A DNA stretch of 64,000 nt, taken from NCBI GenBank assembly GCA_021818955.1, contig JAKASR010000018.1, positions 17,071-81,070 on the forward strand, written 5' to 3'. The stretch is from Acidobacteriota bacterium (GTDB lineage Bacteria > Acidobacteriota > Terriglobia > Terriglobales > SCQP01). The first letter of the stretch is position 1, and every line of letters begins with the position of its first letter. Below the pieces are notes generated by a model that was not told where the DNA came from, ran no database searches, and saw only the letters and a list, made by a program, of their open reading frames with translations. Below are positions 1 through 64,000 of this stretch, in pieces. Position numbers and translations under genes: made by a program.

Positions 1-188
1 CGGGTAGCGGGCCGGCGCGCCACCACGGCCTCCGCTTTGGCCTGGGCCAGGCGGAGGACGTAATGGCGCGCGGTTTCGCCGCGGCGAATGCGTTCGTCCA
101 GATCGGCCGCCAACGAGCGGAAACTCCAGCCGGCGCGGCGCAAAATTTCTCGCCGCCGTGGCGAAGCCGAAGCCAGAATCAGCGCCAT
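1..188 (-). CDS. maf: Maf-family nucleotide pyrophosphatase, N-terminal part (cut by window edge)
   Basis: This gene is not in the ORF track because it runs off the left edge. Reading the minus strand from the ATG at 188 gives MALILASASPRRREILRRAG, then a GE...YVLRLAQAKAEAV stretch. The N-terminal LASASPRRRE signature and the downstream RLA..KA block are typical of Maf/YhdE house-cleaning nucleotide pyrophosphatases, which hydrolyse non-canonical or modified NTPs in the cytoplasm. About 62 residues are visible of a family usually near 190. The substrate class (dTTP/UTP or m7GTP type) cannot be told because the discriminating residues lie outside the window. Confidence 0.85.
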   Translation of the reverse strand, partial: MALILASASPRRREILRRAGWSFRSLAADLDERIRRGETARHYVLRLAQAKAEAVVARRPAT

Positions 189-322
189 CTCGTCATTTTT
201 GCTTGCGCTTTCCCGCGGCAGGGGGCCTCGCCTGGGGCGGAGGAACGCGCGGGGGGAGGGGGAGCGCAATGATGCTGGGCTGGAAGCCGTGCCTGGAAAT
301 TTGCTCTTATATGCCCGGGTAC

Positions 323-1681
323 TCACGCCGGCACGGACCTTCCCTGGGACAGCTTGGCGTTGCGGCGGCGCCGTTGCAGCCAGCCCCAGATCAGCAGTCC
401 ATACAGAGGCAAAAATTCCCAGGCCATCCAAGCGGTCTGGCGATAAGCGCTGGAGACCAGCGCCGGGTAGGCGAGCAGGACGCCGGAGATGAAATACAGC
501 CAGGCGGGGTCGGGATCGAAGGCCAACCAGGGCAACAGCCAAAGCGCCACCCCCGGCTGCAATCGCGGCACCAACAGCAATAACGCCGCCAGGCAGAGTT
601 TGGCCATGCGCGGCGGCTGCAGGTTGCGGGTGGAAAGCCAGACGAACACCGCGAAGAAGGCGGCTAAGGCGGCTAGGCGCGCCGGCGGCTGAAGCGAAGC
701 GCCGAACAGGCGGGGCAACAGCGCAAGGCCCCCGTTGGCAGAAGCGGCGAGCCAGAGCTTAAAGCCGGCGGCGAGATTATGTCCCCAGGCAGGCAGGAAA
801 AAGTGCCGTTCGAAAAAAAGATAGGGCCAGCTGCAGAGCAGCACAGGGGCCAGCAACCAAAGCCAATGCCGGCGCCGAATCCGGCGATACCAGGCGGGCG
901 CCAGCAAGAGAGCGGCGAGATTGAGCATGATCGCCAGGCCCAGGGCAAGATGGCTGAAGCGATCCCATTCCCCGGCCAAATAGAACGCCATCAACAACAG
1001 AAACAGCGCGAGCGCGACGAGGCTGCCATTCCCGGCCATTTCGATGACCGCCAGCGGCGCCCAGGCGTATATCAGGACGCGATCTGAATTGAGGCCATAG
1101 CGGCGCAACAAACCGGCTAAGGGCCAGATCAGCAGCAGATCGAAAACGATTCCCAGCAACTTTTCCCCGGCGGGCAGAATTGAAATCCGGAAATTCCAGC
1201 GGGTGACAAGTTCCGCCAAAGGCGGTGAGGTGGCCGCCAACTGCGGGCGCTGCAGGTGAGAAAATGTGGACCCTCGCAAGGGAACCAAAATGGGATTATC
1301 GGGCGCGAAAAAGTAAGGATTAAAAGGCGAGTTAAAGGATTGAACTTTGCCTTCCCAGTGCTGGCGCGCAAAGGTGTGCGAGAGCGTGGGGGCGAGCGGC
1401 AACAGGGTGAGACGGAAAATCAGCGCCGCCCCCAGGATCAGGATCCAACCCGGCCGGCCACATTTCCCCGGAAGGGCAAGTACGACCCATACCGCAATCA
1501 GATACAATAAAGCAGCCACTAAAGCCCAGGCGACAAAGGGCAATAAATGCCGGGCAGGATCTTGAATCCGCAGAATTGCAATCAAGGCCGTTTCCATCAG
1601 AACGGCAAGCAGCAGCAACGCGGGTGTTTTCAGGCGGTTGAGCGGCATTGGCTGGCTTACTATAACCGATTGCGACCCCAT
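323..1681 (-). CDS. Integral membrane glycosyltransferase-like protein (GT-C / GT87-like)
   Basis: The 452-residue protein is dominated by about ten hydrophobic segments with Arg-rich cytoplasmic loops. A conserved-looking luminal loop around residues 115-165 (FNPYFFAPDN, then SPPLAELVTRWNF) resembles polyprenol-phosphate-sugar-dependent GT-C mannosyltransferases, where sugar is transferred on the periplasmic face. No single diagnostic motif is certain, so the exact family is inferred. The start could be the first Met (1681) or Met12 (1648, MPLNRLKTP); the second gives a cleaner signal-anchor. It is divergent from the GT2 gene at 1723 with a short shared upstream region, which suggests a joint role in envelope glycan synthesis. 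Confidence 0.6.
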   Translation of the reverse strand: MGSQSVIVSQPMPLNRLKTPALLLLAVLMETALIAILRIQDPARHLLPFVAWALVAALLYLIAVWVVLALPGKCGRPGWILILGAALIFRLTLLPLAPTLSHTFARQHWEGKVQSFNSPFNPYFFAPDNPILVPLRGSTFSHLQRPQLAATSPPLAELVTRWNFRISILPAGEKLLGIVFDLLLIWPLAGLLRRYGLNSDRVLIYAWAPLAVIEMAGNGSLVALALFLLLMAFYLAGEWDRFSHLALGLAIMLNLAALLLAPAWYRRIRRRHWLWLLAPVLLCSWPYLFFERHFFLPAWGHNLAAGFKLWLAASANGGLALLPRLFGASLQPPARLAALAAFFAVFVWLSTRNLQPPRMAKLCLAALLLLVPRLQPGVALWLLPWLAFDPDPAWLYFISGVLLAYPALVSSAYRQTAWMAWEFLPLYGLLIWGWLQRRRRNAKLSQGRSVPA

Positions 1682-1722
1682 TCCGCCGCCGTTTCGCTAC
1701 CCGCAACCGGGTTGAAAATTAT

Positions 1723-3366
1723 ATGATTGCCGCGCTAAATACCCTCGCGATAGGGTTCGCTCCTCATTCCAGCCTTTGGCAATACGTACGCCAGCAATGG
1801 CTGAATCAGACATTCACCAAAGGTCCGGCGGGATTGCCGCTTTATCAACTCAACGGATTCGATCTTTCGCTGCTGATTCCTTATTTCCTGGTGCTTTCGA
1901 TCCTGGCTTTTTATGGCTTTCACCGCTATGTGCTGGTTTATGTCTATTACCGCAACCGGAACCGGCGCGCCACCGACCCCGCTGCCCGCTTTGCGGAACT
2001 GCCGCGGGTCACAGTGCAGTTGCCGATCTATAACGAGCGTTTTGTAGTGGACCGCCTGGTGGAGGCCGTTTGCCAGCTAAATTATCCCGCCGATAAACTT
2101 GAAATTCAGGTGCTCGATGATTCCACCGACGATACGGTGGAGGTTGCGCGGACGGCCGTGGCACGGGCGCACGCCCAGGGGCACGCCATCAGCTACCATC
2201 ACCGCACCAACCGCAATGGATTCAAAGCGGGCGCGCTCCGGGCCGGCATGGAGGTGGCCAGCGGCGAACTGATTGCCATTTTCGATGCCGATTTCGTGCC
2301 GCCGCCCGATTTCCTGCAGCGCACCGTGCATTTTTTTACCGATCCGAAACTCGGCATGGTGCAGACGCGCTGGGGCTACATCAATCGCGATTATTCATGG
2401 CTGACGAGGGTGGAATCCATCCTGCTGGACGGGCATTTTATTCTCGAACACGGCGGGCGCTATCGCGCCGGCCTGTTTTTTAATTTCAATGGCACGGCCG
2501 GAATCTGGCGCCGGCAGGCCATTGAAGACGGCGGCGGCTGGCAGCACGATACCCTGACCGAGGACACTGATCTTTCCTACCGGGCCCAATTGGCGGGATG
2601 GCGCTTTCTCTATCTGCCGGAGGTGGAGTGCCCATCGGAGCTGCCGGTAGATATGAATGCCTTTAAGGTGCAGCAAGCACGCTGGGCTAAGGGACTGATC
2701 CAGACTTCGCGCAAAATTTTACCCCGTATGATGCGCCGCGCCGACGTCAGCCCGCGGGAAAAATTAGAGGCCTGGTGGCACCTTACCGCCAATATTTCTT
2801 ATCCGCTGATGATCGTGCTCTGCATTCTGCTGCTGCCGGCAATGATCGTGCGCTTTTACCAGGGCTGGTTCCAGATGCTCTATCTCGACCTGCCGCTGTT
2901 CATCGCCGCCACCATGTCGGTATCTTCGTTTTACCTGGTGGCGCAGCGCGAGCTCTATCCCCGCGCCTGGAAATCGGCTTTGGTTTTTATGCCGCTGGTT
3001 ATGGCGATCGGCATTGGATTGACGGTCACCAATACGCGCGCCGTGCTGGAAGCCCTGTTTGGCATCCGCAGTTCTTTTCAGCGCACGCCGAAATTCCGCA
3101 TCGAGACGCGGCAAGACCGCGCCACCCATGCAACTTACCGGCGCAAAATCGGCTGGTCTCCGGTGATTGAGCTGGCCCTGGGCACGATCTTCGCCTGGGT
3201 CACGATTTACGCCATCCAGAACGAAAACTACCTCACCTTGCCTTTCCTGCTGCTTTTCGTCGGGGGATATTGGACCACCGGACTGTTATCGATTTTTCAG
3301 GGGCGAAGGCCGCGCTCGAAAGCGGTTCGCATCGAATCGGCCGTTGCCGCAGGCCAAGGCTCGTAA
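1723..3366 (+). CDS. Family 2 glycosyltransferase, cellulose-synthase-like (processive type)
   Basis: The 547-residue protein has an N-terminal membrane segment (about 30-75), a cytoplasmic GT2 catalytic domain (about 95-330) and three or four C-terminal membrane segments. The four motifs of processive beta-glycosyltransferases are visible: DDSTDD, the metal-binding DAD (FDADFVPP), TED and the acceptor-site QQARW. These enzymes use UDP- or GDP-sugars to extend beta-linked polysaccharides through the inner membrane. The product cannot be deduced; glucomannan/CslA-like or poly-hexose synthases are closest in feel. No PilZ domain is seen at the C-terminus. The ATG at 1723 follows an AT-rich stretch. 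Confidence 0.85.
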   Translation: MIAALNTLAIGFAPHSSLWQYVRQQWLNQTFTKGPAGLPLYQLNGFDLSLLIPYFLVLSILAFYGFHRYVLVYVYYRNRNRRATDPAARFAELPRVTVQLPIYNERFVVDRLVEAVCQLNYPADKLEIQVLDDSTDDTVEVARTAVARAHAQGHAISYHHRTNRNGFKAGALRAGMEVASGELIAIFDADFVPPPDFLQRTVHFFTDPKLGMVQTRWGYINRDYSWLTRVESILLDGHFILEHGGRYRAGLFFNFNGTAGIWRRQAIEDGGGWQHDTLTEDTDLSYRAQLAGWRFLYLPEVECPSELPVDMNAFKVQQARWAKGLIQTSRKILPRMMRRADVSPREKLEAWWHLTANISYPLMIVLCILLLPAMIVRFYQGWFQMLYLDLPLFIAATMSVSSFYLVAQRELYPRAWKSALVFMPLVMAIGIGLTVTNTRAVLEALFGIRSSFQRTPKFRIETRQDRATHATYRRKIGWSPVIELALGTIFAWVTIYAIQNENYLTLPFLLLFVGGYWTTGLLSIFQGRRPRSKAVRIESAVAAGQGS

Positions 3367-3381
3367 AAGCTGCCTGTTTGC

Positions 3382-3404
3382 GGTAATGAAATGTAAAAAT
3401 TACC
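3382..3404. terminator. Weak inverted repeat between convergent genes
   Basis: GGTAAT and ATTACC are separated by about 11 nt in the short gap between the convergent GT2 and TonB-like genes. It is AT-rich without a clear T tract, so it is only a possible bidirectional terminator. Confidence 0.25.
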
Positions 3405-3440
3405 AACTTCGGCGGCCGGCTTCGGCTATAAAGCGAAAAA

Positions 3441-4427
3441 TTAGAACAGGCGGAAGCTGACACTGATCTGGGCGCGCACGGCTACCGGCTTGCCATTCAT
3501 CCTTGCGGGTTTAAATCTCCATTGCTTGACCGCGAGGATGGCTTTTTGATCCAGTCCCAAGCCCAAGCGTTTGGCGATGGTGATCTGATGCGCCCTGCCG
3601 TCGGTTCCGATCGTCACCCAAAGCACGACAGTGCCCTGGTATTTGGCCTCGCGGGCAGCGTTGGTAAATTCCGGATCCGGATCATAAATTACGACCGGAT
3701 CAGTTATACCAGCGCCTTCAGAATAAGCTCCGCCGCCGGTACCGCCGCCTGTGCCCGGGCCATAACCGTTGCCATTGCCGGAACCGATGCCGCCCCCGCG
3801 ACCACTGCCCATGCCGGCCAAGGAACCGGGACCGTTGGAAGGAGCGGTCAATTTGATCGTGGGCTGGCCAAATTGCGGGAGATTCGGCTGCGGCAACACG
3901 ACATTTTTCTGCACCACAATCGAGGGAGGAACGGGCAATTGGGGCTTAATCTTCGGCATTACGGCCATGGGCGGCGCAAGGGCATGACGCAAGCGAATCG
4001 GGATTCGGCCACGGCTGGGCGGGCGAATCGAATGCGTTCCGCCGCCTCCACCCCCACCGATGTGCTTTTTGCCCATCGAAGTAGTGGGTAAAAATATCGG
4101 GGTTATCTGAACTACCGATTGAAAAGCCTGACCGACCTGACGATGAAAGATCGGCAACATTAAGAGAGCAATAATCAGAAAATGAATTAATAAAGCGCTG
4201 ACCCGGCTGCCGGCGCGGGTTTTTATGTCTTCCGGTGTCCAGATGTCCTTAACCGGAACGGGCTCGGATTCAAGCTCCAGCGGGGGCGGAGGGGGCGCAA
4301 AACGCGCTTGAATGCTCGTTTTGAGCGAGGCCCAAAGCGAGGGCGTTTCGATTAAAGGGGAAAATTCCGGCTCCGGCGCAGGGGAGGCTGGAACATCGGG
4401 TAACGGTTTGGATTGCAACTCGGGCAA
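3441..4427 (-). CDS. TonB-family energy-transducer-like protein, glycine-rich
   Basis: The 328-residue protein has a Pro-rich cytoplasmic N-terminus (about 1-75), one membrane segment (about 80-98), a basic Pro/Gly-rich periplasmic linker with a seven-Gly run and a second Gly-rich block (about 205-240), and a C-terminal TonB domain (about 245-328). The TonB fold is recognised from the EAKYQGTVVLWVTIGTDG stretch, the AVKQWRFKPA block and the C-terminal aromatic. Such proteins couple the ExbB/ExbD proton motor to outer-membrane receptors, but no exbBD or TonB-dependent receptor lies nearby, so the partner is unknown. The long cytoplasmic N-terminus is unusual for classical TonB. Confidence 0.8.
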   Translation of the reverse strand: MPELQSKPLPDVPASPAPEPEFSPLIETPSLWASLKTSIQARFAPPPPPLELESEPVPVKDIWTPEDIKTRAGSRVSALLIHFLIIALLMLPIFHRQVGQAFQSVVQITPIFLPTTSMGKKHIGGGGGGGTHSIRPPSRGRIPIRLRHALAPPMAVMPKIKPQLPVPPSIVVQKNVVLPQPNLPQFGQPTIKLTAPSNGPGSLAGMGSGRGGGIGSGNGNGYGPGTGGGTGGGAYSEGAGITDPVVIYDPDPEFTNAAREAKYQGTVVLWVTIGTDGRAHQITIAKRLGLGLDQKAILAVKQWRFKPARMNGKPVAVRAQISVSFRLF

Positions 4428-4557
4428 GGGCTCTTATCAGAAGAAAGAAGATCGGCGCCAGCCAGCCAGCTTGCAGGCTAATGCCCCTCTTACGCTAGGA
4501 CGCATTTTAGCACGTCCGAGATTCTGAAATTTGGAAGGCATATGCTGCTTTGCCATC

Positions 4558-5853
4558 CTATTCCGCCGCTGCATTCTCCTGGGGCAACTGATATACCAAT
4601 CTACCCCCTACAATTGTAAATATAGCCCTGCCTTGCAATTCCCAGCCCAGAAAGGGAGTATTCCGGCTCTTAGAGTGCAGGGTTTCGGGACGGCAAATCC
4701 ATTTTCGGTTGGGGTCGAAGACGGTCAGATCGGCCAGACTGCCGAAAGCCAGCCGGACAGGCGGATGCCCGAGCACTGACGCTGGCGAAGACGTAAAAGC
4801 TTCCACCATGCGCATTAAAGACAGCCGGCCGGCGCGCACCAGGGCCAGCGCCAGGGGAAGCGCCGTCTCCAGCCCGATAATGCCGAACGGGGCGCGGGTA
4901 AATTCCTGCTGCTTTTCGTGCGCGGCGTGGGGAGCATGGTCGGTGGCAATGGCCTCAATTACGCCCTCGGCCAGGGCCTGAATCAACGCTTCGCGATCGG
5001 CGCGGCTGCGCAAGGGTGGGTTCATTTTGAAATTCGCTTCATAGTCGCGAATATCCTCATCGCAGAGGGTGAAATGATGCGGCGTGACTTCCGCCGTGGC
5101 GCGTACGCCGCGCCGCTTGGCTTCGCGCAGCAGATTCACCGAAGCGGCGGTAGAGATGTGGGCGATATGCAAATGGGCGCCGGTCTGTTCAGCCAGCAGC
5201 AGGTCGCGGCTGACCATGGCGGCTTCGGAAGCCGCGCTAATGCCCGGAAGCCCGAGTCGGTAAGAAGTGGGGCCTTCGTGCATTACGCCACCGGCGGAGA
5301 GCTGCAGATCTTCACAATGCTCGATCACCGGCATCTGGAAGCGCCCAGCGTACTCCATGGCGCGGCGCAGGCGCTGGCCGTTCGAGACCGGATGCCCGTC
5401 GTCGGAAATTGCCACCGCACCGGCGGCGCGCATGCTACCGATTTCGGCCAAGCGTTCTCCCTGGCTGCCGGCGGTGATGGCGCCGATCGGGAACACGCGG
5501 GCGCGGCCAAGTTCGCGCGCGCGCAAGATCAGGTAAGCGGTGCCCCCGGCATGGTCGTTGACCGGCTGGGTATTGGGCATGGCGCAAATTGCGGTGAATC
5601 CGCCCGCGACCGCGGCTTGAGTCCCGCTGGCAATGTCTTCCTTGTATTCCTGCCCCGGTTCACGAAGATGCGTATGCAGGTCAATAAAGCCCGGAGCGAT
5701 CACCAGGCCGGTGCAATCTAAAACCCCCGGCCCTTCCGCCGCAATGCCGGAGCCGGCTTCGCGGATGCGGTCCTCATGAATCACCACGTCGCCGATTTCA
5801 TCCCGGCCGGAGGCGGGATCGATCAGCCTGCCGTTTTTCAGAATCAGGCTCAT
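4558..5853 (-). CDS. pyrC: Dihydroorotase
   Basis: This enzyme cyclises N-carbamoyl-L-aspartate to dihydroorotate, step 3 of pyrimidine synthesis. The 431-residue length fits the class I (PyrC/PyrX-like) amidohydrolases. The metal-binding HxH is in FIDLHTHLREPGQE; later metal ligands fit IEHCED and HIAHIST, and the catalytic Asp fits ATDHAPH. Because the HTHLREPG and ATDHAPH motifs are intact it is likely active rather than the inactive PyrC' that some bacteria pair with PyrB. Its start overlaps the end of pyrB by 4 nt (ATGA), so the two are translationally coupled. Confidence 0.95.
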   Translation of the reverse strand: MSLILKNGRLIDPASGRDEIGDVVIHEDRIREAGSGIAAEGPGVLDCTGLVIAPGFIDLHTHLREPGQEYKEDIASGTQAAVAGGFTAICAMPNTQPVNDHAGGTAYLILRARELGRARVFPIGAITAGSQGERLAEIGSMRAAGAVAISDDGHPVSNGQRLRRAMEYAGRFQMPVIEHCEDLQLSAGGVMHEGPTSYRLGLPGISAASEAAMVSRDLLLAEQTGAHLHIAHISTAASVNLLREAKRRGVRATAEVTPHHFTLCDEDIRDYEANFKMNPPLRSRADREALIQALAEGVIEAIATDHAPHAAHEKQQEFTRAPFGIIGLETALPLALALVRAGRLSLMRMVEAFTSSPASVLGHPPVRLAFGSLADLTVFDPNRKWICRPETLHSKSRNTPFLGWELQGRAIFTIVGGRLVYQLPQENAAAE

Positions 5854-6794
5854 CCTTTAGCCATCATGGCGGGAGCGCCCTGCGCCGCAGTTTGACCCAA
5901 GAGGCGGTCCAGAACCGCCATGCGAATCAGCACCCCGTTTTCCACCTGCTCACGAATGACGGATTGGGGAGAGTCGGCCACTTCGGCGCTGATTTCGACG
6001 CCGCGGATCATGGGACCGGGATGCATGACCAGCGCCTGCGGGCTAGCCAGGCGGAGCCGCTCGGGCGTGAGCCCGTATTCACGGGCGTATTCGGCTTCAT
6101 TGGGGAAAAAGCCGGCCTGCATACGTTCCATTTGCAGTCGCAGCACCATGACCGCGTCCACGGCATCGAGCGCGTCTTCCAGACGATACGTGGCCCGCAC
6201 GCGCGGGCCATAGGCTTCGGCTAAAGCCGGAGGCAACAGCGTGCGCGGGCCGCAAAGGCGCACGCGCGCGCCTAGTTGCGTCAGTAGAAGCAGATTGGAG
6301 CGGGCCACGCGGCTGTGCAGGATATCGCCCACGATGGCAATCTCCAGGCCCTCCAGACGCCCGAAATGGCGCCAAAGGGTATAGCCGTCGAGCAAGGCCT
6401 GGGTGGGGTGCTCGTGCATGCCATCCCCGGCATTAATCACGGTGGAATGGACATTGCGCGCGACCAGATGAGGAGCGCCGCTTGCAGCATGGCGTATGAC
6501 GATCCCATCCACCGCCATCGCCTGCAAGGTATAAACCGTATCCAGCAGCGATTCGCCTTTTTCAATGCTGCTCGATTGCGCGGTGACCGAGACGGTTTCC
6601 GCGCCCAGGCGGCGGGCGGCTACTTCGAATGAGGTTCGGGTGCGGGTCGAGGGTTCGTAAAAAAGCAACAGCAAGCGGCGGCCGGAGAGCCGGCGTTCGG
6701 GAGCCTGCTGCTGAAACCGGCGCGCCTGGCGCAAAATTGCCCAGGCTTCGTCCATTTCCAATCCTTCAATACCCAGCAGGTGCTTCATATTCAC
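5850..6794 (-). CDS. pyrB: Aspartate carbamoyltransferase catalytic subunit
   Basis: This enzyme condenses carbamoyl phosphate with aspartate, the committed step of pyrimidine synthesis. The 314-residue length is normal. The carbamoyl-phosphate loop FYEPSTRTRTSFE, the HPTQALLD motif and the C-terminal HPGP (MHPGPMIRG) are intact. It lies between pyrR and pyrC in one leftward operon, overlapping pyrC by 4 nt and following pyrR by about 35 nt. No pyrI regulatory subunit is seen, which fits a PyrR-regulated operon with an unregulated or dihydroorotase-associated ATCase. Confidence 0.96.
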   Translation of the reverse strand: MNMKHLLGIEGLEMDEAWAILRQARRFQQQAPERRLSGRRLLLLFYEPSTRTRTSFEVAARRLGAETVSVTAQSSSIEKGESLLDTVYTLQAMAVDGIVIRHAASGAPHLVARNVHSTVINAGDGMHEHPTQALLDGYTLWRHFGRLEGLEIAIVGDILHSRVARSNLLLLTQLGARVRLCGPRTLLPPALAEAYGPRVRATYRLEDALDAVDAVMVLRLQMERMQAGFFPNEAEYAREYGLTPERLRLASPQALVMHPGPMIRGVEISAEVADSPQSVIREQVENGVLIRMAVLDRLLGQTAAQGAPAMMAKG

Positions 6795-6829
6795 ATGCGG
6801 GCGAGCAGCTACCGCCAGGCTGACGCCGG

Positions 6830-7393
6830 TTAGCTGGCTTCGACCAGCAGCACTTTTTCCATGCCGTCGATTTCCTGCAACTTCACTTCGATGATTTCCC
6901 GATCGGTGGTTTGCACGTACTTGCCAATAAACGAGGCCTCGATGGGGAGTTCGCGGTGGCCGCGGTCAATCAGCACGCAAAGCTGGACGCGTTTAGGGCG
7001 GCCATGGTCGAAGATGGCGTCCAGCGCGGCGCGAGTGGTGCGGCCGGTGTAGAGCACGTCGTCCACCAGCACGACATTTTTTCCCGCCAGCGGCACATCC
7101 AACGTCGTGCTATTCAGGACCGGTTTCTGGTCGACGGTGGAGAGGTCGTCGCGATAAAAGGTGATGTCGAGCTCGCCCACCGGAACCGGGCGGGATTCGA
7201 TGCGCGAGGTCAGCGTGCCCAGGCGTTGGGCCAGGGGCAGGCCCCGGCGGCGAATGCCGACCAGGACCAGATTTTCGGCGCCATTGTTTTTTTCCACAAT
7301 CTCATGCGCCAGACGCACCAGCGTGCGCTCGATCTCGGAGGCCGACATCAATTGCGCTTTTTGATGGAGGGTGGGTTTTTCCGCAGAAGCCAT
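6830..7393 (-). CDS. pyrR: Bifunctional pyr operon regulator / uracil phosphoribosyltransferase
   Basis: The PRPP-binding signature VVLVDDVLYTGRTTRAAL, the VGIRRRGLPLAQRL loop and the C-terminal RGHRELPI block identify PyrR, an RNA-binding attenuator protein with weak UPRTase activity. The ORF track opens the frame at 7588, inside thyX, which would add 65 residues unlike the family. The ATG at 7393 (MASAEKPTLHQKAQLMSAS) is preceded by GAGG at good spacing and gives 187 residues, close to the usual 180. It sits after thyX with a gap of about 95 nt and before pyrB. I found no clear PyrR anti-terminator loop in the gaps, so attenuation here is inferred only from the family. Confidence 0.93.
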   Translation of the reverse strand: MASAEKPTLHQKAQLMSASEIERTLVRLAHEIVEKNNGAENLVLVGIRRRGLPLAQRLGTLTSRIESRPVPVGELDITFYRDDLSTVDQKPVLNSTTLDVPLAGKNVVLVDDVLYTGRTTRAALDAIFDHGRPKRVQLCVLIDRGHRELPIEASFIGKYVQTTDREIIEVKLQEIDGMEKVLLVEAS

Positions 7394-7488
7394 GGGCGAC
7401 CTCATGATAGCAAAAGGTTGGGCAAGCATAGCCGTGACCACAATCACGTGAGCGGCTGGAACTATTTTACCCCGGCCGAGCGGGAGGC

Positions 7489-9069
7489 TCAGCGCTGCAC
7501 CAATTCGCGTTCCGGGTCCGGCTTTTTCACGCGCAGACGAGCCGTAAATGCCGGATGCCGGGCTGCAAGCGCCTGGAACATTTCCCAAGCGGTTTCGCGA
7601 TAAGAAAAATGTCCGCCGGGAGCGGTGCGCAGCTCAACCAGGTAAGCCGCCTCGGCGGCATCCATTTTAAAGAGCGTGCGTTTGCGGTAGGCGAGCGAGA
7701 TCAGATAAGGGGCCGCGGCCGGGGGCAACTCCGAAGCCGCCTGCCGCGCCTTCGCCAAGGCGGCATGATAATCCGCCTCGGCGCCACAGCCCGCCAGAGG
7801 CGCGGGCGTATCATAGCCGTGGCGAAAACTGGCGGGCTGATGGATCTGCACGCAGCGGCGATGTCGATGCAGATCGCGGAAGCCGCCCAAATCCATGAAA
7901 ATATCGAAAATGAAGCTATAACCGGAGCGCCATTCGCGCGCCAGTTCGTCATGCGCGCCCCGCCGGCGCAAGCCGGTTTCGAGAATTTCCGCGCGCCGGC
8001 ATGCATCCAGCCCAGAGATGATATCGGCGATTTGGGCATAAGGGTGATCGCAAGCGCCATAAAGCAGGGTAGCGGCGATTTCGATTTCCCAACTGGCGGG
8101 CTCCAGCAGAGTGACACGGGGGGCGGGGCGGGGCTCGGCGCCGGCAAGCAGCTCCGCGGCCAATTGCCGCAGTTCGCGGCGGGATTCGATCAGGTAAGGA
8201 CTGGGCTCGGCGTACTTGACCAGGGTGGGCAAGGTCGCCGCCGGCCGGGCCGAATCTTCCAACTCCGCGGCGAGCTCATCCTCGCCGCTCCGGCGCAGTG
8301 CCGCCGCGGCCTGGCTCAGCCGCTCCCGGCGCGGATCGTAGGCGGCGCCGGCGCCAGCGCGCTTGAGCGCATTGCCCAGCTCGCGGACTTCCTCGTATTC
8401 GGAAGACAGCAAACGGGAAATCTGCGCTTCCAGCGTGCGCGCGCTCACGATCTGGCCCAGGCTGGTCAGCGTGGCTAGGGGCAGCAAATAGCGCGCGACA
8501 TCGAATGCCCGTGCCCGCATCGCGCGCTCGAAACGGTCTTTCTCCATTTCTTGCGGGCACGTCATACGCGCACAGTAGTCGCGCCAGACTTTCTCCGTGA
8601 CGGAATGATAGGCAGCGAAAAGCGCGTCCAGGGCGGACTCATAGAGGGCGCGCGGCGCGGGCGAGAGTCCTGCCGGAACATACCAGTCGCCACTGCGGAA
8701 ATTTTGATAACGGGTGGAGCGTTCCTGGCCGTCCCAGCGGCTTTCATCCGCCACTTCGATGGCGGCCAACAGCGATAAGCGCTCAATGGCGAAAGCGACA
8801 TGCGCCAAATCGGCGATGGAGCGGTGTCCATATTGAAAATAAAAAGTGTTGAGGAACTTTTCGGCTTTTTGGCTGTTGATTTCACGCAAACTCTCGCGCA
8901 GGGAAAGCGCCGAGCGGCTGTAACGGGCCAGCGCATAAGCGACGAGTTCCGGCTCTACGCCCGAGAGCGCAAACACGCGCGCGCCCGCAGCTTCCAAATC
9001 CAGCCGAGGGGAAGCCGGTGCGGCTGGGTTGGGCGGAGGAGTGAGGGAATGGGGATTATCGGACGGCAT
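7489..9069 (-). CDS. thyX: Two-domain ThyX-like FAD-dependent thymidylate synthase
   Basis: At 526 residues this is about twice the usual ThyX (220-250). The N-terminal half (about 20-200) has YGHRSIADLAHVAFAIE and ESRWDGQERSTRYQNF, which align with the ThyX helix and the S..RY segment but lack the RHR triplet. The C-terminal half (about 310-500) has GFRDLHRHRRCVQIHQ, which carries RHR, followed by FRHGYD. ThyX makes dTMP from dUMP using methylenetetrahydrofolate and FADH2. The gene heads the leftward pyrimidine cluster with pyrR-pyrB-pyrC, which fits nucleotide metabolism. It may be a fused tandem duplication in which one half has lost part of the signature; activity is inferred. It is divergent from the rsmB-like gene with only 25 nt between them. 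Confidence 0.8.
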   Translation of the reverse strand: MPSDNPHSLTPPPNPAAPASPRLDLEAAGARVFALSGVEPELVAYALARYSRSALSLRESLREINSQKAEKFLNTFYFQYGHRSIADLAHVAFAIERLSLLAAIEVADESRWDGQERSTRYQNFRSGDWYVPAGLSPAPRALYESALDALFAAYHSVTEKVWRDYCARMTCPQEMEKDRFERAMRARAFDVARYLLPLATLTSLGQIVSARTLEAQISRLLSSEYEEVRELGNALKRAGAGAAYDPRRERLSQAAAALRRSGEDELAAELEDSARPAATLPTLVKYAEPSPYLIESRRELRQLAAELLAGAEPRPAPRVTLLEPASWEIEIAATLLYGACDHPYAQIADIISGLDACRRAEILETGLRRRGAHDELAREWRSGYSFIFDIFMDLGGFRDLHRHRRCVQIHQPASFRHGYDTPAPLAGCGAEADYHAALAKARQAASELPPAAAPYLISLAYRKRTLFKMDAAEAAYLVELRTAPGGHFSYRETAWEMFQALAARHPAFTARLRVKKPDPERELVQR

Positions 9070-9094
9070 CGGAATCAGCCCCTTAGTATAAATT

Positions 9095-10507
9095 ATGGCC
9101 GCTCCTTCCCCAGCCCGCCGCGCCGCGGCGGAAATTCTGCTGGCGGTGGAAGCTCGCGAGGCCTGGGCCAGCGAACTGCTGCGCTCTCGCGCCAGCGGGC
9201 TTTCCGCCGCTGACCGGGCTTTGACTTCGGAACTGGTGCTGGGATCGCTACGCCGGCAGGGCTGGCTGGATCATGTGCTGACGCCGATTCTGGCGCGCCG
9301 GGGACATAACCTGCTCCGGCTGGATGCGGGCTTGCGGATGACCTTGCGGCTGGGTCTGTACCAATTGATCTGGCTGGAGCGTATCCCGGCCGCGGTGGCG
9401 GTAGATCAGAGTGTAGGCCTGGCGCGCGCACTGCGCCTAAGCTCCGGCGCCGGCCTGATCAATGCTGTTTTGCGTGCCGCGCTGCGTTTACCTGAACTGC
9501 GCGCTGGGCGCGAGCTGCGAGCTTTTCCGCCGGATTGGAAACAGGCGGAATTCCTGGCCCGGCTTTCGCACCCGGAATGGTTGTTGCGCCGATGGCGCGC
9601 GCGCTGGGGCGATGCCGCCGCGCTGGAGATCGCCGCCTATGGCGATACCGCTCCAGCGCTGCATTTATGCGTGCACCCGCAGCTCGATTCCGGCGAGGTA
9701 CAGGCCGAGCTTGCCAGCGAACGGATAGAGACCGAGCCGTTGTGGCTGCGTGGCGCCTTGCGGGTACAAAGCGGGGATCCCACCGCCAGCGACTGCTTCC
9801 GCCGGCGGAGGGTATGGATTCAGGCTGCCGGCTCGCAATTCATGGCTTGGCTGTTGCTGGCAGCGGGCGCCCCGGCGGTTAGCAGCCAAATATCTGCCCA
9901 AGCCCTGCCCTGGATCGCCGATGCCTGCGCCGCGCCCGGCGGCAAAGCGGCTATACTGGCCGCTCAAAACGGCCCGCTGCTGGCGCTCGAATTGCATCCC
10001 CGCCGGGCCGCTAACATGCGTCGCCGCTTTCCCGCGGCTGGATGGCCGGGTCTGCACCTGGCCGCCGCCGATGCCGCGCGCGACTGGCCCGCCGCCGCAC
10101 CTTTTTCGCGCATTCTATTGGACGCTCCCTGCACCGGCACGGGAACGCTGGCGCGTAATCCCGAACTGCGCTGGCGGCTGTCAGCTTCCGATCCGGAACG
10201 CTTGGCCGTGACGCAAGCGGCCTTGCTCGGATCCTCACTCCGCCAAGCCGCGCCGGCGGCGCGTTTGCTCTACAGCGTCTGCTCGCTGGAAGGGGAAGAG
10301 GGTGAAGGCGTGCTGGAGCGCGTCTTGGACACCGCGCCCGGCTGGATGCCGAGCCCGTTTGAGACCGTGCTGGAGCGCATGCATGCCGGCGGGCGCATTC
10401 TTACAACGCCAGCCGAACTGCGCCTCGTGGGCCCGAATTTGATCCTGTTACCCGGGCCGGAAAGCGGGGGCGGTTTCTTTGCCGCCCTACTGTCGCGCGG
10501 GGTATGA
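9095..10507 (+). CDS. rsmB: 16S rRNA m5C methyltransferase, RsmB/Sun family
   Basis: The 470-residue protein has an N-terminal NusB-like RNA-binding domain (about 1-140) and a C-terminal SAM-dependent methyltransferase domain (about 230-470). The SAM site is visible in ADACAAPGGKAA. Motif IV is LLDAPCTGTG, and the second cysteine motif is LLYSVCSLEGEE, where family members usually have TCS. This fits methylation of C967 (E. coli numbering) in 16S rRNA. Substrate identity is inferred from the NusB-MTase architecture. The start at 9095 leaves only 25 nt to the divergent thyX start, so each promoter must lie inside the neighbouring coding region or overlap. Confidence 0.9.
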   Translation: MAAPSPARRAAAEILLAVEAREAWASELLRSRASGLSAADRALTSELVLGSLRRQGWLDHVLTPILARRGHNLLRLDAGLRMTLRLGLYQLIWLERIPAAVAVDQSVGLARALRLSSGAGLINAVLRAALRLPELRAGRELRAFPPDWKQAEFLARLSHPEWLLRRWRARWGDAAALEIAAYGDTAPALHLCVHPQLDSGEVQAELASERIETEPLWLRGALRVQSGDPTASDCFRRRRVWIQAAGSQFMAWLLLAAGAPAVSSQISAQALPWIADACAAPGGKAAILAAQNGPLLALELHPRRAANMRRRFPAAGWPGLHLAAADAARDWPAAAPFSRILLDAPCTGTGTLARNPELRWRLSASDPERLAVTQAALLGSSLRQAAPAARLLYSVCSLEGEEGEGVLERVLDTAPGWMPSPFETVLERMHAGGRILTTPAELRLVGPNLILLPGPESGGGFFAALLSRGV

Positions 10508-10513
10508 AGAAAT

Positions 10514-10546
10514 AAGCCGCCCGGCGATATGCGCGCCGGGCGGCTT
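10514..10546. terminator. Bidirectional intrinsic terminator between convergent genes
   Basis: A perfect 13-bp stem (AAGCCGCCCGGCG with its complement CGCCGGGCGGCTT) and a 7-nt loop lie just after the rsmB-like stop codon and before the stop of the leftward BON gene. A-rich sequence on the left and TTGTTT on the right make it usable in both directions. Confidence 0.75.
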
Positions 10547-10567
10547 GTTTGAAGCGACAAAAGAGGC

Positions 10568-12490
10568 TTAATTCAACGCAGGCGGAGGGTTCTGCGTAGC
10601 GCCATTGTTTAATTCCTGCACCTTGATGCGGTTTTTGACTTTCAAACCCTGCGCATTCTGGCGGGCGATTTTGCCGGCCCGTTTTTTATCCTTGTGACTG
10701 CTTACAGTGCCGGTCAGTTCCACGCGGTTGCCAGTGACCGAGACCATTACATTGCTCAAGGCGGGATCGGCCTGGAACTGGTTTTGTATTTGGGTCTGGA
10801 CGTTGCTGTTGGCGCTGGGTTGAGTTCCAGCCTGCGACTGACCCATCTGACCGCTTTGGCTACTAGACGGGTTGGCCTGCTGGTTTTGTGAGGCGGAAGG
10901 ATTACTGCCGGGGTTCTGTTCGTTCTGTTCTTCCGAACCGCTTTGCCCCGGAGTGGCCGTTTGGGTTTGTGTATTCGTGCCGCTCATGCTACCCGACTGA
11001 GTCGATTGCGAGCTGGTAGCGCTCGATTGCGACTGGGAGGAAGGGTAAGGCGGCTGCTGCGAAGGAGTTGCGCCCGGCTGGCTCTGTTCCGAAGGCGAAG
11101 CTTGCGGATTCGCGGAGCTGCTGGAGGCACAAGGGCAAGTACTGGAGCTTCCGCTCACGCCCGGCGTGGCGCTAGCCGAGGCGGATGCGCTCGGGTTGGC
11201 GCCGCTGGTTGCATTGGAGCTCACGGTGATGTTATTGACCACATTCGTCACGCCCGAGACGGATTGCGCCACTGACTGCGCTTGTTCTTTCGCTTCTTCG
11301 GTGGGAACCGTACCGGAGAGCGTCACCGTGCCGCTATTATCAACCGTGGCATTGATCGGGTATTGAGCGAGTTGGGAATTTGACTGAATGTTCTGCATCA
11401 CCTGGTTTTGAACGGTGACGTTATTTTGAACATTGTTGGCGGTGTTGTTGTTGATGGTGGTTCCCGCCTGGCCAGCCTGATTCCCGGAAGATTGGCTCGA
11501 GGCTCCGGTCGATGACGGGCTTGCGGCCCCGGTTGAAGAGCTGCTGGGATTGGAGCTGGGCGGCATAGCCTGCCCACTCTGCCCGCTCGTAGCCGTGGAA
11601 GAGGAGCTGGACGGTTGCTGCATCGGTTGCGCGCTGGCGTTGACCTTCATGTGGTTATCCACCTTGGTCACGCCGGTGATGGATTTTACCAGCCGAGTCG
11701 CCCGCTTCTTGTCCGCTTTGCTGGGGACGGTGCCGTGGAGGGTGACTTTGCCCTTGCTATTCACGCTGGCGGTAATCGCATATTGCGACAACTCGGCATC
11801 GGAACTCAAGGCTTGAGTTACCTGGGTTTGCAGGCTGCTACCCATGCCGGCTTGCCCGGAGGGATTGCCGGCCACGGTTTGGCCCTGATTCTGATTCTGT
11901 TCGCCCGGAGTTTCGGTGGGTGTACTGGTGCCGCTTTGAGATTGCCCGGCGGACTGCGGTTGAGTCGAACTATTACTCTGCCCGCTAGGCGGCTGCTCGC
12001 CGGTATTGCCCGGCGTGGCTTGATTTTGGGATTCACCCGCAGTCGAAGCCGCTGCGCCATTGCCGCTGCTCGCGCCGCTCACCGTGATCTGATTGCTGAC
12101 GCTGACCACGCCAGCCACGCTGTCGGCAACTTGCTCGGCATGCTGTTTGGCGGACTTATTCGGTACGCTGCCTTGGAGCGTCACCTGGCCATTGCTTACT
12201 GACGCGGTGATGCCGGCATTTTGCAGTTGCGGATCGGAATTGATCGCGTTTTGAACCTGTTGCTGAATCTGCGAGTCGCTCAACGCGGGTTGCTGTGGTT
12301 GCATCCCGCTTGGACTAGCTGATTCCGCCCCGGATTGGCTGCCCGATGGCGAAGTCGCCGATGGGGCGGTTGGCGAGGGCGTATTCGGCTGGTTTGGTTG
12401 AGTCGAGGGCTGCTGGGCCAGCATGAGGCCGCCTTGCAGTCCAAGCGCCACCGCCAGAATCGCCCATCGGTTTGCACTTGAAAACTTCAT
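10568..12490 (-). CDS. Secreted protein with four BON domains and Ser/Gln/Pro-rich linkers
   Basis: The 640-residue protein begins with a signal peptide (MKFSSANRWAILAVALGLQG...LAQ). Four BON domains of about 65 residues lie at roughly 75-145, 225-290, 360-425 and 565-632, each with the pattern alpha helix, ASV.NG.VTL.GTVPS, then GV..V.N.I.V. The linkers are very low-complexity Ser, Gln, Asn, Pro and Thr. BON domains are thought to bind phospholipid or stabilise the envelope, as in OsmY. The third linker has a CPCAS cluster, the only cysteines seen. Four tandem BONs with long disordered spacers suggest a periplasmic or surface scaffold. A GGGGGGAG ribosome-binding site precedes the ATG. Function is otherwise unknown. 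Confidence 0.85.
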   Translation of the reverse strand: MKFSSANRWAILAVALGLQGGLMLAQQPSTQPNQPNTPSPTAPSATSPSGSQSGAESASPSGMQPQQPALSDSQIQQQVQNAINSDPQLQNAGITASVSNGQVTLQGSVPNKSAKQHAEQVADSVAGVVSVSNQITVSGASSGNGAAASTAGESQNQATPGNTGEQPPSGQSNSSTQPQSAGQSQSGTSTPTETPGEQNQNQGQTVAGNPSGQAGMGSSLQTQVTQALSSDAELSQYAITASVNSKGKVTLHGTVPSKADKKRATRLVKSITGVTKVDNHMKVNASAQPMQQPSSSSSTATSGQSGQAMPPSSNPSSSSTGAASPSSTGASSQSSGNQAGQAGTTINNNTANNVQNNVTVQNQVMQNIQSNSQLAQYPINATVDNSGTVTLSGTVPTEEAKEQAQSVAQSVSGVTNVVNNITVSSNATSGANPSASASASATPGVSGSSSTCPCASSSSANPQASPSEQSQPGATPSQQPPYPSSQSQSSATSSQSTQSGSMSGTNTQTQTATPGQSGSEEQNEQNPGSNPSASQNQQANPSSSQSGQMGQSQAGTQPSANSNVQTQIQNQFQADPALSNVMVSVTGNRVELTGTVSSHKDKKRAGKIARQNAQGLKVKNRIKVQELNNGATQNPPPALN

Positions 12491-12958
12491 ACTCCCCCCT
12501 GCAAAAACGAACGAGTTTAAGCGTCCAGCGCCAAGCTGGACACGAAGTCCCTGCGCTTGGGCCTACGCCTTTGTCTTGTTCGAATGCCATCTGGCCGCGA
12601 ATGAGTTGTCCATCTTCCAAGCACGTCGCCAAGCTGAATGAGAAAAAGGCCAGGCAATATGGAATGGGCGGGCACTGACCAAGGGAATGACCCTAGCGGG
12701 ATGACGCTGGGAGTACAGGGTAACCCCTGCCTGCAGGGGCAGTATTCATCCCCTCCACCCATCTCGGCTGAGTGCGATAGTAGGGGCATGAAGTTGCTGT
12801 TTCCATGAAGTTGTTGTTTATTTGTAAGCACATCCCGCAAAAAGGCCCATGGATTATTGATGAATTCTGGAATCTTGGGCAAGTGACTCGCTTCCCCTAA
12901 CAGAAACTCTGGTTTATGATGCTTCCATCGCTTTGCCGCTTCGCGCACCGGCATAAAG
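12491..12958. other. Intergenic region between divergent BON and GGDEF/HD-GYP genes
   Basis: This 468-nt gap separates two divergent genes and must hold both promoters. It contains a hairpin (GTCCAGC, 5-nt loop, GCTGGAC) near 12530, a CCCCTGCCTGCAGGGG dyad near 12725-12740, and a near-perfect direct repeat of CATGAAGTTGYTGTTT around 12788-12818. The ORF predicted on the minus strand here (12517..12954) has no recognisable features, so I do not call it. Confidence 0.5.
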
Positions 12959-15900
12959 ATGCGTATATTTCCTTTATCGCTTGCACTGTCGTTGCTCTGC
13001 TCGGCAGTATTTCTGTCTCTGGCCTGGATGCGCCGCCAGGACCTTTATTTACGTTCATGGATGGGCGCATGGCTGGGGCTTAGCCTGACCGCCGGTCTGA
13101 ATGAGTTGCAGTGGGGATTCTACGCGCCTTTTCGCCATGCCCTCGATACTTCCCTGCTGTTTTTGGCGCTGTCATTGCTGTATTTATCGGCACAACAATT
13201 GAATCAAGCCCAGGTTAAAAACCCGCTGGCGCCGGCCGGCGTAGCGCCGCCAGCGCAACGCAAGTGGCCACCCACCTGGTTTTGGCTGGGGGGCGCCCTA
13301 TGGGCGGCTTTGGTGCTAAGCCATAAGCTGCCGCAGACCCCCTGGCTGCGATTGCCGGAAATCATAGCGTTCGCGATTACCGGTATGGAGTTTGCCCTGC
13401 TGCAACGCCGGCCCTGGACGCAGCGCTTTTTCGGCATCGCCATTCTGTTTTGGGGCATGGCGGTATTGTGGCGTCAGGGGGTGATTGCCGCCGCGATGCT
13501 CCCCGCGATGGCGCTGGAATTACCGGCGCGTACGCTGCTGGCGTTGTGTATGCTGCTGGTGATTTACGACGAGGAAAAGCGCAGCGCCGGGCGCCATCTG
13601 CTGGCGCTCTCCAATTTGCAACTGCGCGGCCATGGCGCGGTGCGAGTCGACGACCTGCAACGCGTTCTCGGCGCCTTGCACAAACGCGTGCTCAGCCAAT
13701 TTTCCCGCCGGGCGCTGCTCTGGACCGCGCCGGAATTCGGGCTGGATTGGCACCGATTCAATTGCGGTTTTTCCGATAGTTTTCTGGCTTATTTACAATC
13801 TGCCGGCGCTGGCGTGTTGCGCGATTTATTGCCGCGATTCCGCGGCGTCCTGGTGGTGCGAGATCTGCGCCATCCGGACGAGCTGGGCGCGCTGGGCGAA
13901 GCCGCCCTCACCCGCGAGCTCAATATGCATCTGCGCGCCGAGGCCACGCCCGGTTTTACCTGTGTCGCCCTGCAGGCGCACAGCCAGGTGATGGGGCTGA
14001 TCTTAATCGGGCACGAGCGCCGCCGTGGACTGCTCGCAGACGAGTTGCGGATTGCCCTGATTCTGGCCGGGCAGGTCGCGGTGGCGCTGGAAAATTACCG
14101 CCTGGCAACGGAAGGGCTCCGCCGCGGCCAGGAATATGAGCTGCTGACCCATGTCGGCACCGCGATCAGCTCGATTCTCGACCGCGACAGCCTGTTTCGC
14201 ATGATCCATGCCGAATTGGGCAAGCTGATGGACACGCGGAATTTCTATGTCGCTTTCGAACGGCCGGCAGAGCAGGAGATCACCTTCGAGTTTGAAATTG
14301 AGCACAACATGCTATTGCCGCCGCGGCGACGGACACGGGGACAGGGATTGACCGAATACGTGATTGAAACCGGCCGCCCGCTGCTGATTCCCAACCAGGT
14401 GTTGGAGTTTATCGAGGAGCATGGCATTCAGGCCAGCGGCCGGCCGGCGAGATGTTGGATGGGAGTCCCCATTCTGCGGCCCGGGCGGCCTTCCGGAGTG
14501 ATCGCGCTGCAGAACTTCGAGCGAGAAGAGGCATTCGACAACGCCCATCTACGGCTGCTGGAGATTGTGGCCGGGCAGGCCGCGGTGGCTCTGGAAAATG
14601 CCCGGCTCTTCACGGAAGAACAGCGCAGCAACCGCGAGTTGCAATTTCTGAACCGCATCGCGCACGTGGCGATCTCCACTTTCGGTCCGCCGCAAGCCAT
14701 GATGCAAGCGGTGGCGCGCGAGATTCAGGCGGCGTTCGATTTCGATTGCGTGGGTTTGGGCTTAATCGGATTCCGTTCTACCGAAGTGGGATTTGAAGCC
14801 TTGGCGGGGCGCCTGCCTCCACCTCCGGAGCCGTTGCGGTTCAGTTTGCATGAAGCGCCGCTAGCCGATGCAATACATGGGCATCATGCCTGCCGGTGGA
14901 GTTCGGATGGCAGCGAGCCGCGTCCGGCCACGTTGCATCCCCAGGCGCAAAGCCAGTTTATCTTGCCCATCAGCTATGCCCAGCAGGTATTGGGCGTTCT
15001 GGTGCTGGAAAGCCGCTCGCCTGGAGCTTTCCCTGCCGAACAGGCGCGCACCCTACAAACCTTAAGCGATCAGTTGGCCGCGACGTTGAATAACATTATT
15101 ATTTTTCAGCGCATGGAGGAGCAAGCCGTCACCGACGGATTAACCGGCTTGAAAACGCGGCGATTTTTTATGGAAGCTCTGCAAGCGGAATGGAAGCGAT
15201 CCAGCCGCAATGGCCGGCCTTTCACGCTGATGCTGTTGGACTTGAATAATTTTAAACAACTTAATGACACGCTCGGCCACCTGGAAGGCGATGTCGCGCT
15301 CACCCGTACGGCCCGCATCCTCGAGCAGAAGTGCCGATCCAGCAATATTCTGGCCCGCTTGGGCGGGGATGAATTCACGATCCTGCTTCAGGAAACCTCA
15401 AAACAGCAAGCCCCGGCGCTGCTCGAGCGCCTGCGCGAGGCGTTTGCGCAGGATGAATTGCTGCGCGAGCGCGGCATCAGCGCCAGTTTCGGACTGGGGG
15501 CGTATCCGGAAGACGGGGCTACGCCGGAGGAGGTCTTGCGCGCCGCTGATCTGGATATGTATGCCGCCAAGACGGCAAGCGCGGCTCAGGAAGTAGGTTT
15601 TCGCATGCGCCGCACTCCTCCTCCGAGCGCATCCCCGGCCGCGCTGGAAACCGCTTTGCCTTCGCTGCTGGCCCTGACCGCGGCGCTTGATGCGCGGGAT
15701 TGCCTGGGCCCAGGGCATCATGAGCGGGTGGCCCAATTGGCTTGGCGCCTGGCGCGGGTATTGGGTTTGCCAGAGATCGAACAGGATCGCATCCGGCTGG
15801 CCGGAAGACTGCACGATTTGGGCAAATGCGGCTTCAGCGCCGAGTTTTTGCGCAAGCCCCGCCTGCTGGCTTCCGACTGGGCGCTCATGCGCCTGCATCC

Positions 15901-16237
15901 CATCTGGGGCGCCGAGATGGTACGCGGGCTGGAGGGCGGCGAAGGCCTGGCGGAGTGCATTGCCGCGCATCATGAATGGTTTAATGGCCAGGGATACCCG
16001 CACGGTTTAAGCGGCGATGAGGTGCCCCTGGGCGGCCGCATTCTCGCCCTGGCGGAGACTTATGATGCCATGACTCATCCCATGCCCGGCCGCCAGCCGC
16101 ATTCCTACACCCCGGAAGCGGCGACGGAAGAACTGAAACGGCTCTCGGGGGTACAATTCGATCCCTCCATGATCGCTGTTTTCCTGCACCTGCTGCGCTC
16201 GCCCTTGTCGGTGAGCGCGCTTTCGCAATCAGTCTAG
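12959..16237 (+). CDS. Membrane-anchored GAF-GGDEF-HD-GYP cyclic-di-GMP signalling protein
   Basis: The 1092-residue protein has an N-terminal membrane module of several helices (about 1-215), then about three GAF-like sensor regions (roughly 230-380, 390-560 and 565-720), a GGDEF domain (about 725-880) and an HD-GYP domain (about 895-1075). The GGDEF active site is intact (LGGDEFTILL near 801), and the HD (HDLGK near 951) and GYP (GQGYPHGLSG near 1010) motifs are also intact. It could therefore both make cyclic-di-GMP from GTP and degrade it. Which activity dominates and what the GAF domains sense cannot be told. The start has a weak ribosome-binding site. Confidence 0.9.
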   Translation: MRIFPLSLALSLLCSAVFLSLAWMRRQDLYLRSWMGAWLGLSLTAGLNELQWGFYAPFRHALDTSLLFLALSLLYLSAQQLNQAQVKNPLAPAGVAPPAQRKWPPTWFWLGGALWAALVLSHKLPQTPWLRLPEIIAFAITGMEFALLQRRPWTQRFFGIAILFWGMAVLWRQGVIAAAMLPAMALELPARTLLALCMLLVIYDEEKRSAGRHLLALSNLQLRGHGAVRVDDLQRVLGALHKRVLSQFSRRALLWTAPEFGLDWHRFNCGFSDSFLAYLQSAGAGVLRDLLPRFRGVLVVRDLRHPDELGALGEAALTRELNMHLRAEATPGFTCVALQAHSQVMGLILIGHERRRGLLADELRIALILAGQVAVALENYRLATEGLRRGQEYELLTHVGTAISSILDRDSLFRMIHAELGKLMDTRNFYVAFERPAEQEITFEFEIEHNMLLPPRRRTRGQGLTEYVIETGRPLLIPNQVLEFIEEHGIQASGRPARCWMGVPILRPGRPSGVIALQNFEREEAFDNAHLRLLEIVAGQAAVALENARLFTEEQRSNRELQFLNRIAHVAISTFGPPQAMMQAVAREIQAAFDFDCVGLGLIGFRSTEVGFEALAGRLPPPPEPLRFSLHEAPLADAIHGHHACRWSSDGSEPRPATLHPQAQSQFILPISYAQQVLGVLVLESRSPGAFPAEQARTLQTLSDQLAATLNNIIIFQRMEEQAVTDGLTGLKTRRFFMEALQAEWKRSSRNGRPFTLMLLDLNNFKQLNDTLGHLEGDVALTRTARILEQKCRSSNILARLGGDEFTILLQETSKQQAPALLERLREAFAQDELLRERGISASFGLGAYPEDGATPEEVLRAADLDMYAAKTASAAQEVGFRMRRTPPPSASPAALETALPSLLALTAALDARDCLGPGHHERVAQLAWRLARVLGLPEIEQDRIRLAGRLHDLGKCGFSAEFLRKPRLLASDWALMRLHPIWGAEMVRGLEGGEGLAECIAAHHEWFNGQGYPHGLSGDEVPLGGRILALAETYDAMTHPMPGRQPHSYTPEAATEELKRLSGVQFDPSMIAVFLHLLRSPLSVSALSQSV

Positions 16238-16260
16238 AAGAGAAGCCCACCCGATACGAT

Positions 16261-16303
16261 GCGAAAGCGTGGGCGCCTAAAAATAAAAGCGGCCGAGCCG
16301 CTT
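16261..16303 (+). repeat. Dispersed hairpin repeat, 3'-end fragment
   Basis: GCGAAAGCGTGGGCGCCTAAAAATAAAAGCGGCCGAGCCGCTT matches the last 43 nt of the long repeats at 39.4, 41.5, 51.6 and 57.4 kb with a few changes. It keeps the final AAGCGGC-CGA-GCCGCTT hairpin. It sits 24 nt after the stop codon of the preceding gene and might serve as its terminator, although no T tract follows. Confidence 0.8.
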
Positions 16304-16437
16304 CCAGCCGCCCGCGAAAGGAAATTGGAATTATCGATGGGGAAGTTAAACAGCCGGATTCACTCAAGCATCAGGAAAAAATTTAAATAAGCCTTGTCGC
16401 CACGCCCGGACGCCAGTCTAGCCTATCCTGTTGCTTC

Positions 16438-18078
16438 GTGTCCGCTCCTCGCCAAAGCGACCGTCCCCGCCTCACCGGCCTCCATCTGGGCCGATTGGGC
16501 CGCATCACATTTTGGATGATGGCGGCCGTGGCGCTGTCGCGGGTGATTGGGTATATCCGTAATGCCTATATCGCCTATGCTTTTGGCGCCAATAAAATCG
16601 TCGACGTTTATGTCGCCGCATTCACCCTGCCTAATTGGCTCAACTACCTGGCCGCCGGCGGCACGCTCTCGATCACCTTCATCACGTTGTTCAGCGGCTA
16701 TCTGGCGCGCGGGGAAGAGGAGGAAGGCTATCGCGTATTCTCGACCGTTCTCAATTTCCTTTTTCTTTTTCTGCTCGCCGGCGTGGTGGCAGGCGAACTG
16801 CTGGCGCCGCGTTTGTTGCGGCTTTATTTGCCGGGGTTTTCCCCGGCACAAATGCGGTTGTGCATTCACCTCACCCGCATCCTGCTGCCGGCGCAGATTT
16901 GTTTTGGCCTGGGCGCGATTTTATCGGCTTTACTTTATGCCCGCGGGCGTTTTTTTCTGCCAGCCATCGCGCCGCTGATTTACAGCCTGTTGATTATTTG
17001 CGGAGGCGTGCTGCTGCGCGAGCGCCTGGGCATCGATAGCCTGGCCTGGGGGGCGCTGGCCGGCGCTCTACTCGGCCCCTTACTGCTGCCGTTGGCCGGC
17101 GCCCGGCATTCGGGACTGCATTATTTCTTTCAGCTTCGCTTGCGCCATCCCGGATTTCGCGAATGGCTGCGGATTACCTGGCCGCTGATGGTAGGCGTCA
17201 CCCTGGTCAGCGCCGATGATTGGATCATGCAGCCGTTGGCGGCTCATCTGCACGGGCTGATCTCGCAGCTCAATTATGCCAAGCGGTTGGATTATGTTCC
17301 AATTGCCGTGCTCGGCCAAGCCGTGGGCCAGGCCGGCATGCCTTTTTTCACCCGCCTGGCCAGCGAGCACGACTGGAAACAATTCGGCTTAACGCTGGAA
17401 CGGTATGTCTGGCGCACCGCGGCCGGGGCTCTGCTCGCGACCAGCGCGATGGCCGCGCTCAGCCTGCCGCTGGTGCGGCTCATCTATCAGCGCGGCCTAT
17501 TTCAACCCTCCGCCGCCCGCGCCACCGCGACCTACCTCGCCTTGTTTTTGCTGGCACTGGTGTTCTGGTGCGTGCAGAACCTCTATGCCCGGGCTTTCTA
17601 TGCCGTAGGCAACACCTTTACCCCCATGCTGGCCGGCACGCTGCTGACCGCGGCTATGATTCCGGTGTATGTCGTCCTTGCGCATCATTGGGGCGGCATC
17701 GGCCTGGTGCTGGCTTCCGACCTGGGCATTGCGCTCTATGCGGCGCTACTGGGCGGGTTACTGCATCGCCGGGCATTGCTGCAGCATCCACAGCGGCGGC
17801 TCGGGCAACTGGCGAGGCTGCTTGCGCTTTGCGTGGTGGCCGGCGGCGCCGTCGCCGCGCTGGTCCACGCGATCGAGCCGGCACACTATCGATGGCTGCC
17901 TGAATTAGGGGTGCTCGCGCTGGCAGGACTGGTCTGGCTGCTGCTGGCGGGTGGGCTGGCGCGCGCGCTGCGGCTCGACCCGCTGCTGGGCGAAGCTATG
18001 CGGCTGATGCGCCGCGTGGCGTTCAAGGCCGGATTGCTCAAGCCCGATATTCGCGACGATGCGCCGCTACGGGAGTGA
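16438..18078 (+). CDS. murJ: Lipid II flippase MurJ (MviN family)
   Basis: The 546-residue polytopic protein has about 13-14 hydrophobic segments. The N-terminal block with LSRVIGYIRNAYIAYAFG and NWLNYLAAGGTLSITFI matches MurJ/MviN, including the Arg-rich first helices that line the central cavity. MurJ moves lipid-linked peptidoglycan precursor across the inner membrane. The track starts it at a GTG (16438); an internal ATG at 16516 would remove the first 26 residues, but the extended N-terminus with basic residues is normal for the family. No operon partner is evident; the next gene is convergent. Confidence 0.9.
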   Translation: MSAPRQSDRPRLTGLHLGRLGRITFWMMAAVALSRVIGYIRNAYIAYAFGANKIVDVYVAAFTLPNWLNYLAAGGTLSITFITLFSGYLARGEEEEGYRVFSTVLNFLFLFLLAGVVAGELLAPRLLRLYLPGFSPAQMRLCIHLTRILLPAQICFGLGAILSALLYARGRFFLPAIAPLIYSLLIICGGVLLRERLGIDSLAWGALAGALLGPLLLPLAGARHSGLHYFFQLRLRHPGFREWLRITWPLMVGVTLVSADDWIMQPLAAHLHGLISQLNYAKRLDYVPIAVLGQAVGQAGMPFFTRLASEHDWKQFGLTLERYVWRTAAGALLATSAMAALSLPLVRLIYQRGLFQPSAARATATYLALFLLALVFWCVQNLYARAFYAVGNTFTPMLAGTLLTAAMIPVYVVLAHHWGGIGLVLASDLGIALYAALLGGLLHRRALLQHPQRRLGQLARLLALCVVAGGAVAALVHAIEPAHYRWLPELGVLALAGLVWLLLAGGLARALRLDPLLGEAMRLMRRVAFKAGLLKPDIRDDAPLRE

Positions 18079-18081
18079 AGA

Positions 18082-18927
18082 TTAGAAAATTTTTCCCAGC
18101 TTGTTTTTGATATCCGGCCAGAATTCGGCTTCTACATTGAAAATAGCGGTACCGCCCAAGTCCCAATAAATGCGCGACATCGTATGCCCCATATTGCGTT
18201 CGTTACTGGGGTAATACAAATTCGAGGTAAACGCCGCCAGAATCGTGCCTGCGGTGGCGCCGCTGGCAAAGGTCCAGCTGCCGTTATCGGTACGGGCGAT
18301 GAAGACGCGCGAGAGCGCGTACCAGATGCGCGCCGGAACGCTCGCCTGCCGCCCCAGCCGGAAATAGCGCGGGTCCTGGTGCAACCAGGAAACAAACAGA
18401 TAATCGCCGAAATAGCTGGAAATGGTGCTGTCGGCCAGCGCCGAACCATAGCATTTGGAATAACTGTCCAGCCCGCTGCCATAACCGCAAAAGCCGTCCG
18501 TTTTCGAGTGCTCCAGCGCGGCTTCCGTCGCCCCCGCCGCCAATCCAATGGGATCGTAGGCGCCTTCGGCAAATTCCAGAAACTTTTCATGCGAGGTGAG
18601 CGGCACGAACTTGTGCCGGTAGTCCACGTTATAGGCGGGAATCACAAAAAAAATATGCTTGGGCGAACCGGCCATCGCATTTTTCTCCGCTGCTTTCTTC
18701 GCCGCTTTTTGAGCCGTATTTTGCTGCGGTGGATTCGACGCCAGGGCAGCGGGAGTAGCTGCTTGCGGGGATTGATTTTGTGGCGCCTTCATTGCGGCCG
18801 GGGCCTTGGCTGTCTGGGAGTCCGGCGGCGCCGGCAAATGGGTTCGTGGCAGTGCGGCTAATGGCAGACTGGCTGCCAAAAGCATGATTAGCGATAGAAC
18901 CAAAGTGCAAAGTCGAGGGGAATTCAT
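18082..18927 (-). CDS. Secreted protein of unknown function
   Basis: The 281-residue protein starts with a clear signal peptide (MNSPRLCTLVLSLIMLLAASLPLAAL), followed by an Ala/Gln/Pro-rich linker to about residue 90. The C-terminal globular region (about 92-281) is rich in aromatic and Gly residues (GYGSGLDSYSKCYGSA, WLHQDPRYFRLG, then SNLYYPSNERNMGH). I recognise the general look of a lineage-specific exported family but no catalytic motif, so no function is assigned. Several predicted amphipathic strands could indicate an outer-membrane or periplasmic location. It converges with murJ, separated by only 3 nt. Confidence 0.7.
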   Translation of the reverse strand: MNSPRLCTLVLSLIMLLAASLPLAALPRTHLPAPPDSQTAKAPAAMKAPQNQSPQAATPAALASNPPQQNTAQKAAKKAAEKNAMAGSPKHIFFVIPAYNVDYRHKFVPLTSHEKFLEFAEGAYDPIGLAAGATEAALEHSKTDGFCGYGSGLDSYSKCYGSALADSTISSYFGDYLFVSWLHQDPRYFRLGRQASVPARIWYALSRVFIARTDNGSWTFASGATAGTILAAFTSNLYYPSNERNMGHTMSRIYWDLGGTAIFNVEAEFWPDIKNKLGKIF

Positions 18928-19110
18928 GTTTGCGTTGCCGGCAATCCGTCCGATATTTTAAGTTTACAACCTCCCCTGTGTAGGATATTCATGTTGGCGC
19001 CGGCCAAATTACAATCGTGCGACCACACACACTGGGGTAGCTCATGAAAATCGCATCCGGGTCATAGCATTTGAATAGATGCTGACGTAAGCAAAACCAC
19101 AATTCCCGCC
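18928..19110. other. Intergenic region upstream of the MetX-like remnant
   Basis: This holds the promoter region of the leftward secreted protein. I see no ORF or dyad worth calling. No N-terminal half of the MetX-like hydrolase is present here, which supports calling the following ORF a remnant. Confidence 0.4.
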
Positions 19111-19641
19111 GTGCGGGAAGCGAGCGGCGACCGGCCGGCAGCCCACCATACGCGCGGTTGCGACGGTGGCGCCTATCGCCAGCCCCCGCCGCTGCCGGCG
19201 CTTTGGGATTTAACTTCGCTGAATCTGACTGCGCCGGAGTACCGAAACCGCCATATCGCTGCATTGGCGATGCCGGCCTTGATCCGCCGCATTGAGCACC
19301 CGGCCACTCCGTTTGACGCCGACAACCGGATGCGGCAGGCGCAGGCCATGCTGCGGCTCGATGTTACGCGTCCTTATGGCGATAGCATGCGCCGAACCTC
19401 GGCGCAAGTCCAGGCGCGCATGCTGATTGACCTCTCGGCCCAGGACCGCATGGTAACGCCCGGCCCCGCCGAGAACTTTTCGCACCTGGCGCCCGCCGGC
19501 CGCGCCCGGATTTTTTCGCCGCGGAGCGATTGCGGCCATAGCGCTGCGGGATGTGAACCCGCCCGCCTAAATCGCGCCATCCAGCACTTCCTGGCGGAGC
19601 CATGCATGAAATCGGCCCGATGCAGCCGGAATTTGAAATGA
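19111..19641 (+). pseudogene. Truncated MetX-like alpha/beta-hydrolase (C-terminal remnant)
   Basis: This frame of about 176 codons resembles only the C-terminal half of homoserine-O-acetyltransferase-like alpha/beta hydrolases. It has an RQAQAMLRLDVTR helix, the acid-residue block LSAQDRMVTPGPAENF and the histidine block SDCGHSAAGCEPARL. The catalytic Asp and His positions are therefore recognisable, but the nucleophile-elbow Ser region and the whole N-terminal domain are missing, and the upstream DNA cannot supply them. The possible start is a GTG with a poor ribosome-binding site. I read it as a gene that lost its 5' half, though a short expressed protein cannot be excluded. Confidence 0.55.
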
Positions 19642-19691
19642 AGCGGGCGCCCGAAGCGTAAGATATTTCAGAGCCGATCCGGGAGTTTCCT

Positions 19692-20306
19692 GTGCGCTTG
19701 GTGAATCCATTGCCGATTGTGGTTGTCGACTACGCCTGGATGGCGCTCGGGCTGTTCTGGCTGGTGCTGTGGTGGCGCACTAATAAAATCAAAAAACGGG
19801 AATCCACGCCCGTGCGCTGGCTCGACAAAGTTTCCATATGGGGTGGTTATCTGGCTCTATTAGAACTGGGGCCGATCAAAAAATTGCCGAGCGGCGTATG
19901 GGGCTTGCCCTGGACAACCTGGAATCACCCGCTTTTCTCATTAGCCGCTGCGCTGCAATATACCGGCTTGACCGTGACCATTGCCGGAGTGCTGCTGGCC
20001 TGCTGGTCGCGCGCCGTGCTGGGCCGCTACTGGAGCGCGACGGTTGCGTTGAAAGAAGATCACCGGCTGGTGCAAAACGGCCCTTATCAGTTCGTTCGCC
20101 ATCCTCTCTATAGCGGCTTGTTGCTAACCGCGCTCGGCACGACCTTGACCCTGGATGGGCTGCATTGCCTGTTGGGGCTGGCGCTGCTGCTGGCGGCCTT
20201 TCTAAGCCGGGCCAGACGGGAAGACGCCTTGATGGCTTCCGAGTTCGGCGAAAACTTTGCCGAATATCGGCGCCGCACCGGTCAAATTATTCCCGGCATC
20301 GGCTAA
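19692..20306 (+). CDS. Isoprenylcysteine carboxyl methyltransferase-like membrane protein
   Basis: The 204-residue protein has about four or five membrane helices. The C-terminal signature GPYQFVRHPLYSG, followed by the EFGENFAEYRRR block, is the SAM-binding region shared by ICMT, PEMT and NnrU-type membrane methyltransferases. Bacterial members have varied or unknown substrates. A GTG at 19692 starts the gene. It follows the MetX-like remnant by 50 nt and converges with the esterase downstream. Function beyond membrane methyltransferase is not inferable. Confidence 0.8.
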   Translation: MRLVNPLPIVVVDYAWMALGLFWLVLWWRTNKIKKRESTPVRWLDKVSIWGGYLALLELGPIKKLPSGVWGLPWTTWNHPLFSLAAALQYTGLTVTIAGVLLACWSRAVLGRYWSATVALKEDHRLVQNGPYQFVRHPLYSGLLLTALGTTLTLDGLHCLLGLALLLAAFLSRARREDALMASEFGENFAEYRRRTGQIIPGIG

Positions 20307-20318
20307 CGTGGACAACTT

Positions 20319-21320
20319 CTATTGCGTTCTGGACGGAGGACGCCCAAAGTGAGCTGCCGCAAACGCCAGCGCTCCCGGCAAACGCGCGGCAAAATAGTTC
20401 CAGGTATGCCCGCCGGGATAAAGATGGAATTCGTGCGGCACACCCAGGCGAACGAGCCGCCGGTGCAGTTGGAGCGCGCCGCGCTCGAAGCCATAGCCAT
20501 CCTGCTCGCCACAATCGAATTCAATCGCCAGACCGGCCAGATGGCGCCTACTCTGCGCCAAAGTAAAGGGCGAATTGCGTTCCCAAAAGCGAAGATTGGG
20601 CGGCATGCCAAAAATCCGCCCTAGATAACGCAGCCGGGCGGCGGATAGCGAATCTTCCACCGCTTGCACCGGCGGACGGCGCAGCAGCATGGCGCTGTGG
20701 GCGCTCACTGAGCCAAACCGCCGGGGATACTTAAAAGCCAGGTGAAGCGCGCCATAGCCGCCCATGGAAATACCCAGCAGGGCGCGATTGCGCCGGCCGG
20801 GAAGCGTGCGGAAATGATGGCGCTCCCAGGCGAGCAGCTCGCGCATGAAGAAATTTTCATAATTCATCCGCCCGTCATAGGCGTTGACATAAAAACTGTT
20901 GAAGCTATCCGCACTGATAATGAGAAAGGGCGGCAACTGCCGGCGGGCCCAGAGCTCATCGATCAGCATCCAGGCCTGGGTTTGAATGAGTTCTTCGGCA
21001 TTGCCTCCCAAGCCGGGCAGGTAAAAAAGGACCGGATAGCGGCGATGCGCGTGGCGGGCGTAGCCGGGCGGCAACAGCGCGCAGACATTGACGCGCCGGC
21101 GCAGGATGGCGCTGCGCAGGGGCTGGCATACTACCCGCGCGCCAGCCGGGCGCGAATGCGCGGGCTGGGGCGCGGAAGTGGCGCCCGGCGCCGCCAGGGC
21201 AGGCTGAGCCGATGGCGCGGGGTGCGCCGAAGGATGGGGAGCAAACTCTTGACGGTCCAGCAGCCAGGATGCTGCCACGACGAATACGATCAGCGCCAAC
21301 CATCGCAGCGCTTTATTCAT
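20319..21320 (-). CDS. Exported alpha/beta-hydrolase, esterase D / antigen-85-like
   Basis: The 333-residue protein has an N-terminal signal anchor (MNKALRWLALIVFVVAASWLL), an Ala/Pro-rich linker (about 28-60) and a hydrolase domain of the putative esterase family. The nucleophile elbow is GISMGGYG; the catalytic His fits YPGGHTWNYF near the C-terminus, and the acid fits the EFDCGEQDGYGF segment. Relatives include FrmB-like carboxylesterases and enterochelin esterases. Substrate is unknown; the position outside the inner membrane suggests envelope or extracellular ester hydrolysis. Confidence 0.85.
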   Translation of the reverse strand: MNKALRWLALIVFVVAASWLLDRQEFAPHPSAHPAPSAQPALAAPGATSAPQPAHSRPAGARVVCQPLRSAILRRRVNVCALLPPGYARHAHRRYPVLFYLPGLGGNAEELIQTQAWMLIDELWARRQLPPFLIISADSFNSFYVNAYDGRMNYENFFMRELLAWERHHFRTLPGRRNRALLGISMGGYGALHLAFKYPRRFGSVSAHSAMLLRRPPVQAVEDSLSAARLRYLGRIFGMPPNLRFWERNSPFTLAQSRRHLAGLAIEFDCGEQDGYGFERGALQLHRRLVRLGVPHEFHLYPGGHTWNYFAARLPGALAFAAAHFGRPPSRTQ

Positions 21321-21446
21321 AAGTTAGTGTATGCATAGAAAAGAAAGGAAAAAGGTCAGCGGAAGGGAAGAAAAGCAAAAGACCGGCGCTGCAGATTTGG
21401 ATTGAGGAACTGAATTCTATTGGCGAAGGATCTGCGATTTCCCGCA

Positions 21447-22766
21447 TTATTCATAGCGCAGTGCTTCGATCGGGTCGAGACGCGCGGCGCGGGCCGCGGG
21501 GTAATGCCCGGCCAGCAGACTGATCAGAATGGCGAATCCGATCGCACCCAAGGCCAGCCACCAGGGTACGGTCGAGACCTGAACCACCGGCAGATCTTTA
21601 TGGTTCAGGTAGATGGCCGCGCCCCAGTTCAGGCCGCGACCCAGCAGCCAGCCCAAGACCACACCGCCCAGACCTCCCAACAAACCCATCACGCCGGCTT
21701 CCATCAGGAAAAGCCTTTTAATCTCGGGTTCGCCCGCACCCAGGGCCTTGAGCACGCCGATTTCGCGCCGCCGTTCGAGAATCGCCATCAAAAGCGTATT
21801 TACGATACCCAACGATGCCACCGCGAGCGCAAGACTGCTGAACAAGCCCAACAGCAGATCGAACAGCGCAAAAACCAGGTTCAATCTGCGGGTCGCATCC
21901 TGCAGCGAGAAGGCGCGAAAACCCATGCGGCGAATCGCCGCTTCGGCGGCAGGAACATCGATGGGTGAGGCGAGGTTCACGGTGAGGCTGGAGTAATTCC
22001 GGCCGTTTCCGGCGCCGCGCACCACGTTGCGCAGATCGCTGATCTGCGCCACCCGCAACTGCTCGGCCAGGCGTTGCGGCAGAAAAACGCGTCCCGGCAA
22101 AAAGCCGCCAAAGCCGAAAACCGGATGCGTGGAAATGATGCCGATGATGCGCAAGCGTTCGAGCTTCGGCACGATAGCGAAGCCGCCCACGCCTCCGGGC
22201 AGCGGCTGGCGCTCGGCATAGCGCAGGTCCAGTTCCCGGCCCAGTAACTGGCGTGGATGCGCCGACAACTGCCGAGCCAGGCTGATTTGCAGAATCGCCT
22301 CCGCCGCCTGAGGGCCGGAAAAATACCGTCCTTCCATGCCGGTAAAAGCATCACTGTGCCGCGCGACATCGGGAACGCCGGCGATGGCGGTGGTGTAATC
22401 GTGGCCGGCAAACTGGACGACGGTGATAAAGCGAATTTGGGGATAGACTTCGGTCACATGGGGCAAGCGCTGGAGCGCCGCATAGGCGGCACTATCGAGC
22501 GGGCGCGACGGTTGCGGCGGCTTTGCCGGTGCGCGCGCCAGATGGCGAAGGCCGCGGAAATCGATTTTGCGCGTGACCAGAATGGAATCGAACAGGCCGG
22601 TGCGAGCCAGGCGTTTGGAGGCAAAGCGCTGCAGGCCCACGCCCAGCGAGAGAATGGCGACCAGCGACGCTCCGCCTACGGCAATGCCCAGCGTGGTGAG
22701 GCTATTGCGCAGCAGGGCCTCGCGCAGATTGCGCGTGGCCAGCTCGATCGTATCGCGCGGCTTCAT
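21447..22766 (-). CDS. ABC transporter permease, MacB/FtsX type
   Basis: The 439-residue protein has the N-terminal transmembrane helix, a large periplasmic MacB-type domain (about 45-290) and a C-terminal FtsX domain with three helices (about 305-435). The end of the last helix carries the typical ARAARLDPIEALRYE motif. Such permeases work with a LolD/MacB-type ATPase in export or mechanotransmission across the inner membrane rather than classic import. The start overlaps the ATPase gene by 4 nt, so the two form one unit. No MacA-like adaptor is present nearby. Confidence 0.9.
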   Translation of the reverse strand: MKPRDTIELATRNLREALLRNSLTTLGIAVGGASLVAILSLGVGLQRFASKRLARTGLFDSILVTRKIDFRGLRHLARAPAKPPQPSRPLDSAAYAALQRLPHVTEVYPQIRFITVVQFAGHDYTTAIAGVPDVARHSDAFTGMEGRYFSGPQAAEAILQISLARQLSAHPRQLLGRELDLRYAERQPLPGGVGGFAIVPKLERLRIIGIISTHPVFGFGGFLPGRVFLPQRLAEQLRVAQISDLRNVVRGAGNGRNYSSLTVNLASPIDVPAAEAAIRRMGFRAFSLQDATRRLNLVFALFDLLLGLFSSLALAVASLGIVNTLLMAILERRREIGVLKALGAGEPEIKRLFLMEAGVMGLLGGLGGVVLGWLLGRGLNWGAAIYLNHKDLPVVQVSTVPWWLALGAIGFAILISLLAGHYPAARAARLDPIEALRYE

Positions 22767-23494
22767 GCCGGCCCGCCTTCACTCGCGCGTCGCGGCTCGG
22801 GGGGCAGCAGGCATCCATCCTGCAGCGTCAAAATGCGTTCCGCATAGGATTCGGCCAGGGCGCGTTCATGCGTCACCATCAGAATGGTCACCGCTAGTTC
22901 GCGATTGAGCTCGCGAAACAGTTCCATGATCTGGCGGCCGCTGGCGCTATCGAGGTTGCCGGTGGGTTCATCCGCCAGCAAGATGACCGGCCGATTCACC
23001 AGCGCGCGGGCAATGGCGGCGCGTTGCTGCTCGCCTCCGGAAAGCTCGGCGGGACGGTGCTGCGGGCGCGACTTGAGCCCCACCCGCTCCAGCGCCGCGG
23101 CCACCCGCGCGGCGCGCTCGCCATGCTCGACCTCGGCCAGGCGCAGCGGCAATTCGATATTTTCTTCCAGCGTCATGCGGGGCAGCAGGTTGAAATTTTG
23201 AAAGACCATGCCCACGGTCTGGCGCCGGTAGCGGGCCAACTCGGCCGCGCTCATCGCGCCCAAATCGCGTTCACCAACATACACCGCCCCGGCGCTGGGG
23301 TGGTCCAGCCCGGCCAGCAGGTTCAACAGCGTGGATTTCCCCGAGCCACTGGCGCCCAGCAGGGCGGCGAATTCACCCGCTGCAATCGCCACCGTAACCT
23401 GATCCACGGCGCGCACCACACTGGACCCGAGATGATAGTGCTTGGAAACCGCTTCCGTTCGCAACGCGGGCGGGGCAGTGGGCGAGATAGGCAT
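22763..23494 (-). CDS. ABC transporter ATP-binding protein, MacB/LolD type
   Basis: The 243-residue ATPase has Walker A GASGSGKST, the Q-loop VFQNFNLLPRMTLEEN, the ABC signature LSGGEQQRAAIARAL and Walker B VILLADEPTGNLDS with the adjoining H-loop MVTHERALAE. The NFNLLP and TGNLDS wording is typical of the LolD/MacB/FtsE group. It partners with the permease that starts 4 nt before its stop. The transported substrate is unknown. Confidence 0.93.
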   Translation of the reverse strand: MPISPTAPPALRTEAVSKHYHLGSSVVRAVDQVTVAIAAGEFAALLGASGSGKSTLLNLLAGLDHPSAGAVYVGERDLGAMSAAELARYRRQTVGMVFQNFNLLPRMTLEENIELPLRLAEVEHGERAARVAAALERVGLKSRPQHRPAELSGGEQQRAAIARALVNRPVILLADEPTGNLDSASGRQIMELFRELNRELAVTILMVTHERALAESYAERILTLQDGCLLPPEPRRASEGGPA

Positions 23495-23936
23495 TGATTT
23501 CAGGATATTTGCTTCTAGGGCTATGCCAATTACTCGGAACTTCCGATTACGCTCACCTCGGGCAAAAGGTTTCCAATTTTTACAAGCACTAATCCGAAAA
23601 ATGGACGATCTCGCCGATACACAGCGCCAGCTGAGACCTTGCCGGATGGAAAAAGAAGGATGATCTCAACGGAACACTTCAAATCTCAAAGCATGGCATG
23701 CCGAATCAGGAGAAGATTGCATTCCATAATTGAAACCGGCGCCGCAGTTTAAATCGCTGCCGAGGCTGAAAAAACGGCTGCAGCCAATTCGAATAAATGG
23801 CCAGATTTTCTCGCCGCGGCATGACAGCCTGTGATGGAACAGCCTGAGCATTCAGGGCCGATTGGGCAAGAACAGCGGCGCCAGATGCGATAGCACGGCA
23901 TAAGCGGCACCCGAGAAGGCCATGAGCGGCGGGGCG
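23495..23936. other. Intergenic region, no confident gene
   Basis: This 442-nt gap lies upstream of the leftward ABC pair and downstream of the leftward GT2 gene. Short ORFs here have no recognisable features. A possible 23-residue minus-strand hydrophobic peptide (MAFSGAAYAVLSHLAPLFLPNRP) near 23854-23925 is noted but unsupported. The region probably holds the ABC operon promoter. Confidence 0.4.
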
Positions 23937-24704
23937 CTAGGTCTTAGGTGTTGCGCTGCCCCAGCGGCAGCGCAACAAGGTCCAGATGGCGGAGCAGCCA
24001 TCGCTCCAACCGATTTTTTTCCCCTGGTTTTTTCCGCGGCCTTCAAAGCCGATCGGCAACTCCAGGATGGGATAGCCCAGCCTTAGGATTTTTGCGGTAA
24101 TCTCCGGCTCGAGATCGAAGCCTTCGCGTTCCAGCCGGAATCGCTGGAAGACCGAGGCGCGAGCCATCTTATAACAGGTCTCCATGTCGGTCAGGCGGCA
24201 GCCGTAGAGCCGATTGGTGAGCCAGGTCAGCACCCGGTTGGCGAGGGCATGATCGGCGCGCATGCCCTCCCGCCCACCGCCAGGGTGAAAACGGGTGCCA
24301 TAGACCACGTCCACCTGACCGCGCACGATGGGGTCGAGCAGCCGGGGCAAGTCGGTGGGATCGTATTCCAGATCGGCATCCTGGATCACCCACACCTCGC
24401 CGCTCGCCAGCGACATGGCCGTGCGGATGGCAGCCGCCTTGCCGCGATTGCGCTCATGCCGCGCCACCACATATCCCGGCCGGCCGGCATAGCGGGCCAG
24501 CAGTTCCGCCGAGCCATCGCTCGAGCCGTCATCCACCAGCACCGTTTCCACGACTACCGGAAATTCGACCTCAGCCAGGCGTTGAAGTAAGCGCTGCAGC
24601 GTGACCGACTCGTTATAGACCGGAATCAAGACGGAGATGGTCGCCACCGCCGGCCGGGCAATCTTTTGATCGCCCGCCAAGCGGGCTGCAACGGGAGTGG
24701 CCAT
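23937..24704 (-). CDS. Polyprenyl-phosphate glycosyltransferase (DPM1-like GT2)
   Basis: The 255-residue GT2 enzyme has ISVLIPVYNESVTL at the N-terminus, VLVDDGSSDGS, RNRGKAAAIRTAM and the metal-binding VIQDADLEYDP. The C-terminal DMETCYKM and EGFDLEPEITAKI blocks are typical of dolichyl/undecaprenyl-phosphate glucose or mannose synthases. No C-terminal membrane helices are seen, so this is the soluble or peripheral type. It would charge polyprenyl phosphate with a hexose for membrane-embedded GT-C transferases; the divergent GT39-like gene at 25079 could be a user of that donor. Confidence 0.88.
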   Translation of the reverse strand: MATPVAARLAGDQKIARPAVATISVLIPVYNESVTLQRLLQRLAEVEFPVVVETVLVDDGSSDGSAELLARYAGRPGYVVARHERNRGKAAAIRTAMSLASGEVWVIQDADLEYDPTDLPRLLDPIVRGQVDVVYGTRFHPGGGREGMRADHALANRVLTWLTNRLYGCRLTDMETCYKMARASVFQRFRLEREGFDLEPEITAKILRLGYPILELPIGFEGRGKNQGKKIGWSDGCSAIWTLLRCRWGSATPKT

Positions 24705-25078
24705 GACAGTGCAATATCCCCCATCGGCGGCGGTGCGGCTAGCTTCTTACGGCCAGGCGGCTGATCGCCGCCAACCTGCACCGGCGCATTGCAGTCATCT
24801 TATTGCAAGCTCATGTCAAGCGCAATGCAATTCGAGCGGGGAGGGCCGCTCATCGCTTCCGGTTTCCGCCAGATTGCACGGCGACGGAACGCCAACGTCG
24901 AGCCGGGAGGAAAAAACCACGCTTGCTGCTCAGCCTTTTATGGACGCTGCTAATGCTTGCCGCCCTGGGATTTCATTGCCGAAGATGTCGATCCGCGCTT
25001 CTCTAATCTTTACCTGCAGCGTTGCCGCGCTCCAGGGCCATTCACAACTAAATACTCGAAAATAACAACTAAAATCTT
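24705..25078. other. Intergenic region between divergent glycosyltransferase genes
   Basis: This 374-nt region lies between the leftward polyprenyl-P-glycosyltransferase and the rightward GT39-like gene. ORFs in it have no recognisable similarity. It should hold both promoters; an AT-rich patch just before 25079 is the likeliest site for the rightward one. Confidence 0.4.
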
Positions 25079-26770
25079 ATGCCGGGCACCCAGCCCATGG
25101 TCTTCAAGACTCCGCGCCGGAAGGCGTGGCTCCGCGCCAATCACATCGCCTGGGCGATATTGTTAATCGGTTTGGCCGCGCCGGCAGCGCTGATGTTGCG
25201 GCGCAATCTGTCTGCGCTCGGGCTGCACCATGACGTGATTTATCCCGAAGCGGCGGACGTGCAACTCGCCCTCTGGACGGCGCAAACCGGGCGGGTTTTC
25301 CCTCCGCTGCAGCGGCCGCCTTTTACGCCGGCCATCTATGGGCCGCTTTTTTATCTGGCGTTGGCTGCCCTGGCGCGCCCGTTTCACTTTTCCCTCCATG
25401 CCTTGCTGCTGGCCGGCCGTTTGGGTTCGTTGGCGGCGTATCTGGGGCTGGGCTGCGTCGTTTATCTATTCAACCGCCGCCGTGGATACGGCTGGCCGGC
25501 CTGCCTTGCCGCCGCGCTTGCCCTGGGCGCCAGCCCTGGTTTTTCCGCCTGGATCATATGCGCGCGGCCCGATCTGGGCGCGTTGTTTTTTAGCCTGCTG
25601 GGATTATGGCTGGCGCAACGCGGAGCGCAGGCAGGCGGCGTTCCACCGGAATCATATTGGATCTGGGCGGGCGCGGCTTGTTCCACCGCCTGGCTGCTTA
25701 AGCAGTCTTATGCGGCGGCTCCCTTGGCGGTGCTGGCCTGGCTTGTATTCACCCGCCGCCGGAAAGCATCGCTGCTCTTCCTGGCCGCCTGCGCGCTGCC
25801 GGCGCTGCTGGTTCTCGGCACGCTCTGGCTGCGCGGCGAACCGGTGCTGGTTTCCCTGTTACGGTTGCGCTATGCGCTGATGCAGCCGCGGATAGGGCTG
25901 AGCATCCTGATCGATCAACTGCGCCTGCCTGGCAATCTGCTGCTGTTGGGGCTAGGCGGCCTGGGTTGGCTCCGCGCAGGGCGTCCAGTCATGCCTGCCC
26001 GGCGCGGGCAAGCCTGGACGCTGGCGGCCATCTATTTTCCGCTGGCCTGGACATTACCGGTTTGGCCAATTTTACAAAGCGGCGGCGGCGGCAATTACCT
26101 GTTTGAGGCCTGGACGGCTTGTGCTTTATGGCTGCCTGAGGGCTTGCGCGCGCTCGCGGCATGGAGCGAGCCAATCGAGAAACGGCTCAAAACCAGCCCG
26201 CTCGCTCTGAGCCGCGCCCTAGCCGGCGCCGGGATAGGGCTGCTGATTGCCGCCATGGCCGGCTTGTTTGGGGCTCGCCTCCTCCAGCCCTCGTATATCG
26301 TCCGCCAGCGCAGCTATGGCAATTTGAAATTGCTGCGTCCGCTGCGGATTTTCTCGAGCGACGATTACCTTACCGTGCATGGCCGCCAACCGGAACTGCT
26401 CGATCCCGACCTGGCTCACATCCTGTCTCTGACAGGACATTTTTCCGACGCGCCCATCCGGGCTAGGCTGCGGCGCCGGCGTTATGACCTGCTGCTGCTC
26501 GGCAACTGGTGGGGCGCGCTGCCCGCCTACCGCGGCGTCAGCTACTATAGCCGCGCCGAAATACAAAGCATCAATCGTTATTACCGCCCTCTCTGCGCCA
26601 CGCGCGGGCTCACGGCCTGGATTCCGAAAACATTGCCGCCGAAATCCAGTCCGCTGCCGCTCCATCCCGCCCAACTCAGCCACACCTTGCGCTTGCACTG
26701 CCGCCCTCGCGAATTTGTATTGTTGACCAGCGGGCGTTATCAGTTTTCTGCCCTGCCGGCCAAACGCTGA
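25079..26770 (+). CDS. Polytopic membrane glycosyltransferase-like protein (GT39/ArnT-like)
   Basis: The 563-residue protein has an N-terminal membrane helix, then a first periplasmic loop with EAADVQLALWTAQTGRV and TPAIYGPLFY, which resembles the acidic loop of GT-C enzymes of the PMT/ArnT superfamily. About ten more helices follow up to residue 400, then a soluble C-terminal domain of about 150 residues. Such enzymes transfer sugar from polyprenyl-phosphate donors to proteins or lipids in the periplasm. The start may be the ATG at 25079 or 25094 (MVFKTP). A neighbouring DPM1-like gene supports a donor-acceptor pair, but the acceptor is unknown. Confidence 0.65.
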   Translation: MPGTQPMVFKTPRRKAWLRANHIAWAILLIGLAAPAALMLRRNLSALGLHHDVIYPEAADVQLALWTAQTGRVFPPLQRPPFTPAIYGPLFYLALAALARPFHFSLHALLLAGRLGSLAAYLGLGCVVYLFNRRRGYGWPACLAAALALGASPGFSAWIICARPDLGALFFSLLGLWLAQRGAQAGGVPPESYWIWAGAACSTAWLLKQSYAAAPLAVLAWLVFTRRRKASLLFLAACALPALLVLGTLWLRGEPVLVSLLRLRYALMQPRIGLSILIDQLRLPGNLLLLGLGGLGWLRAGRPVMPARRGQAWTLAAIYFPLAWTLPVWPILQSGGGGNYLFEAWTACALWLPEGLRALAAWSEPIEKRLKTSPLALSRALAGAGIGLLIAAMAGLFGARLLQPSYIVRQRSYGNLKLLRPLRIFSSDDYLTVHGRQPELLDPDLAHILSLTGHFSDAPIRARLRRRRYDLLLLGNWWGALPAYRGVSYYSRAEIQSINRYYRPLCATRGLTAWIPKTLPPKSSPLPLHPAQLSHTLRLHCRPREFVLLTSGRYQFSALPAKR

Positions 26771-26805
26771 AACTTCGGCTGATTCCCTTATAATGAGAAA
26801 CAGCC

Positions 26806-26973
26806 ATGATTAAGTCCTTGCTCTCCGTCTGGCTGGCGCAGCCGTTATTGCGCCATTTGACTGCACCGCACTGGCTCAGTTGGGGGCTAAAAGTAGTGGA
26901 TCTCGCCACTTTAGTCATCCTGTTCGCCACCATCATCGGTCTCACCGGCTGGCTGGCTACACATTCCAAGTAA
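26806..26973 (+). CDS. Small single-pass membrane protein (55 aa)
   Basis: This ORF is too short for the ORF track. It encodes 55 residues beginning MIKSLLSVWLAQPLLRHLTA, with a hydrophobic helix at about residues 32-50 (LATLVILFATIIGLTGWLA). A GAGA ribosome-binding site lies about 8 nt before the ATG, and it starts 35 nt after the GT39-like stop codon, so it is probably co-transcribed. Function is unknown; it could be a small partner of the membrane transferase. Codon use is ordinary for the window. Confidence 0.6.
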   Translation: MIKSLLSVWLAQPLLRHLTAPHWLSWGLKVVDLATLVILFATIIGLTGWLATHSK

Positions 26974-27230
26974 ACGCGCCGGCAATCGCCTGTGAGGTCC
27001 CGCACAGGCTTGAAATCTCGAGCCGTATGTTTTATCTACGGCCGGCAGGACATCAGCCACAAGCCGTCGTGTCAGCTGCCACGCTCTCGCCAACTGCTAC
27101 AGATTTGATTGCGTCCAAACGGCCGAATGCTCCTCAAGCCAGAGCAAGCTTGAATCCAGCCCAGGCGGCGAGCTAAAAACTTTCCCGGGCGCTGTCCGCT
27201 CCAACTTTGATTAATGCTAAGCACCTGGAT

Positions 27231-27250
27231 TTTCACGGGTTATCGTGAAA
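27231..27250. promoter_or_regulatory. Perfect inverted repeat TTTCACG-N6-CGTGAAA
   Basis: A 20-bp perfect dyad with 7-bp arms lies about 420 nt upstream of the decaheme cytochrome gene. The size and spacing fit a dimeric regulator operator. No known consensus is assigned. Confidence 0.45.
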
Positions 27251-27300
27251 TTCGGGGCGGCGGACGGCCTATTTTTCAATTCAAGCAAACATTTGAATGC

Positions 27301-27351
27301 CAGATGCTGCTACTTTTTGGCCTGTCGAATCAACCTGTGAGCCAGCATCTG
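27301..27351. promoter_or_regulatory. Inverted repeat CAGATGCTG ... CAGCATCTG
   Basis: Nine-bp perfect arms are separated by 33 nt, about 320 nt before the cytochrome start. It could be an RNA hairpin in a long leader or a pair of half-sites. It has no T tract, so a terminator is unlikely. Confidence 0.4.
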
Positions 27352-27670
27352 AATTGTTGTGATTGTGGCCACATCTGGGCATGTGATGAATCATTGCCGG
27401 GTTAACCGCCGCGATTTAACTTCAAGCCGTGATGCTTTCTCTCCATTCGAGCCCACAATGGGCCGGCAGGCGCCCGATCCGAGGCGTTTTCGCCGGACTT
27501 ACCGCGCAAGCGTGGGGAATGTATCCGGCTGCGCGATGCGCATCGATCCATCGCAAGTGCAGTTATTTCAAGTATGGTAACGAGTTATTAATTAAGGCCC
27601 GGAATGCAGCATCCTGCGGGCTTTTGAGTGCGGCGAAGCGCCGGCACGGAATGATTAGCGAGGCAATGCT

Positions 27671-28636
27671 ATGAGCAAATCTGGCCGGAAATGGCGTTTT
27701 GCCCAAGCCGTGAGCATGGCGGCGTTGGGTGTGGCGGCGCTGGCCGCGGGGCAGTCGCCGGCTAAGCCGTCAGGGTACGTCGGAGTGACCGTCTGTAAGA
27801 TGTGCCACCCCGGGCATTACAAGAGTTATCTCGCCAATCCGATGTCGAACCGCGCGGCGATGTTGGCGGCGGCGAAGCGGGCGGGGCTGCCTGCAGTCTC
27901 TGGTTGCGAGAGCTGTCATGGTCCGGGGGCGGCGCACGTGCAGGCGATGTCCTCGGCCGGCGGCGATAAGGCCAAGATCCAGGCCATTTATAAGCGCCAA
28001 CTGGAGTATGGCTATTTCGTTTCCAATGGCGCCCAAGCTAATAGCGCGCGCTGCTTGCGCTGCCATAGCACCGGATTGCAGCAGGCGCACTTTGCCCACT
28101 CCGTACACCTGGAAAACAATGTCGGCTGCCTGAACTGCCATACGGTGCACGGCAAGCCCGGCGGGAGGCATTTCTTACGGGCTTCGCAACCGCAGCTCTG
28201 CTATCAATGCCATCTTCAGCAGCGAGCGCAGTTCGAGCTCCCCTGGCATCATCGCGTCAACGAGGGTCTGGTGCGCTGCAGCGACTGCCACGACCCCCAT
28301 GGCAGCCTGATTCAGACCCAATTGCATCGCGGTCCCGCGGGCGACCAGGTCTGCTTCAAATGCCACGAGGATAAGCAAGGGCCGTTTGTCTATGAGCACG
28401 AGCCGGTGAAGACCGAGGGCTGCACCGATTGCCATACGCCGCACGGCTCGCCCAATCCGCATTTACTGAAGGTGGCGAACGTCAATCAGCTCTGTTTGCA
28501 GTGTCATACCGCGTCCAGCTTTAGCGGCGCGCCGGGCACCCCCAGCTTCCATAATCAGGCCGCGCAATTCCAGGCCTGCACCTTGTGTCATACGCAGATT
28601 CACGGATCGAATCTGGATCCGGCTTTCACCCGCTAG
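27671..28636 (+). CDS. Decaheme c-type cytochrome, DmsE/MtrA family
   Basis: The 321-residue protein has an N-terminal signal region ending near AALAAGQSPA and ten CXXCH heme motifs (CKMCH, CESCH, CLRCH, CLNCH, CYQCH, CSDCH, CFKCH, CTDCH, CLQCH, CTLCH). Ten hemes in about 320 residues is the MtrA/DmsE/PioA family, which forms a heme wire inside an outer-membrane barrel. The next gene encodes exactly that kind of barrel. It would take electrons from periplasmic carriers to the outside, or the reverse as in PioA iron oxidation. The ATG at 27671 has GAGG eight nt upstream. Direction of electron flow cannot be told. Confidence 0.93.
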   Translation: MSKSGRKWRFAQAVSMAALGVAALAAGQSPAKPSGYVGVTVCKMCHPGHYKSYLANPMSNRAAMLAAAKRAGLPAVSGCESCHGPGAAHVQAMSSAGGDKAKIQAIYKRQLEYGYFVSNGAQANSARCLRCHSTGLQQAHFAHSVHLENNVGCLNCHTVHGKPGGRHFLRASQPQLCYQCHLQQRAQFELPWHHRVNEGLVRCSDCHDPHGSLIQTQLHRGPAGDQVCFKCHEDKQGPFVYEHEPVKTEGCTDCHTPHGSPNPHLLKVANVNQLCLQCHTASSFSGAPGTPSFHNQAAQFQACTLCHTQIHGSNLDPAFTR

Positions 28637-28669
28637 CTCGGGCGGATGAGGAGAAATTGGAGAACGTAT

Positions 28670-31180
28670 ATGGCTACGAAACGCAGCGGATGGCTGAGCC
28701 GCCTGGCGCTAGCCGGGCTGTTGGGCGCCTCCCTGGCGCTGGCGCCGCTCCCGATCATGGCGCAATCGCCCGCGCCAATCACCAGTTGGAATGGTTATAA
28801 CGTCCAGAACACGATTGAAGTGGGCGGGCGCGTCACCTCGACCTCAGGGAACCAGGAGAATTACAATACCCTGGTCAATCTGCATTCCGGGGTGCGGCTG
28901 TTCAACTTCAATCTCGGCTTGCGGGCGCAGCCGCAATCCCACGGCTGGTTTGACGAGTTGCAGTTGAGCGGCTTTGGTTTCGGCGGCGATCCCAATGATG
29001 TCGCACGGCTGCACATTTCCAAATCGAAAGCCTACGATTTTAACGCGCTGTTCCGACGCGACAATTATTTCTTTGGATACAACTTTCTCGCCAACCCGCT
29101 GAATCCCAGCGGCGCCCACCCCACCGTGCCGATTACCAACGCGCTGCACAGCATCGATTATGTGCGCAACATGAGCGACTACAATTTAACCTTGCTGCCG
29201 CAATCCAGTTTTCGCGTGCGCTTGGGCTATTCGCACCTGCGCGAAACCGGCCCCTCATTGACCACGGTGGGCGCGGCGATGGATAACGGCGTTGCCGAAG
29301 TCGGCAACGATGCCGAACTCTCGCAGCAATTCTCTACTTCCACCGACCTTTATCGCGCCGGCTTCGATGTTTTACCCGCCGCTCGCACCCGTTTGTCGTT
29401 TATGGAACTGGTGCAGCACACCAAAGGCGATACCTCACTGCAGGATTTGAACCGGCTCTTCCTGCTTCCCGGCGGCACGCCGGTGGATTTGGGCGTGGTC
29501 TGGAGCGGCACCTCGTCTTGTTTTGCGTCCCCGGTGCCGGTTACGGTTCCGCCAGCATCCACGGTCAACCCGACCCCGGCTTGCTCGGGCCTGACTGCCT
29601 ATACCGGCGATCAGCGGCCGCGGATCACCCTGCCCACCGAGCAGGTCACCCTTGAAAGCAACTACTTCCGTAATCTGGCCGTGGACGGCTTATTCAGCTA
29701 CAGCTCCGCCGTGGATAAAGACAATAATGAATTCGCCAGATGGAGCGGTTATTCCAGCCGTATTCTCGCCGGCGGCGATAATGAGACCGGTACCGGGCAT
29801 GCCAAGCGCGTGTTGATTAATGGCAATCTGGCGGCGGTGTATGACGCTACCTCGAAATTCCATATCACCGAGTCGACCGATTACAATTCTTTCCGCATAC
29901 CTTCACAACTGGGCTTCCTGGTGTTGAACACCTACTATCAGGCGCCGGCCTCGCTCGCCGGCACGCCGGCGGTTTTTAATTCCACCACATGCCCGGCGCC
30001 TTATACCGCCTCCACTTGCCCCCAGCACAACACTGAATCCGCCCCCGATTTCGCCAACGGGAATTCGCTGTCGTACCTGGGACAGAATTACTTTACCGAG
30101 ACTCTTCGTGCCGGCTACGATTTTTCTTCCCGCTTCGGGGCGCAACTGGGATATCGCTACACTTACCGGACGGTCTACGATTACAATGCCATCGACTATG
30201 CCAGTGAAGTTTTCTATCCCGGCGGCTCGCTCGGCGCCGCGGATGCGGCGCGTGGCGATTGCGCCTTGCCCAAGGGTGGAACTTTACCCGGCTCTCTTCC
30301 CGCCGGCTGTACGCTTGAGCCGGATGGCTCGGTCGTCTTCACCGGCTTCACTCCCGCGAGTGACACGACCCATAACCAGGCAGTGCAGATTCACGGCAAC
30401 ACGGCGCTATTCAACACCTGGGCGCTGCCGGTCAATAGTGTGCGCATCAGTTTCGCTCTGGAAGCCTACTCCGCCGATCATTCCTTCACCCGCATTACGC
30501 CCCGCCAATATCAGCACTATACCCTGCAGTTCAGTTTCAAACCGGTTGACTGGGCGCAGTTGGCGAGCACGGTCAATCTTTACCAGGGGCGCGATAATGT
30601 AGCCGAAGTGAAATATAAAGACCATGACCGCAGCTATGGTGCGAACCTGACCCTGATGCCGGTTTCCAGGATTTTTTTCGACGCCGGTTATAACTATGAG
30701 GATATCTACAATCAGGCGATTGAATGCTATGCGTCAGGCTTTGGCGCGCCGCCGGCGGGCGCCAGCCTCTGCCCCGAAACCGATTCACCGGTGCCGTTAG
30801 GCGCGCTGTCCACTTACGCTAGCAAGCAGCACTCGCTCAACGCCGACCTGCGCTGGAAACCGGTAAAGCTGTTCTCCCTGCGCCTGGGCATGGCCGGTAG
30901 TTACGTGAACGGGCTGCCGCAGTTCTTTGCCTTGAATACCGGCGGATTTATCGGCAATTTCCTTAATCCGCGCACGCCCTGGGGGCCGCTAAGCTTCAGC
31001 TACCAGGAGCCTTATGCCCACCTGACGGTCAACTTCACTAAAAATGTCGCTTACACCATGGGTTGGCAGCTCTATGATTACCGCACGCATGGCAATCAGT
31101 CCCCAAACGGACTGGCTCCGATCGGGTCACAAAGCTTCAAAGTCAATGCCGGAACTTTCGGTATTCGCTTTAGCTTATAG
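28670..31180 (+). CDS. MtrB/PioB-family outer-membrane beta-barrel
   Basis: The track begins at 28646, but the ATG at 28670 has GGAG at good spacing and gives a proper signal peptide (MATKRSGWLSRLALAGLL...IMAQ). The 836-residue mature-type sequence is rich in alternating aromatic/polar beta strands such as SFRVRLGYSHLRETG and FRIPSQLGFLVLNTYY, and it ends in a strand closing with FSL, all typical of large barrels. Location directly after a decaheme DmsE/MtrA gene identifies it as the porin part of a porin-cytochrome conduit. No N-terminal CXXC motif (seen in Shewanella MtrB) is present, so it is closer to PioB in that respect. Confidence 0.88.
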   Translation: MATKRSGWLSRLALAGLLGASLALAPLPIMAQSPAPITSWNGYNVQNTIEVGGRVTSTSGNQENYNTLVNLHSGVRLFNFNLGLRAQPQSHGWFDELQLSGFGFGGDPNDVARLHISKSKAYDFNALFRRDNYFFGYNFLANPLNPSGAHPTVPITNALHSIDYVRNMSDYNLTLLPQSSFRVRLGYSHLRETGPSLTTVGAAMDNGVAEVGNDAELSQQFSTSTDLYRAGFDVLPAARTRLSFMELVQHTKGDTSLQDLNRLFLLPGGTPVDLGVVWSGTSSCFASPVPVTVPPASTVNPTPACSGLTAYTGDQRPRITLPTEQVTLESNYFRNLAVDGLFSYSSAVDKDNNEFARWSGYSSRILAGGDNETGTGHAKRVLINGNLAAVYDATSKFHITESTDYNSFRIPSQLGFLVLNTYYQAPASLAGTPAVFNSTTCPAPYTASTCPQHNTESAPDFANGNSLSYLGQNYFTETLRAGYDFSSRFGAQLGYRYTYRTVYDYNAIDYASEVFYPGGSLGAADAARGDCALPKGGTLPGSLPAGCTLEPDGSVVFTGFTPASDTTHNQAVQIHGNTALFNTWALPVNSVRISFALEAYSADHSFTRITPRQYQHYTLQFSFKPVDWAQLASTVNLYQGRDNVAEVKYKDHDRSYGANLTLMPVSRIFFDAGYNYEDIYNQAIECYASGFGAPPAGASLCPETDSPVPLGALSTYASKQHSLNADLRWKPVKLFSLRLGMAGSYVNGLPQFFALNTGGFIGNFLNPRTPWGPLSFSYQEPYAHLTVNFTKNVAYTMGWQLYDYRTHGNQSPNGLAPIGSQSFKVNAGTFGIRFSL

Positions 31181-31228
31181 AACGCTGAACCAAAATAAAT
31201 CATCTATATAGTGTTAATCAACAGGCAT

Positions 31229-31262
31229 TCGGGCCAGTTTCGCGACCGCGAGACTGGCCCGA
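31229..31262 (+). promoter_or_regulatory. Strong hairpin between mtrB-like gene and monoheme cytochrome
   Basis: TCGGGCCAGTTTCGCG pairs with CGCGAGACTGGCCCGA with one mismatch and a tiny loop, making a stem of about 15 bp. It is in the 97-nt gap and is not followed by T's, so it is more likely an mRNA processing or stability element than a full terminator. It could also lower expression of the downstream cytochrome. Confidence 0.55.
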
Positions 31263-31277
31263 GAAGAGTATGGGGGC

Positions 31278-31613
31278 ATGAAAATGCAAAGCTTGCAAGG
31301 GATTACGATAGTGGCAGCTATCGCCACCTTATTGGTGACGGCGGGAACGGCACAAGCGCAACGAGCACATACGCTCTATGCTTCCAAATGCGCAGGCTGC
31401 CATGCCAATGATGGCTCGGGCAATACGTCAATGGGCCAGATGATGCACATTCCCAGCTTTAAATCGCCCGCTGTACAAAAAATGACGAACGCAAAGCTGA
31501 GGGTAATGATCGCCAATGGCAAAGCTCCGATGCCGGCGTTCAAGGGTCAGTTGACCAACACGCAGATTGGCGAGTTGGTGCAATATGTGCGCACCTTGGC
31601 CAAGCGGAAATAA
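31278..31613 (+). CDS. Small monoheme cytochrome c
   Basis: The 111-residue protein has a signal peptide (MKMQSLQGITIVAAIATLLVTAGTAQA), one CXXCH heme site (YASKCAGCH) and a likely axial Met in GKAPMPAFKG. This is the class I cytochrome c layout used for periplasmic electron shuttling. It follows the porin-cytochrome pair and precedes a good terminator, so it probably belongs to the same transcription unit and feeds electrons to or from the decaheme protein. A GGGG ribosome-binding site lies just before the ATG. Confidence 0.9.
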   Translation: MKMQSLQGITIVAAIATLLVTAGTAQAQRAHTLYASKCAGCHANDGSGNTSMGQMMHIPSFKSPAVQKMTNAKLRVMIANGKAPMPAFKGQLTNTQIGELVQYVRTLAKRK

Positions 31614-31725
31614 TCAATCCTGCCCCGATTAGCGGATTGAACTCGTAAAGCATTCACGGCCGTGCCGGATAGGAGTTCAGGATCTCGTTTTCTTGCGCCC
31701 TGCCGGTCTCCTGTGCTGGTTAATC

Positions 31726-31766
31726 GCTGGCGCCGCTCTGATTCAGTGGCGCCAGCTCTGTTTTTG
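31726..31766 (+). terminator. Intrinsic terminator of the cytochrome cassette
   Basis: GCTGGCGCC pairs perfectly with GGCGCCAGC across a 13-nt loop and is followed by TCTGTTTTTG. This is a textbook rho-independent terminator on the plus strand, about 110 nt after the monoheme cytochrome stop. Confidence 0.85.
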
Positions 31767-31932
31767 TATCAGACCAGCTCAAGCTAATTCAAATGTGCGA
31801 AAAATAGAGTGCGTTATCGCGTTCAATCCGCCAACAGCGGCTGACGGTTGAGCCACAGAATAAATGCGGCAGCACTGATGAGCGTTGCCTCCCCGTTCAT
31901 GCCCGGAATCGGGGATGATAAATCTAGCAGTC

Positions 31933-34900
31933 ATGTCCAAGCCGGTTGCCATTAAACCTGAAGTTCGCGAATTCCTGATGGAATTGGCGGAGCAAGCCGG
32001 CGTGTCGGAACTGGCGCGGGCCATTGACGCCGGAGCACGTCCGCAGGCTGGCGGCCTTACTCCGCCGGCGCAATCTCTATTGGCGATATGGCTGCATGTC
32101 TTAGCCAAGCGCCCGGTATGGCTGCTCGTTGCCGATAATGCTGCCGCCGAAGAGCGGTGCCGCGAGCTGGCATTTTTCCAAACCATGTTGCATCACAGCA
32201 GCGAGCCGCCACTGGTGATGCCTGCCTGGGAACATGATCCGTATGAAGGCTTGGCTCCGCATGAGGATATTCAGGAGCGTCAGGCTCTGGCGCTCTGGCG
32301 CGCGGCCAGCGACTCCGCCGCGCTGGTAGTGGCGCCGGCGGTGGCGATGATGTTGCGTTTGGGACCGCCGGCGGATTATCGCGCTTTGGGACAAAGCCTT
32401 CGCCGTGGGGAAAGGCTGGAACTGGGAACTTTAATCGAGCATCTGCGCCGGATCGGCTATCGTCAATCCGAACTCGTCGAAATGCCGGGCCAATTTGCCC
32501 GCCGCGGCGGCTTGCTCGATGTCTTTCCTCCCGAAGCCGATTGGCCGCTGCGGCTGGAATTTTTCGATAATGAGATCGAGTCGCTGCGCCACTTCGATCC
32601 GGCAACGCAGCGCTCTACTCAGGCAGTTGAACAGGCGGTGCTGGCGCCTTTGGCGGCCGGTGTCGGTGGAGGCGAGGAGGCGGGCCTGGCCGTGGGCTGG
32701 GCCGGCCTGCGGCTGGAAACCGGCGCACCGGCTTCTTATTCGTTCTTCGACCTCAATCCGCGCGCATTCGTACTGGTCTCCGATCCCGAGGCCGTGGCCG
32801 CGGAGTGGCGGCGTTGGTGGGAACGCCTGGAACGACGATATCCCGGCACTCGGGATTTGGCGAAAACGGCCGGTTTGCATGCGCCGGCGCCAGACGACCT
32901 TTTTTATTCCCCTGCGGAAATGGCGGAATGTATCTCTGCGGTTGCAGGCGCCGAGCTGCGCGAGTTGGAGTATACCGCCAACTCTGCTATTTCCTGGGCT
33001 CCTCCGGTGAAGGCGCCGTCTGAGCGAACCGAAGCAGAAGAGGATGGATTTCTCGAGCTAGAAGCCGATGCCATCCTTTTGCGCGCGGAAAGCGGCGGTC
33101 GAGGCAGCGAAATGCAAGCCAGACTCCACTCGCGGCGCGACGCCGATTCGCCGCCGCCGGGTCCCAGCCATTCCGCGGCCAGCGATGCGCAGGCGGTTGC
33201 CGGTCACCCATCCCACGCAATCGAAAGGGTTGACCGGGCCCCTGTTTTTTCGTTTTCCACCCGACCCGCACCGCGGCCGGCGGGCGGCTTGGATCGCATG
33301 CTGGAGGAATTGCATCGCCGGCTGGATCGCGGCGATCGAGTGTTGCTGGCCACCGCAAATATCGGCGAGTTGGAACGTTTGAGCGATTTGTTGCTGGAAA
33401 ATAACCTGCCGTTTCAATTAGGGATGAGGCCCGAAGGCGGAGCGGAATGGTTAGCGGAAAAAGCCCACACCCGCCCGGTGACGCCCGCGCCGTTGCTGGT
33501 GGCAGGCGCGCTTGCCCATGGGCTGGAATGGCGAAGCGCGGAGGGCGCCACCCTTATCTGGGGCAATGCCGACCTTTTGCGCCGTGAGCCGGCGCCACCG
33601 CAGCCGCCGCGCCCGCGCTCCCGCCTGGGCGCATTCCTCGGTGATTTTAGCGATCTCAAGCCCGGCGATTTTGTGGTTCACGTCGAGCATGGCATCGCCT
33701 GCTATCGCGGGCTCGCGAAAATGCCGGCGGCTGCAGGCGGCCCGGAAAGCGAGTTCATGCTGCTCGAATACGCCGAAGGCGCCAAACTCTACCTGCCGTT
33801 GACGCGCATGGATCAGGTCCAGAAGTACCGTTCCGGCGATGGCGTCCATCCCCCGCTCGACCGCTTGGGCAGTACGCAATGGATGCAGCGGAAAAACCGG
33901 GTCAAGCGGGCCATGCGGGATATGACTGATGAGCTGCTCAAGCTCTATGCCGCAAGACAGACCGCGCGTATCGAGCCGTGCGGTCCCGATACCCATTGGC
34001 AGCGCGAATTTGAAGATGCCTTCCCTTATACCTTGACCGAAGACCAGGAACGCGCCATTGAAGACGTGCGCCGCGACCTGCGGCAACCCCGGCCCATGGA
34101 TCGTCTGTTGGTCGGCGATGTCGGCTATGGCAAGACCGAAGTCGCCATGCGCGCCGCTTGCAAGCTGGTGAGCGAAGGCCGGCAGGCGGCAGTGCTGGCG
34201 CCTACCACCGTGCTGGCTTTCCAACACTTTGAAACCTTCCGTAATCGATTTGCGGCATTCCCGGTGCGGATTGAATTGCTCAGCCGTTTTCGTGCCCGCG
34301 CCGACCAGGCGGCGGTGTTGGCGGCGCTGGCGGCGGGCAAAGTGGATATCGTCATCGGCACGCATCGCCTGCTGTCGAAAGACGTGCGCTTCCAACGGCT
34401 CGGACTGCTGGTGGTGGATGAAGAGCAGCGTTTTGGCGTACGGCACAAAGAGCGACTAAAGCAACTTAAACAGGAGGTCCACGTTCTGGCGCTTTCGGCA
34501 ACCCCGATTCCCCGCACCCTCAACATGTCACTGGCAGGGCTGCGCGACTTATCCGTGATCGAAACGCCGCCCAAAGACCGGCTGGCAATCCAGACCGTGG
34601 TCGCAAGCTGGAGCGAAGACCTGGTGCGGCAGGCGCTGGAAACGGAACTGCAGCGCGGTGGCCAGGTATTTTATATTCATAATCGCGTGTCCAGCATCTG
34701 GGAAACCGCGGCGCGGCTGCAGGAATTGGCGCCGGCGGCGCGAATCGCAGTGGCGCATGGACAACTGGATGGCGGCAAGCACGGCGGACGGGCCGCAGCG
34801 GCGCGAAGGCTGGCTCCGGCCAGCCTGACAAGCCGTGGCGGCGATCACGATTCGCCCAGGCAGGCTTCAGAAGACCTGCCCCATCCAACCAGCGGCCGGG

Positions 34901-35835
34901 CCCGTCCTGGCCGGCCGCCAGCGAGCGAAGCCGAATTGGAGCGAGTGATGCTCCGTTTCATTCGCCACCAGGCCGATATCCTGGTTTCGACCAGCATCGT
35001 CGAAAACGGCCTGGATATCCCGCTCGCCAATACCATTCTGATCGAGCGCGCCGACATGTTTGGCTTGAGCGAGCTGTATCAATTGCGCGGGCGCGTGGGC
35101 CGCTCCAATCGCCGAGCCTATGCTTATTTGCTGGCTCCCCTACTCAATGAACTGTCGCCGCTAGCCCGCAAGCGCCTGGCGGCCATGCGCGAGTTCAGCG
35201 ATTTGGGCGCCGGTTTTAAAATTGCGGCCCTTGATTTGGAATTGCGCGGCGCCGGCAACCTGCTCGGCGCCGAGCAAAGCGGCCATATCGAGGCGGTGGG
35301 CTTTGATCTCTACCTGCGCATGCTGGAGCAAACCGTGCGCGAGCGCCGCGGCGAGACGCCGGCCGAAAGCGAAGAAACCCCGGTGCAAATCCAGCTCGGG
35401 GTTGAAATTGGCATTCCTGAAAGCTATATTGCGGGCGAGACGCAGCGCCTGCGCATGTACAAGCGGATTGCCGAAGCCGATAGCGATGCCGCCCGCGAAG
35501 ACGTGGAGCGCGAACTGGCCGACCGCTTTGGCTCGCCTCCCGCGCCGGTGCACCACCTGCTCGCCTATGCCGCTATTAAGGCCGAATGCCTGCGCCTAGG
35601 CATCCGCGTTTTAGAGCGGCGGCGCGAGCAGTTGGTGTTGCAATTCAAATCCGAGGCGGGCGCGGAGTTGGATCGCCGCCGGCTGGCCGATCTCGTAGCG
35701 CGCACCAAAGGCGCGCAACTCAGTCCCCAGGGCGTATTGAAGCTGCCCTTCCGTGGCGAGAGCGCCGAGTCCGTGCTCAAAACAGTCCGTACTTTACTGA
35801 CCCGGCTACGCGCTCCCATTGCCGCCGCCGGCTGA
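31933..35835 (+). CDS. mfd: Transcription-repair coupling factor Mfd
   Basis: Mfd releases RNA polymerase stalled at DNA damage and recruits UvrA. Visible parts are the UvrB-like N-terminus (about 1-330), the RNA-polymerase-interacting domain (LKPGDFVVHVEHGIACYRG), Walker A GDVGYGKTEVA near 722, the VVDEEQRFG box near 826, the SATPIPRTLNMSL motif and the C-terminal TRCF domain. The track begins at a TTG (31885); ATG 31915 or 31933 (MSKPVAIKPEV) is more likely. At about 1300 residues it is longer than the usual 1150 or so because of two in-frame insertions, a Ser/Pro/His-rich one near 390-450 and an Arg/Ala/Ser-rich one near 940-995. Confidence 0.95.
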   Translation: MSKPVAIKPEVREFLMELAEQAGVSELARAIDAGARPQAGGLTPPAQSLLAIWLHVLAKRPVWLLVADNAAAEERCRELAFFQTMLHHSSEPPLVMPAWEHDPYEGLAPHEDIQERQALALWRAASDSAALVVAPAVAMMLRLGPPADYRALGQSLRRGERLELGTLIEHLRRIGYRQSELVEMPGQFARRGGLLDVFPPEADWPLRLEFFDNEIESLRHFDPATQRSTQAVEQAVLAPLAAGVGGGEEAGLAVGWAGLRLETGAPASYSFFDLNPRAFVLVSDPEAVAAEWRRWWERLERRYPGTRDLAKTAGLHAPAPDDLFYSPAEMAECISAVAGAELRELEYTANSAISWAPPVKAPSERTEAEEDGFLELEADAILLRAESGGRGSEMQARLHSRRDADSPPPGPSHSAASDAQAVAGHPSHAIERVDRAPVFSFSTRPAPRPAGGLDRMLEELHRRLDRGDRVLLATANIGELERLSDLLLENNLPFQLGMRPEGGAEWLAEKAHTRPVTPAPLLVAGALAHGLEWRSAEGATLIWGNADLLRREPAPPQPPRPRSRLGAFLGDFSDLKPGDFVVHVEHGIACYRGLAKMPAAAGGPESEFMLLEYAEGAKLYLPLTRMDQVQKYRSGDGVHPPLDRLGSTQWMQRKNRVKRAMRDMTDELLKLYAARQTARIEPCGPDTHWQREFEDAFPYTLTEDQERAIEDVRRDLRQPRPMDRLLVGDVGYGKTEVAMRAACKLVSEGRQAAVLAPTTVLAFQHFETFRNRFAAFPVRIELLSRFRARADQAAVLAALAAGKVDIVIGTHRLLSKDVRFQRLGLLVVDEEQRFGVRHKERLKQLKQEVHVLALSATPIPRTLNMSLAGLRDLSVIETPPKDRLAIQTVVASWSEDLVRQALETELQRGGQVFYIHNRVSSIWETAARLQELAPAARIAVAHGQLDGGKHGGRAAAARRLAPASLTSRGGDHDSPRQASEDLPHPTSGRARPGRPPASEAELERVMLRFIRHQADILVSTSIVENGLDIPLANTILIERADMFGLSELYQLRGRVGRSNRRAYAYLLAPLLNELSPLARKRLAAMREFSDLGAGFKIAALDLELRGAGNLLGAEQSGHIEAVGFDLYLRMLEQTVRERRGETPAESEETPVQIQLGVEIGIPESYIAGETQRLRMYKRIAEADSDAAREDVERELADRFGSPPAPVHHLLAYAAIKAECLRLGIRVLERRREQLVLQFKSEAGAELDRRRLADLVARTKGAQLSPQGVLKLPFRGESAESVLKTVRTLLTRLRAPIAAAG

Positions 35836-35880
35836 TCAAGCGATGCCGGTTTCCGCCTCCCTTGGGGTTTCGCCATGCGC

Positions 35881-35944
35881 CCGGTTTCGGATGGATGCTT
35901 GTGAAAGCATTTGCGCCTGAAAGTAAAAACGGCCGAGCCGCCGC
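35881..35944 (+). repeat. Dispersed hairpin repeat, divergent 3'-end fragment
   Basis: CCGGTTTCGG..., then GTGAAAGCATTTGCGCCTGAAAGTAAAAACGGCCGAGCCG, aligns with the last 65 nt of the long repeats with about ten differences. It lies between the convergent mfd and BNR-repeat genes. The conserved short reading frame is kept here as SGFGRTFAKASAPKSKSGRAA-like PGFGWMLVKAFAPESKNGRAA. Confidence 0.7.
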
Positions 35945-35965
35945 CGTTCCGAGATCAAAGCCGCA

Positions 35966-38900
35966 TTAAAGTCGGCCTCCGGATGAGCCGAGCCCAGCCA
36001 GGCGGCGGTCTGCCGCTTTCGCGGCGGCAATATCGGCTTGCAAGCTTGCGACGCCGGCACTCGCTTGCCGGATATATCCATCCGCCACTTTCACCATCGC
36101 CGGCGTGGGCGGCACCAGACCCGTCCCGATCTGGTTCGCAATCGAGGTCAACCAGGAGCGCAGACGACCGGGATACACAAGTGCTCCTTCACTGGACTGA
36201 ATCTTGAGATCCACCAGATGATCGATGTCACGGCTCAGGCGTTCCATAGCCGATTGCACTTGGCCGCCGGCGGCTTGGTTACCGGCTATCGCTTTCTTGA
36301 GCTCGGTTCGGATAGCGATGGCTTGGTTCAGATTGGAATCGAGGCGGTTCAGAGCGTCATGAATCCGCATTAACAAAGCAAAACGTTGCTGCAGCTGCGC
36401 CTGTGGGGTATGCCAATTGGGGTCGAGTTTGACTGCAAAGGGCTGCTTCTGCGTCACCTGGCCATAGGTCAGGGTAGCGTAGTAGGTGCCCGGCAATACT
36501 TCCGGTCCCACGGGAACGGCGGCGGCAAAGAAGGAGTTATAGATGCCCTTTACGTCCACGGCGTCCGGGTATCTCATATTCCATTGGAAGCGGTTCATGC
36601 CCGGTTTGACGGCCAGCAGCCTTGCTTCCCGTTGTTTTCGCGCCACGGTGGGATTCGATGAAAGCGGCTTCGGTTTGGTTTTCGTTTTCCGGTGCAGTGT
36701 GTAACTGCGGATCATTTTGCCGCTCGCGGTGGTGAAGCTCAATTTCACGGGCGTGCTGCCGTTGTAGCTGGCCGGCAAGTGGAAAAACACCGAAACTCCC
36801 GGCGCCAGGTTTTGGCCTCCCGCGCCTCGCGGACCCAACCCGCCCCCGCCCGTGGTCAGCCAGGCCTGCTGCGGTTTGAAGAGATGGGCCTCTCCGCTCG
36901 CCACTCGCGTGGTCCTCAACTGCTCGAGAAATTGGAGATTGTCCAGCACCCAGAAGCCGCGTCCAAACGTAGCGAGCACAACCGCATGCTGCTCGGGCTG
37001 AATCTCCACATCATTGACGCGCACTGCCGGCAAATTGAGTTTCAGCGGCTGCCATTGACGCCCTCCATTCAGGCTCATGTACATGGTCGCGCTGGTACCC
37101 GCGAATAACAGGTTGGGATCGTTCGGATCCTGGCGCACGCTCTCGACGTACTGATCGTCCGGCAGCCCGGCAGTGAGCTGGGTCCAATGCTTGCCGTAAT
37201 CCGTGGTCTTGTATACATAAGGGTGAAAGTCGTCCCAATCATACCGGCTCGCCGAAACATAAGCCGCGCCCGGGTGAGCGTGTGAAGGTTCGATGCAGGT
37301 GATTGTGGACCAGGTCGGCAGCGCCGGCGGCCGCACCTGGCTCCAGTGCCCGCCCGCATCGGTGGTCACATACACCAAGCCGTCATCGGAACCGGTCCAG
37401 ATAATCTTGTCGGTGAGCGGCGAAAAAGCAATCGACGAAATGGTGTCGAACATCTCCTCGCCGGTCACGTCCGCGCTGATCGGGCCGCCCGGACGAGCCT
37501 GCTTGCTCTTATCGTTGCGCGTGAGGTCCGGACTGATTACTTTCCAGTGAATGCCTTCATCGAAGGTCTCGAACAAGACGTTCGCTCCCATCAACAACTC
37601 GTTTGGATTATGCAAAGCAAACACGACGGGGTGATGATTCCAACCATAGCGATATTTAATTTTGGATCCTGCAAGTCCAAACTTATAGTCAGGCCAAGGG
37701 CTCACATTGGTGACTAATCCCATCCTGCGGTTCTCTTTCCACTCGATGCTGTAATAACCGCTGCCGTAGGTGATCCAGGGCCGCCCTGGTGTTGGAACTA
37801 CCCAGCTCATCTCGCCGCCGCGGATGTCTTTCCAAACCGGCGGAATGCCGCCGAAAGAGACGGCGCTAGGCCCGTCATCCGAGCCTCGATCCTGCTGCGC
37901 GCCATAGATATGGAACGGGAATTGATTATCGAGGTTGGCGTGATAGAACTGCCCGGTCGGCTGGTTGTTCTCGGAACTCCAGGCCTTGCCGCCATTTTGG
38001 GTAACGGTTGCACCGCCATCGTTGCCTTCAATGAATATTTGCGGGTGGTCAGGATTGATCCAGAGCACATGGTTATCGCCGTGCGGTGGATGCAAAGCGA
38101 TCAGTTTTTTGCCCTGATTGTGCGAAACATAGAGCCCGACATTGGGCAAGTAGATGGTATTGGGGTCCTTGGGATCTACATAGACATTCATGTAATAAAA
38201 GGCGCGTTGAGTGATGTTCATGCTGTTGTTAATCAGTTTCCAGCTCCGGCCGGCATTATCGGAACGGAACAGACCGCCCGCCTGGCCTTTATAATCCGCC
38301 TGAATCAGCGCGTACAGAATATTAGGTTGGCTCGGCGCCACCGCGATGCCCACTTTGCCGAAAATGCCGGTGGGCAAGCCCGGGCGATGGGTAATGTTGA
38401 TCCAAGTTGCTCCACCGTTCGTGGTCTTGTAGAGGCCGCTGCCTGGACCGCCACTCGAAAATGTCCAATGCCGACGGGACATCTGCCACATTGCGGCGTA
38501 TATCACGCCCGGGTGGGACGGATCCATCGCCAGGCTGATTGCGCCGGTATTGTCGTTGACGTAGAGAATCTTCTTCCAGCTCCGGCCGCCATCGGTGCTC
38601 TTGAAGACTCCACGTTCCGGATTGCGTCCGAACAAATGGCCCAGCGCCGCTACATACACCACATCGGGATTCGTGGGATCTACAAGGATCCAAGTGATGA
38701 TGTGCGTCTCGCCCAGGCCGATATATTTCCAGGTTTTTCCGCCATTGGTGGACTTATACATCCCCTGCCCGGTCAGGACCGTATTACGAGGCGCGGAATC
38801 GCCCGTGCCCACATAGATGACTTTCGCATTGGAGGGCGCGATCGCCATTGCGCCGATATTGTTGCACTTGAAGTCCTTGTCGGAGATGTTTTTCCAGCTG

Positions 38901-39130
38901 TGGCCGTAATCGCTGCTCTTCCAGACGCCCCCTCCCGCCGTGCCCATGTAAAAAACATTGGGCTTGGCCGCAATCCCGGCGACGGTAGTGACTCTGCCAC
39001 CGGTATAAGGGCCTACACTGCGCCAGCGCAACGCGCTGGTGAGGCGGCCCGTCGGTACTGGCGCCGCAAATACCGGGGACAAGGCTAAAAAGAGAAAGGA
39101 AAAAAATAAAATGCGGTGTGCTTTGAACAT
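35966..39130 (-). CDS. Secreted sortilin/VPS10-like BNR (Asp-box) repeat protein
   Basis: The 1054-residue protein (start moved to ATG 39130, MFKAHRILFFSFLFLALSPVFAA, a good signal peptide with AAGGGA upstream; the track adds 68 residues unlike a signal) is built from Asp-box repeats. Examples are SSDYGHSWKN, STNGGKTWKY, STDGGRSWKK, TTNGGATWIN and TTDYGKHWTQ, spread over about residues 70-700 in a beta-propeller-like layout. The C-terminal 250 residues have helical repeats and a Gly/Pro-rich spacer. These large proteins are common in Acidobacteriota; the carbohydrate or protein ligand is unknown and a glycosidase activity is not shown by any motif. Confidence 0.85.
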   Translation of the reverse strand: MFKAHRILFFSFLFLALSPVFAAPVPTGRLTSALRWRSVGPYTGGRVTTVAGIAAKPNVFYMGTAGGGVWKSSDYGHSWKNISDKDFKCNNIGAMAIAPSNAKVIYVGTGDSAPRNTVLTGQGMYKSTNGGKTWKYIGLGETHIITWILVDPTNPDVVYVAALGHLFGRNPERGVFKSTDGGRSWKKILYVNDNTGAISLAMDPSHPGVIYAAMWQMSRRHWTFSSGGPGSGLYKTTNGGATWINITHRPGLPTGIFGKVGIAVAPSQPNILYALIQADYKGQAGGLFRSDNAGRSWKLINNSMNITQRAFYYMNVYVDPKDPNTIYLPNVGLYVSHNQGKKLIALHPPHGDNHVLWINPDHPQIFIEGNDGGATVTQNGGKAWSSENNQPTGQFYHANLDNQFPFHIYGAQQDRGSDDGPSAVSFGGIPPVWKDIRGGEMSWVVPTPGRPWITYGSGYYSIEWKENRRMGLVTNVSPWPDYKFGLAGSKIKYRYGWNHHPVVFALHNPNELLMGANVLFETFDEGIHWKVISPDLTRNDKSKQARPGGPISADVTGEEMFDTISSIAFSPLTDKIIWTGSDDGLVYVTTDAGGHWSQVRPPALPTWSTITCIEPSHAHPGAAYVSASRYDWDDFHPYVYKTTDYGKHWTQLTAGLPDDQYVESVRQDPNDPNLLFAGTSATMYMSLNGGRQWQPLKLNLPAVRVNDVEIQPEQHAVVLATFGRGFWVLDNLQFLEQLRTTRVASGEAHLFKPQQAWLTTGGGGLGPRGAGGQNLAPGVSVFFHLPASYNGSTPVKLSFTTASGKMIRSYTLHRKTKTKPKPLSSNPTVARKQREARLLAVKPGMNRFQWNMRYPDAVDVKGIYNSFFAAAVPVGPEVLPGTYYATLTYGQVTQKQPFAVKLDPNWHTPQAQLQQRFALLMRIHDALNRLDSNLNQAIAIRTELKKAIAGNQAAGGQVQSAMERLSRDIDHLVDLKIQSSEGALVYPGRLRSWLTSIANQIGTGLVPPTPAMVKVADGYIRQASAGVASLQADIAAAKAADRRLAGLGSSGGRL

Positions 39131-39383
39131 GTGGGGGTCCCTTGCTCTCCATCCGTACAATCCAGGAATCCAGGTTCGCCGTGCAGCATGCACACCTGCT
39201 CTTCTCCGAGCCAGGCTACCCCGGAAAGTAATGCTGCAGGATAGTTCGCCGTCTCCGGCTTGCGGGCATGAACAGCCATGCGCCCGCCGCGCTGGCGGAC
39301 GGCTGCTGAGTATACACGATCCCCTATGAATCATAAATATTTTTTAACCGGCTTCAGGCTGGCGGCCAGGCCGAAAGCTCAAA
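39131..39383. other. Upstream region of the BNR-repeat gene
   Basis: The segment between the leftward BNR-repeat gene and the repeat copy contains no ORF I can support. AT-rich sequence near 39325-39345 could be the promoter of the leftward gene. Confidence 0.35.
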
Positions 39384-39575
39384 TAAGCGTTACCGGCCGA
39401 GTCGGACAGCAGTTTTCGTCCGAAATCGCAGGCCGAAGCGCGGGGTTCCTATTAGGTCCCGCGCCTATTAACGACAATAAACTTTCGGCAGCCATGAGTA
39501 TTCGCAAAGCGTCCGGTTTCGGCCGGACCTTTGCGAAAGCGTCAGCGCCTAAAAGTAAAAGCGGCCGAGCCGCTT
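39384..39575 (+). repeat. Dispersed hairpin repeat, long copy A
   Basis: A 192-nt copy running from AAGCGTTACCGGCCGAGTCGG to AAGCGGCCGAGCCGCTT. It contains the GCGCGGG/CCCGCGC stem and the long TTCGCAAAG.GTCCGG / CCGGAC.CTTTGCGAA stem (9 + 6 bp, here perfect in both segments). It lacks the GCAATTCC/GGAATTGC hairpin and the GGCAATTTC/GAAATTGCC hairpin found in other copies. It is intergenic. Confidence 0.9.
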
Positions 39576-39721
39576 TATTGAACAGCAGTCTTTTAGGGTT
39601 ACATGAGACCTCTGCCCGTATTGGGGTTTTTCGTCACACCCGGTTGCGTTGCCGCCATCCGATGGCTTGTCTTCCGCGGCGGGAAACAGGAAACTAGCTA
39701 AGGAAGACATTCCCCCCCACC

Positions 39722-40570
39722 ATGCTCTGGCAACGCAGTTTAGGCAAATTCGAACTGACGGTGATTGCCGATCGGGCCTACCGCTCCGATGGCGGACAAA
39801 TGTTCGGTGTCGTTCCCAAGCGGCTTTGGGGCGCACAGGTCCCCAGCGATGAGCTTAATCGCATCACCATGGGGATGAACTCGCTGCTGGTGCGCACCGG
39901 TGGCCAGACGGTATTAATTGAAACCGGAGCGGGTAACAAGCTGAACCCGAAACAGATGGATATCTGGGCGGTGGACCCGCGCCGTGATTATTTGGAACGC
40001 CTGGCGGCAGCCGGTTTTCCCGCCGATACGATTGACATGGTCATCAATACTCATCTGCATTTCGATCATTGCGGCTGGAATACTGTACGCGATGAGGAAG
40101 GTCGCATACAGCCGGCTTTTCCCCGCGCCCGCTATTACGTGCAGCGAGGGGAGTGGGAGCGCGCGCGCGCACAGCATGAACGCGACCGCATCAGTTATCT
40201 GGACGAAAATTACACCCCGCTGGTGGAATCGGGCCGGATGACGCTGCTCGAAGGCGATCGCGAACTGCTCCCCGGAATCCGCGTGCGGGTACAGTGCGGG
40301 CATACGCGCTGGATGCAGGTGGTCGAAGTGCGTTCAGAGGGTGAATGCGCCTGCTATATCTCCGATCTGATGCCAACGCGCTGGCATCTGCAGCCGACCT
40401 GGGTGACTGCTTTCGATCTTTACCCGCTGGAAACCATTGCGAACAAACACCACCTGCTGGAAGCGGCGGTGCGCGAGCGCTGGCTCATGGTCTTCACCCA
40501 TGATCCGGAACTGCCCTGGGCCGAAGTTGAGCAGGGCGAGCATGGAAAATTCCGCCTCCGCACCGCTTGA
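39722..40570 (+). CDS. Metallo-beta-lactamase-fold hydrolase
   Basis: The 282-residue protein has the dizinc signature NTHLHFDHCGW, later metal ligands in QCGHTRW and SDLMPTRWHL, and the C-terminal FTHDPELPW block. The size and motifs fit the lactonase/quorum-quenching-like or general MBL hydrolase group. Substrate is unknown. The repeat copy A ends 146 nt upstream, and the next gene begins 64 nt downstream. The ATG at 39722 is the first in frame with MLWQRSLGKFELTVI. Confidence 0.88.
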   Translation: MLWQRSLGKFELTVIADRAYRSDGGQMFGVVPKRLWGAQVPSDELNRITMGMNSLLVRTGGQTVLIETGAGNKLNPKQMDIWAVDPRRDYLERLAAAGFPADTIDMVINTHLHFDHCGWNTVRDEEGRIQPAFPRARYYVQRGEWERARAQHERDRISYLDENYTPLVESGRMTLLEGDRELLPGIRVRVQCGHTRWMQVVEVRSEGECACYISDLMPTRWHLQPTWVTAFDLYPLETIANKHHLLEAAVRERWLMVFTHDPELPWAEVEQGEHGKFRLRTA

Positions 40571-40633
40571 ACTACACACCCCTGCCCCCATCCAGGCATC
40601 GCAAAGAAAGAATGCGACACCGGAGGTATCAGT

Positions 40634-41491
40634 ATGAGTACAGTGCGCAGTATTGAACGGCGCATTTTCCAGCGCCGGCAGGCGGACCGCGAACTGCATC
40701 AGTTGGCGGCTGTCCAGCCTGGTGTACTGCAAATGCGCGGAGTGGAATGGAACGGCGTCTGGTCCGGCTATATGATCTTCGCCGGAGTCGCCATTCTGCT
40801 ATTGAGTTTTGTGCTCGGTATCGGGTTCTCGTCGGTAAATCCGATGCTTCCTTCTTCCTGGGCCGGAGCGGGCAGCGGGATGGGGATCTGGAGCGTGATT
40901 GCGCTGCTCATCTCCACGTTCATCGGCTGTTGGGTTGCAGGCCGGACGCCCCCCGCCACTCGGCAACACGGCATTGCCAAGGGCTTGGTGCTTTGGGGCA
41001 TGATTCTGCTGACCATGCTGGCGATCGGAGGTTGGGTAGCCGGCCAGGCGATTAAAGTTGCCGCTTCCGGCACTGCCGTGGCTTCCAGCGCCCTCACTGG
41101 CGCTTCCCAGACCGGGGTCACCATTTTTCATGGCAAACTCCGCACCGATGGTTTTAATGTGAGCCGCGCCCAGGCTGGCGATATCGGCGCTCGCATCGCT
41201 TCCGGACACACTGCCAGCGCCGCTACGGCGCTGGCGCACGATAGCGGCATGCCACTCGCAGCGGCTACGGCCGAGGTCAGCAAAATCCGTAGTTCAGTGA
41301 GTGGCGTGGGTGGAAGCGTGAAAAGCATGGCTTCGAAAGCGGCGCCGGCCGCCAAGACCGGGGGCAGCGCCATCTCCTGGGCTTATTTCTGGGTTGCTCT
41401 CCTCGGCCTCGGCTGCGCCATCCTGGGCGGCGCGCTGGGCGGCGGCGGTTTGCGGCGTAGCGCAACTACCCCGGCGCCGCGTAAAGCTTAA
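40634..41491 (+). CDS. Multi-pass membrane protein of unknown function
   Basis: The 285-residue protein has a charged N-terminus, two adjacent membrane helices (about 45-70 and 80-105), another near 120-140, a polar Ala/Ser/Thr-rich middle (about 145-235) and a C-terminal helix (about 245-268) with a Gly-rich end. A GGAGG ribosome-binding site lies eight nt before the ATG. I do not recognise the family. Repeat copy B starts 13 nt after the stop. Confidence 0.7.
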   Translation: MSTVRSIERRIFQRRQADRELHQLAAVQPGVLQMRGVEWNGVWSGYMIFAGVAILLLSFVLGIGFSSVNPMLPSSWAGAGSGMGIWSVIALLISTFIGCWVAGRTPPATRQHGIAKGLVLWGMILLTMLAIGGWVAGQAIKVAASGTAVASSALTGASQTGVTIFHGKLRTDGFNVSRAQAGDIGARIASGHTASAATALAHDSGMPLAAATAEVSKIRSSVSGVGGSVKSMASKAAPAAKTGGSAISWAYFWVALLGLGCAILGGALGGGGLRRSATTPAPRKA

Positions 41492-41503
41492 TGCTTAGAC
41501 AAA

Positions 41504-41725
41504 AAGCGTTAACGGTCGAGTCGGACAGCAGTTTTCGTCCGAAATCGCAGGCCGAAGCGCGGGGTTCCTATTAGGTCCCGCGCCTATGAACGACAATACC
41601 AAGCAATTCCGCAGGAATTGCGCCTGGCAATGCCCGGCCGCCATGAGTATTCGCCAAGCGTCCGGTTTCGGCCGGACCTTTGCGAAAGCGTCAGCGCCTA
41701 AAAGTAAAAGCGGCCGTGCCGCTCT
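41504..41725 (+). repeat. Dispersed hairpin repeat, long copy B
   Basis: A 222-nt copy with the conserved 5' end (AAGCGTTAACGGTCGAG), the GCGCGGG/CCCGCGC stem, the GCAATTCC-GCA-GGAATTGC hairpin, the TTCGCC...GCGAA outer stem around GTCCGG/CCGGAC and the terminal hairpin (here GCGGCCGTGCCGC). It lacks the GGCAATTTC/GAAATTGCC module. It lies between convergent genes. Confidence 0.9.
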
Positions 41726-41802
41726 TGGCCGGTTCTCCGCGTCCGGCGGGGAACCCGCCAGGGAATGGGATCGCGGGGCAGAGGGGCTGGCATTTACAAG
41801 CT

Positions 41803-42099
41803 TTAAAATTTGAAGAGTTGGTCTAGCTTTTTGCGCGCGGCATCAGCCGGATTGGCGCGCGGCGCCTGATTGACGGCTACTACCTTGAGCGGCGAAAAAT
41901 AATCGCAATAATTATTCCTGTCTTTGGCGCGCACCCACTCGGCTTGGGTTTCCTGGCATTCGTTGTGTTTGCTCGGATCGAAATGCCGGCAGTTTCGGCA
42001 GACGTGCAGATCGGCATCGCATTGAGCGCAGGTGGCCCGGGTCGGAACCTTTTCTCCGCTTAAAAGCCGTAATTCGTGGCCACACTTCCAGCAGTTCAT
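41803..42099 (-). CDS. Zinc-ribbon protein, 98 aa
   Basis: The small protein has two zinc-finger pairs, CWKCG at the N-terminus with CAQC and then CRNC, consistent with one or two zinc ribbons in the first 45 residues. The remainder is charged and ends AARKKLDQLFKF. Small zinc-ribbon proteins of this type occur widely in Acidobacteriota with no assigned function. It converges with the membrane protein and is divergent from the BON-protein gene. Confidence 0.75.
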   Translation of the reverse strand: MNCWKCGHELRLLSGEKVPTRATCAQCDADLHVCRNCRHFDPSKHNECQETQAEWVRAKDRNNYCDYFSPLKVVAVNQAPRANPADAARKKLDQLFKF

Positions 42100-42280
42100 G
42101 CTTCCAGGCTAACTCGGGAACCCGCTTCCAGGCAAAGGAGCGATGGATGCATTTTGCGCCCAGGGGTTGTTCCGGAGGGACGATTCTTTCCCCGGCCTGT
42201 CGTCCGAGGCCGAGTTGAGCGATACTGCTTCCATCACCTGTTCAAGCCAATGCAGATTAATCCCTGGAGGATTCGCAGCC

Positions 42281-42586
42281 ATGCTTTCTCGTGCGAAGAT
42301 TCAACGCATGATTCTGGCCATCACGGCGCTGGTGGCGCTTGCCGGAATCAGCGCCACGGCCCAATTCGATAATCGCCAGGTGCATGACCGGATTAAACAG
42401 GATTTGAAGAAGCACAAGCTGGCGAATATCAGCGTCACGGTGGATGCGGGTGAAGTGGTGCTCACCGGAACGGTGGTGGCCCAGCCACAACGCAAGCAGG
42501 CGGGCCAAATTGCGCGCTCCGACGCGCCCGGAATGCTGGTGCTCAACTACATTGCCCTGCAAAAGCCTAAAAAGCCGCAGAACTGA
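42281..42586 (+). CDS. Secreted single-BON-domain protein
   Basis: The 101-residue protein has a signal peptide (MLSRAKIQRMILAITALVALAGISATA) and one BON domain with NISVTVDAGEVVLTGTVV and the following NYIALQ strand. The ATG at 42281 is preceded by GGAGG at ten nt; the track start at 42143 adds 46 unrelated residues. BON proteins are periplasmic lipid- or envelope-associated. It is a single-domain relative of the four-BON protein at 10.6 kb. Confidence 0.85.
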   Translation: MLSRAKIQRMILAITALVALAGISATAQFDNRQVHDRIKQDLKKHKLANISVTVDAGEVVLTGTVVAQPQRKQAGQIARSDAPGMLVLNYIALQKPKKPQN

Positions 42587-42674
42587 TGCGGTTAGACATG
42601 CTCCATCAGGCCACAGCTCTCAGGTAATCGCCAGCCCGAACAAAATGCCCTGGCCGCCGCTGCCGGCGCTCCAT

Positions 42675-42710
42675 AAGCGTTAACGGCCGAGTCGGACAGC
42701 AGTTTTGGTC
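42675..42710 (+). repeat. Dispersed hairpin repeat, 5'-end fragment
   Basis: AAGCGTTAACGGCCGAGTCGGACAGCAGTTTTGGTC matches the first 36 nt of the long copies almost exactly, then diverges. It lies between the convergent BON and dxs genes. Confidence 0.8.
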
Positions 42711-42847
42711 GTGCCGCATCATTGCAATGCGCTAATCAATGGCGCCGGGCAAACTAGGGTTCGCCAAGGTGCGTCCCTTGCCCCGAGCCGCAGTTGCTGG
42801 CGGCGAGCCGCCCGCAGCCTGGCGGGCGCGCGGCAGCTCGTAAACAG

Positions 42848-44770
42848 CTAAATTTCTTCCGGATTGGCTAGTCGTACGCGCACCTTCGCCGGCGCCGGAT
42901 CGAGGGCGAAAGCGCGGATGCGTTCGGTCAGACCGTCGCTGTCCAGTCCATACTTGGCGTGCAACAGCGCCGGAGCGCCGTGGGGAATGATGCGGTCGGG
43001 CACGCCCAATCGCAAAATCGAAACCGGGATACGGCGATCTTGCACCAATGCCGCCACTAAGGCGCCAAACCCCCCGGCCAGCGTTCCTTCTTCCACGGTA
43101 ACCAAAAATGGTTTTTCCGCCGCCAGGCAGGCAATCAGTTCCTCGTCCAGGGGTTTGACGAATCGGGCGTTGATCACGGTCAGGGATAATCCTTCATGCG
43201 CCAGACGCCCGGCCGCTTCCAGCGAGGGCTGGACCATATTGCCCAATGCGAGAATGGCGCCATCGCTCCCCTCGCGCAGTATCTCTGCCCGGCCGATTTC
43301 CAATTTATGCAAAGGCTCCAGCGGCACGCCCAGCCCGTTGCCGCGCGGATAACGCAACGCAATCGGCCCCGGATGTTCAACCGCGGTATAGAGCATGTGG
43401 CGCAGCTCGTTTTCATCTTTGGGCGCCATTAAGGTCATATGCGGCGCGGCGGCAAGGTAAGCCAAATCATAGAGCCCGTGATGAGTCGGACCATCAGCGC
43501 CAACGATTCCGCCGCGATCGAGGGCGAAGATGACCGGCAGGCGCATCAGGCAGACGTCATGAATCACCTGATCGTAGGCGCGTTGCAGGAAGGTGGAATA
43601 AATTGCCGCCACGGGGCGGTAGCCTTCGCAAGCCAATCCGGCGGCGAAGGTGATGGCATGCTGCTCGGCAATGCCCACATCATAGAAGCGTCCCGGAAAG
43701 CGGCGCGCGAATTCGTCCAGCCCGGTGCCTTCCGTCATCGCCGCGGTGATGGCAACTATGCGGTCATTGGCGGCCGCCAACTCGCACATCGTCTGCCCGA
43801 AGATGCCGGTGTAGGAAGGCGGCGCCGTGGGCGCTTTTTTAAAAACACCGGTAGCGACATCGAAAGCGGTCACGCCATGATATTTCACGGGCAATTGCTC
43901 GGCATGGGGATATCCCTTGCCCTTTTGCGTCACGACGTGCAGTAATACCGGGCTGTCGCTGTCCTTCACCCGGTTGAGGGCATCGAGCAAGGCATCCAGA
44001 TTGTGGCCATTGATGGGGCCCACGTATTTGAAGCCGAGTTCTTCAAATACCAGTCCGGGCAGAATCATGGTTTTGGCGGCATCCACCAAATCGCGGGTGA
44101 GGTGCAGCAGCCGGCGTCCGACCCGCGGCACCGAGCGGATCAATAATTCCACTTCTTCCTTGACCCGCATGTAGGCTTGGCCATGGACGATGCGGTTCAG
44201 ATAACCGGCAATGGCGCCCACATTGGGCGAGATGGACATCTCGTTATCGTTGAGAATGATTAGCAGCTTGCGCTTGAGATGCCCGGCCTGGTTCAGGCCC
44301 TCCAGACCAATGCCGCCTGTCAGCCCGGCATCGCCGATTACGGCGATAACGTAATGGTCTTCCCCCTTCAGGTCGCGGGCCACCGCCATGCCTAGCGCGG
44401 CGGAAATCGAGGTGCAGGCATGGGCGACATTGAAAGCGTCGTAAGGGCTTTCATCTCGTACGGGAAAGCCCGATATCCCGCCATACTGCCGCAGGGTAGG
44501 GAAGCGGTCGCGGCGTCCGGTCAGGATTTTATGCCCATAGGCCTGGTGGCCCACATCCCAGACGATTTTGTCGCGCGGCGCGTCAAAGGTGTAATGCAGG
44601 GCCAACGTGAGCTCTACCGCGCCCAGGCTGGAGGCCAAATGGCCGCCGACCTTGGCGACGGTCGAAATCATATATTCGCGCAACTCGGCCGCAACTGCCG
44701 GCAGTTCCTCGCGCGGGATACGTTTCAGATCGGCCGGAGAATCAATGCGGTTCAGGTAGTCCAGCGGCAT
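42848..44770 (-). CDS. dxs: 1-deoxy-D-xylulose-5-phosphate synthase
   Basis: Dxs condenses pyruvate and glyceraldehyde-3-phosphate with thiamine diphosphate, the first step of the MEP isoprenoid route. The 640-residue length is normal. The TPP-binding motif GDAGLTGGIGLEGLNQAG...NDNEMSISPNVG is intact, and the transketolase domain follows with RYPRGNG. The C-terminal domain ends near VRVRLANPEEI. It is divergent from an ispA-like gene 121 nt away, so isoprenoid precursor and prenyl synthesis genes are neighbours. Confidence 0.97.
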   Translation of the reverse strand: MPLDYLNRIDSPADLKRIPREELPAVAAELREYMISTVAKVGGHLASSLGAVELTLALHYTFDAPRDKIVWDVGHQAYGHKILTGRRDRFPTLRQYGGISGFPVRDESPYDAFNVAHACTSISAALGMAVARDLKGEDHYVIAVIGDAGLTGGIGLEGLNQAGHLKRKLLIILNDNEMSISPNVGAIAGYLNRIVHGQAYMRVKEEVELLIRSVPRVGRRLLHLTRDLVDAAKTMILPGLVFEELGFKYVGPINGHNLDALLDALNRVKDSDSPVLLHVVTQKGKGYPHAEQLPVKYHGVTAFDVATGVFKKAPTAPPSYTGIFGQTMCELAAANDRIVAITAAMTEGTGLDEFARRFPGRFYDVGIAEQHAITFAAGLACEGYRPVAAIYSTFLQRAYDQVIHDVCLMRLPVIFALDRGGIVGADGPTHHGLYDLAYLAAAPHMTLMAPKDENELRHMLYTAVEHPGPIALRYPRGNGLGVPLEPLHKLEIGRAEILREGSDGAILALGNMVQPSLEAAGRLAHEGLSLTVINARFVKPLDEELIACLAAEKPFLVTVEEGTLAGGFGALVAALVQDRRIPVSILRLGVPDRIIPHGAPALLHAKYGLDSDGLTERIRAFALDPAPAKVRVRLANPEEI

Positions 44771-44891
44771 GGGGTTATTTCCAAGTTATCAGACCTGTCT
44801 GACGGGAGCAAACGGGTGGAAAGCGGGAATTAGGCGGAGGCGCAACCTAAGCCGGGGATCGCCGCGCAGGTGGGCTGGGCTAGACTGAAAT

Positions 44892-45773
44892 GTGCGATTC
44901 GAGAGTTGGTTAAGACGCGAGCGCCGGGAACTGGAGCGGCGGCTAAAGTTGGCGCTGCCTGGGGCGCGACAGTATCCCCAGCGGTTGCATGCCGCCATGC
45001 GCGATTCGGTCTTAGGCGGCGGCAAACGGCTCCGGCCGTTACTATGCCGCGCCGCCGCGCAGGCCATTTCCGGACACCCCCAGGCTGCCGCTTGGCCGCC
45101 TGCGTTGGCATTGGAGCTGCTGCACGCCTATTCACTGATCCATGATGATTTGCCTGCGCTGGATAATGATGCATGGCGGCGCGGGCGCCCGACCTGCCAT
45201 AAAGCGTATGGCGAAACCACGGCCATTTTGGCCGGCGATGGCTTGCAGGCTCTGGCCTTTGCCCAATTAGGCGCGGTGCAGCCGCCCGTGCGAGCGCGTG
45301 CCATGTTACGGGTATTGGCCACCGCCGCCGGCACACCGAATGGCATGGTGGGCGGACAAATGGCTGATATGCTGGCGCCCGGCGAGCGCGCCACCCCCGC
45401 CCGCCTGGCCTATGTACACCGCCATAAGACCGCGGCCTTGATCCGCGCCGCCTTGGTGCTGGGCGGACTAGCGGCTGGCGCGGATCGCCGGCAATTGCGG
45501 CTGCTGCACCGTTTCGGCTCCAACATCGGCCTTGCTTTTCAGATCGTGGATGATTTGCTCGATCTCGATGGCGACCCCGTTGCTATGGGTAAAAGCACGG
45601 GCAAAGACCAGCAGCAGCATAAGCTCACCTATCCTTCGCTGTACGGACGGGAGAAATCGCAGAGGATGGCGCGCCGCTTGGAACATGCGGCGCTGGCTAC
45701 ACTGGCGACTTTTGCAAGCTCGGCCGAGCCGCTACGGGAATTGACCATGCGTATGGTCGAACGCCAGACTTAA
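44892..45773 (+). CDS. ispA: Farnesyl/geranylgeranyl diphosphate synthase
   Basis: The 293-residue prenyltransferase has the first Asp-rich motif LIHDDLPALD, the GGGKRLRP block, and the second Asp-rich motif FQIVDDLLDLDG. These bind the allylic diphosphate through magnesium. The Ala/Tyr chain-length positions before the first motif (ELLHAYS) are typical of the short-chain FPP synthases, but product length is not certain. It starts with a GTG at 44892. It is divergent from dxs and probably shares its control region. Confidence 0.9.
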   Translation: MRFESWLRRERRELERRLKLALPGARQYPQRLHAAMRDSVLGGGKRLRPLLCRAAAQAISGHPQAAAWPPALALELLHAYSLIHDDLPALDNDAWRRGRPTCHKAYGETTAILAGDGLQALAFAQLGAVQPPVRARAMLRVLATAAGTPNGMVGGQMADMLAPGERATPARLAYVHRHKTAALIRAALVLGGLAAGADRRQLRLLHRFGSNIGLAFQIVDDLLDLDGDPVAMGKSTGKDQQQHKLTYPSLYGREKSQRMARRLEHAALATLATFASSAEPLRELTMRMVERQT

Positions 45774-45816
45774 CCCACCTGCGCAGCGGAACCTGCGCTG
45801 CTGTTAAAATATGGGT

Positions 45817-46026
45817 ATGCCTCTCTATGAGTATCAATGCTTGGAATGCGGCCGGCGCTTTGAGCGTTTACGCCGGCTCCAGGATGATGAAGGTTCGGGC
45901 AAGCCGCAGGGTGTACGCTGCGAATGTGGCAGTGGCAAAGTGGAACGGATTGTGTTTTCGCGCGTGGCGGTGCAAGCCGCCAATGGTTCTGCCGCCTCTG
46001 CCTGCTGCAATCCAGGTGGCACTTGA
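45817..46026 (+). CDS. FmdB-family zinc-ribbon protein
   Basis: The 69-residue protein starts MPLYEYQCLECGRRFERL, the FmdB/CxxC_CxxC_SSSS signature, followed by CECG and a Ser/Ala-rich tail ending SACCNPGG. The family is thought to bind zinc and regulate; function here is unknown. The track uses an ATG six nt earlier; MPLYEY is the standard start. It follows ispA by 43 nt and may be co-transcribed. Confidence 0.85.
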   Translation: MPLYEYQCLECGRRFERLRRLQDDEGSGKPQGVRCECGSGKVERIVFSRVAVQAANGSAASACCNPGGT

Positions 46027-46095
46027 CGCCGCGGTTGACATCCCGGTTCGGGATGCAATCCCCAGCATAATGAATGAATTGGAGCCTTGGAACGT

Positions 46096-46338
46096 ATGAA
46101 TTCGCCCAAGCCCCGCCAGGGCATCTTCAACCGCTTTCAAACCTTCGCTTACGGCTTGTACGTTCCCACCAGCATGGATGCGCATTTCGACCCATATGGG
46201 GAAGCTGCCGTAGTGGGCAAATTGCGTCCACAGATGGAGAATGTGCCGCGTTTAACGATTACCGTGCAGGCGTCTGGCACGCAGCCAGCGAAGCCGGTCG
46301 ATGTGTCTGCGCTGCGCTCCAGGGCCATGCTCAATTGA
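46096..46338 (+). CDS. Hypothetical protein, 80 aa
   Basis: The frame beginning MNSPKPRQGIFNRFQTFAYG encodes 80 residues with a VVGKLRPQMENVPRLTITVQ segment and no recognised motif. Base composition is like its neighbours and it follows FmdB by about 70 nt, but no clear ribosome-binding site is seen. A weak call. Confidence 0.4.
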   Translation: MNSPKPRQGIFNRFQTFAYGLYVPTSMDAHFDPYGEAAVVGKLRPQMENVPRLTITVQASGTQPAKPVDVSALRSRAMLN

Positions 46339-46507
46339 GCCAAAACCATTAGGTCAGCCTGCGACGTAATCGCCTAAAGCGCTGTAATCGCCTGAAGGTG
46401 CCTAGAATATTAACTGAATTCCCGTTTTTTCCCTTTTGAGGGTGGGCAAATGACTCTATAGTAAGCATCGGCGGCTGAAAATACGAATTCGGGGTGTAGC
46501 TGGAACA

Positions 46508-46618
46508 GTGCATTTATTAGCTTTGGCAGGCAGTTTGGCAATCTCACTGGCGGTCGGCGTTGGCGCGGCGCGCGGAATTTTAGCGCTGTTGTTTGGACGG
46601 CACACGCAGGGAAAATAG
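46508..46618 (+). CDS. Possible small membrane protein (36 aa)
   Basis: A GTG-started frame too short for the track encodes 36 residues, MHLLALAGSLAISLAVGVGA then ARGILALLFGRHTQGK. The whole length is one hydrophobic helix with a basic C-terminal tail, a common plan for small membrane proteins. The ribosome-binding site is only TGGAA. The surrounding 360 nt between the 80-aa ORF and the tRNA hold no other support for a gene. Confidence 0.4.
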   Translation: MHLLALAGSLAISLAVGVGAARGILALLFGRHTQGK

Positions 46619-46701
46619 CCGCCGGGTTAAGGTTCCGTCCCTCAGCCTTCCCGGGGAGGGCGCGTCTTTAGCGGTAAAATACAAAAGAAGCGCGGGCCTG
46701 C

Positions 46702-46791
46702 GGAGAGATGGCCGAGTGGCTGAAGGCGCACGCTTGGAAAGCGTGTATATCCGAAAGGGTATCCAGGGTTCGAATCCCTGTCTCTCCGCCA
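46702..46791 (+). tRNA. tRNA-Ser (GGA anticodon)
   Basis: The cloverleaf is complete. The acceptor stem GGAGAGA pairs with TCTCTCC, the D arm starts TGGCCGAGTGG, the anticodon stem CACGC/GCGTG closes a TTGGAAA loop with GGA at 46736-46738, and a long class II variable arm and the GGTTCGAATCC T loop follow. CCA is encoded. It reads UCC and UCU serine codons. Orientation is plus; the neighbour downstream is convergent. Confidence 0.97.
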
Positions 46792-46828
46792 TTCAGTCTT
46801 TGCCGCAAATTGACGGAACGACCAAACG

Positions 46829-47821
46829 CTAGTGCAACGTTTGGGTTGACAACAACGCGGGCGTGATTACGATATTTCGAAACTCCACTCGTCCGGCCTC
46901 GCTGCCCTGCAGATAAATGGGGCCGGGCGTCCCTTCGTTGCTATTAAGCGCTCCGCCGGTGATCCCCGGAATCTGTTGATGATCGATGATGGTTGTACCA
47001 TTTTGCACTACCGTGACCGTGCGCCCGACCAGGGTGATATCGTAAGTCTGCCAAACATTAGCGCGGCGCGGCTGCGCCGGGTGAGGGGTAAGAAAGCCGT
47101 AGATCGCCCCTTCTTGCTGGTCGGCTGGCGCCGACCCCGAATTGGTTTCAATCTGCACCTCGTAGCGGCCCCGCAGATAGACCCCGCTATTCGAATCGGG
47201 GCCTGCATTGAACTCGACGTGCAGCTTGAAATTCGAAAATTGGGCGGTGGAAATCAGTTCGGAACCGCTTCCATTCTTCACCAGAAGATGGTGTTCGACC
47301 CTCCAAACTTTGGCTTGGCTGGGATCGGCGAACTTCCATCCGGCAAAATTCCGGCCGTTGAACAGCCGGATGGGCTTGCCCCATTTGGAAACCGTCTGCC
47401 CGCTCAGTGCCGGGGCTCGCCGGCCTGTCCATGGCCAAGTGGCTCCGTTTGGGCCGCTAGCCGTCCCTTCAAGCCGTCTGTTGGCCAGCTTCCCTGTAAA
47501 CTGCCCGGGGCCGTAGTAATCCACATGGGTGGGCATGGAGAACTCGATAGTCCCATTTGCCACCGACGCCTTGACCGCGTGAGTCGCCGCCCCCGCAAAT
47601 CCCACCACTAGAACTTGCGGCTGCGCTCCCGCCGCGGTTACATCGATCCAGGAAGGATAAGCGCGGGCCGCCGTTTTTACCGTTAAATCCCATCGCCCCA
47701 AAAACGGCGTAACCGATGCCGACGGGTTTGGCCGCGCGCTCGTCCTTGGGGAACAGCTCCAACTGGCTAAGAGCACGGTGAACATCATTGCCAGCCACAA
47801 CGGCTTCTGTTGGCCCATCAT
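46829..47821 (-). CDS. DUF1080 (3-keto-disaccharide hydrolase-like) secreted protein
   Basis: The 330-residue protein has an N-terminal hydrophobic signal ([21 protein letters not shown]), an early C in SWSC that is not a clean lipobox, and a DUF1080 domain (about 170-330). The domain starts [10 protein letters not shown], with [23 protein letters not shown] and the [13 protein letters not shown] strand. AGGAGG precedes the ATG at 47821; the track start at 47902 is upstream without such a site. DUF1080 proteins often sit with Gfo/Idh/MocA oxidoreductases, as here, and hydrolyse 3-keto-glycosides. It lies 47 nt after the oxidoreductase stop. Confidence 0.85.
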
Positions 47822-47868
47822 CTTTCGCCTCCTGCTTCGCCTCTGATCCCGGAACGCTTCTGGTTTTC

Positions 47869-49263
47869 CTAGCCCACGATTCTTCTGCTGGCTGCATTCC
47901 AAACCGCCGCCGTCTTATGGAAATAAGAGTAATTGGCCATGTGGCAGCCTATGGCCGTGTGATTGCCAAAGACCGCGTCCTCCACCGAGGGCCGCCGGGT
48001 TCTCACCGACTCGAAGAAATTCCACAGGTGATTTTCAAACTCGGAGTAATTGGGCGGATAGTAAAAAGTTTGCTCGCCCTCGACTGGTTGGATTTCGGCC
48101 CCCATCTTGGGATCGTGCTGCTCATGCCATTGTTTTTCATATGCGGACCGCAGCTTTCCGGGATAGCTCGACACATAGTAGCAGGGGCCATGATCCTGGC
48201 CGTCCTGCGGCTTGATGGTTAATTGGTCTCCATCTTCATAGACTTCTACGATTCCCCGCGTGCCGAGAAAGCGGGTCACCTCGCGTTGATGGGTCATTTG
48301 CGTCATCAGCACGGCTACCTGCAGCTGCGGATACTCGTAGATGGTAGTCATCAAATCGGGAAAATCGCGCTCGGTTTGCGGAAAAATTCGGGCGCCCTTC
48401 CAATAATAGAGCCCGCCATGGGACTGCGCCCGCAGGGGGGGCGCGTCCACGCTCATGACATAGTGAATGCCGGTCAGCGTATGCACAAAGAGGTCGCCCG
48501 GTAAGCCTTCGCCATAGTCTTTATAGCTGCGCCAGCGCGCGAAGCGCATCGCATCGAAGGGGTGATCCGGGGCATCGCCCAGCCAGGTTTTCCAATCGAG
48601 ATTTTCCGGGGAAAGGTCGGGTGGCGGCGGATACACCCATGCGCCGCAGGGAGAATTGCGCCCCAGGATCGCCTCCACCAACCAGACCTCGCCGATCGCG
48701 CCTTGATCGATTAATTGCTTCGCCCTTTCGAAGTTGATCGAACTGCGCCGCTGGCTGCCGATCTGCACGATGCGGTTGTGCTTCTGCGCGGCGGCGATGA
48801 TTTCGAATCCTTCCTCGACTTTATGGGTCATCGGCTTTTCGCAATACACATCCTTGCCGGCGTTGCAGGCGTCGACAATGATTTGCTTGTGCCAATGATC
48901 GGGAACGGCGACCACCACGCAGTCAATCGCCTGATTGTCGAGCAAATCCTGATAACGCCGCGTGGTTGGAACCGTTTTGCCGGTCACGCCGCTGATGATT
49001 TCGTTGGCAAGCGTGTGGCGCCCGTCATAAAGGTCGCAGGCCGCCACACACTCCACTTCCGGCAACCGGATGGAGGTGTCCAGCACGCCGGAGCCTTCCA
49101 TCCCGATGCCGATCATGCCGAAACGGATCCGCTCGCCGGCAGAAACCGGACGCCGCGCCGCTGCCGCCTCGGACTCCATTAAATAAGGTGGCGCCGCCAG
49201 GGCAAGCCCCGCTCCCGTCGAGGAGCGCAGGAATTCCCGCCGCGAAATAGGTTGTTTTTCCAT
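47869..49263 (-). CDS. Gfo/Idh/MocA-family oxidoreductase with Tat signal
   Basis: The 464-residue protein starts at ATG 49263 with a twin-arginine signal (SRREFLRSSTGAGLALAAP), then a Rossmann NAD(P) domain (FGMIGIGMEGSG, residues about 45-60) and the EKP motif (KDVYCEKPMTHK). The C-terminal domain follows. Such exported oxidoreductases oxidise sugars or cyclitols with a tightly bound cofactor. It is transcribed towards DUF1080 and is divergent from a second Gfo/Idh/MocA gene at 49505. The track start at 49410 adds 49 residues unlike a Tat signal. Confidence 0.88.
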   Translation of the reverse strand: MEKQPISRREFLRSSTGAGLALAAPPYLMESEAAAARRPVSAGERIRFGMIGIGMEGSGVLDTSIRLPEVECVAACDLYDGRHTLANEIISGVTGKTVPTTRRYQDLLDNQAIDCVVVAVPDHWHKQIIVDACNAGKDVYCEKPMTHKVEEGFEIIAAAQKHNRIVQIGSQRRSSINFERAKQLIDQGAIGEVWLVEAILGRNSPCGAWVYPPPPDLSPENLDWKTWLGDAPDHPFDAMRFARWRSYKDYGEGLPGDLFVHTLTGIHYVMSVDAPPLRAQSHGGLYYWKGARIFPQTERDFPDLMTTIYEYPQLQVAVLMTQMTHQREVTRFLGTRGIVEVYEDGDQLTIKPQDGQDHGPCYYVSSYPGKLRSAYEKQWHEQHDPKMGAEIQPVEGEQTFYYPPNYSEFENHLWNFFESVRTRRPSVEDAVFGNHTAIGCHMANYSYFHKTAAVWNAASRRIVG

Positions 49264-49504
49264 TCGGGTCTCGCTTGCTGCGGGTTGCTGGCCTGGAATT
49301 ACAACGGTATTCCCAGTTGGGCAACTCCATAATCCGCCACTATACACCCGTGAGTGGTCATGGGGCTTAGTGGCTAGCGGCGATCTTCTCCCACCGGGAT
49401 ACCGAGGCAAGAATGACGTGCGGAATCAGCTTCTGGTTCAGTCCCTCGGCGGATACAATAAACAACGGATCGGGATTGCATTGCGGCAGTTGGGGAGATT
49501 GCCT

Positions 49505-50620
49505 ATGGCGCCCACTGGGGATATCAGCATTGGCTTAATCGGCTCGCAGTTTGTGGCGCGGGCGCATGCTGAATCGTTGCACCGTTTCGTGCGCGGCGCC
49601 GCGCTGCGCGCCGTCGCTTCACCCACGCCCGGACACGCGGCCAGGCTGGCCGAAGAGTTCGGCATCCCCCAGGCGTTCACCGACTATCGGCGCCTGCTGG
49701 AGCGAGAAGAGATCGATGCCGTCGTGGTCGGCATTCCCAACGATCTGCATGAAAAGGTAGTGGTCGAAGCTGCTTCCGCCGGCAAGCACGTCATTGTGGA
49801 AAAGCCGCTCTGCGTCACGCTGGCCGAAGCTGATCGCATGCTTGCCGCCTGCGCCGCCGCTGGCCGGCAGCTTTGCTATGCCGAAGAGCTGGTTTTTGCG
49901 CCCAAGTACGTGCGCCTTCAGCAACTGGTGAAAGAAGGCGCGGTGGGCGAGCTCTTTCTGGTCAAACAATTGGAAAAGCACTCCGGTCCCCACGCCGACT
50001 GGTTCTGGCAGGTGGAGCGCGCCGGCGGAGGCGTGCTGCTCGACATGGGTTGCCATGGCATTGAGTTCGCGCGCTGGCTCTACGACAAGCGCCCGGTGCG
50101 GCGCGTGAGCGCTTTCTGTTCGACCGTGCGCCATGCCGATCGCACTCGCGCTGAAGACGAAGCCATGCTGGTGCTCGAATTTGAAGGCGGCGGGCGGGCT
50201 TTGATTGAGGATAGCTGGGCCTTTTTTGGCGGCATGGACGACCGCGCCGAGTTGTATGGCACCGAGGGCTCGGTCTGCTGCGATCTCGTCCAGGGCAATG
50301 CCATGAAGACCTGGAGCAATCCCGGCTACGGCTATGCCATGGAGAAAGCCGGCTCCACCCGGGGCTACTCGTTTACCGTTTTTGAGGAGGTCTGGAACTA
50401 CGGTTTCCCGCAGGAGCTGCAGCATTTCGTGGATTGTCTGCGCGAAGGCCGGCCGGCGCGGGAAACCGGCGCGGATGGGCGCGAAGTGCTGCGCATTATC
50501 TATGCCGCCTATGAATCCGCCGCCACTGGTCGGGCGATCGAGCTCGATGCTTTCCAGCCGGCGCCGGAAATGCGTCCGATCGAGCCTTGGCTGCGCCGCA
50601 AATCCGGCGCCTCCGCGTAA
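49505..50620 (+). CDS. Gfo/Idh/MocA-family oxidoreductase, cytoplasmic
   Basis: The 371-residue protein starts MAPTGDISIGLIGSQFVARAHAES with GGAG upstream; the earlier track start (49370) adds 45 residues. It has the Rossmann fold and the EKP motif in KHVIVEKPLCVT, but no signal. The C-terminal domain has FWQVERAGGGVLLDMGCHG and EFARWLYD, typical of myo-inositol/sugar dehydrogenase-like members. It is 81 nt upstream of an amidohydrolase, with which it probably forms an operon. Substrate is unknown. Confidence 0.88.
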   Translation: MAPTGDISIGLIGSQFVARAHAESLHRFVRGAALRAVASPTPGHAARLAEEFGIPQAFTDYRRLLEREEIDAVVVGIPNDLHEKVVVEAASAGKHVIVEKPLCVTLAEADRMLAACAAAGRQLCYAEELVFAPKYVRLQQLVKEGAVGELFLVKQLEKHSGPHADWFWQVERAGGGVLLDMGCHGIEFARWLYDKRPVRRVSAFCSTVRHADRTRAEDEAMLVLEFEGGGRALIEDSWAFFGGMDDRAELYGTEGSVCCDLVQGNAMKTWSNPGYGYAMEKAGSTRGYSFTVFEEVWNYGFPQELQHFVDCLREGRPARETGADGREVLRIIYAAYESAATGRAIELDAFQPAPEMRPIEPWLRRKSGASA

Positions 50621-50701
50621 GCGCGCGCCGGGCGGGTGCGTGAGTGGGGGCTCCGCCTTTCATGGCATTCATGCTGCGTGATCCGGAGCCAAAATAGAAA
50701 A

Positions 50702-51562
50702 ATGAACCCCCGCGATTCCTCCCGCCGGCCGCCGGCCATTGTCGATGTGCACGTGCACCATAACGGCGATGAAGATTTCCTCCGCCGGCTGGTGGACCGC
50801 TTGCGCGCGGCGGATGCGATGGCTTGCCTCCTGACCACGCCGCCGCAGTTCGATCAGGTGCGGCGCTTTCTGGAACAGCATGCGGATTGCCTGATCGGTT
50901 TTGGCGATGTCCGGCTGGACGACCCCGATGCCCTGAATTGGATCGAGCGCTTCCACCAGGCTGGCTTTGATGGCCTGGGCGAGTTTACCTCCAGCGCACG
51001 GCCGTTCGACCATCCGGCCTATGGGCCGCTCTTCGCGCGCGCTGCCGAACTGCGGCTGATCACCTTATTTCATACCGGCATCGTCTTCCGGCCGGAACCG
51101 CGGGTGGCGGCCAATATCAGTAGCGACCGGCTGCGGGTGACACGGCTGGATGCGATTCTTCGGCAATTTCCCGACTTGGTGGTGATCGCCGCCCATATGG
51201 GCAATCCCGACTATGTCTGGGCGGCGGAGTTGTCGCGTTGGAACCCCAATTTGTACCTGGATTTATCCGGCTCGACGCTGATCAAGACCGCATCCGATTA
51301 CCGTGTCTTTCGCTCCTATTTCTGGTGGTCGGGCACGGTTAGCCCGCATACGCCGCTTGGCCAGGCGGACGCCTTTGCCAAACTGGTGTTTGCCTCCGAT
51401 ATCTTCTGGGGCGAACTGGGCGAATTCGACCGGTCGCTGGAGCGGCATCGGCGCATGCTGGAGGTTTGCGGCGTGGATGCGGTTACCAGGCAGGCGATCA
51501 TGGGTGGCACCGCTTGGCGCCTGATCTCCGAACGCCGGGCTGCAAGTGGCGGCAAAGCATGA
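50702..51562 (+). CDS. Amidohydrolase-family protein (amidohydrolase 2)
   Basis: The 286-residue TIM-barrel hydrolase has the metal-binding VDVHVHHNGDEDF near residue 15, a FHTGIVF block near 125 and an IAAHMGNP block, the pattern of PF04909 enzymes such as lactonases and decarboxylases. The ATG at 50702 is preceded only by an A-rich stretch; the track's start (50636) lies upstream without a domain. With the upstream oxidoreductase it may open or hydrolyse a sugar-derived lactone. Confidence 0.8.
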   Translation: MNPRDSSRRPPAIVDVHVHHNGDEDFLRRLVDRLRAADAMACLLTTPPQFDQVRRFLEQHADCLIGFGDVRLDDPDALNWIERFHQAGFDGLGEFTSSARPFDHPAYGPLFARAAELRLITLFHTGIVFRPEPRVAANISSDRLRVTRLDAILRQFPDLVVIAAHMGNPDYVWAAELSRWNPNLYLDLSGSTLIKTASDYRVFRSYFWWSGTVSPHTPLGQADAFAKLVFASDIFWGELGEFDRSLERHRRMLEVCGVDAVTRQAIMGGTAWRLISERRAASGGKA

Positions 51563-51600
51563 AAGGTCAAGCCGCAACTGCGGCCCGGGCAGTATGCCAT

Positions 51601-51854
51601 AAGCGTTAACGGCCTCTTCGGACAGTAGTTTTCGTCATTGGCAATTTCGAAGAAATTGCCTCAAGCCATGCCCGCAGGCCGGTTTCGCGCGGGGTTCCTA
51701 TTAGGTCCCGCGCCTATGAACGACAATACCAAGCAATTCCGCAGGAATTGCGCCCGGCAATGCCCGGCATCCATGAGTATTCGCCATGTGTCCGGTTTCG
51801 GCCGGACCTTTGCGAAAGCGTCAGCGCCTAAAAGTAAAAGCGGCCGAGCCGCCT
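51601..51854 (+). repeat. Dispersed hairpin repeat, long copy D
   Basis: A 254-nt copy starting 38 nt after the amidohydrolase stop. It has all modules: 5' end (AAGCGTTAACGG, with CTCTTCGG replacing CCGAGTCGG), the GGCAATTTC-GAA-GAAATTGCC hairpin, the GCGCGGG/CCCGCGC stem, the GCAATTCC/GGAATTGC hairpin, the GTCCGG/CCGGAC stem and the terminal AAGCGGC-CGA-GCCGCC hairpin. Confidence 0.92.
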
Positions 51855-52000
51855 GATTTAAGGCAGCAGGAGTAACTCCGCCATGAATGGAGGCGCATTG
51901 CCGGTGGTTTCTCCGGATCTATAACAGGTCAACCCCGGGCAGCGATAAATTGAAAATTGAGAAAGAAAACCTTCATCCATTGAGTGTGGAGATCCGTCTC

Positions 52001-53416
52001 ATGGCCAAGGCATGGGAAGCGGTTGTCATCGGGGGTGGGCCGAATGGGCTGGCCGCGGCCATCACCCTGGCGCGCGCCGGGCGTCGAACCTTGCTGCTGG
52101 AAGCGAACGAAAGCTTGGGCGGCGGGGCGCGCACTTTAGAGTTGACCTTGCCCGGGTTTCGCCACGATTTGTGCTCGGCGGTGCACCCCCTGGCGGCGCT
52201 CTCTCCTTTTTTTCGTGAGCTGAGCCTGGAGCGCTACGGTTTGCAATGGATTGAGCCGCCCTTGGCGCTGGCGCATCCTTTCGACCAGGGGCAGGCGGTA
52301 ACGCTCGAGCGCTCTTTAGAATTGACCGCAGATAAATTGGGCCCGGATGGCGCCGCCTGGCGCCGGCGCCTGCAGCCGCTGGTGAACGCCTGGCCGCGCT
52401 TGGAATCTCTCGTTTTCCGAGCCCGGCTTGAGCCTGCGCGCATAGGGCCGGTGCTGTCGTTTGCGCGTGCGGCGCTGGCGCCGGCCAAACATCAGGCGCG
52501 GCGTTGGTGGCGCGGCCGCGAGGCGCAGGCGCTGTGGGCGGGGCTGGCCGCGCACTCGCTCTTGCCGCTGGAGTGGCGTCCCAGCGCGGCTTTTGCGCTG
52601 GTGTTGGCGATTGCGGCGCATCGGGTTGGCTGGCCGATTGCCCGCGGCGGCTCCCAGGCGATTACCGATGCGCTCGCCGCCTATTATCATGCTGCCGGCG
52701 GCGAAATCCGCGCCGGCGAGCGCATCGCAAGCTGGAAGCAGTTGCCGCCGGCGAAAGCTTACCTGTGCGCGCTTTCACCGCGGCAATTGGCGGAGCTGGC
52801 GCCGATTTCCGAATCCAACCGGCGGCGGTTGCGCGGCTTGCGGCCGGGACCGGGCGTTTGCAAGTTAGATTGGGCGCTGAGCGCGCCGATTCCTTGGGCC
52901 GCGGCGGAATGCGCTCGCGCCGGAACCATTCATCTGGGCGGCACCCTGGAAGAAATCGCGCGCTCGGAACGCATGCCCTGGAAAGGCCAAATCGCGCCGC
53001 GTCCTTTCGTGCTGCTCTCTCAGCCGACCGGCTTCGATTCCAGCCGCGCGCCGGCGGGACGGCATATCGCCTGGGCCTACTGTCACATGCCGCCCGGCTC
53101 CCCTGGCGATGCCGCGGAGGCGATTGAAGCGCAGGTGGAGCGGTTTGCGCCCGGTTTTCGCCGCTGCATCCTTGCGCGCAGCGTCCTTACAGCCGCGGCA
53201 TTGGAGCGTCACAATCCCAATTTGGCCGGCGGCGATATTGCCGGCGGCGCGCAAACGCTGGGTCAGTTCCTGCGCCGCGCCTGGATGGGTCACCGCAGTT
53301 CCAACCCGGCTATTTTTCCCTGTTCCGCCGCCACCCTGCCCGGTGCCGGCGTGCACGGATTGTGCGGCTATGCCGCCGCCCTGCGGGCTTTAGCATGGCT
53401 GCAAAAGCCGGACTAG
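52001..53416 (+). CDS. Phytoene-desaturase-like FAD-dependent oxidoreductase
   Basis: The 471-residue protein starts at ATG 52001 (MAKAWEAVVIGGGPNGLAAA) with GGAG upstream, and has the GxGxxG-type FAD site VVIGGGPNGLAA followed by EANESLGGGARTLEL. The C-terminal HGLCGYAAAL fits the usual second FAD-contact region. Members include carotenoid desaturases, isomerases and other NAD(P)/FAD amine-oxidase-like enzymes. No carotenoid genes lie near, so the substrate is open. The track start at 51887 adds 38 unrelated residues. Confidence 0.85.
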   Translation: MAKAWEAVVIGGGPNGLAAAITLARAGRRTLLLEANESLGGGARTLELTLPGFRHDLCSAVHPLAALSPFFRELSLERYGLQWIEPPLALAHPFDQGQAVTLERSLELTADKLGPDGAAWRRRLQPLVNAWPRLESLVFRARLEPARIGPVLSFARAALAPAKHQARRWWRGREAQALWAGLAAHSLLPLEWRPSAAFALVLAIAAHRVGWPIARGGSQAITDALAAYYHAAGGEIRAGERIASWKQLPPAKAYLCALSPRQLAELAPISESNRRRLRGLRPGPGVCKLDWALSAPIPWAAAECARAGTIHLGGTLEEIARSERMPWKGQIAPRPFVLLSQPTGFDSSRAPAGRHIAWAYCHMPPGSPGDAAEAIEAQVERFAPGFRRCILARSVLTAAALERHNPNLAGGDIAGGAQTLGQFLRRAWMGHRSSNPAIFPCSAATLPGAGVHGLCGYAAALRALAWLQKPD

Positions 53417-53553
53417 GCCGGGCAAGCGGCGCTGCGGGCGGTGCGGCGATAAACCGGAGTTTTCAACAGCGATGTGGGAAAAGTTGTGAAAATCCTCGCC
53501 CGGCAACCTTTTCCGCCGCCTCCCCTGCGGCTGCGGTCTGGATTGCACCAATT

Positions 53554-54000
53554 TCAGTGCAGCGGGGAATGCGGTGGCGCCGGTTTGGCTTGAGCCTTCG
53601 GCTTCGATTGTTTCGCCCTGTGATAGATCGTGACCTGGGGTTGCGGCGGCTTTAAACGAATGTAGATGATCTGCCGGGGAGCAAGTACTTTATAGTAGGC
53701 TCCGGAGGTGTCGTACCCTTTGGCAATCACCTGGATCAGAACCACGCCGGGAACGTAGCCATCGAGCGTGGCGATGCCCTTTTCGTTGCTCTTGATTTCT
53801 GCCTGAAAAGGATGGCGAATCTTGCGCCAGTGCAGGTCGGAATATTGGTCAATGACCACGCCCGCATTCGCCACCGGCCGGCCGTCGGGCGTACTGATAT
53901 GAACGACCACGCGCACAAACGGGGTGTGCGGCTTCTTCTTCCCCCCGAAAGGCCAGAACCCCAGGGTAAGCCCCAATAAGGCGAAAACGGCGGAACGCAT
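53554..54000 (-). CDS. Secreted small Ig-like / carboxypeptidase-regulatory-like protein
   Basis: The 148-residue protein has a signal-like hydrophobic start (MRSAVFALLGLTLGFWPF), then one beta-sandwich domain (about 28-115) with VVVHISTPDGRPVANAGVVI and an ATLDGYVPGVVLIQVIAKGY strand pair that resemble CarboxypepD_reg/Ig-like domains. The C-terminal tail is Lys/Pro-rich (KPKAQAKPAPP). Function is unknown; a periplasmic or surface role is inferred from the signal. Confidence 0.7.
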   Translation of the reverse strand: MRSAVFALLGLTLGFWPFGGKKKPHTPFVRVVVHISTPDGRPVANAGVVIDQYSDLHWRKIRHPFQAEIKSNEKGIATLDGYVPGVVLIQVIAKGYDTSGAYYKVLAPRQIIYIRLKPPQPQVTIYHRAKQSKPKAQAKPAPPHSPLH

Positions 54001-54044
54001 TAGCCCAATTGTAGCTCAGCCGGGCCGCTTGAAGCAGACAAAAA

Positions 54045-54070
54045 AAGCGTTAACGGCCGAGTCGGACAGC
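54045..54070 (+). repeat. Dispersed hairpin repeat, short 5'-end fragment
   Basis: AAGCGTTAACGGCCGAGTCGGACAGC, exact over 26 nt against the 5' end of the long copies, then unrelated sequence. It sits between two leftward genes. Confidence 0.75.
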
Positions 54071-54120
54071 GCCTGGCATGACCGCGGCTATGCTCGGCTT
54101 ATCATCTTCGCTTTCTCGCT

Positions 54121-55008
54121 TCAGCCCCACTTCAATTTGCGCCTTAGCACGTCAAAAAACGAACACTGCGGCAGGTGTATCAGATGCACCACATCGGCGC
54201 TTTTGCGGCAGACGATGCGGTCACCCGGGGCCAGTTGCACGCCTTCTTGGCCATCGAGCGTGAGGTAGGTGTGGTCGGCGACGGTGCGCATCACAATCTC
54301 GATGCGCGCGGTATCGGGCACCAGCAAGGGACGATTGGTGAGCGCGTGCGGGCAGATGGGCGTAATTCCCCAGGCCGCCAGCGCAGGATGCACGATCGGG
54401 CCGCCGGCGCTGAGCGAGTAGGCGGTCGAGCCGGTGGGTGTGGCGATGATCAAGCCATCGGCGCGGTATTCCGCCACTCGATCGTCATTGACCGTGAGTT
54501 CAAATTCGATAATGCGCGCCAGCGTGCCTTTGCTGACCACAATATCGTTTAAGGCGTCGAAGTGGTCCAACAAGCGGCCATCGCGCCATACCTCGGCTGC
54601 CAGCACGGTGCGGCGATCCAATTCGTAACGCCCTGCCAGGACATCGTCCAGCCGGGGATACAGCTCAGCAATTGAAATTTCTGCCAGGAAGCCAAGCGTG
54701 CCCAAGTTGACTCCCAACAGCGGAACCGGATGCGGCCGTAGCCGCCGGGCGGCGTGCAACAAGGTGCCATCTCCGCCCAGCGCAATCGCCAGATTGGGTG
54801 GCGGATGCATGGCCGCCAGCCCGGGCGTCTGCCCTAGCGCCTCGGCGGTAGGTTCGTCCAGGCGCACGTCGAAACCGCGCGCCCGCAGCCGCTTGGCCAC
54901 TTCGGTCGCCACGATCGGCACGGCATGCTGGCCCGGCTTGGAAAAGATCGCCACCGTGGCTTTCACCACGGGAGATTGCGCGTCGGGAATCTTGGCTGCT
55001 TTAGGCAT
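54121..55008 (-). CDS. nadK: NAD kinase
   Basis: NadK phosphorylates NAD+ to NADP+. The 295-residue length is normal. The ATP/diphosphate-binding GGDGTLLHAARRL and NLGTLGFLAEI motifs and the TGSTAYSLSAGGPIVHP block, which includes the NAD-binding Tyr/Ser region, are intact. It starts at ATG 55008; a 27-codon ORF ends overlapping it (see below). It is downstream of an MCE-type gene, leftward. Confidence 0.96.
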   Translation of the reverse strand: MPKAAKIPDAQSPVVKATVAIFSKPGQHAVPIVATEVAKRLRARGFDVRLDEPTAEALGQTPGLAAMHPPPNLAIALGGDGTLLHAARRLRPHPVPLLGVNLGTLGFLAEISIAELYPRLDDVLAGRYELDRRTVLAAEVWRDGRLLDHFDALNDIVVSKGTLARIIEFELTVNDDRVAEYRADGLIIATPTGSTAYSLSAGGPIVHPALAAWGITPICPHALTNRPLLVPDTARIEIVMRTVADHTYLTLDGQEGVQLAPGDRIVCRKSADVVHLIHLPQCSFFDVLRRKLKWG

Positions 55009-55084
55009 AGCCGCCGGCTGTATGCAGTGAGGCGGCGAGTGGAAGAAAAGCCGCGAAAACTAAGACGATGAGTCGATCCGGCAT
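55001..55084 (-). CDS. Possible 27-aa hydrophobic peptide overlapping the nadK start
   Basis: ATG at 55084 opens MPDRLIVLVFAAFLPLAASL then HTAGGYA and stops in the first codons of nadK. It is signal-peptide-like. It might be a translational coupling leader or a decayed secreted gene. A weak call. Confidence 0.25.
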   Translation of the reverse strand: MPDRLIVLVFAAFLPLAASLHTAGGYA

Positions 55085-55093
55085 GATCACTTT

Positions 55094-56173
55094 CTAGAAA
55101 ATCTTCAGATGAATGGTCAGGTATTTTTTCGGCTGTTTGCGGATCGCCTCCACCAGGGAGCGCAGGCTGACGGTCAGCGAGTTGGCATTGCGGTAGAGGG
55201 TGGGGTTCGTAACCAGTTGCCCCATGCTCCCCTTGCCGGCCTGGATGTTGCCCAGCAACTGATCGAGCCGCGTCACGCTTCGGCTGATTTTTTTCGCCAG
55301 TGCGCGGTTGTTTACCAGTTGCCCCATGGTGCCCCGCTGGTCGTTAATCGCTGCGAGAATGCGATTTAGGTTCGTGGTCACCTGGTCCAGATGATTGTAC
55401 AGGCGCGGATCGTTGATCAGCTTTGCGGCTGTGCCATTGCCGTTACGCACTTGGGCCAGAAGTTGATTGAGCGAGTCCAGGGTTTGGTTGAATTTACGGT
55501 AAACCGTTTTGCTCTCGATGAGTTTTCCGATCGTGCCTCTGCCGGAAGAAAGGTCGGCGGTAACGTCTTCCGCATTCTGCGCAATGCGATTAAGGCGCTT
55601 ATAGAGCTCGTCGGAGTAAATCAGCTGCCCGATCGAGCCTTGCCCGTTTTGAATCTGGTCGAGAATGCTGCTCAACCGTTGCTCCAGTTCATTGGCGTTC
55701 TGCAGGACGCTGTGGCTGGTGACCATCAATTCGGAAATCCCGGTGGTGACGGCGGCCTTGAGCACGGTGCCATTCCTGGCGGGCGGAGCGCTGAGAGTGC
55801 CTTTCGAGATATTGACTAGCGCCTGACCTAGGAATGTGGTGCTGCCCAGGCTGACGACCGAGTCGGTGCGTAGCCACCGCTGCTGATTGGCTTCCACTTC
55901 CATATCAATGCGCACCGGCACGCGCGGGTCGGGGGGAGTTTGGGCCAAGTGCACGCGTAAGACATTGCCGATCCGCACGCCTTGCAAATCCACCACCGCG
56001 CCGGAGCGCAGGTTGCTGGCGTTATCGACGTAGGCAACCAGGTGAATTTTAGGGTTAAAGAGTTCGGCTTCGCTGCTCATCCAAAAAAACACGATGAGCA
56101 GCAAGATGGCGGCGAGCGCCACCACGAGGCCAACTTTCAATTGCGACCACTTCAACTCGGACCGCGACGGCAC
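55094..56173 (-). CDS. MCE/MlaD-family lipid-transport protein
   Basis: The 359-residue protein has an N-terminal membrane anchor (about 15-35, LKVGLVVALAAILLLIVFFW) followed by one MCE domain (about 40-120, VAYVDNASNLRSGAVVDLQGVRIG). The C-terminal region is helical, with repeated LNRIAQNAEDV-like segments that may form the hexamer barrel seen in PqiB/LetB/MlaD-type proteins. MCE proteins carry phospholipids or sterols between membranes. The usual MlaE permease and MlaF ATPase are not in the adjacent window, so this is an isolated member. Confidence 0.85.
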   Translation of the reverse strand: MPSRSELKWSQLKVGLVVALAAILLLIVFFWMSSEAELFNPKIHLVAYVDNASNLRSGAVVDLQGVRIGNVLRVHLAQTPPDPRVPVRIDMEVEANQQRWLRTDSVVSLGSTTFLGQALVNISKGTLSAPPARNGTVLKAAVTTGISELMVTSHSVLQNANELEQRLSSILDQIQNGQGSIGQLIYSDELYKRLNRIAQNAEDVTADLSSGRGTIGKLIESKTVYRKFNQTLDSLNQLLAQVRNGNGTAAKLINDPRLYNHLDQVTTNLNRILAAINDQRGTMGQLVNNRALAKKISRSVTRLDQLLGNIQAGKGSMGQLVTNPTLYRNANSLTVSLRSLVEAIRKQPKKYLTIHLKIF

Positions 56174-56249
56174 CCCGCCCTCCTCGCAGCCTCAGCAATG
56201 CCAGACTAGCATGAGCCTCAATGCCCGGCGAGCCGGCAATTTCCACTCC

Positions 56250-57227
56250 TTACCATTGTAAAGTCTTGACCGGGATTGGGGAACTCTCAGCCAAAGTCAG
56301 TGACCCCACCTCTGTTTCGACCGCCTTGGGCAATAAGAGGCGGCTGAAAAAAATCCAGAGCGCAAAGCATTCCAAGGCAAAGGGCGGAAACCCCAAATAA
56401 CCGGGAAGTGGCATGGCGAATACTTTCCAGCTCTGGGCGATGGGGAACACGTATTGCCAGCGGGCCGCAGCCCAAAAATTCCAAAACTCCCAGAAAAACC
56501 CGCATATCAACCCCGAACTCAGCAGCGCCAGCGCTCGGCCGGGCCGGCCGAGACGCAAATCGGAGAGCAGCGATGGCCAGCCCATCCGGTCATTGATGGG
56601 GTCGAGCAAAAGAAAAAAACCCGCCCAGACCAGTCCAAACAAGTATGCGCCGCGGGAGAAAGGCAATAGCAGCGGCACCGCAACCAGCGCCAGTCCTAAA
56701 GCCGCCACAGCGCACCGCCAGCCGGCGCTCAGGTGCCAGGGCCGGCATTGCCGGCTTTGGAATTGCCCGGCATATAACAATTCGGCGGTAAAAAAGATGC
56801 CGGGCAATATGGTCGCGAATGCCCAATTGGCGCCCAGCAGGAACCACCAGCCATTATGCGGCACGCCAGTGTAGGTCCAATTGCGCAGCCGGAAATTGTA
56901 CGCCTCGAACAGCAGCCAGATCGGAATGGATGTCAACCCCAGGGCGAGCGTGCGCGCAGGGAATTGCAAATAGGAAAACCCGCGCAATCGGCGCACGGCG
57001 CCATCGGCGGCAAACAGATAAGCGGTCCAGACCAGCGCGGTAAAAAAAGTAGCGATCCAGGCAATATGGCAAGCAAGCAGCGCTTCCAGCAAGCCAATGG
57101 CGGCCAGTCCGGCCCAGCCGGTGAAAGGGAGCCGGGTCGCCGGCTTGGACCGCAGGCTGACCCAAACTAGCCAGGCGGCTGAACCTGTGGTCAGGCATAT
57201 TCCTACACCGGTCAACATCGCCTTCAT
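56250..57227 (-). CDS. Multi-pass membrane protein of unknown function
   Basis: The 325-residue protein has eight to ten membrane helices. It includes LLFEAYNFRLRNWTYTGVPHN, WWFLLGANWAFATILPGIFF and FFWEFWNFWAAARWQYVFP, conserved-looking aromatic loops that may bind a lipid or isoprenoid. The family is not recognised by me. It is leftward and shares its upstream region with repeat fragments and the CPBP gene. Confidence 0.6.
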   Translation of the reverse strand: MKAMLTGVGICLTTGSAAWLVWVSLRSKPATRLPFTGWAGLAAIGLLEALLACHIAWIATFFTALVWTAYLFAADGAVRRLRGFSYLQFPARTLALGLTSIPIWLLFEAYNFRLRNWTYTGVPHNGWWFLLGANWAFATILPGIFFTAELLYAGQFQSRQCRPWHLSAGWRCAVAALGLALVAVPLLLPFSRGAYLFGLVWAGFFLLLDPINDRMGWPSLLSDLRLGRPGRALALLSSGLICGFFWEFWNFWAAARWQYVFPIAQSWKVFAMPLPGYLGFPPFALECFALWIFFSRLLLPKAVETEVGSLTLAESSPIPVKTLQW

Positions 57228-57243
57228 TCTGACATGAGCGCTA

Positions 57244-57270
57244 AAAGTGTTAGCGGCCGAGTCGCCTGCG
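57244..57270 (+). repeat. Dispersed hairpin repeat, degenerate 5'-end fragment
   Basis: AAAGTGTTAGCGGCCGAGTCGCCTGCG resembles the 5' ends of the other copies with several changes. It is 170 nt upstream of long copy G. Confidence 0.55.
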
Positions 57271-57345
57271 AAAACCGTAATGCGCGGGTTCCAGAAGGGG
57301 CCTCCATCCTTTCTGGGTGGCGGCAGGTTGGAAGTAAAAATTGCT

Positions 57346-57401
57346 CTGCTTCCACTGCTAACTACCTGAAATCAATGTATTTAATCTTTAGGTGGAAGCA
57401 G
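57346..57401. repeat. Inverted repeat CTGCTTCCAC ... GTGGAAGCAG
   Basis: Ten-bp perfect arms separated by 36 nt of AT-rich DNA in the region between a membrane-protein gene and the CPBP gene. It could be an operator pair or a hairpin; no T tract follows. Confidence 0.4.
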
Positions 57402-57439
57402 TGGAGGCAAAATTACAGCGGTTTTGTTCATGCAGCAAA

Positions 57440-57692
57440 AAGCGTTAACGGCCGAGTCGGGCAGTAGTTTTCGTCCTTGGCAATTTCGAAGAAATTGCCT
57501 CAAGCCATGCCCGCAGGCCGTTTCGCGCGGAGTTCCTTTTAGGTCCCGCGCCTGTTAACGACAATACCAAGCAATTCCGCAGGAATTGCGCCCGGCAATG
57601 CCCGGCAGCCATGAATATTCGCCATGTGTCCGGTTTCGGCCGGACCTTTGCGAAAGCGTCAGCGCCTAAAAGTAAAAGCGGCCGAGCCGCTT
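57440..57692 (+). repeat. Dispersed hairpin repeat, long copy G
   Basis: A 253-nt full copy with all the modules and the perfect terminal AAGCGGC-CGA-GCCGCTT hairpin. The ORF-track start of the CPBP gene (57624) falls inside it, so that start is an artefact of the repeat sequence. Confidence 0.92.
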
Positions 57693-57731
57693 GCTCGCTC
57701 AGCGCGGGCATTAATCAGCGCGGGCGTTAAG

Positions 57732-60700
57732 ATGTTTGCGAGACGGGTTTATTGTATGCCAGTCAAGCTAACGCGGCGCGAACTCTGGGCACTGGGGCTG
57801 ACCGCGATGGTGGCGGCGGTATCACTCGGGATTGCGCATTGCTATTTTTCCCGCGCCTTTCCTGAAGCCGGCATTCGCTTTGAGCTCTCCCGCGGTCAGG
57901 CGGCCCAAAAAGCGCAGGCGGTGCTCGATTCACTCGGGCTGCAGCCGCGCGGCTATCGCCAAGCGACGCGTTTTACTTATGACGACCGCACCAAGACATT
58001 TATCGAGCGGGAGTTGGGAAACGCGCGCGCGGGAAAGCTGTTATCCGGGCCGTTGCATTTATGGCGCTGGCAAACGCGCTGGTTCCGTCCGCTTTCGGCG
58101 GAAGAGATGTGGGTTTCATTGACGCCGGAAGGGCAACTGGTGGGCTTTCGCCATCTGCTGCCTGACGAGGCCGCCGGCGCCAGGCTCGCGCCGGCGGCGG
58201 CGCGCCAGGTGGCGCTAGATTTCCTGCGTCGGCGGATGGGCCTGCATCCCAGCCAGTTGCGCTTTATCGGGATGCTGCGGCAGGATCACCCGCACCGCAG
58301 TGACACGACTTTCACCTGGGCGGCGCGCTGGCAGTTGGCTCCGGGCAGCCCAAATCGCGATCTGGAGCGCGCCAGTTATCGTTACCGGGTGACGGTCGCC
58401 GGAGACCGGATTGGCGCTTATCGCGAATTTTTAAAGGTGCCGCGGGAATGGCGGCGGCGTTACGCCCGGCTGCGCGCGCGGAATGACACCACTGCGGAAA
58501 TCGCCGATCTGTTTCTGCTGATGCTGGTCGCGGCCATGCTGGTGATTTTGATCCAGCGGCTGCGCCGCGGCGACGTGCGCCGGCGGCCGGCAATCTGGAT
58601 TGGGTCGGCGGGCGCCGTGCTGGCCTGTTTCGCCCAGCTCAATTCCCTGCCCACGTCTTTTTTCCATTACGACACCACCCAAAGCTGGATGGCCTTCCTG
58701 ATCTTGCAGGTTTTGCAGGCCGCCGGCGCGGGCCTGGCCGTGGGCGCTTTTCTCGCTCTATTGACCGCCGGCGCCGAACCGCTCTACCGCCAGCGTTTCC
58801 CCCAACATCTGTTCCTGGGTTCGTACTTAAGCCGGCGAGGCTTTCGCACGAAACCGTTTTTCTGGAGCTTGGCCCTGGGGTTGGCGCTCGCCTGCTTCTT
58901 TTTCGCCTATCAGACCGTCTTTTATCTGATCGCCAATCATTTCGGTGCCTGGGCCCCCGCCGATGTTCCCTATAGTTCGCTGTTGAATACCAGCTTTCCC
59001 TGGATCTTCGTAATGCTGATCGGCTTCTGGCCGGCGATTTTCGAAGAGTTCACCTTCCGCATGCTGGCAATACCGTTGATCGGACGTTGGCTGGGAGAAT
59101 GGCGGCCGGGGAAAACCGGGCCCGTGCGCTGGCGCTTGGGGCGGCTCTGGCTGGCGGTGCTCGCCGCCGCTTTCATGTGGGGTTTCGCCCACGCCAACTA
59201 TCCCAATCAACCGTTTTATATTCGCGGCCTGGAAGTTGGTTTGGGCGGAGTGCTGCTTGGCTGGTTCATGATCCGCTTCGGCATCCTGACCACGGTGGTC
59301 TGGCATTACACCGTCGACGCGGTCTATACGGCGATGCTGTTGCTGCGGGCGCATAACGCCTATTTGCGCATTTCCGGTTCCATGGCGGCGCTGTTTGCGG
59401 TGCTGCCGCTGGCGATTGCGTTGGGGGCCTATTGGCGGCATGGCGGTTTCGAGCCGGAAACCGGGCTGCGTAATGCCGATGCCGGCGTAGCGCCGGCGGC
59501 GCCGGCCGCGGCGCCCGAAACCCCGGCGGTGCTGCCGGCCTATGCGCCCGTGCCGCGTCGGAGATGGTGGTGGGGCGCCGCCATCGCGGCCTTTCTGCTG
59601 ACGGGATATTTTCTATCCGTCCCACACTGGCCGGCATCGCGGTTTCGCGCCTCCCCGGCGCAGGCGCGAGCCAAAGCCGGGGCTTTTCTCCACCAGCAGG
59701 GCATTTCGACGCGTGGTTATGTGAGCGATCTGGTCGCTCTGCCGGCATGGTCGCGGCACGCCGAAGATTGGTCCAGCGCCATGCGTGCCATTTTCCGGCG
59801 CCAGGGCCTGGCCGCGGCGCAACGCGAATCGGCGCGCTGGGGGCCGCAACTGGGCTGGCAGGCGCGGTTTTTTAAACCGCTCCAGACCGAGCAGTTCTGG
59901 GTGTGGATGGATCCGGCGGCCTCGCGCGTGACCGGCTACCGCCGCCAAATGCGTGACCGCGCTCCGGGAGCGTCGTTATCCCCCGCGCAAGCCCAGGCCC
60001 GGGTTTTGTCTTGGCTCGCCGGCCAGGGAATTGAAACCCGCGCGATGCGGGCGATCCGGCGGCAGGCGAAGCAGCGGACCGCGCGCCGCGACTACGACTT
60101 CGCATGGCAAGCCAGATTGCCCGGCGCCGCTCCGGCGGAAGCGCGGCTCACGGCGCAGTTGCTGGGAAGCGAAATCGGTGGCTTCGCACGCTATCTGCGC
60201 TTGCCCCAGGCCGAGTCGCGCCGGCAACAAGCCTGGACGGCTCCCAAGCTGCTGAGCTTGATTTTGAAAGTGGCGGCGGGCCTGGCGTTCTCGGCTTGGC
60301 TGATTTGGCTCTTTGTCCGGGCAGTGCGCGGTCGCGGTTGGCCGGGTGAAGCAGCCGGAGCCCCATTGCGCTGGAAACCGTTGCTGCTGGCCGGCGCGGC
60401 GGCGGCGGCCATCGCTGTGATTTCCGGTGTGAACCATCTGAATCGGTTGCTGGCGCAGTACCCTACCACTTTGCCCTGGGCGGCTTGGCAAATCGAGGTG
60501 TTGATCAGCCTGCTGGTCATGGCGGCCATGAGCTTTTTTATGACTGCCGCCCTGCTCGTGCCTTTATCTGTCGCCGCCCCGAGAGCCTTCGCCGTCTGCT
60601 CGCGCGCCGCTTGGCGGAGTTGGGGCCGCGATGCCGCGCTGGCCTGCCTATTGGGCATGTGCTGGATAACCGGCTGGGGCCAGTGGCTGGCCTGGCTGAA

Positions 60701-61256
60701 TGCGCACGCGCATCGCTGGGGCACGCTCTCTCTCCCTTCCGCGCCTGGCGTGGATGGCCGTCTGCCGGGCATCGGCAGCTTGCTCGATTCGCCCATCCAC
60801 GCAGTTTGGGGTGCGGCGCTGGCCGGCACGCTCGCCGCGAGCATGTATTGGCTCTGGCGGCGCGGCCGCCGCGCTTGGACCGCCGGCGCGTTGGCGCTGG
60901 CCTGGGCTGTGTTGTGGCCGCAGACCAACAATTGGATGGCTTTAGGACTGGCCGCGCTGGTCTCGCTGGCCGGCTTGTTCTTGCTGCTGGTGCTGCTGGC
61001 GGGTTTTCTACGCGACAACTGCCTGGCCTATTATTCGCTGGCGCTGACCGCGGCGTGGTGGGCGGCGGGCTGGAGTTTCTGGCGCGAGCCTCTGCTGCGC
61101 TCTCGCTTGGCCGGTGGCATCCTGCTGGCCGCGGCCGCCGGCTGGGTGCTGGCGCTCTGGTTGCTGGGCGGTTCTCGCCGGCAGTTGGAAATGAGTTCCG
61201 CCTTGGCCGCCTCCCCCGCACCCGGCCTGCGCGCGCGCCCGGCGCCCCAGCGTTAA
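57732..61256 (+). CDS. Very large CPBP-type intramembrane protease-like protein with duplicated domains
   Basis: From ATG 57732 the protein has 1174 residues (ATG 57756 is an alternative; the track's 57624 lies in a repeat). An N-terminal anchor is followed by an extracytoplasmic region (about 47-250), a membrane block with the CPBP signature FEEFTFR near 436, GFAHAN near 483 and HYTVDA near 524 (the Glu-Glu, His and His/Asp metal ligands), then a second copy of the extracytoplasmic region (RFRASPAQARAKAGAFLHQQ from about 637) and a second membrane block lacking these motifs. Such proteins cleave membrane substrates. This tandem plan is unusual; the second half may have lost catalysis. Confidence 0.8.
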   Translation: MFARRVYCMPVKLTRRELWALGLTAMVAAVSLGIAHCYFSRAFPEAGIRFELSRGQAAQKAQAVLDSLGLQPRGYRQATRFTYDDRTKTFIERELGNARAGKLLSGPLHLWRWQTRWFRPLSAEEMWVSLTPEGQLVGFRHLLPDEAAGARLAPAAARQVALDFLRRRMGLHPSQLRFIGMLRQDHPHRSDTTFTWAARWQLAPGSPNRDLERASYRYRVTVAGDRIGAYREFLKVPREWRRRYARLRARNDTTAEIADLFLLMLVAAMLVILIQRLRRGDVRRRPAIWIGSAGAVLACFAQLNSLPTSFFHYDTTQSWMAFLILQVLQAAGAGLAVGAFLALLTAGAEPLYRQRFPQHLFLGSYLSRRGFRTKPFFWSLALGLALACFFFAYQTVFYLIANHFGAWAPADVPYSSLLNTSFPWIFVMLIGFWPAIFEEFTFRMLAIPLIGRWLGEWRPGKTGPVRWRLGRLWLAVLAAAFMWGFAHANYPNQPFYIRGLEVGLGGVLLGWFMIRFGILTTVVWHYTVDAVYTAMLLLRAHNAYLRISGSMAALFAVLPLAIALGAYWRHGGFEPETGLRNADAGVAPAAPAAAPETPAVLPAYAPVPRRRWWWGAAIAAFLLTGYFLSVPHWPASRFRASPAQARAKAGAFLHQQGISTRGYVSDLVALPAWSRHAEDWSSAMRAIFRRQGLAAAQRESARWGPQLGWQARFFKPLQTEQFWVWMDPAASRVTGYRRQMRDRAPGASLSPAQAQARVLSWLAGQGIETRAMRAIRRQAKQRTARRDYDFAWQARLPGAAPAEARLTAQLLGSEIGGFARYLRLPQAESRRQQAWTAPKLLSLILKVAAGLAFSAWLIWLFVRAVRGRGWPGEAAGAPLRWKPLLLAGAAAAAIAVISGVNHLNRLLAQYPTTLPWAAWQIEVLISLLVMAAMSFFMTAALLVPLSVAAPRAFAVCSRAAWRSWGRDAALACLLGMCWITGWGQWLAWLNAHAHRWGTLSLPSAPGVDGRLPGIGSLLDSPIHAVWGAALAGTLAASMYWLWRRGRRAWTAGALALAWAVLWPQTNNWMALGLAALVSLAGLFLLLVLLAGFLRDNCLAYYSLALTAAWWAAGWSFWREPLLRSRLAGGILLAAAAGWVLALWLLGGSRRQLEMSSALAASPAPGLRARPAPQR

Positions 61257-61263
61257 TTGACGA

Positions 61264-61800
61264 TCATGCGTGCGCGTAGCTGGTGAAAGCGGCTTCCTCC
61301 CCGGCCTCCGCCGGCGCCCGGCGGCGCGGCGCGGGCCGGGCGGTGAAGACGTCGCAGATGACGGCGATCTGGTGGCAGTGGTGCAGCTTGGGACAGCTCA
61401 GGCAATCGCGCATGAACTTGCGCGGCAGTTGCTCCCGGTCGGTGAGCGTGAATCCTTGGCGCAGAAAAAACTCCGGAGCGTGGGTCAGGGAAAACACCTT
61501 CCAGACGCGATGGCGCCGGGCCTCGCGCAGCAGGGCGCGCACCATCTGGCGCCCGAGGCCGCGGCCCTGGCAGGAGGGCAGTACCGCCAGCGATTGCAGT
61601 TCGGCCAGGTCTTCATCGAAAAAGTGGAGCGCGCCGGAGGCGACGATGCGGCCGCGCTCGTCTTCCAACATGCTGAAGTCACGGATGTTTTCGCACAGAT
61701 ACGATAGGCTGCGCGGCAGCAGCACGCCCTCGCGCACAAACGGCTGCATGAGCGCATGAATTTCGCCGGCATCGCAGAGCCGGGCTTTGCGGCAGGTCAT
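61264..61800 (-). CDS. argA: GNAT N-acetyltransferase, ArgA-like (N-acetylglutamate synthase)
   Basis: The 178-residue protein starts at ATG 61800, overlapping the argB stop by 4 nt (ATGA). The GNAT acetyl-CoA site is seen in LAVLPSCQGRGLGRQMV, and the family's short C-terminal CLSCPKLHHCHQIAVI block with Cys residues matches the small single-domain ArgA group found with argCB in many bacteria. It would acetylate glutamate to start arginine synthesis. The track's start (61926) is upstream inside argB. Substrate is inferred from the operon. Confidence 0.85.
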   Translation of the reverse strand: MTCRKARLCDAGEIHALMQPFVREGVLLPRSLSYLCENIRDFSMLEDERGRIVASGALHFFDEDLAELQSLAVLPSCQGRGLGRQMVRALLREARRHRVWKVFSLTHAPEFFLRQGFTLTDREQLPRKFMRDCLSCPKLHHCHQIAVICDVFTARPAPRRRAPAEAGEEAAFTSYAHA

Positions 61801-62597
61801 GCGCATCCCTCCCGGGCGGCAAGCAAAATGCGCGTATGCGGATAAGCATCGGCGAAGCTCGCGGGCAGGGCCGCGGCGCTGAGTATTTCCACGCGCTCCA
61901 CGCCGGCCTCGAGCGCTTGGCGGCAAGCGCTGAGCTTGGGCAGCATGCCGCCGGAAATCTGGCCCGATTGCTGCATCGCGTTCAGCTCCGAGAGCCGCAC
62001 CTGCTCCAGGCGGCGGCCTTCGCGATCGAGCACGCCGGGAACATCCGTAATGAATAACAGCCGCGAGGCGCCGGCCAGGGCGGCGCAGGTCGCCGCGAAA
62101 ATATCGGCATTGACATTCAGCAACTCACCGCTGGGCTGGTCTGCCGCCAGGCTGGCCAGCACGGGAATATAGCCGGCCTCGATCAGCGTGCGCAACAGGC
62201 GCGGATCTCCCGGCTGGCTTTCGCCCACCCAGCCGAGTTCGGGGTGCAGGCGGCGGGCAAGGACGCTGGCGCCGTCGAGTCCGGTCAGGCCCACGGCGCG
62301 CGGCGGCCGCTGCCGCGCCGCCAGCGCCTGATTCAGCGACCCCACCAGCCGGGTATTGACATTGCCGGCCAGGGCCATCAGCGCCGCTTCGCGCGTCGCG
62401 TCATCGGTAACCCGCAGGCCGTTGTGAAAATGGCTCGTCACCCCGAGCTTTTCCAACAGCGCGGTGAGGGTTTTGCCGCCGCCATGCACTACTAGCAGCC
62501 GCTCGCCGGCGGCTTCCCAGGCGGCCAGGGGCGCAAGCAGGTCGGCGCGGGCGCCGTTCTCGAGCAGGCTGCCGCCGAGTTTGACGACCGTGATCAT
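61797..62597 (-). CDS. argB: Acetylglutamate kinase
   Basis: The 266-residue kinase starts MITVVKLGGSLLENG at ATG 62597, overlapping argC by 4 nt (ATGA). It has the amino-acid-kinase KLGGS loop, VVHGGGKTLTALLEKLG, the NVNAD loop, and the SGGMLPKLSAC motif that binds ATP phosphates. The track's start at 63356 is an artefact in the argC coding region. It is the second step of arginine synthesis. Confidence 0.94.
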   Translation of the reverse strand: MITVVKLGGSLLENGARADLLAPLAAWEAAGERLLVVHGGGKTLTALLEKLGVTSHFHNGLRVTDDATREAALMALAGNVNTRLVGSLNQALAARQRPPRAVGLTGLDGASVLARRLHPELGWVGESQPGDPRLLRTLIEAGYIPVLASLAADQPSGELLNVNADIFAATCAALAGASRLLFITDVPGVLDREGRRLEQVRLSELNAMQQSGQISGGMLPKLSACRQALEAGVERVEILSAAALPASFADAYPHTRILLAAREGCA

Positions 62598-63649
62598 GCC
62601 AACCCCGCCGCTTGCGGATAGCCGCACATCAGGTTGGCGTTTTCGAGCGCTTGGCTGGCGGCGCCCTTCAGTAGGTTGTCGAGGCAGGTGACGATCGTGG
62701 CTTGCGGGCGCGAGGGGTGCAGCCGGAAGCCGAGATCGCAGAAACAAGTGCGGGTCACCATCTGCAGATCGGGTAAGCCCTGCGAATGAATGCGCACGCA
62801 AGGCGCGTCCTGATAGGCGCGCTGATAAAGATCGAGTACGGCGGCAGCGTCCCAGCCGGGACGCAGGCGGACATAGCTGGTGGCTAGCAGCCCGCGGCGC
62901 AGCGGCAACAGGTGGGGCGTGAAAGTCAGCGCCTCGGTCTCCATGCCGGCGTGCAAGGCGATTTCCGGGGTATGGCGGTGGGTATAGAGACCATAAGCTT
63001 TGCAATTGCCGGAAAGCTCGACAAAATGTAGATCCTCGCGCAGCCCTTTGCCGGCGCCGCTGGCGCCGGATTTGGCGTCGCAGATCACGCCGCCCGGTTC
63101 GATGGCTTGGGCCTCGATCAGCGGCCAGAGCGCGGTTAAGGCAGCCGTGGCGTAGCAGCCGGGATTGGCTACGAGGCGGGCGCCGGGAAGGCGGCCGCGA
63201 TTTTTTTCGGGCCAGCCATAGACCGCTTGCGCTAGCCACTCGCGGGCGCTGTGCGGCATGCCGTACCAGCGCTCGAAAGTTTCCGGAACGGGGAAGCGGA
63301 AGGCGCCGCTTAAATCCACCACGCGCAGACCGGCGGCGAGCAGCCGCGGCGCCCATTCGAGCGACACCTCGTGGGGCGTGGCCAGAAAAGCGAGTTCCGC
63401 CTGGGCTTCGTGCACGGCCTCATCGGAGATGGGCAGGCATGGCGGTTCCGGCTCGCCGCGCAGGCGGAAGACGCCGGCCAAGCCGGGTGCGATCTCGGCC
63501 AGCCGCTGGGGACCAGCGGCGCGGCCCGAACTGCAAGCGGCGGCGAGTTGGAAGCCGGGATGGCTGGCGAGCAGGCGCAGCAGTTCCTGGCCGGCATAGC
63601 CGCCGGCGCCCAGCACCACGACCCGGCGCGATGAATAATTATTCATCAT
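62594..63649 (-). CDS. argC: N-acetyl-gamma-glutamyl-phosphate reductase
   Basis: The 351-residue dehydrogenase has the N-terminal Rossmann VVVLGAGGYAGQELLRLL and the catalytic-Cys motif NPGCYATAALTAL, with the C-terminal HTPEIALHAG block giving the catalytic His. The start may be 63649 or 63646 (MM). It opens the argC-argB-argA-like operon, each gene overlapping the next by 4 nt. It reduces acetylglutamyl phosphate with NADPH. Confidence 0.95.
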   Translation of the reverse strand: MMNNYSSRRVVVLGAGGYAGQELLRLLASHPGFQLAAACSSGRAAGPQRLAEIAPGLAGVFRLRGEPEPPCLPISDEAVHEAQAELAFLATPHEVSLEWAPRLLAAGLRVVDLSGAFRFPVPETFERWYGMPHSAREWLAQAVYGWPEKNRGRLPGARLVANPGCYATAALTALWPLIEAQAIEPGGVICDAKSGASGAGKGLREDLHFVELSGNCKAYGLYTHRHTPEIALHAGMETEALTFTPHLLPLRRGLLATSYVRLRPGWDAAAVLDLYQRAYQDAPCVRIHSQGLPDLQMVTRTCFCDLGFRLHPSRPQATIVTCLDNLLKGAASQALENANLMCGYPQAAGLA

Positions 63650-63693
63650 TGCTTATATTTATTCACTTTATGCATTTGTGTCCCGGCTGTCAA

Positions 63694-63745
63694 TAAGCGG
63701 CTACGGCCGAGTCGGGCAAAAGTTTCCGTCATGGACAGTTTCGAG
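63694..63745 (+). repeat. Dispersed hairpin repeat, degenerate 5'-end fragment
   Basis: TAAGCGGCTACGGCCGAGTCGGGCAAAAGTTTCCGTCATGG resembles the 5' end of the long copies, with CGGCTACGG in place of CGTTAACGG. It is followed at once by a long copy, so two repeats are stacked here. Confidence 0.6.
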
Positions 63746-63770
63746 GCGAGGGCTTCCAGTCGGCCCCGTT

Positions 63771-64000
63771 AACGTTAACGGCCGAGTCGGACAGTAGTTT
63801 TCGTCATTGGCAATTTCGAAGAAATTGCCTCAAGCCATGCCCGCAGGCCGAAGCGCGGGGTTCCTTTTAGGTCCCGCGCCTATTAATGACAATACCAAGC
63901 AATTCCGCAGGAATTGCGCCCGGCAATGCCCGGCAGCCATGAGTATTCGCCATGTGTCCGGTTTCGGCCGGACCTTTGCGAAAGCGTCAGCGCCTAAAAG
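63771..64000 (+). repeat. Dispersed hairpin repeat, long copy I (cut by window end)
   Basis: A copy starting CGTTAACGGCCGAGTCGGACAG with all modules up to GCGTCAGCGCCTAAAAG, where the window ends before the terminal hairpin. It uses TTCCTTTTAGG in the GCGCGGG loop, like copy G. Confidence 0.9.

Follow-up and report, generated by a model that had tools for sequence, protein, structure and literature searches.

Three intact genes, all on one strand, lie within positions 27671–31766 of the window, by which we mean the whole 64,000-nucleotide stretch of DNA that was analysed; they are closed by a terminator-like hairpin (table 1). Exactly ten CXXCH motifs were counted in the first ORF, whereas composition shuffles average 0.1 and never exceed 2. 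The barrel ORF starts 9 bp past the decaheme stop codon. Read from the sequence, an in-frame ATG at 28670, preceded by GGAG, would serve just as well as the start and give a protein of 836 aa. The signal peptide of this ORF ends in ...LPIMAQS. The third ORF matches Cytochrome_CBB3 (PF13442) at 50.6 bits, over a cut-off of 27. The stem of the hairpin, with 9 G–C among its pairs, is followed by TCTGTTTTTG; it is the longest among six hairpin candidates in 5.3 kb, the number of candidates being at chance level. The initial annotation had described ten CXXCH motifs, a large barrel-type protein bearing a signal peptide, a class I cytochrome and a closing terminator, and all four are found at the locus. 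The gene order decaheme, barrel, monoheme is kept in another genome of the same genus, with a barrel identity of 75–76%.

Table 1. Genes and features of the decaheme–barrel–monoheme cassette (positions in the window).
Feature	Position	Strand	Remarks
Decaheme c-type cytochrome, MtrA/DmsE family, predicted periplasmic	27671..28636	+	321 aa, ten CXXCH, TIGR03508
Predicted outer-membrane barrel partner, uncatalogued family	28646..31180	+	844 aa; remote MtrB/PioB kinship by profile–profile comparison
Class I monoheme cytochrome c with signal peptide, candidate periplasmic shuttle	31278..31613	+	111 aa; PF13442
Terminator-like hairpin and T tail, cassette end	31726..31764	+	12-pair stem

To which family does the decaheme belong? 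Against TIGR03508, the DmsE family model, it scored 239.7 bits (cut-off 192.2), residues 38–316 covering positions 1–257 of the 258 in the model, and in the PDB it matched MtrA (6r2q_A) at 1e-30. It shares 18 histidine columns with two MtrA proteins, ten inside the CXXCH motifs and eight outside. The second-best model, that of GSU2203 (NF041028), was matched at 195.9 bits, below its cut-off of 325. By these sequence comparisons the decaheme belongs to the DmsE/MtrA family, as had first been proposed. Might it belong to a conduit like DmsEF, which would supply one particular extracellular molybdoenzyme, or some other dedicated reductase, and not metals or humics? Its best family is indeed the DmsE model; but that model scores MtrA-type decahemes broadly too, the window cassette contains no DmsAB-type gene, nor did one turn up in the relatives among their multiheme and partner genes, in a non-exhaustive annotation of the neighbours. 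We consider a dedicated reductase of this kind improbable.

Of the phylogeny that the initial annotation had suggested, the comparison with MtrA was run, with two MtrA and 27 PF11854-linked decahemes as references, and with one unannotated Photobacterium Mtr cluster, from a plasmid search, as outgroup. The decahemes paired with a barrel of the window type form one clade, split at 100/100 from MtrA and the other decahemes whose partner is a true MtrB/PioB barrel. The window decaheme is a homologue within the MtrA family, but lies outside the clade of MtrA and the true MtrB/PioB-barrel decahemes.

The barrel is more distant. The curated MtrB/PioB families (TIGR03509, PF11854) gave no match to the window protein. 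Among 30 of its relatives none matched TIGR03509 and two matched PF11854 weakly (best E 3.6e-4), none over a cut-off. The only model to match the barrel, and that weakly, was GSU2204 (NF041027), at 20.6 bits against a cut-off of 350. On the other hand, when the barrel family was compared with the MtrB/PioB family, profile against profile, the two were related over their full length (99.6–99.7% over 610–654 columns), while the control with a reversed profile gave 20.4% over 185 columns. When the barrel family was used as a profile to search the PDB there was no hit, whereas the profile of the true MtrB/PioB family picked up 6r2q_B at 4.5e-101. As a test for a 26-strand barrel around the decaheme, AlphaFold2, given only two sequences (the window barrel and that of locus L035), returned a pLDDT of 25.7. 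The profiles place the barrel in an uncatalogued family that is a remote, full-length relative of MtrB/PioB, and the word ‘barrel’ as used here denotes this remote homology to MtrB, not a structure. Of the earlier description as an MtrB/PioB-like barrel, the likeness stands, as remote full-length profile similarity; membership of the family does not.

Are the two genes partners? Relatives of the barrel occur in 105 of 200 genomes of the order and in 44 of 199 of the phylum. A decaheme lies directly upstream at 48/48 of the order-level loci and at 29/31 of the phylum-level loci, with a spacing that is commonly 9–16 bp, and a monoheme follows the barrel at 31 of the 48 order-level loci. Decaheme and barrel are co-inherited as a single-clade pair. 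It could be supposed that there is no transmembrane wire at all, the decaheme serving to store electrons in the periplasm and the barrel being a cotranscribed porin of no relation to it; the failure of the barrel to match any curated MtrB/PioB model and its poor structure prediction would fit this supposition. The near-universal adjacency and single-clade co-inheritance of the pair, and the barrel's likeness to the MtrB family along the whole profile, with a clean reversed control, make it very improbable. We conclude that the pair very probably forms a conduit of the Mtr/Pio kind, in a branch that is uncatalogued and that is common in Acidobacteriota.

What might connect such a conduit to the inner membrane? 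Of 48 order-level loci, 33 have a quinol module on the same strand and no more than 9 kb away; it is ImcH-like at 19, cytochrome b/Rieske at 11, CbcL-like at 8 and small NapC/NrfH-like at 3; 15 of the 48 have no quinol module nearby. In the phylum sample an ImcH-like gene lies within 8 kb of the barrel in 16 of the 35 genomes that have both, where random placement gives well under one. This linkage of quinol modules to decaheme–barrel loci in the relatives is new. Earlier surveys found no mtrAB or mtoAB beside imcH (PMC6295460) and described acidobacterial mtrCAB without a quinone partner alongside (PMC8805035); imcH-type genes are now linked genomically to MtrA-type conduits.

The initial annotation had also called for an inner-membrane partner elsewhere in the genome, and two candidates were found: an ImcH-like NapC/NirT cytochrome (G000:C5) and a cytochrome b–c fusion (G000:C14). 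A quinol oxidase of the ImcH type should have three N-terminal transmembrane helices, an adjoining CX3CH, 5–9 CX2CH and similarity to NapC/NirT. The G000:C5 protein has three hydrophobic stretches, read by eye, an atypical CX3CH (CGRTCH) and five CX2CH, a layout that matches ImcH homologs (PMC6295460), and it scores 31.8 bits against PF03264 (cut-off 24.1). It is a putative ImcH-type quinol oxidase, the class being set by layout and PF03264. Conduit and ImcH-like gene lie on different contigs in this genome. That the operon of this genome had been split into decaheme–barrel–monoheme and monoheme–ImcH halves was considered and found unsupported by the monoheme tree, in which the two monohemes were not matched to separate shuttle roles in the relatives.

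In which direction would electrons flow? We suppose that the decaheme would plug the outer-membrane barrel, as MtrA does in MtrB, to form a transmembrane heme wire, and that the monoheme would ferry electrons through the periplasm, linking the wire to a quinol:cytochrome oxidoreductase of the inner membrane, most likely the ImcH-like protein G000:C5 and/or the cytochrome b–c fusion G000:C14. Since the modules linked in the relatives are of quinol-oxidase types, export is favoured: electrons probably pass from menaquinol via ImcH or a bc complex to the monoheme, the decaheme and an acceptor outside the cell, for example Fe(III) or humics. No MtrC/OmcA-type surface decaheme is encoded in the window cassette, as the initial annotation had remarked, and no TIGR03507 match over the cut-off was found in the genome. 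Because there is no such surface protein, the exposed end of the decaheme would hand the electrons over directly. Fe(III) reduction is known for several acidophilic Acidobacteria (PMC8790237). Counting against this reading as a whole are the ability of bc complexes and NapC-type cytochromes to run either way, the contig split of conduit and ImcH-like gene in the window's own genome, the outcome of the monoheme tree, the loci without a module and a barrel fold that rests on homology.

The opposite direction is possible, but unlikely and less well supported than export. As in PioAB and MtoAB, extracellular Fe(II) would feed the conduit and an MtoD-like monoheme, and electrons would continue to a terminal oxidase or uphill via the bc complex. 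The missing surface decaheme, the monoheme adjoining the decaheme–barrel pair and the bc-type complexes linked at 11 of 48 loci are consistent with such import. So are the sister genome, the MAG DBS2-1.bin132, whose acid mine drainage origin is guessed from its name, and the PioA/MtoA homologs reported in Acidobacteriia (PMC10654088). However, the linked partners are mostly ImcH-like and CbcL-like modules, and Fe(III) reducers are as yet the only organisms in which ImcH is known (PMC6295460). Nor does the operon include a gene for a HiPIP (PioC), the barrel being followed only by the monoheme and then by Mfd, and the decaheme falls outside the clade of MtrA and the PF11854-linked decahemes.

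How does the system compare with those already known? With the MtrAB core of Shewanella MtrCAB (PDB 6r2q) it shares a ten-heme periplasmic cytochrome, a clear homologue, encoded side by side with a barrel; unlike MtrCAB, its barrel lies outside the MtrB/PioB models, its decaheme is in a separate clade, and it has a monoheme downstream and no MtrC. PioAB and MtoAB, which serve Fe(II) oxidation, likewise pair a decaheme and barrel without a surface decaheme, and MtoAB has a monoheme (MtoD). They differ in their barrel family, in the HiPIP that the window system lacks and in the quinol-oxidase-type modules of its relatives. The special resemblance to PioAB that was first suggested is not upheld, given the position of the decaheme, the absent HiPIP and these modules. 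GSU2203–GSU2204 of Geobacter also set a decaheme beside a barrel, but the window proteins fall far under the 325 and 350 bits that the curated models for these two require. The Group 5 acidobacterial MtrCAB (Baker et al. 2022, PMC8805035) is again a decaheme conduit; it possesses a tetraheme cytochrome as well as MtrC, and has no quinone partner nearby, whereas the window family is without MtrC here and usually has quinol modules alongside in the relatives.

More tentatively, at somewhat less than an even chance, we suggest a distinct porin–cytochrome lineage, a decaheme with a barrel of a new family, vertically widespread in Acidobacteriota, in which a fixed outer-membrane wire is combined with interchangeable inner-membrane quinol oxidases (ImcH, CbcL, bc and NapC/NrfH types) and passes electrons to the exterior with no MtrC at the surface. 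If so, this lineage would explain how acidophilic Acidobacteria from soil reduce ferric iron; genome surveys had judged them to have neither a complete Mtr nor a complete Omc pathway (PMC5900883, PMC8790237). The unnamed-barrel pair, missed by the curated MtrB/PioB models, and the inner-membrane modules would be specific, testable genes in cultivable relatives. The mtrA/mtrB homologs listed for soil Acidobacteria by Eichorst et al. 2018 (PMC5900883), in cultured Acidobacteriaceae with no complete mtr/omc operon, probably overlap the window family; that survey recorded presence only and judged the strains to be without Shewanella- or Geobacter-like pathways. The ‘mtrA’ of Granulicella in PMC7315648 is a response regulator and does not encode this cytochrome.

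Is the barrel-type protein a member of the MtrB/PioB family, as the initial annotation's wording implied? The window's source is an acidobacterial genome bin (3.8 Mb, 96% complete), in which the window occupies G000:C22:17071-81070. The gene description and boundaries of that annotation hold: ten CXXCH motifs, a large signal-peptide-bearing protein, a class I cytochrome and a hairpin with a T tail. Same-composition shuffles of the decaheme yielded a mean of 0.1 CXXCH and a maximum of 2, against the ten observed. The barrel gene starts nine bases 3′ of the decaheme stop, and the upstream flank is a PMT_2-like glycosyltransferase gene. In the sister genome, too, mfd lies directly 3′ of the cassette.

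Cassette genes, flanking gene and candidate partner (first five rows, window positions)
Feature	Position	Product	Remarks
Decaheme cytochrome	27671-28636	321 aa	ten CXXCH motifs
Barrel-type protein	28646-31180	844 aa, signal peptide	alternative start 28670
Class I cytochrome (monoheme)	31278-31613	111 aa	
Hairpin	31726-31764		12 pairs + T tail, 3′ of monoheme gene
mfd (transcription-repair coupling factor)	31933-35835		same strand, directly 3′ of cassette
ImcH-like protein	G000:C5:17935-19410		CX3CH + five CX2CH, NapC/NirT domain; sole one in window's genome

No family in Pfam or NCBIfam matched the barrel above cut-off. TIGR03509 (MtrB/PioB) matched none of 30 barrel relatives, and all true MtrB/PioB proteins from the same phylum; the GSU2204 model was touched weakly by 17 of the 30 and PF11854 weakly by two. 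Searched against the PDB, a profile of the true family found MtrB (6r2q_B) at 4.5e-101, that of the window's barrel family nothing. Profile–profile comparison of the two families, however, gave 99.6–99.7% over 610–654 columns, the whole mature length (reversed control, 20% over 185 columns), and 79% against a single Photobacterium MtrB. On these comparisons the predicted barrel is a remote sister of MtrB/PioB, outside the family as curated.

Against the DmsE-family decaheme model, the decaheme scored 239.7 bits, above the cut-off of 192.2; with the GSU2203 model its score was 195.9, below the cut-off of 325. Its closest solved structure is Shewanella baltica MtrA (6r2q_A, E 1e-30). Alignment with this protein and Photobacterium MtrA gave 18 common His columns, ten in CXXCH and eight outside, the latter as would be expected for distal ligands.

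Barrel relatives occur in 44 of 199 sampled phylum genomes and 105 of 200 order genomes. Of those 199, 55 have the true MtrB/PioB family, which was not found in the window's genome. The decaheme stands directly upstream of the barrel in all 48 order-level loci examined and in 29/31 phylum-level loci, commonly with a gap of 9–16 bp. In a tree of 69 decahemes, built without PioA, MtoA, DmsE and GSU2203, all 40 paired with such barrels fell on one side of a 100/100 branch; 27 paired with PF11854 barrels and two MtrA proteins fell on the other. Decaheme and barrel have therefore been passed down together, in a lineage distinct from MtrAB. Acidobacterial mtrA/mtrB and PioA/MtoA homologs have been mentioned earlier (PMC5900883, PMC10654088, PMC3669403), and genes of this sort were thus already on record; the apparent novelty is that a distinct barrel family and decaheme clade form a lineage of their own.

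What adjoins the conduit in relatives? A monoheme follows the barrel in 31 of the 48 order-level loci, and a quinol partner is usually close: in 33, an inner-membrane module is encoded on the same strand no more than 9 kb away. The module is ImcH-like in 19 loci; 11 have cytochrome b and Rieske, in several cases with a cytochrome c fused to the cytochrome b; eight have CbcL-like proteins of eleven hemes that end in a cytochrome b561 domain; and three have small NapC/NrfH-like cytochromes. Some loci have more than one type; the loci came mostly from best-scoring matches, so the proportions are a biased census. In the phylum sample, 16 of the 35 genomes with both genes have a full-length ImcH-like gene within 8 kb of the barrel, where our arithmetic (random placement, ~4 Mb genomes) expects well under one. 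ImcH-like genes lie near PF11854 barrels too, in several genomes. Zhong and Shi reported no mtrAB/mtoAB adjacent to imcH (PMC6295460), and Baker et al. no quinone oxidoreductase near acidobacterial mtrCAB (PMC8805035); the linkage thus seems undescribed in the literature searched, and the tie of this lineage to several kinds of quinol module appears to be a second novelty.

Two same-order loci, L167:11588-13960 and L183:13410-15488, encode 19-CXXCH proteins between conduit and ImcH-like gene. In G061, another genome of the order (L089:10231-13600), the decaheme has on its 5′ side, on the same strand, genes for a NiFe-hydrogenase large subunit and a protein resembling maturation proteases. The run of hydrogenase, decaheme, barrel, two monohemes and ImcH-like gene may point to H2-dependent extracellular respiration.

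In which direction might electrons flow? The conduit is most likely an outer-membrane heme wire with outward flow: menaquinol would reduce an ImcH-like or bc-type module, which would pass electrons through the monoheme to the wire, and this would hand them directly to an extracellular acceptor. Three points favour export: ImcH- and CbcL-like modules predominate among linked partners; ImcH is so far on record in Fe(III) reducers alone (PMC6295460); and Fe(III) reduction is known in acidophilic Acidobacteria (PMC8790237, PMC8787282). Import from Fe(II), in the manner of PioAB/MtoAB, is possible, since trees of MtrAB-type cores do not separate by electron direction (PMC8805035).

The window's own genome holds candidate inner-membrane partners, whose absence the initial annotation would have counted against a conduit: the ImcH-like protein and, on contig C14, a cytochrome b–c fusion (551 bits against a conduit-linked b–c fusion). 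A monoheme gene lies just 5′ of the ImcH-like gene, an arrangement repeated in the sister genome; ImcH is absent from other sampled members of the family. A complex on C19 resembles, as read from sequence, alternative complex III. The monoheme tree did not separate shuttle types. The claim that no MtrC/OmcA-type surface protein is encoded extends genome-wide, none scoring above cut-off.

Other multiheme proteins occur in this genome. Two related seven-CXXCH cytochromes of 380 and 399 aa (L098, G000:C42:36866-38005; L099, G000:C29:205995-207191) weakly match decaheme and cytochrome c554 models. On C40, an eleven-CXXCH protein of 448 aa (L084:562-1905, minus strand), adjoining a GH30 glycosidase gene, resembles the heme part of CbcL-like proteins without the cytochrome b domain. 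On C12, a large ORF (L203:751-3477) begins with hydrophobic stretches, and the portion covered contains five CXXCH.
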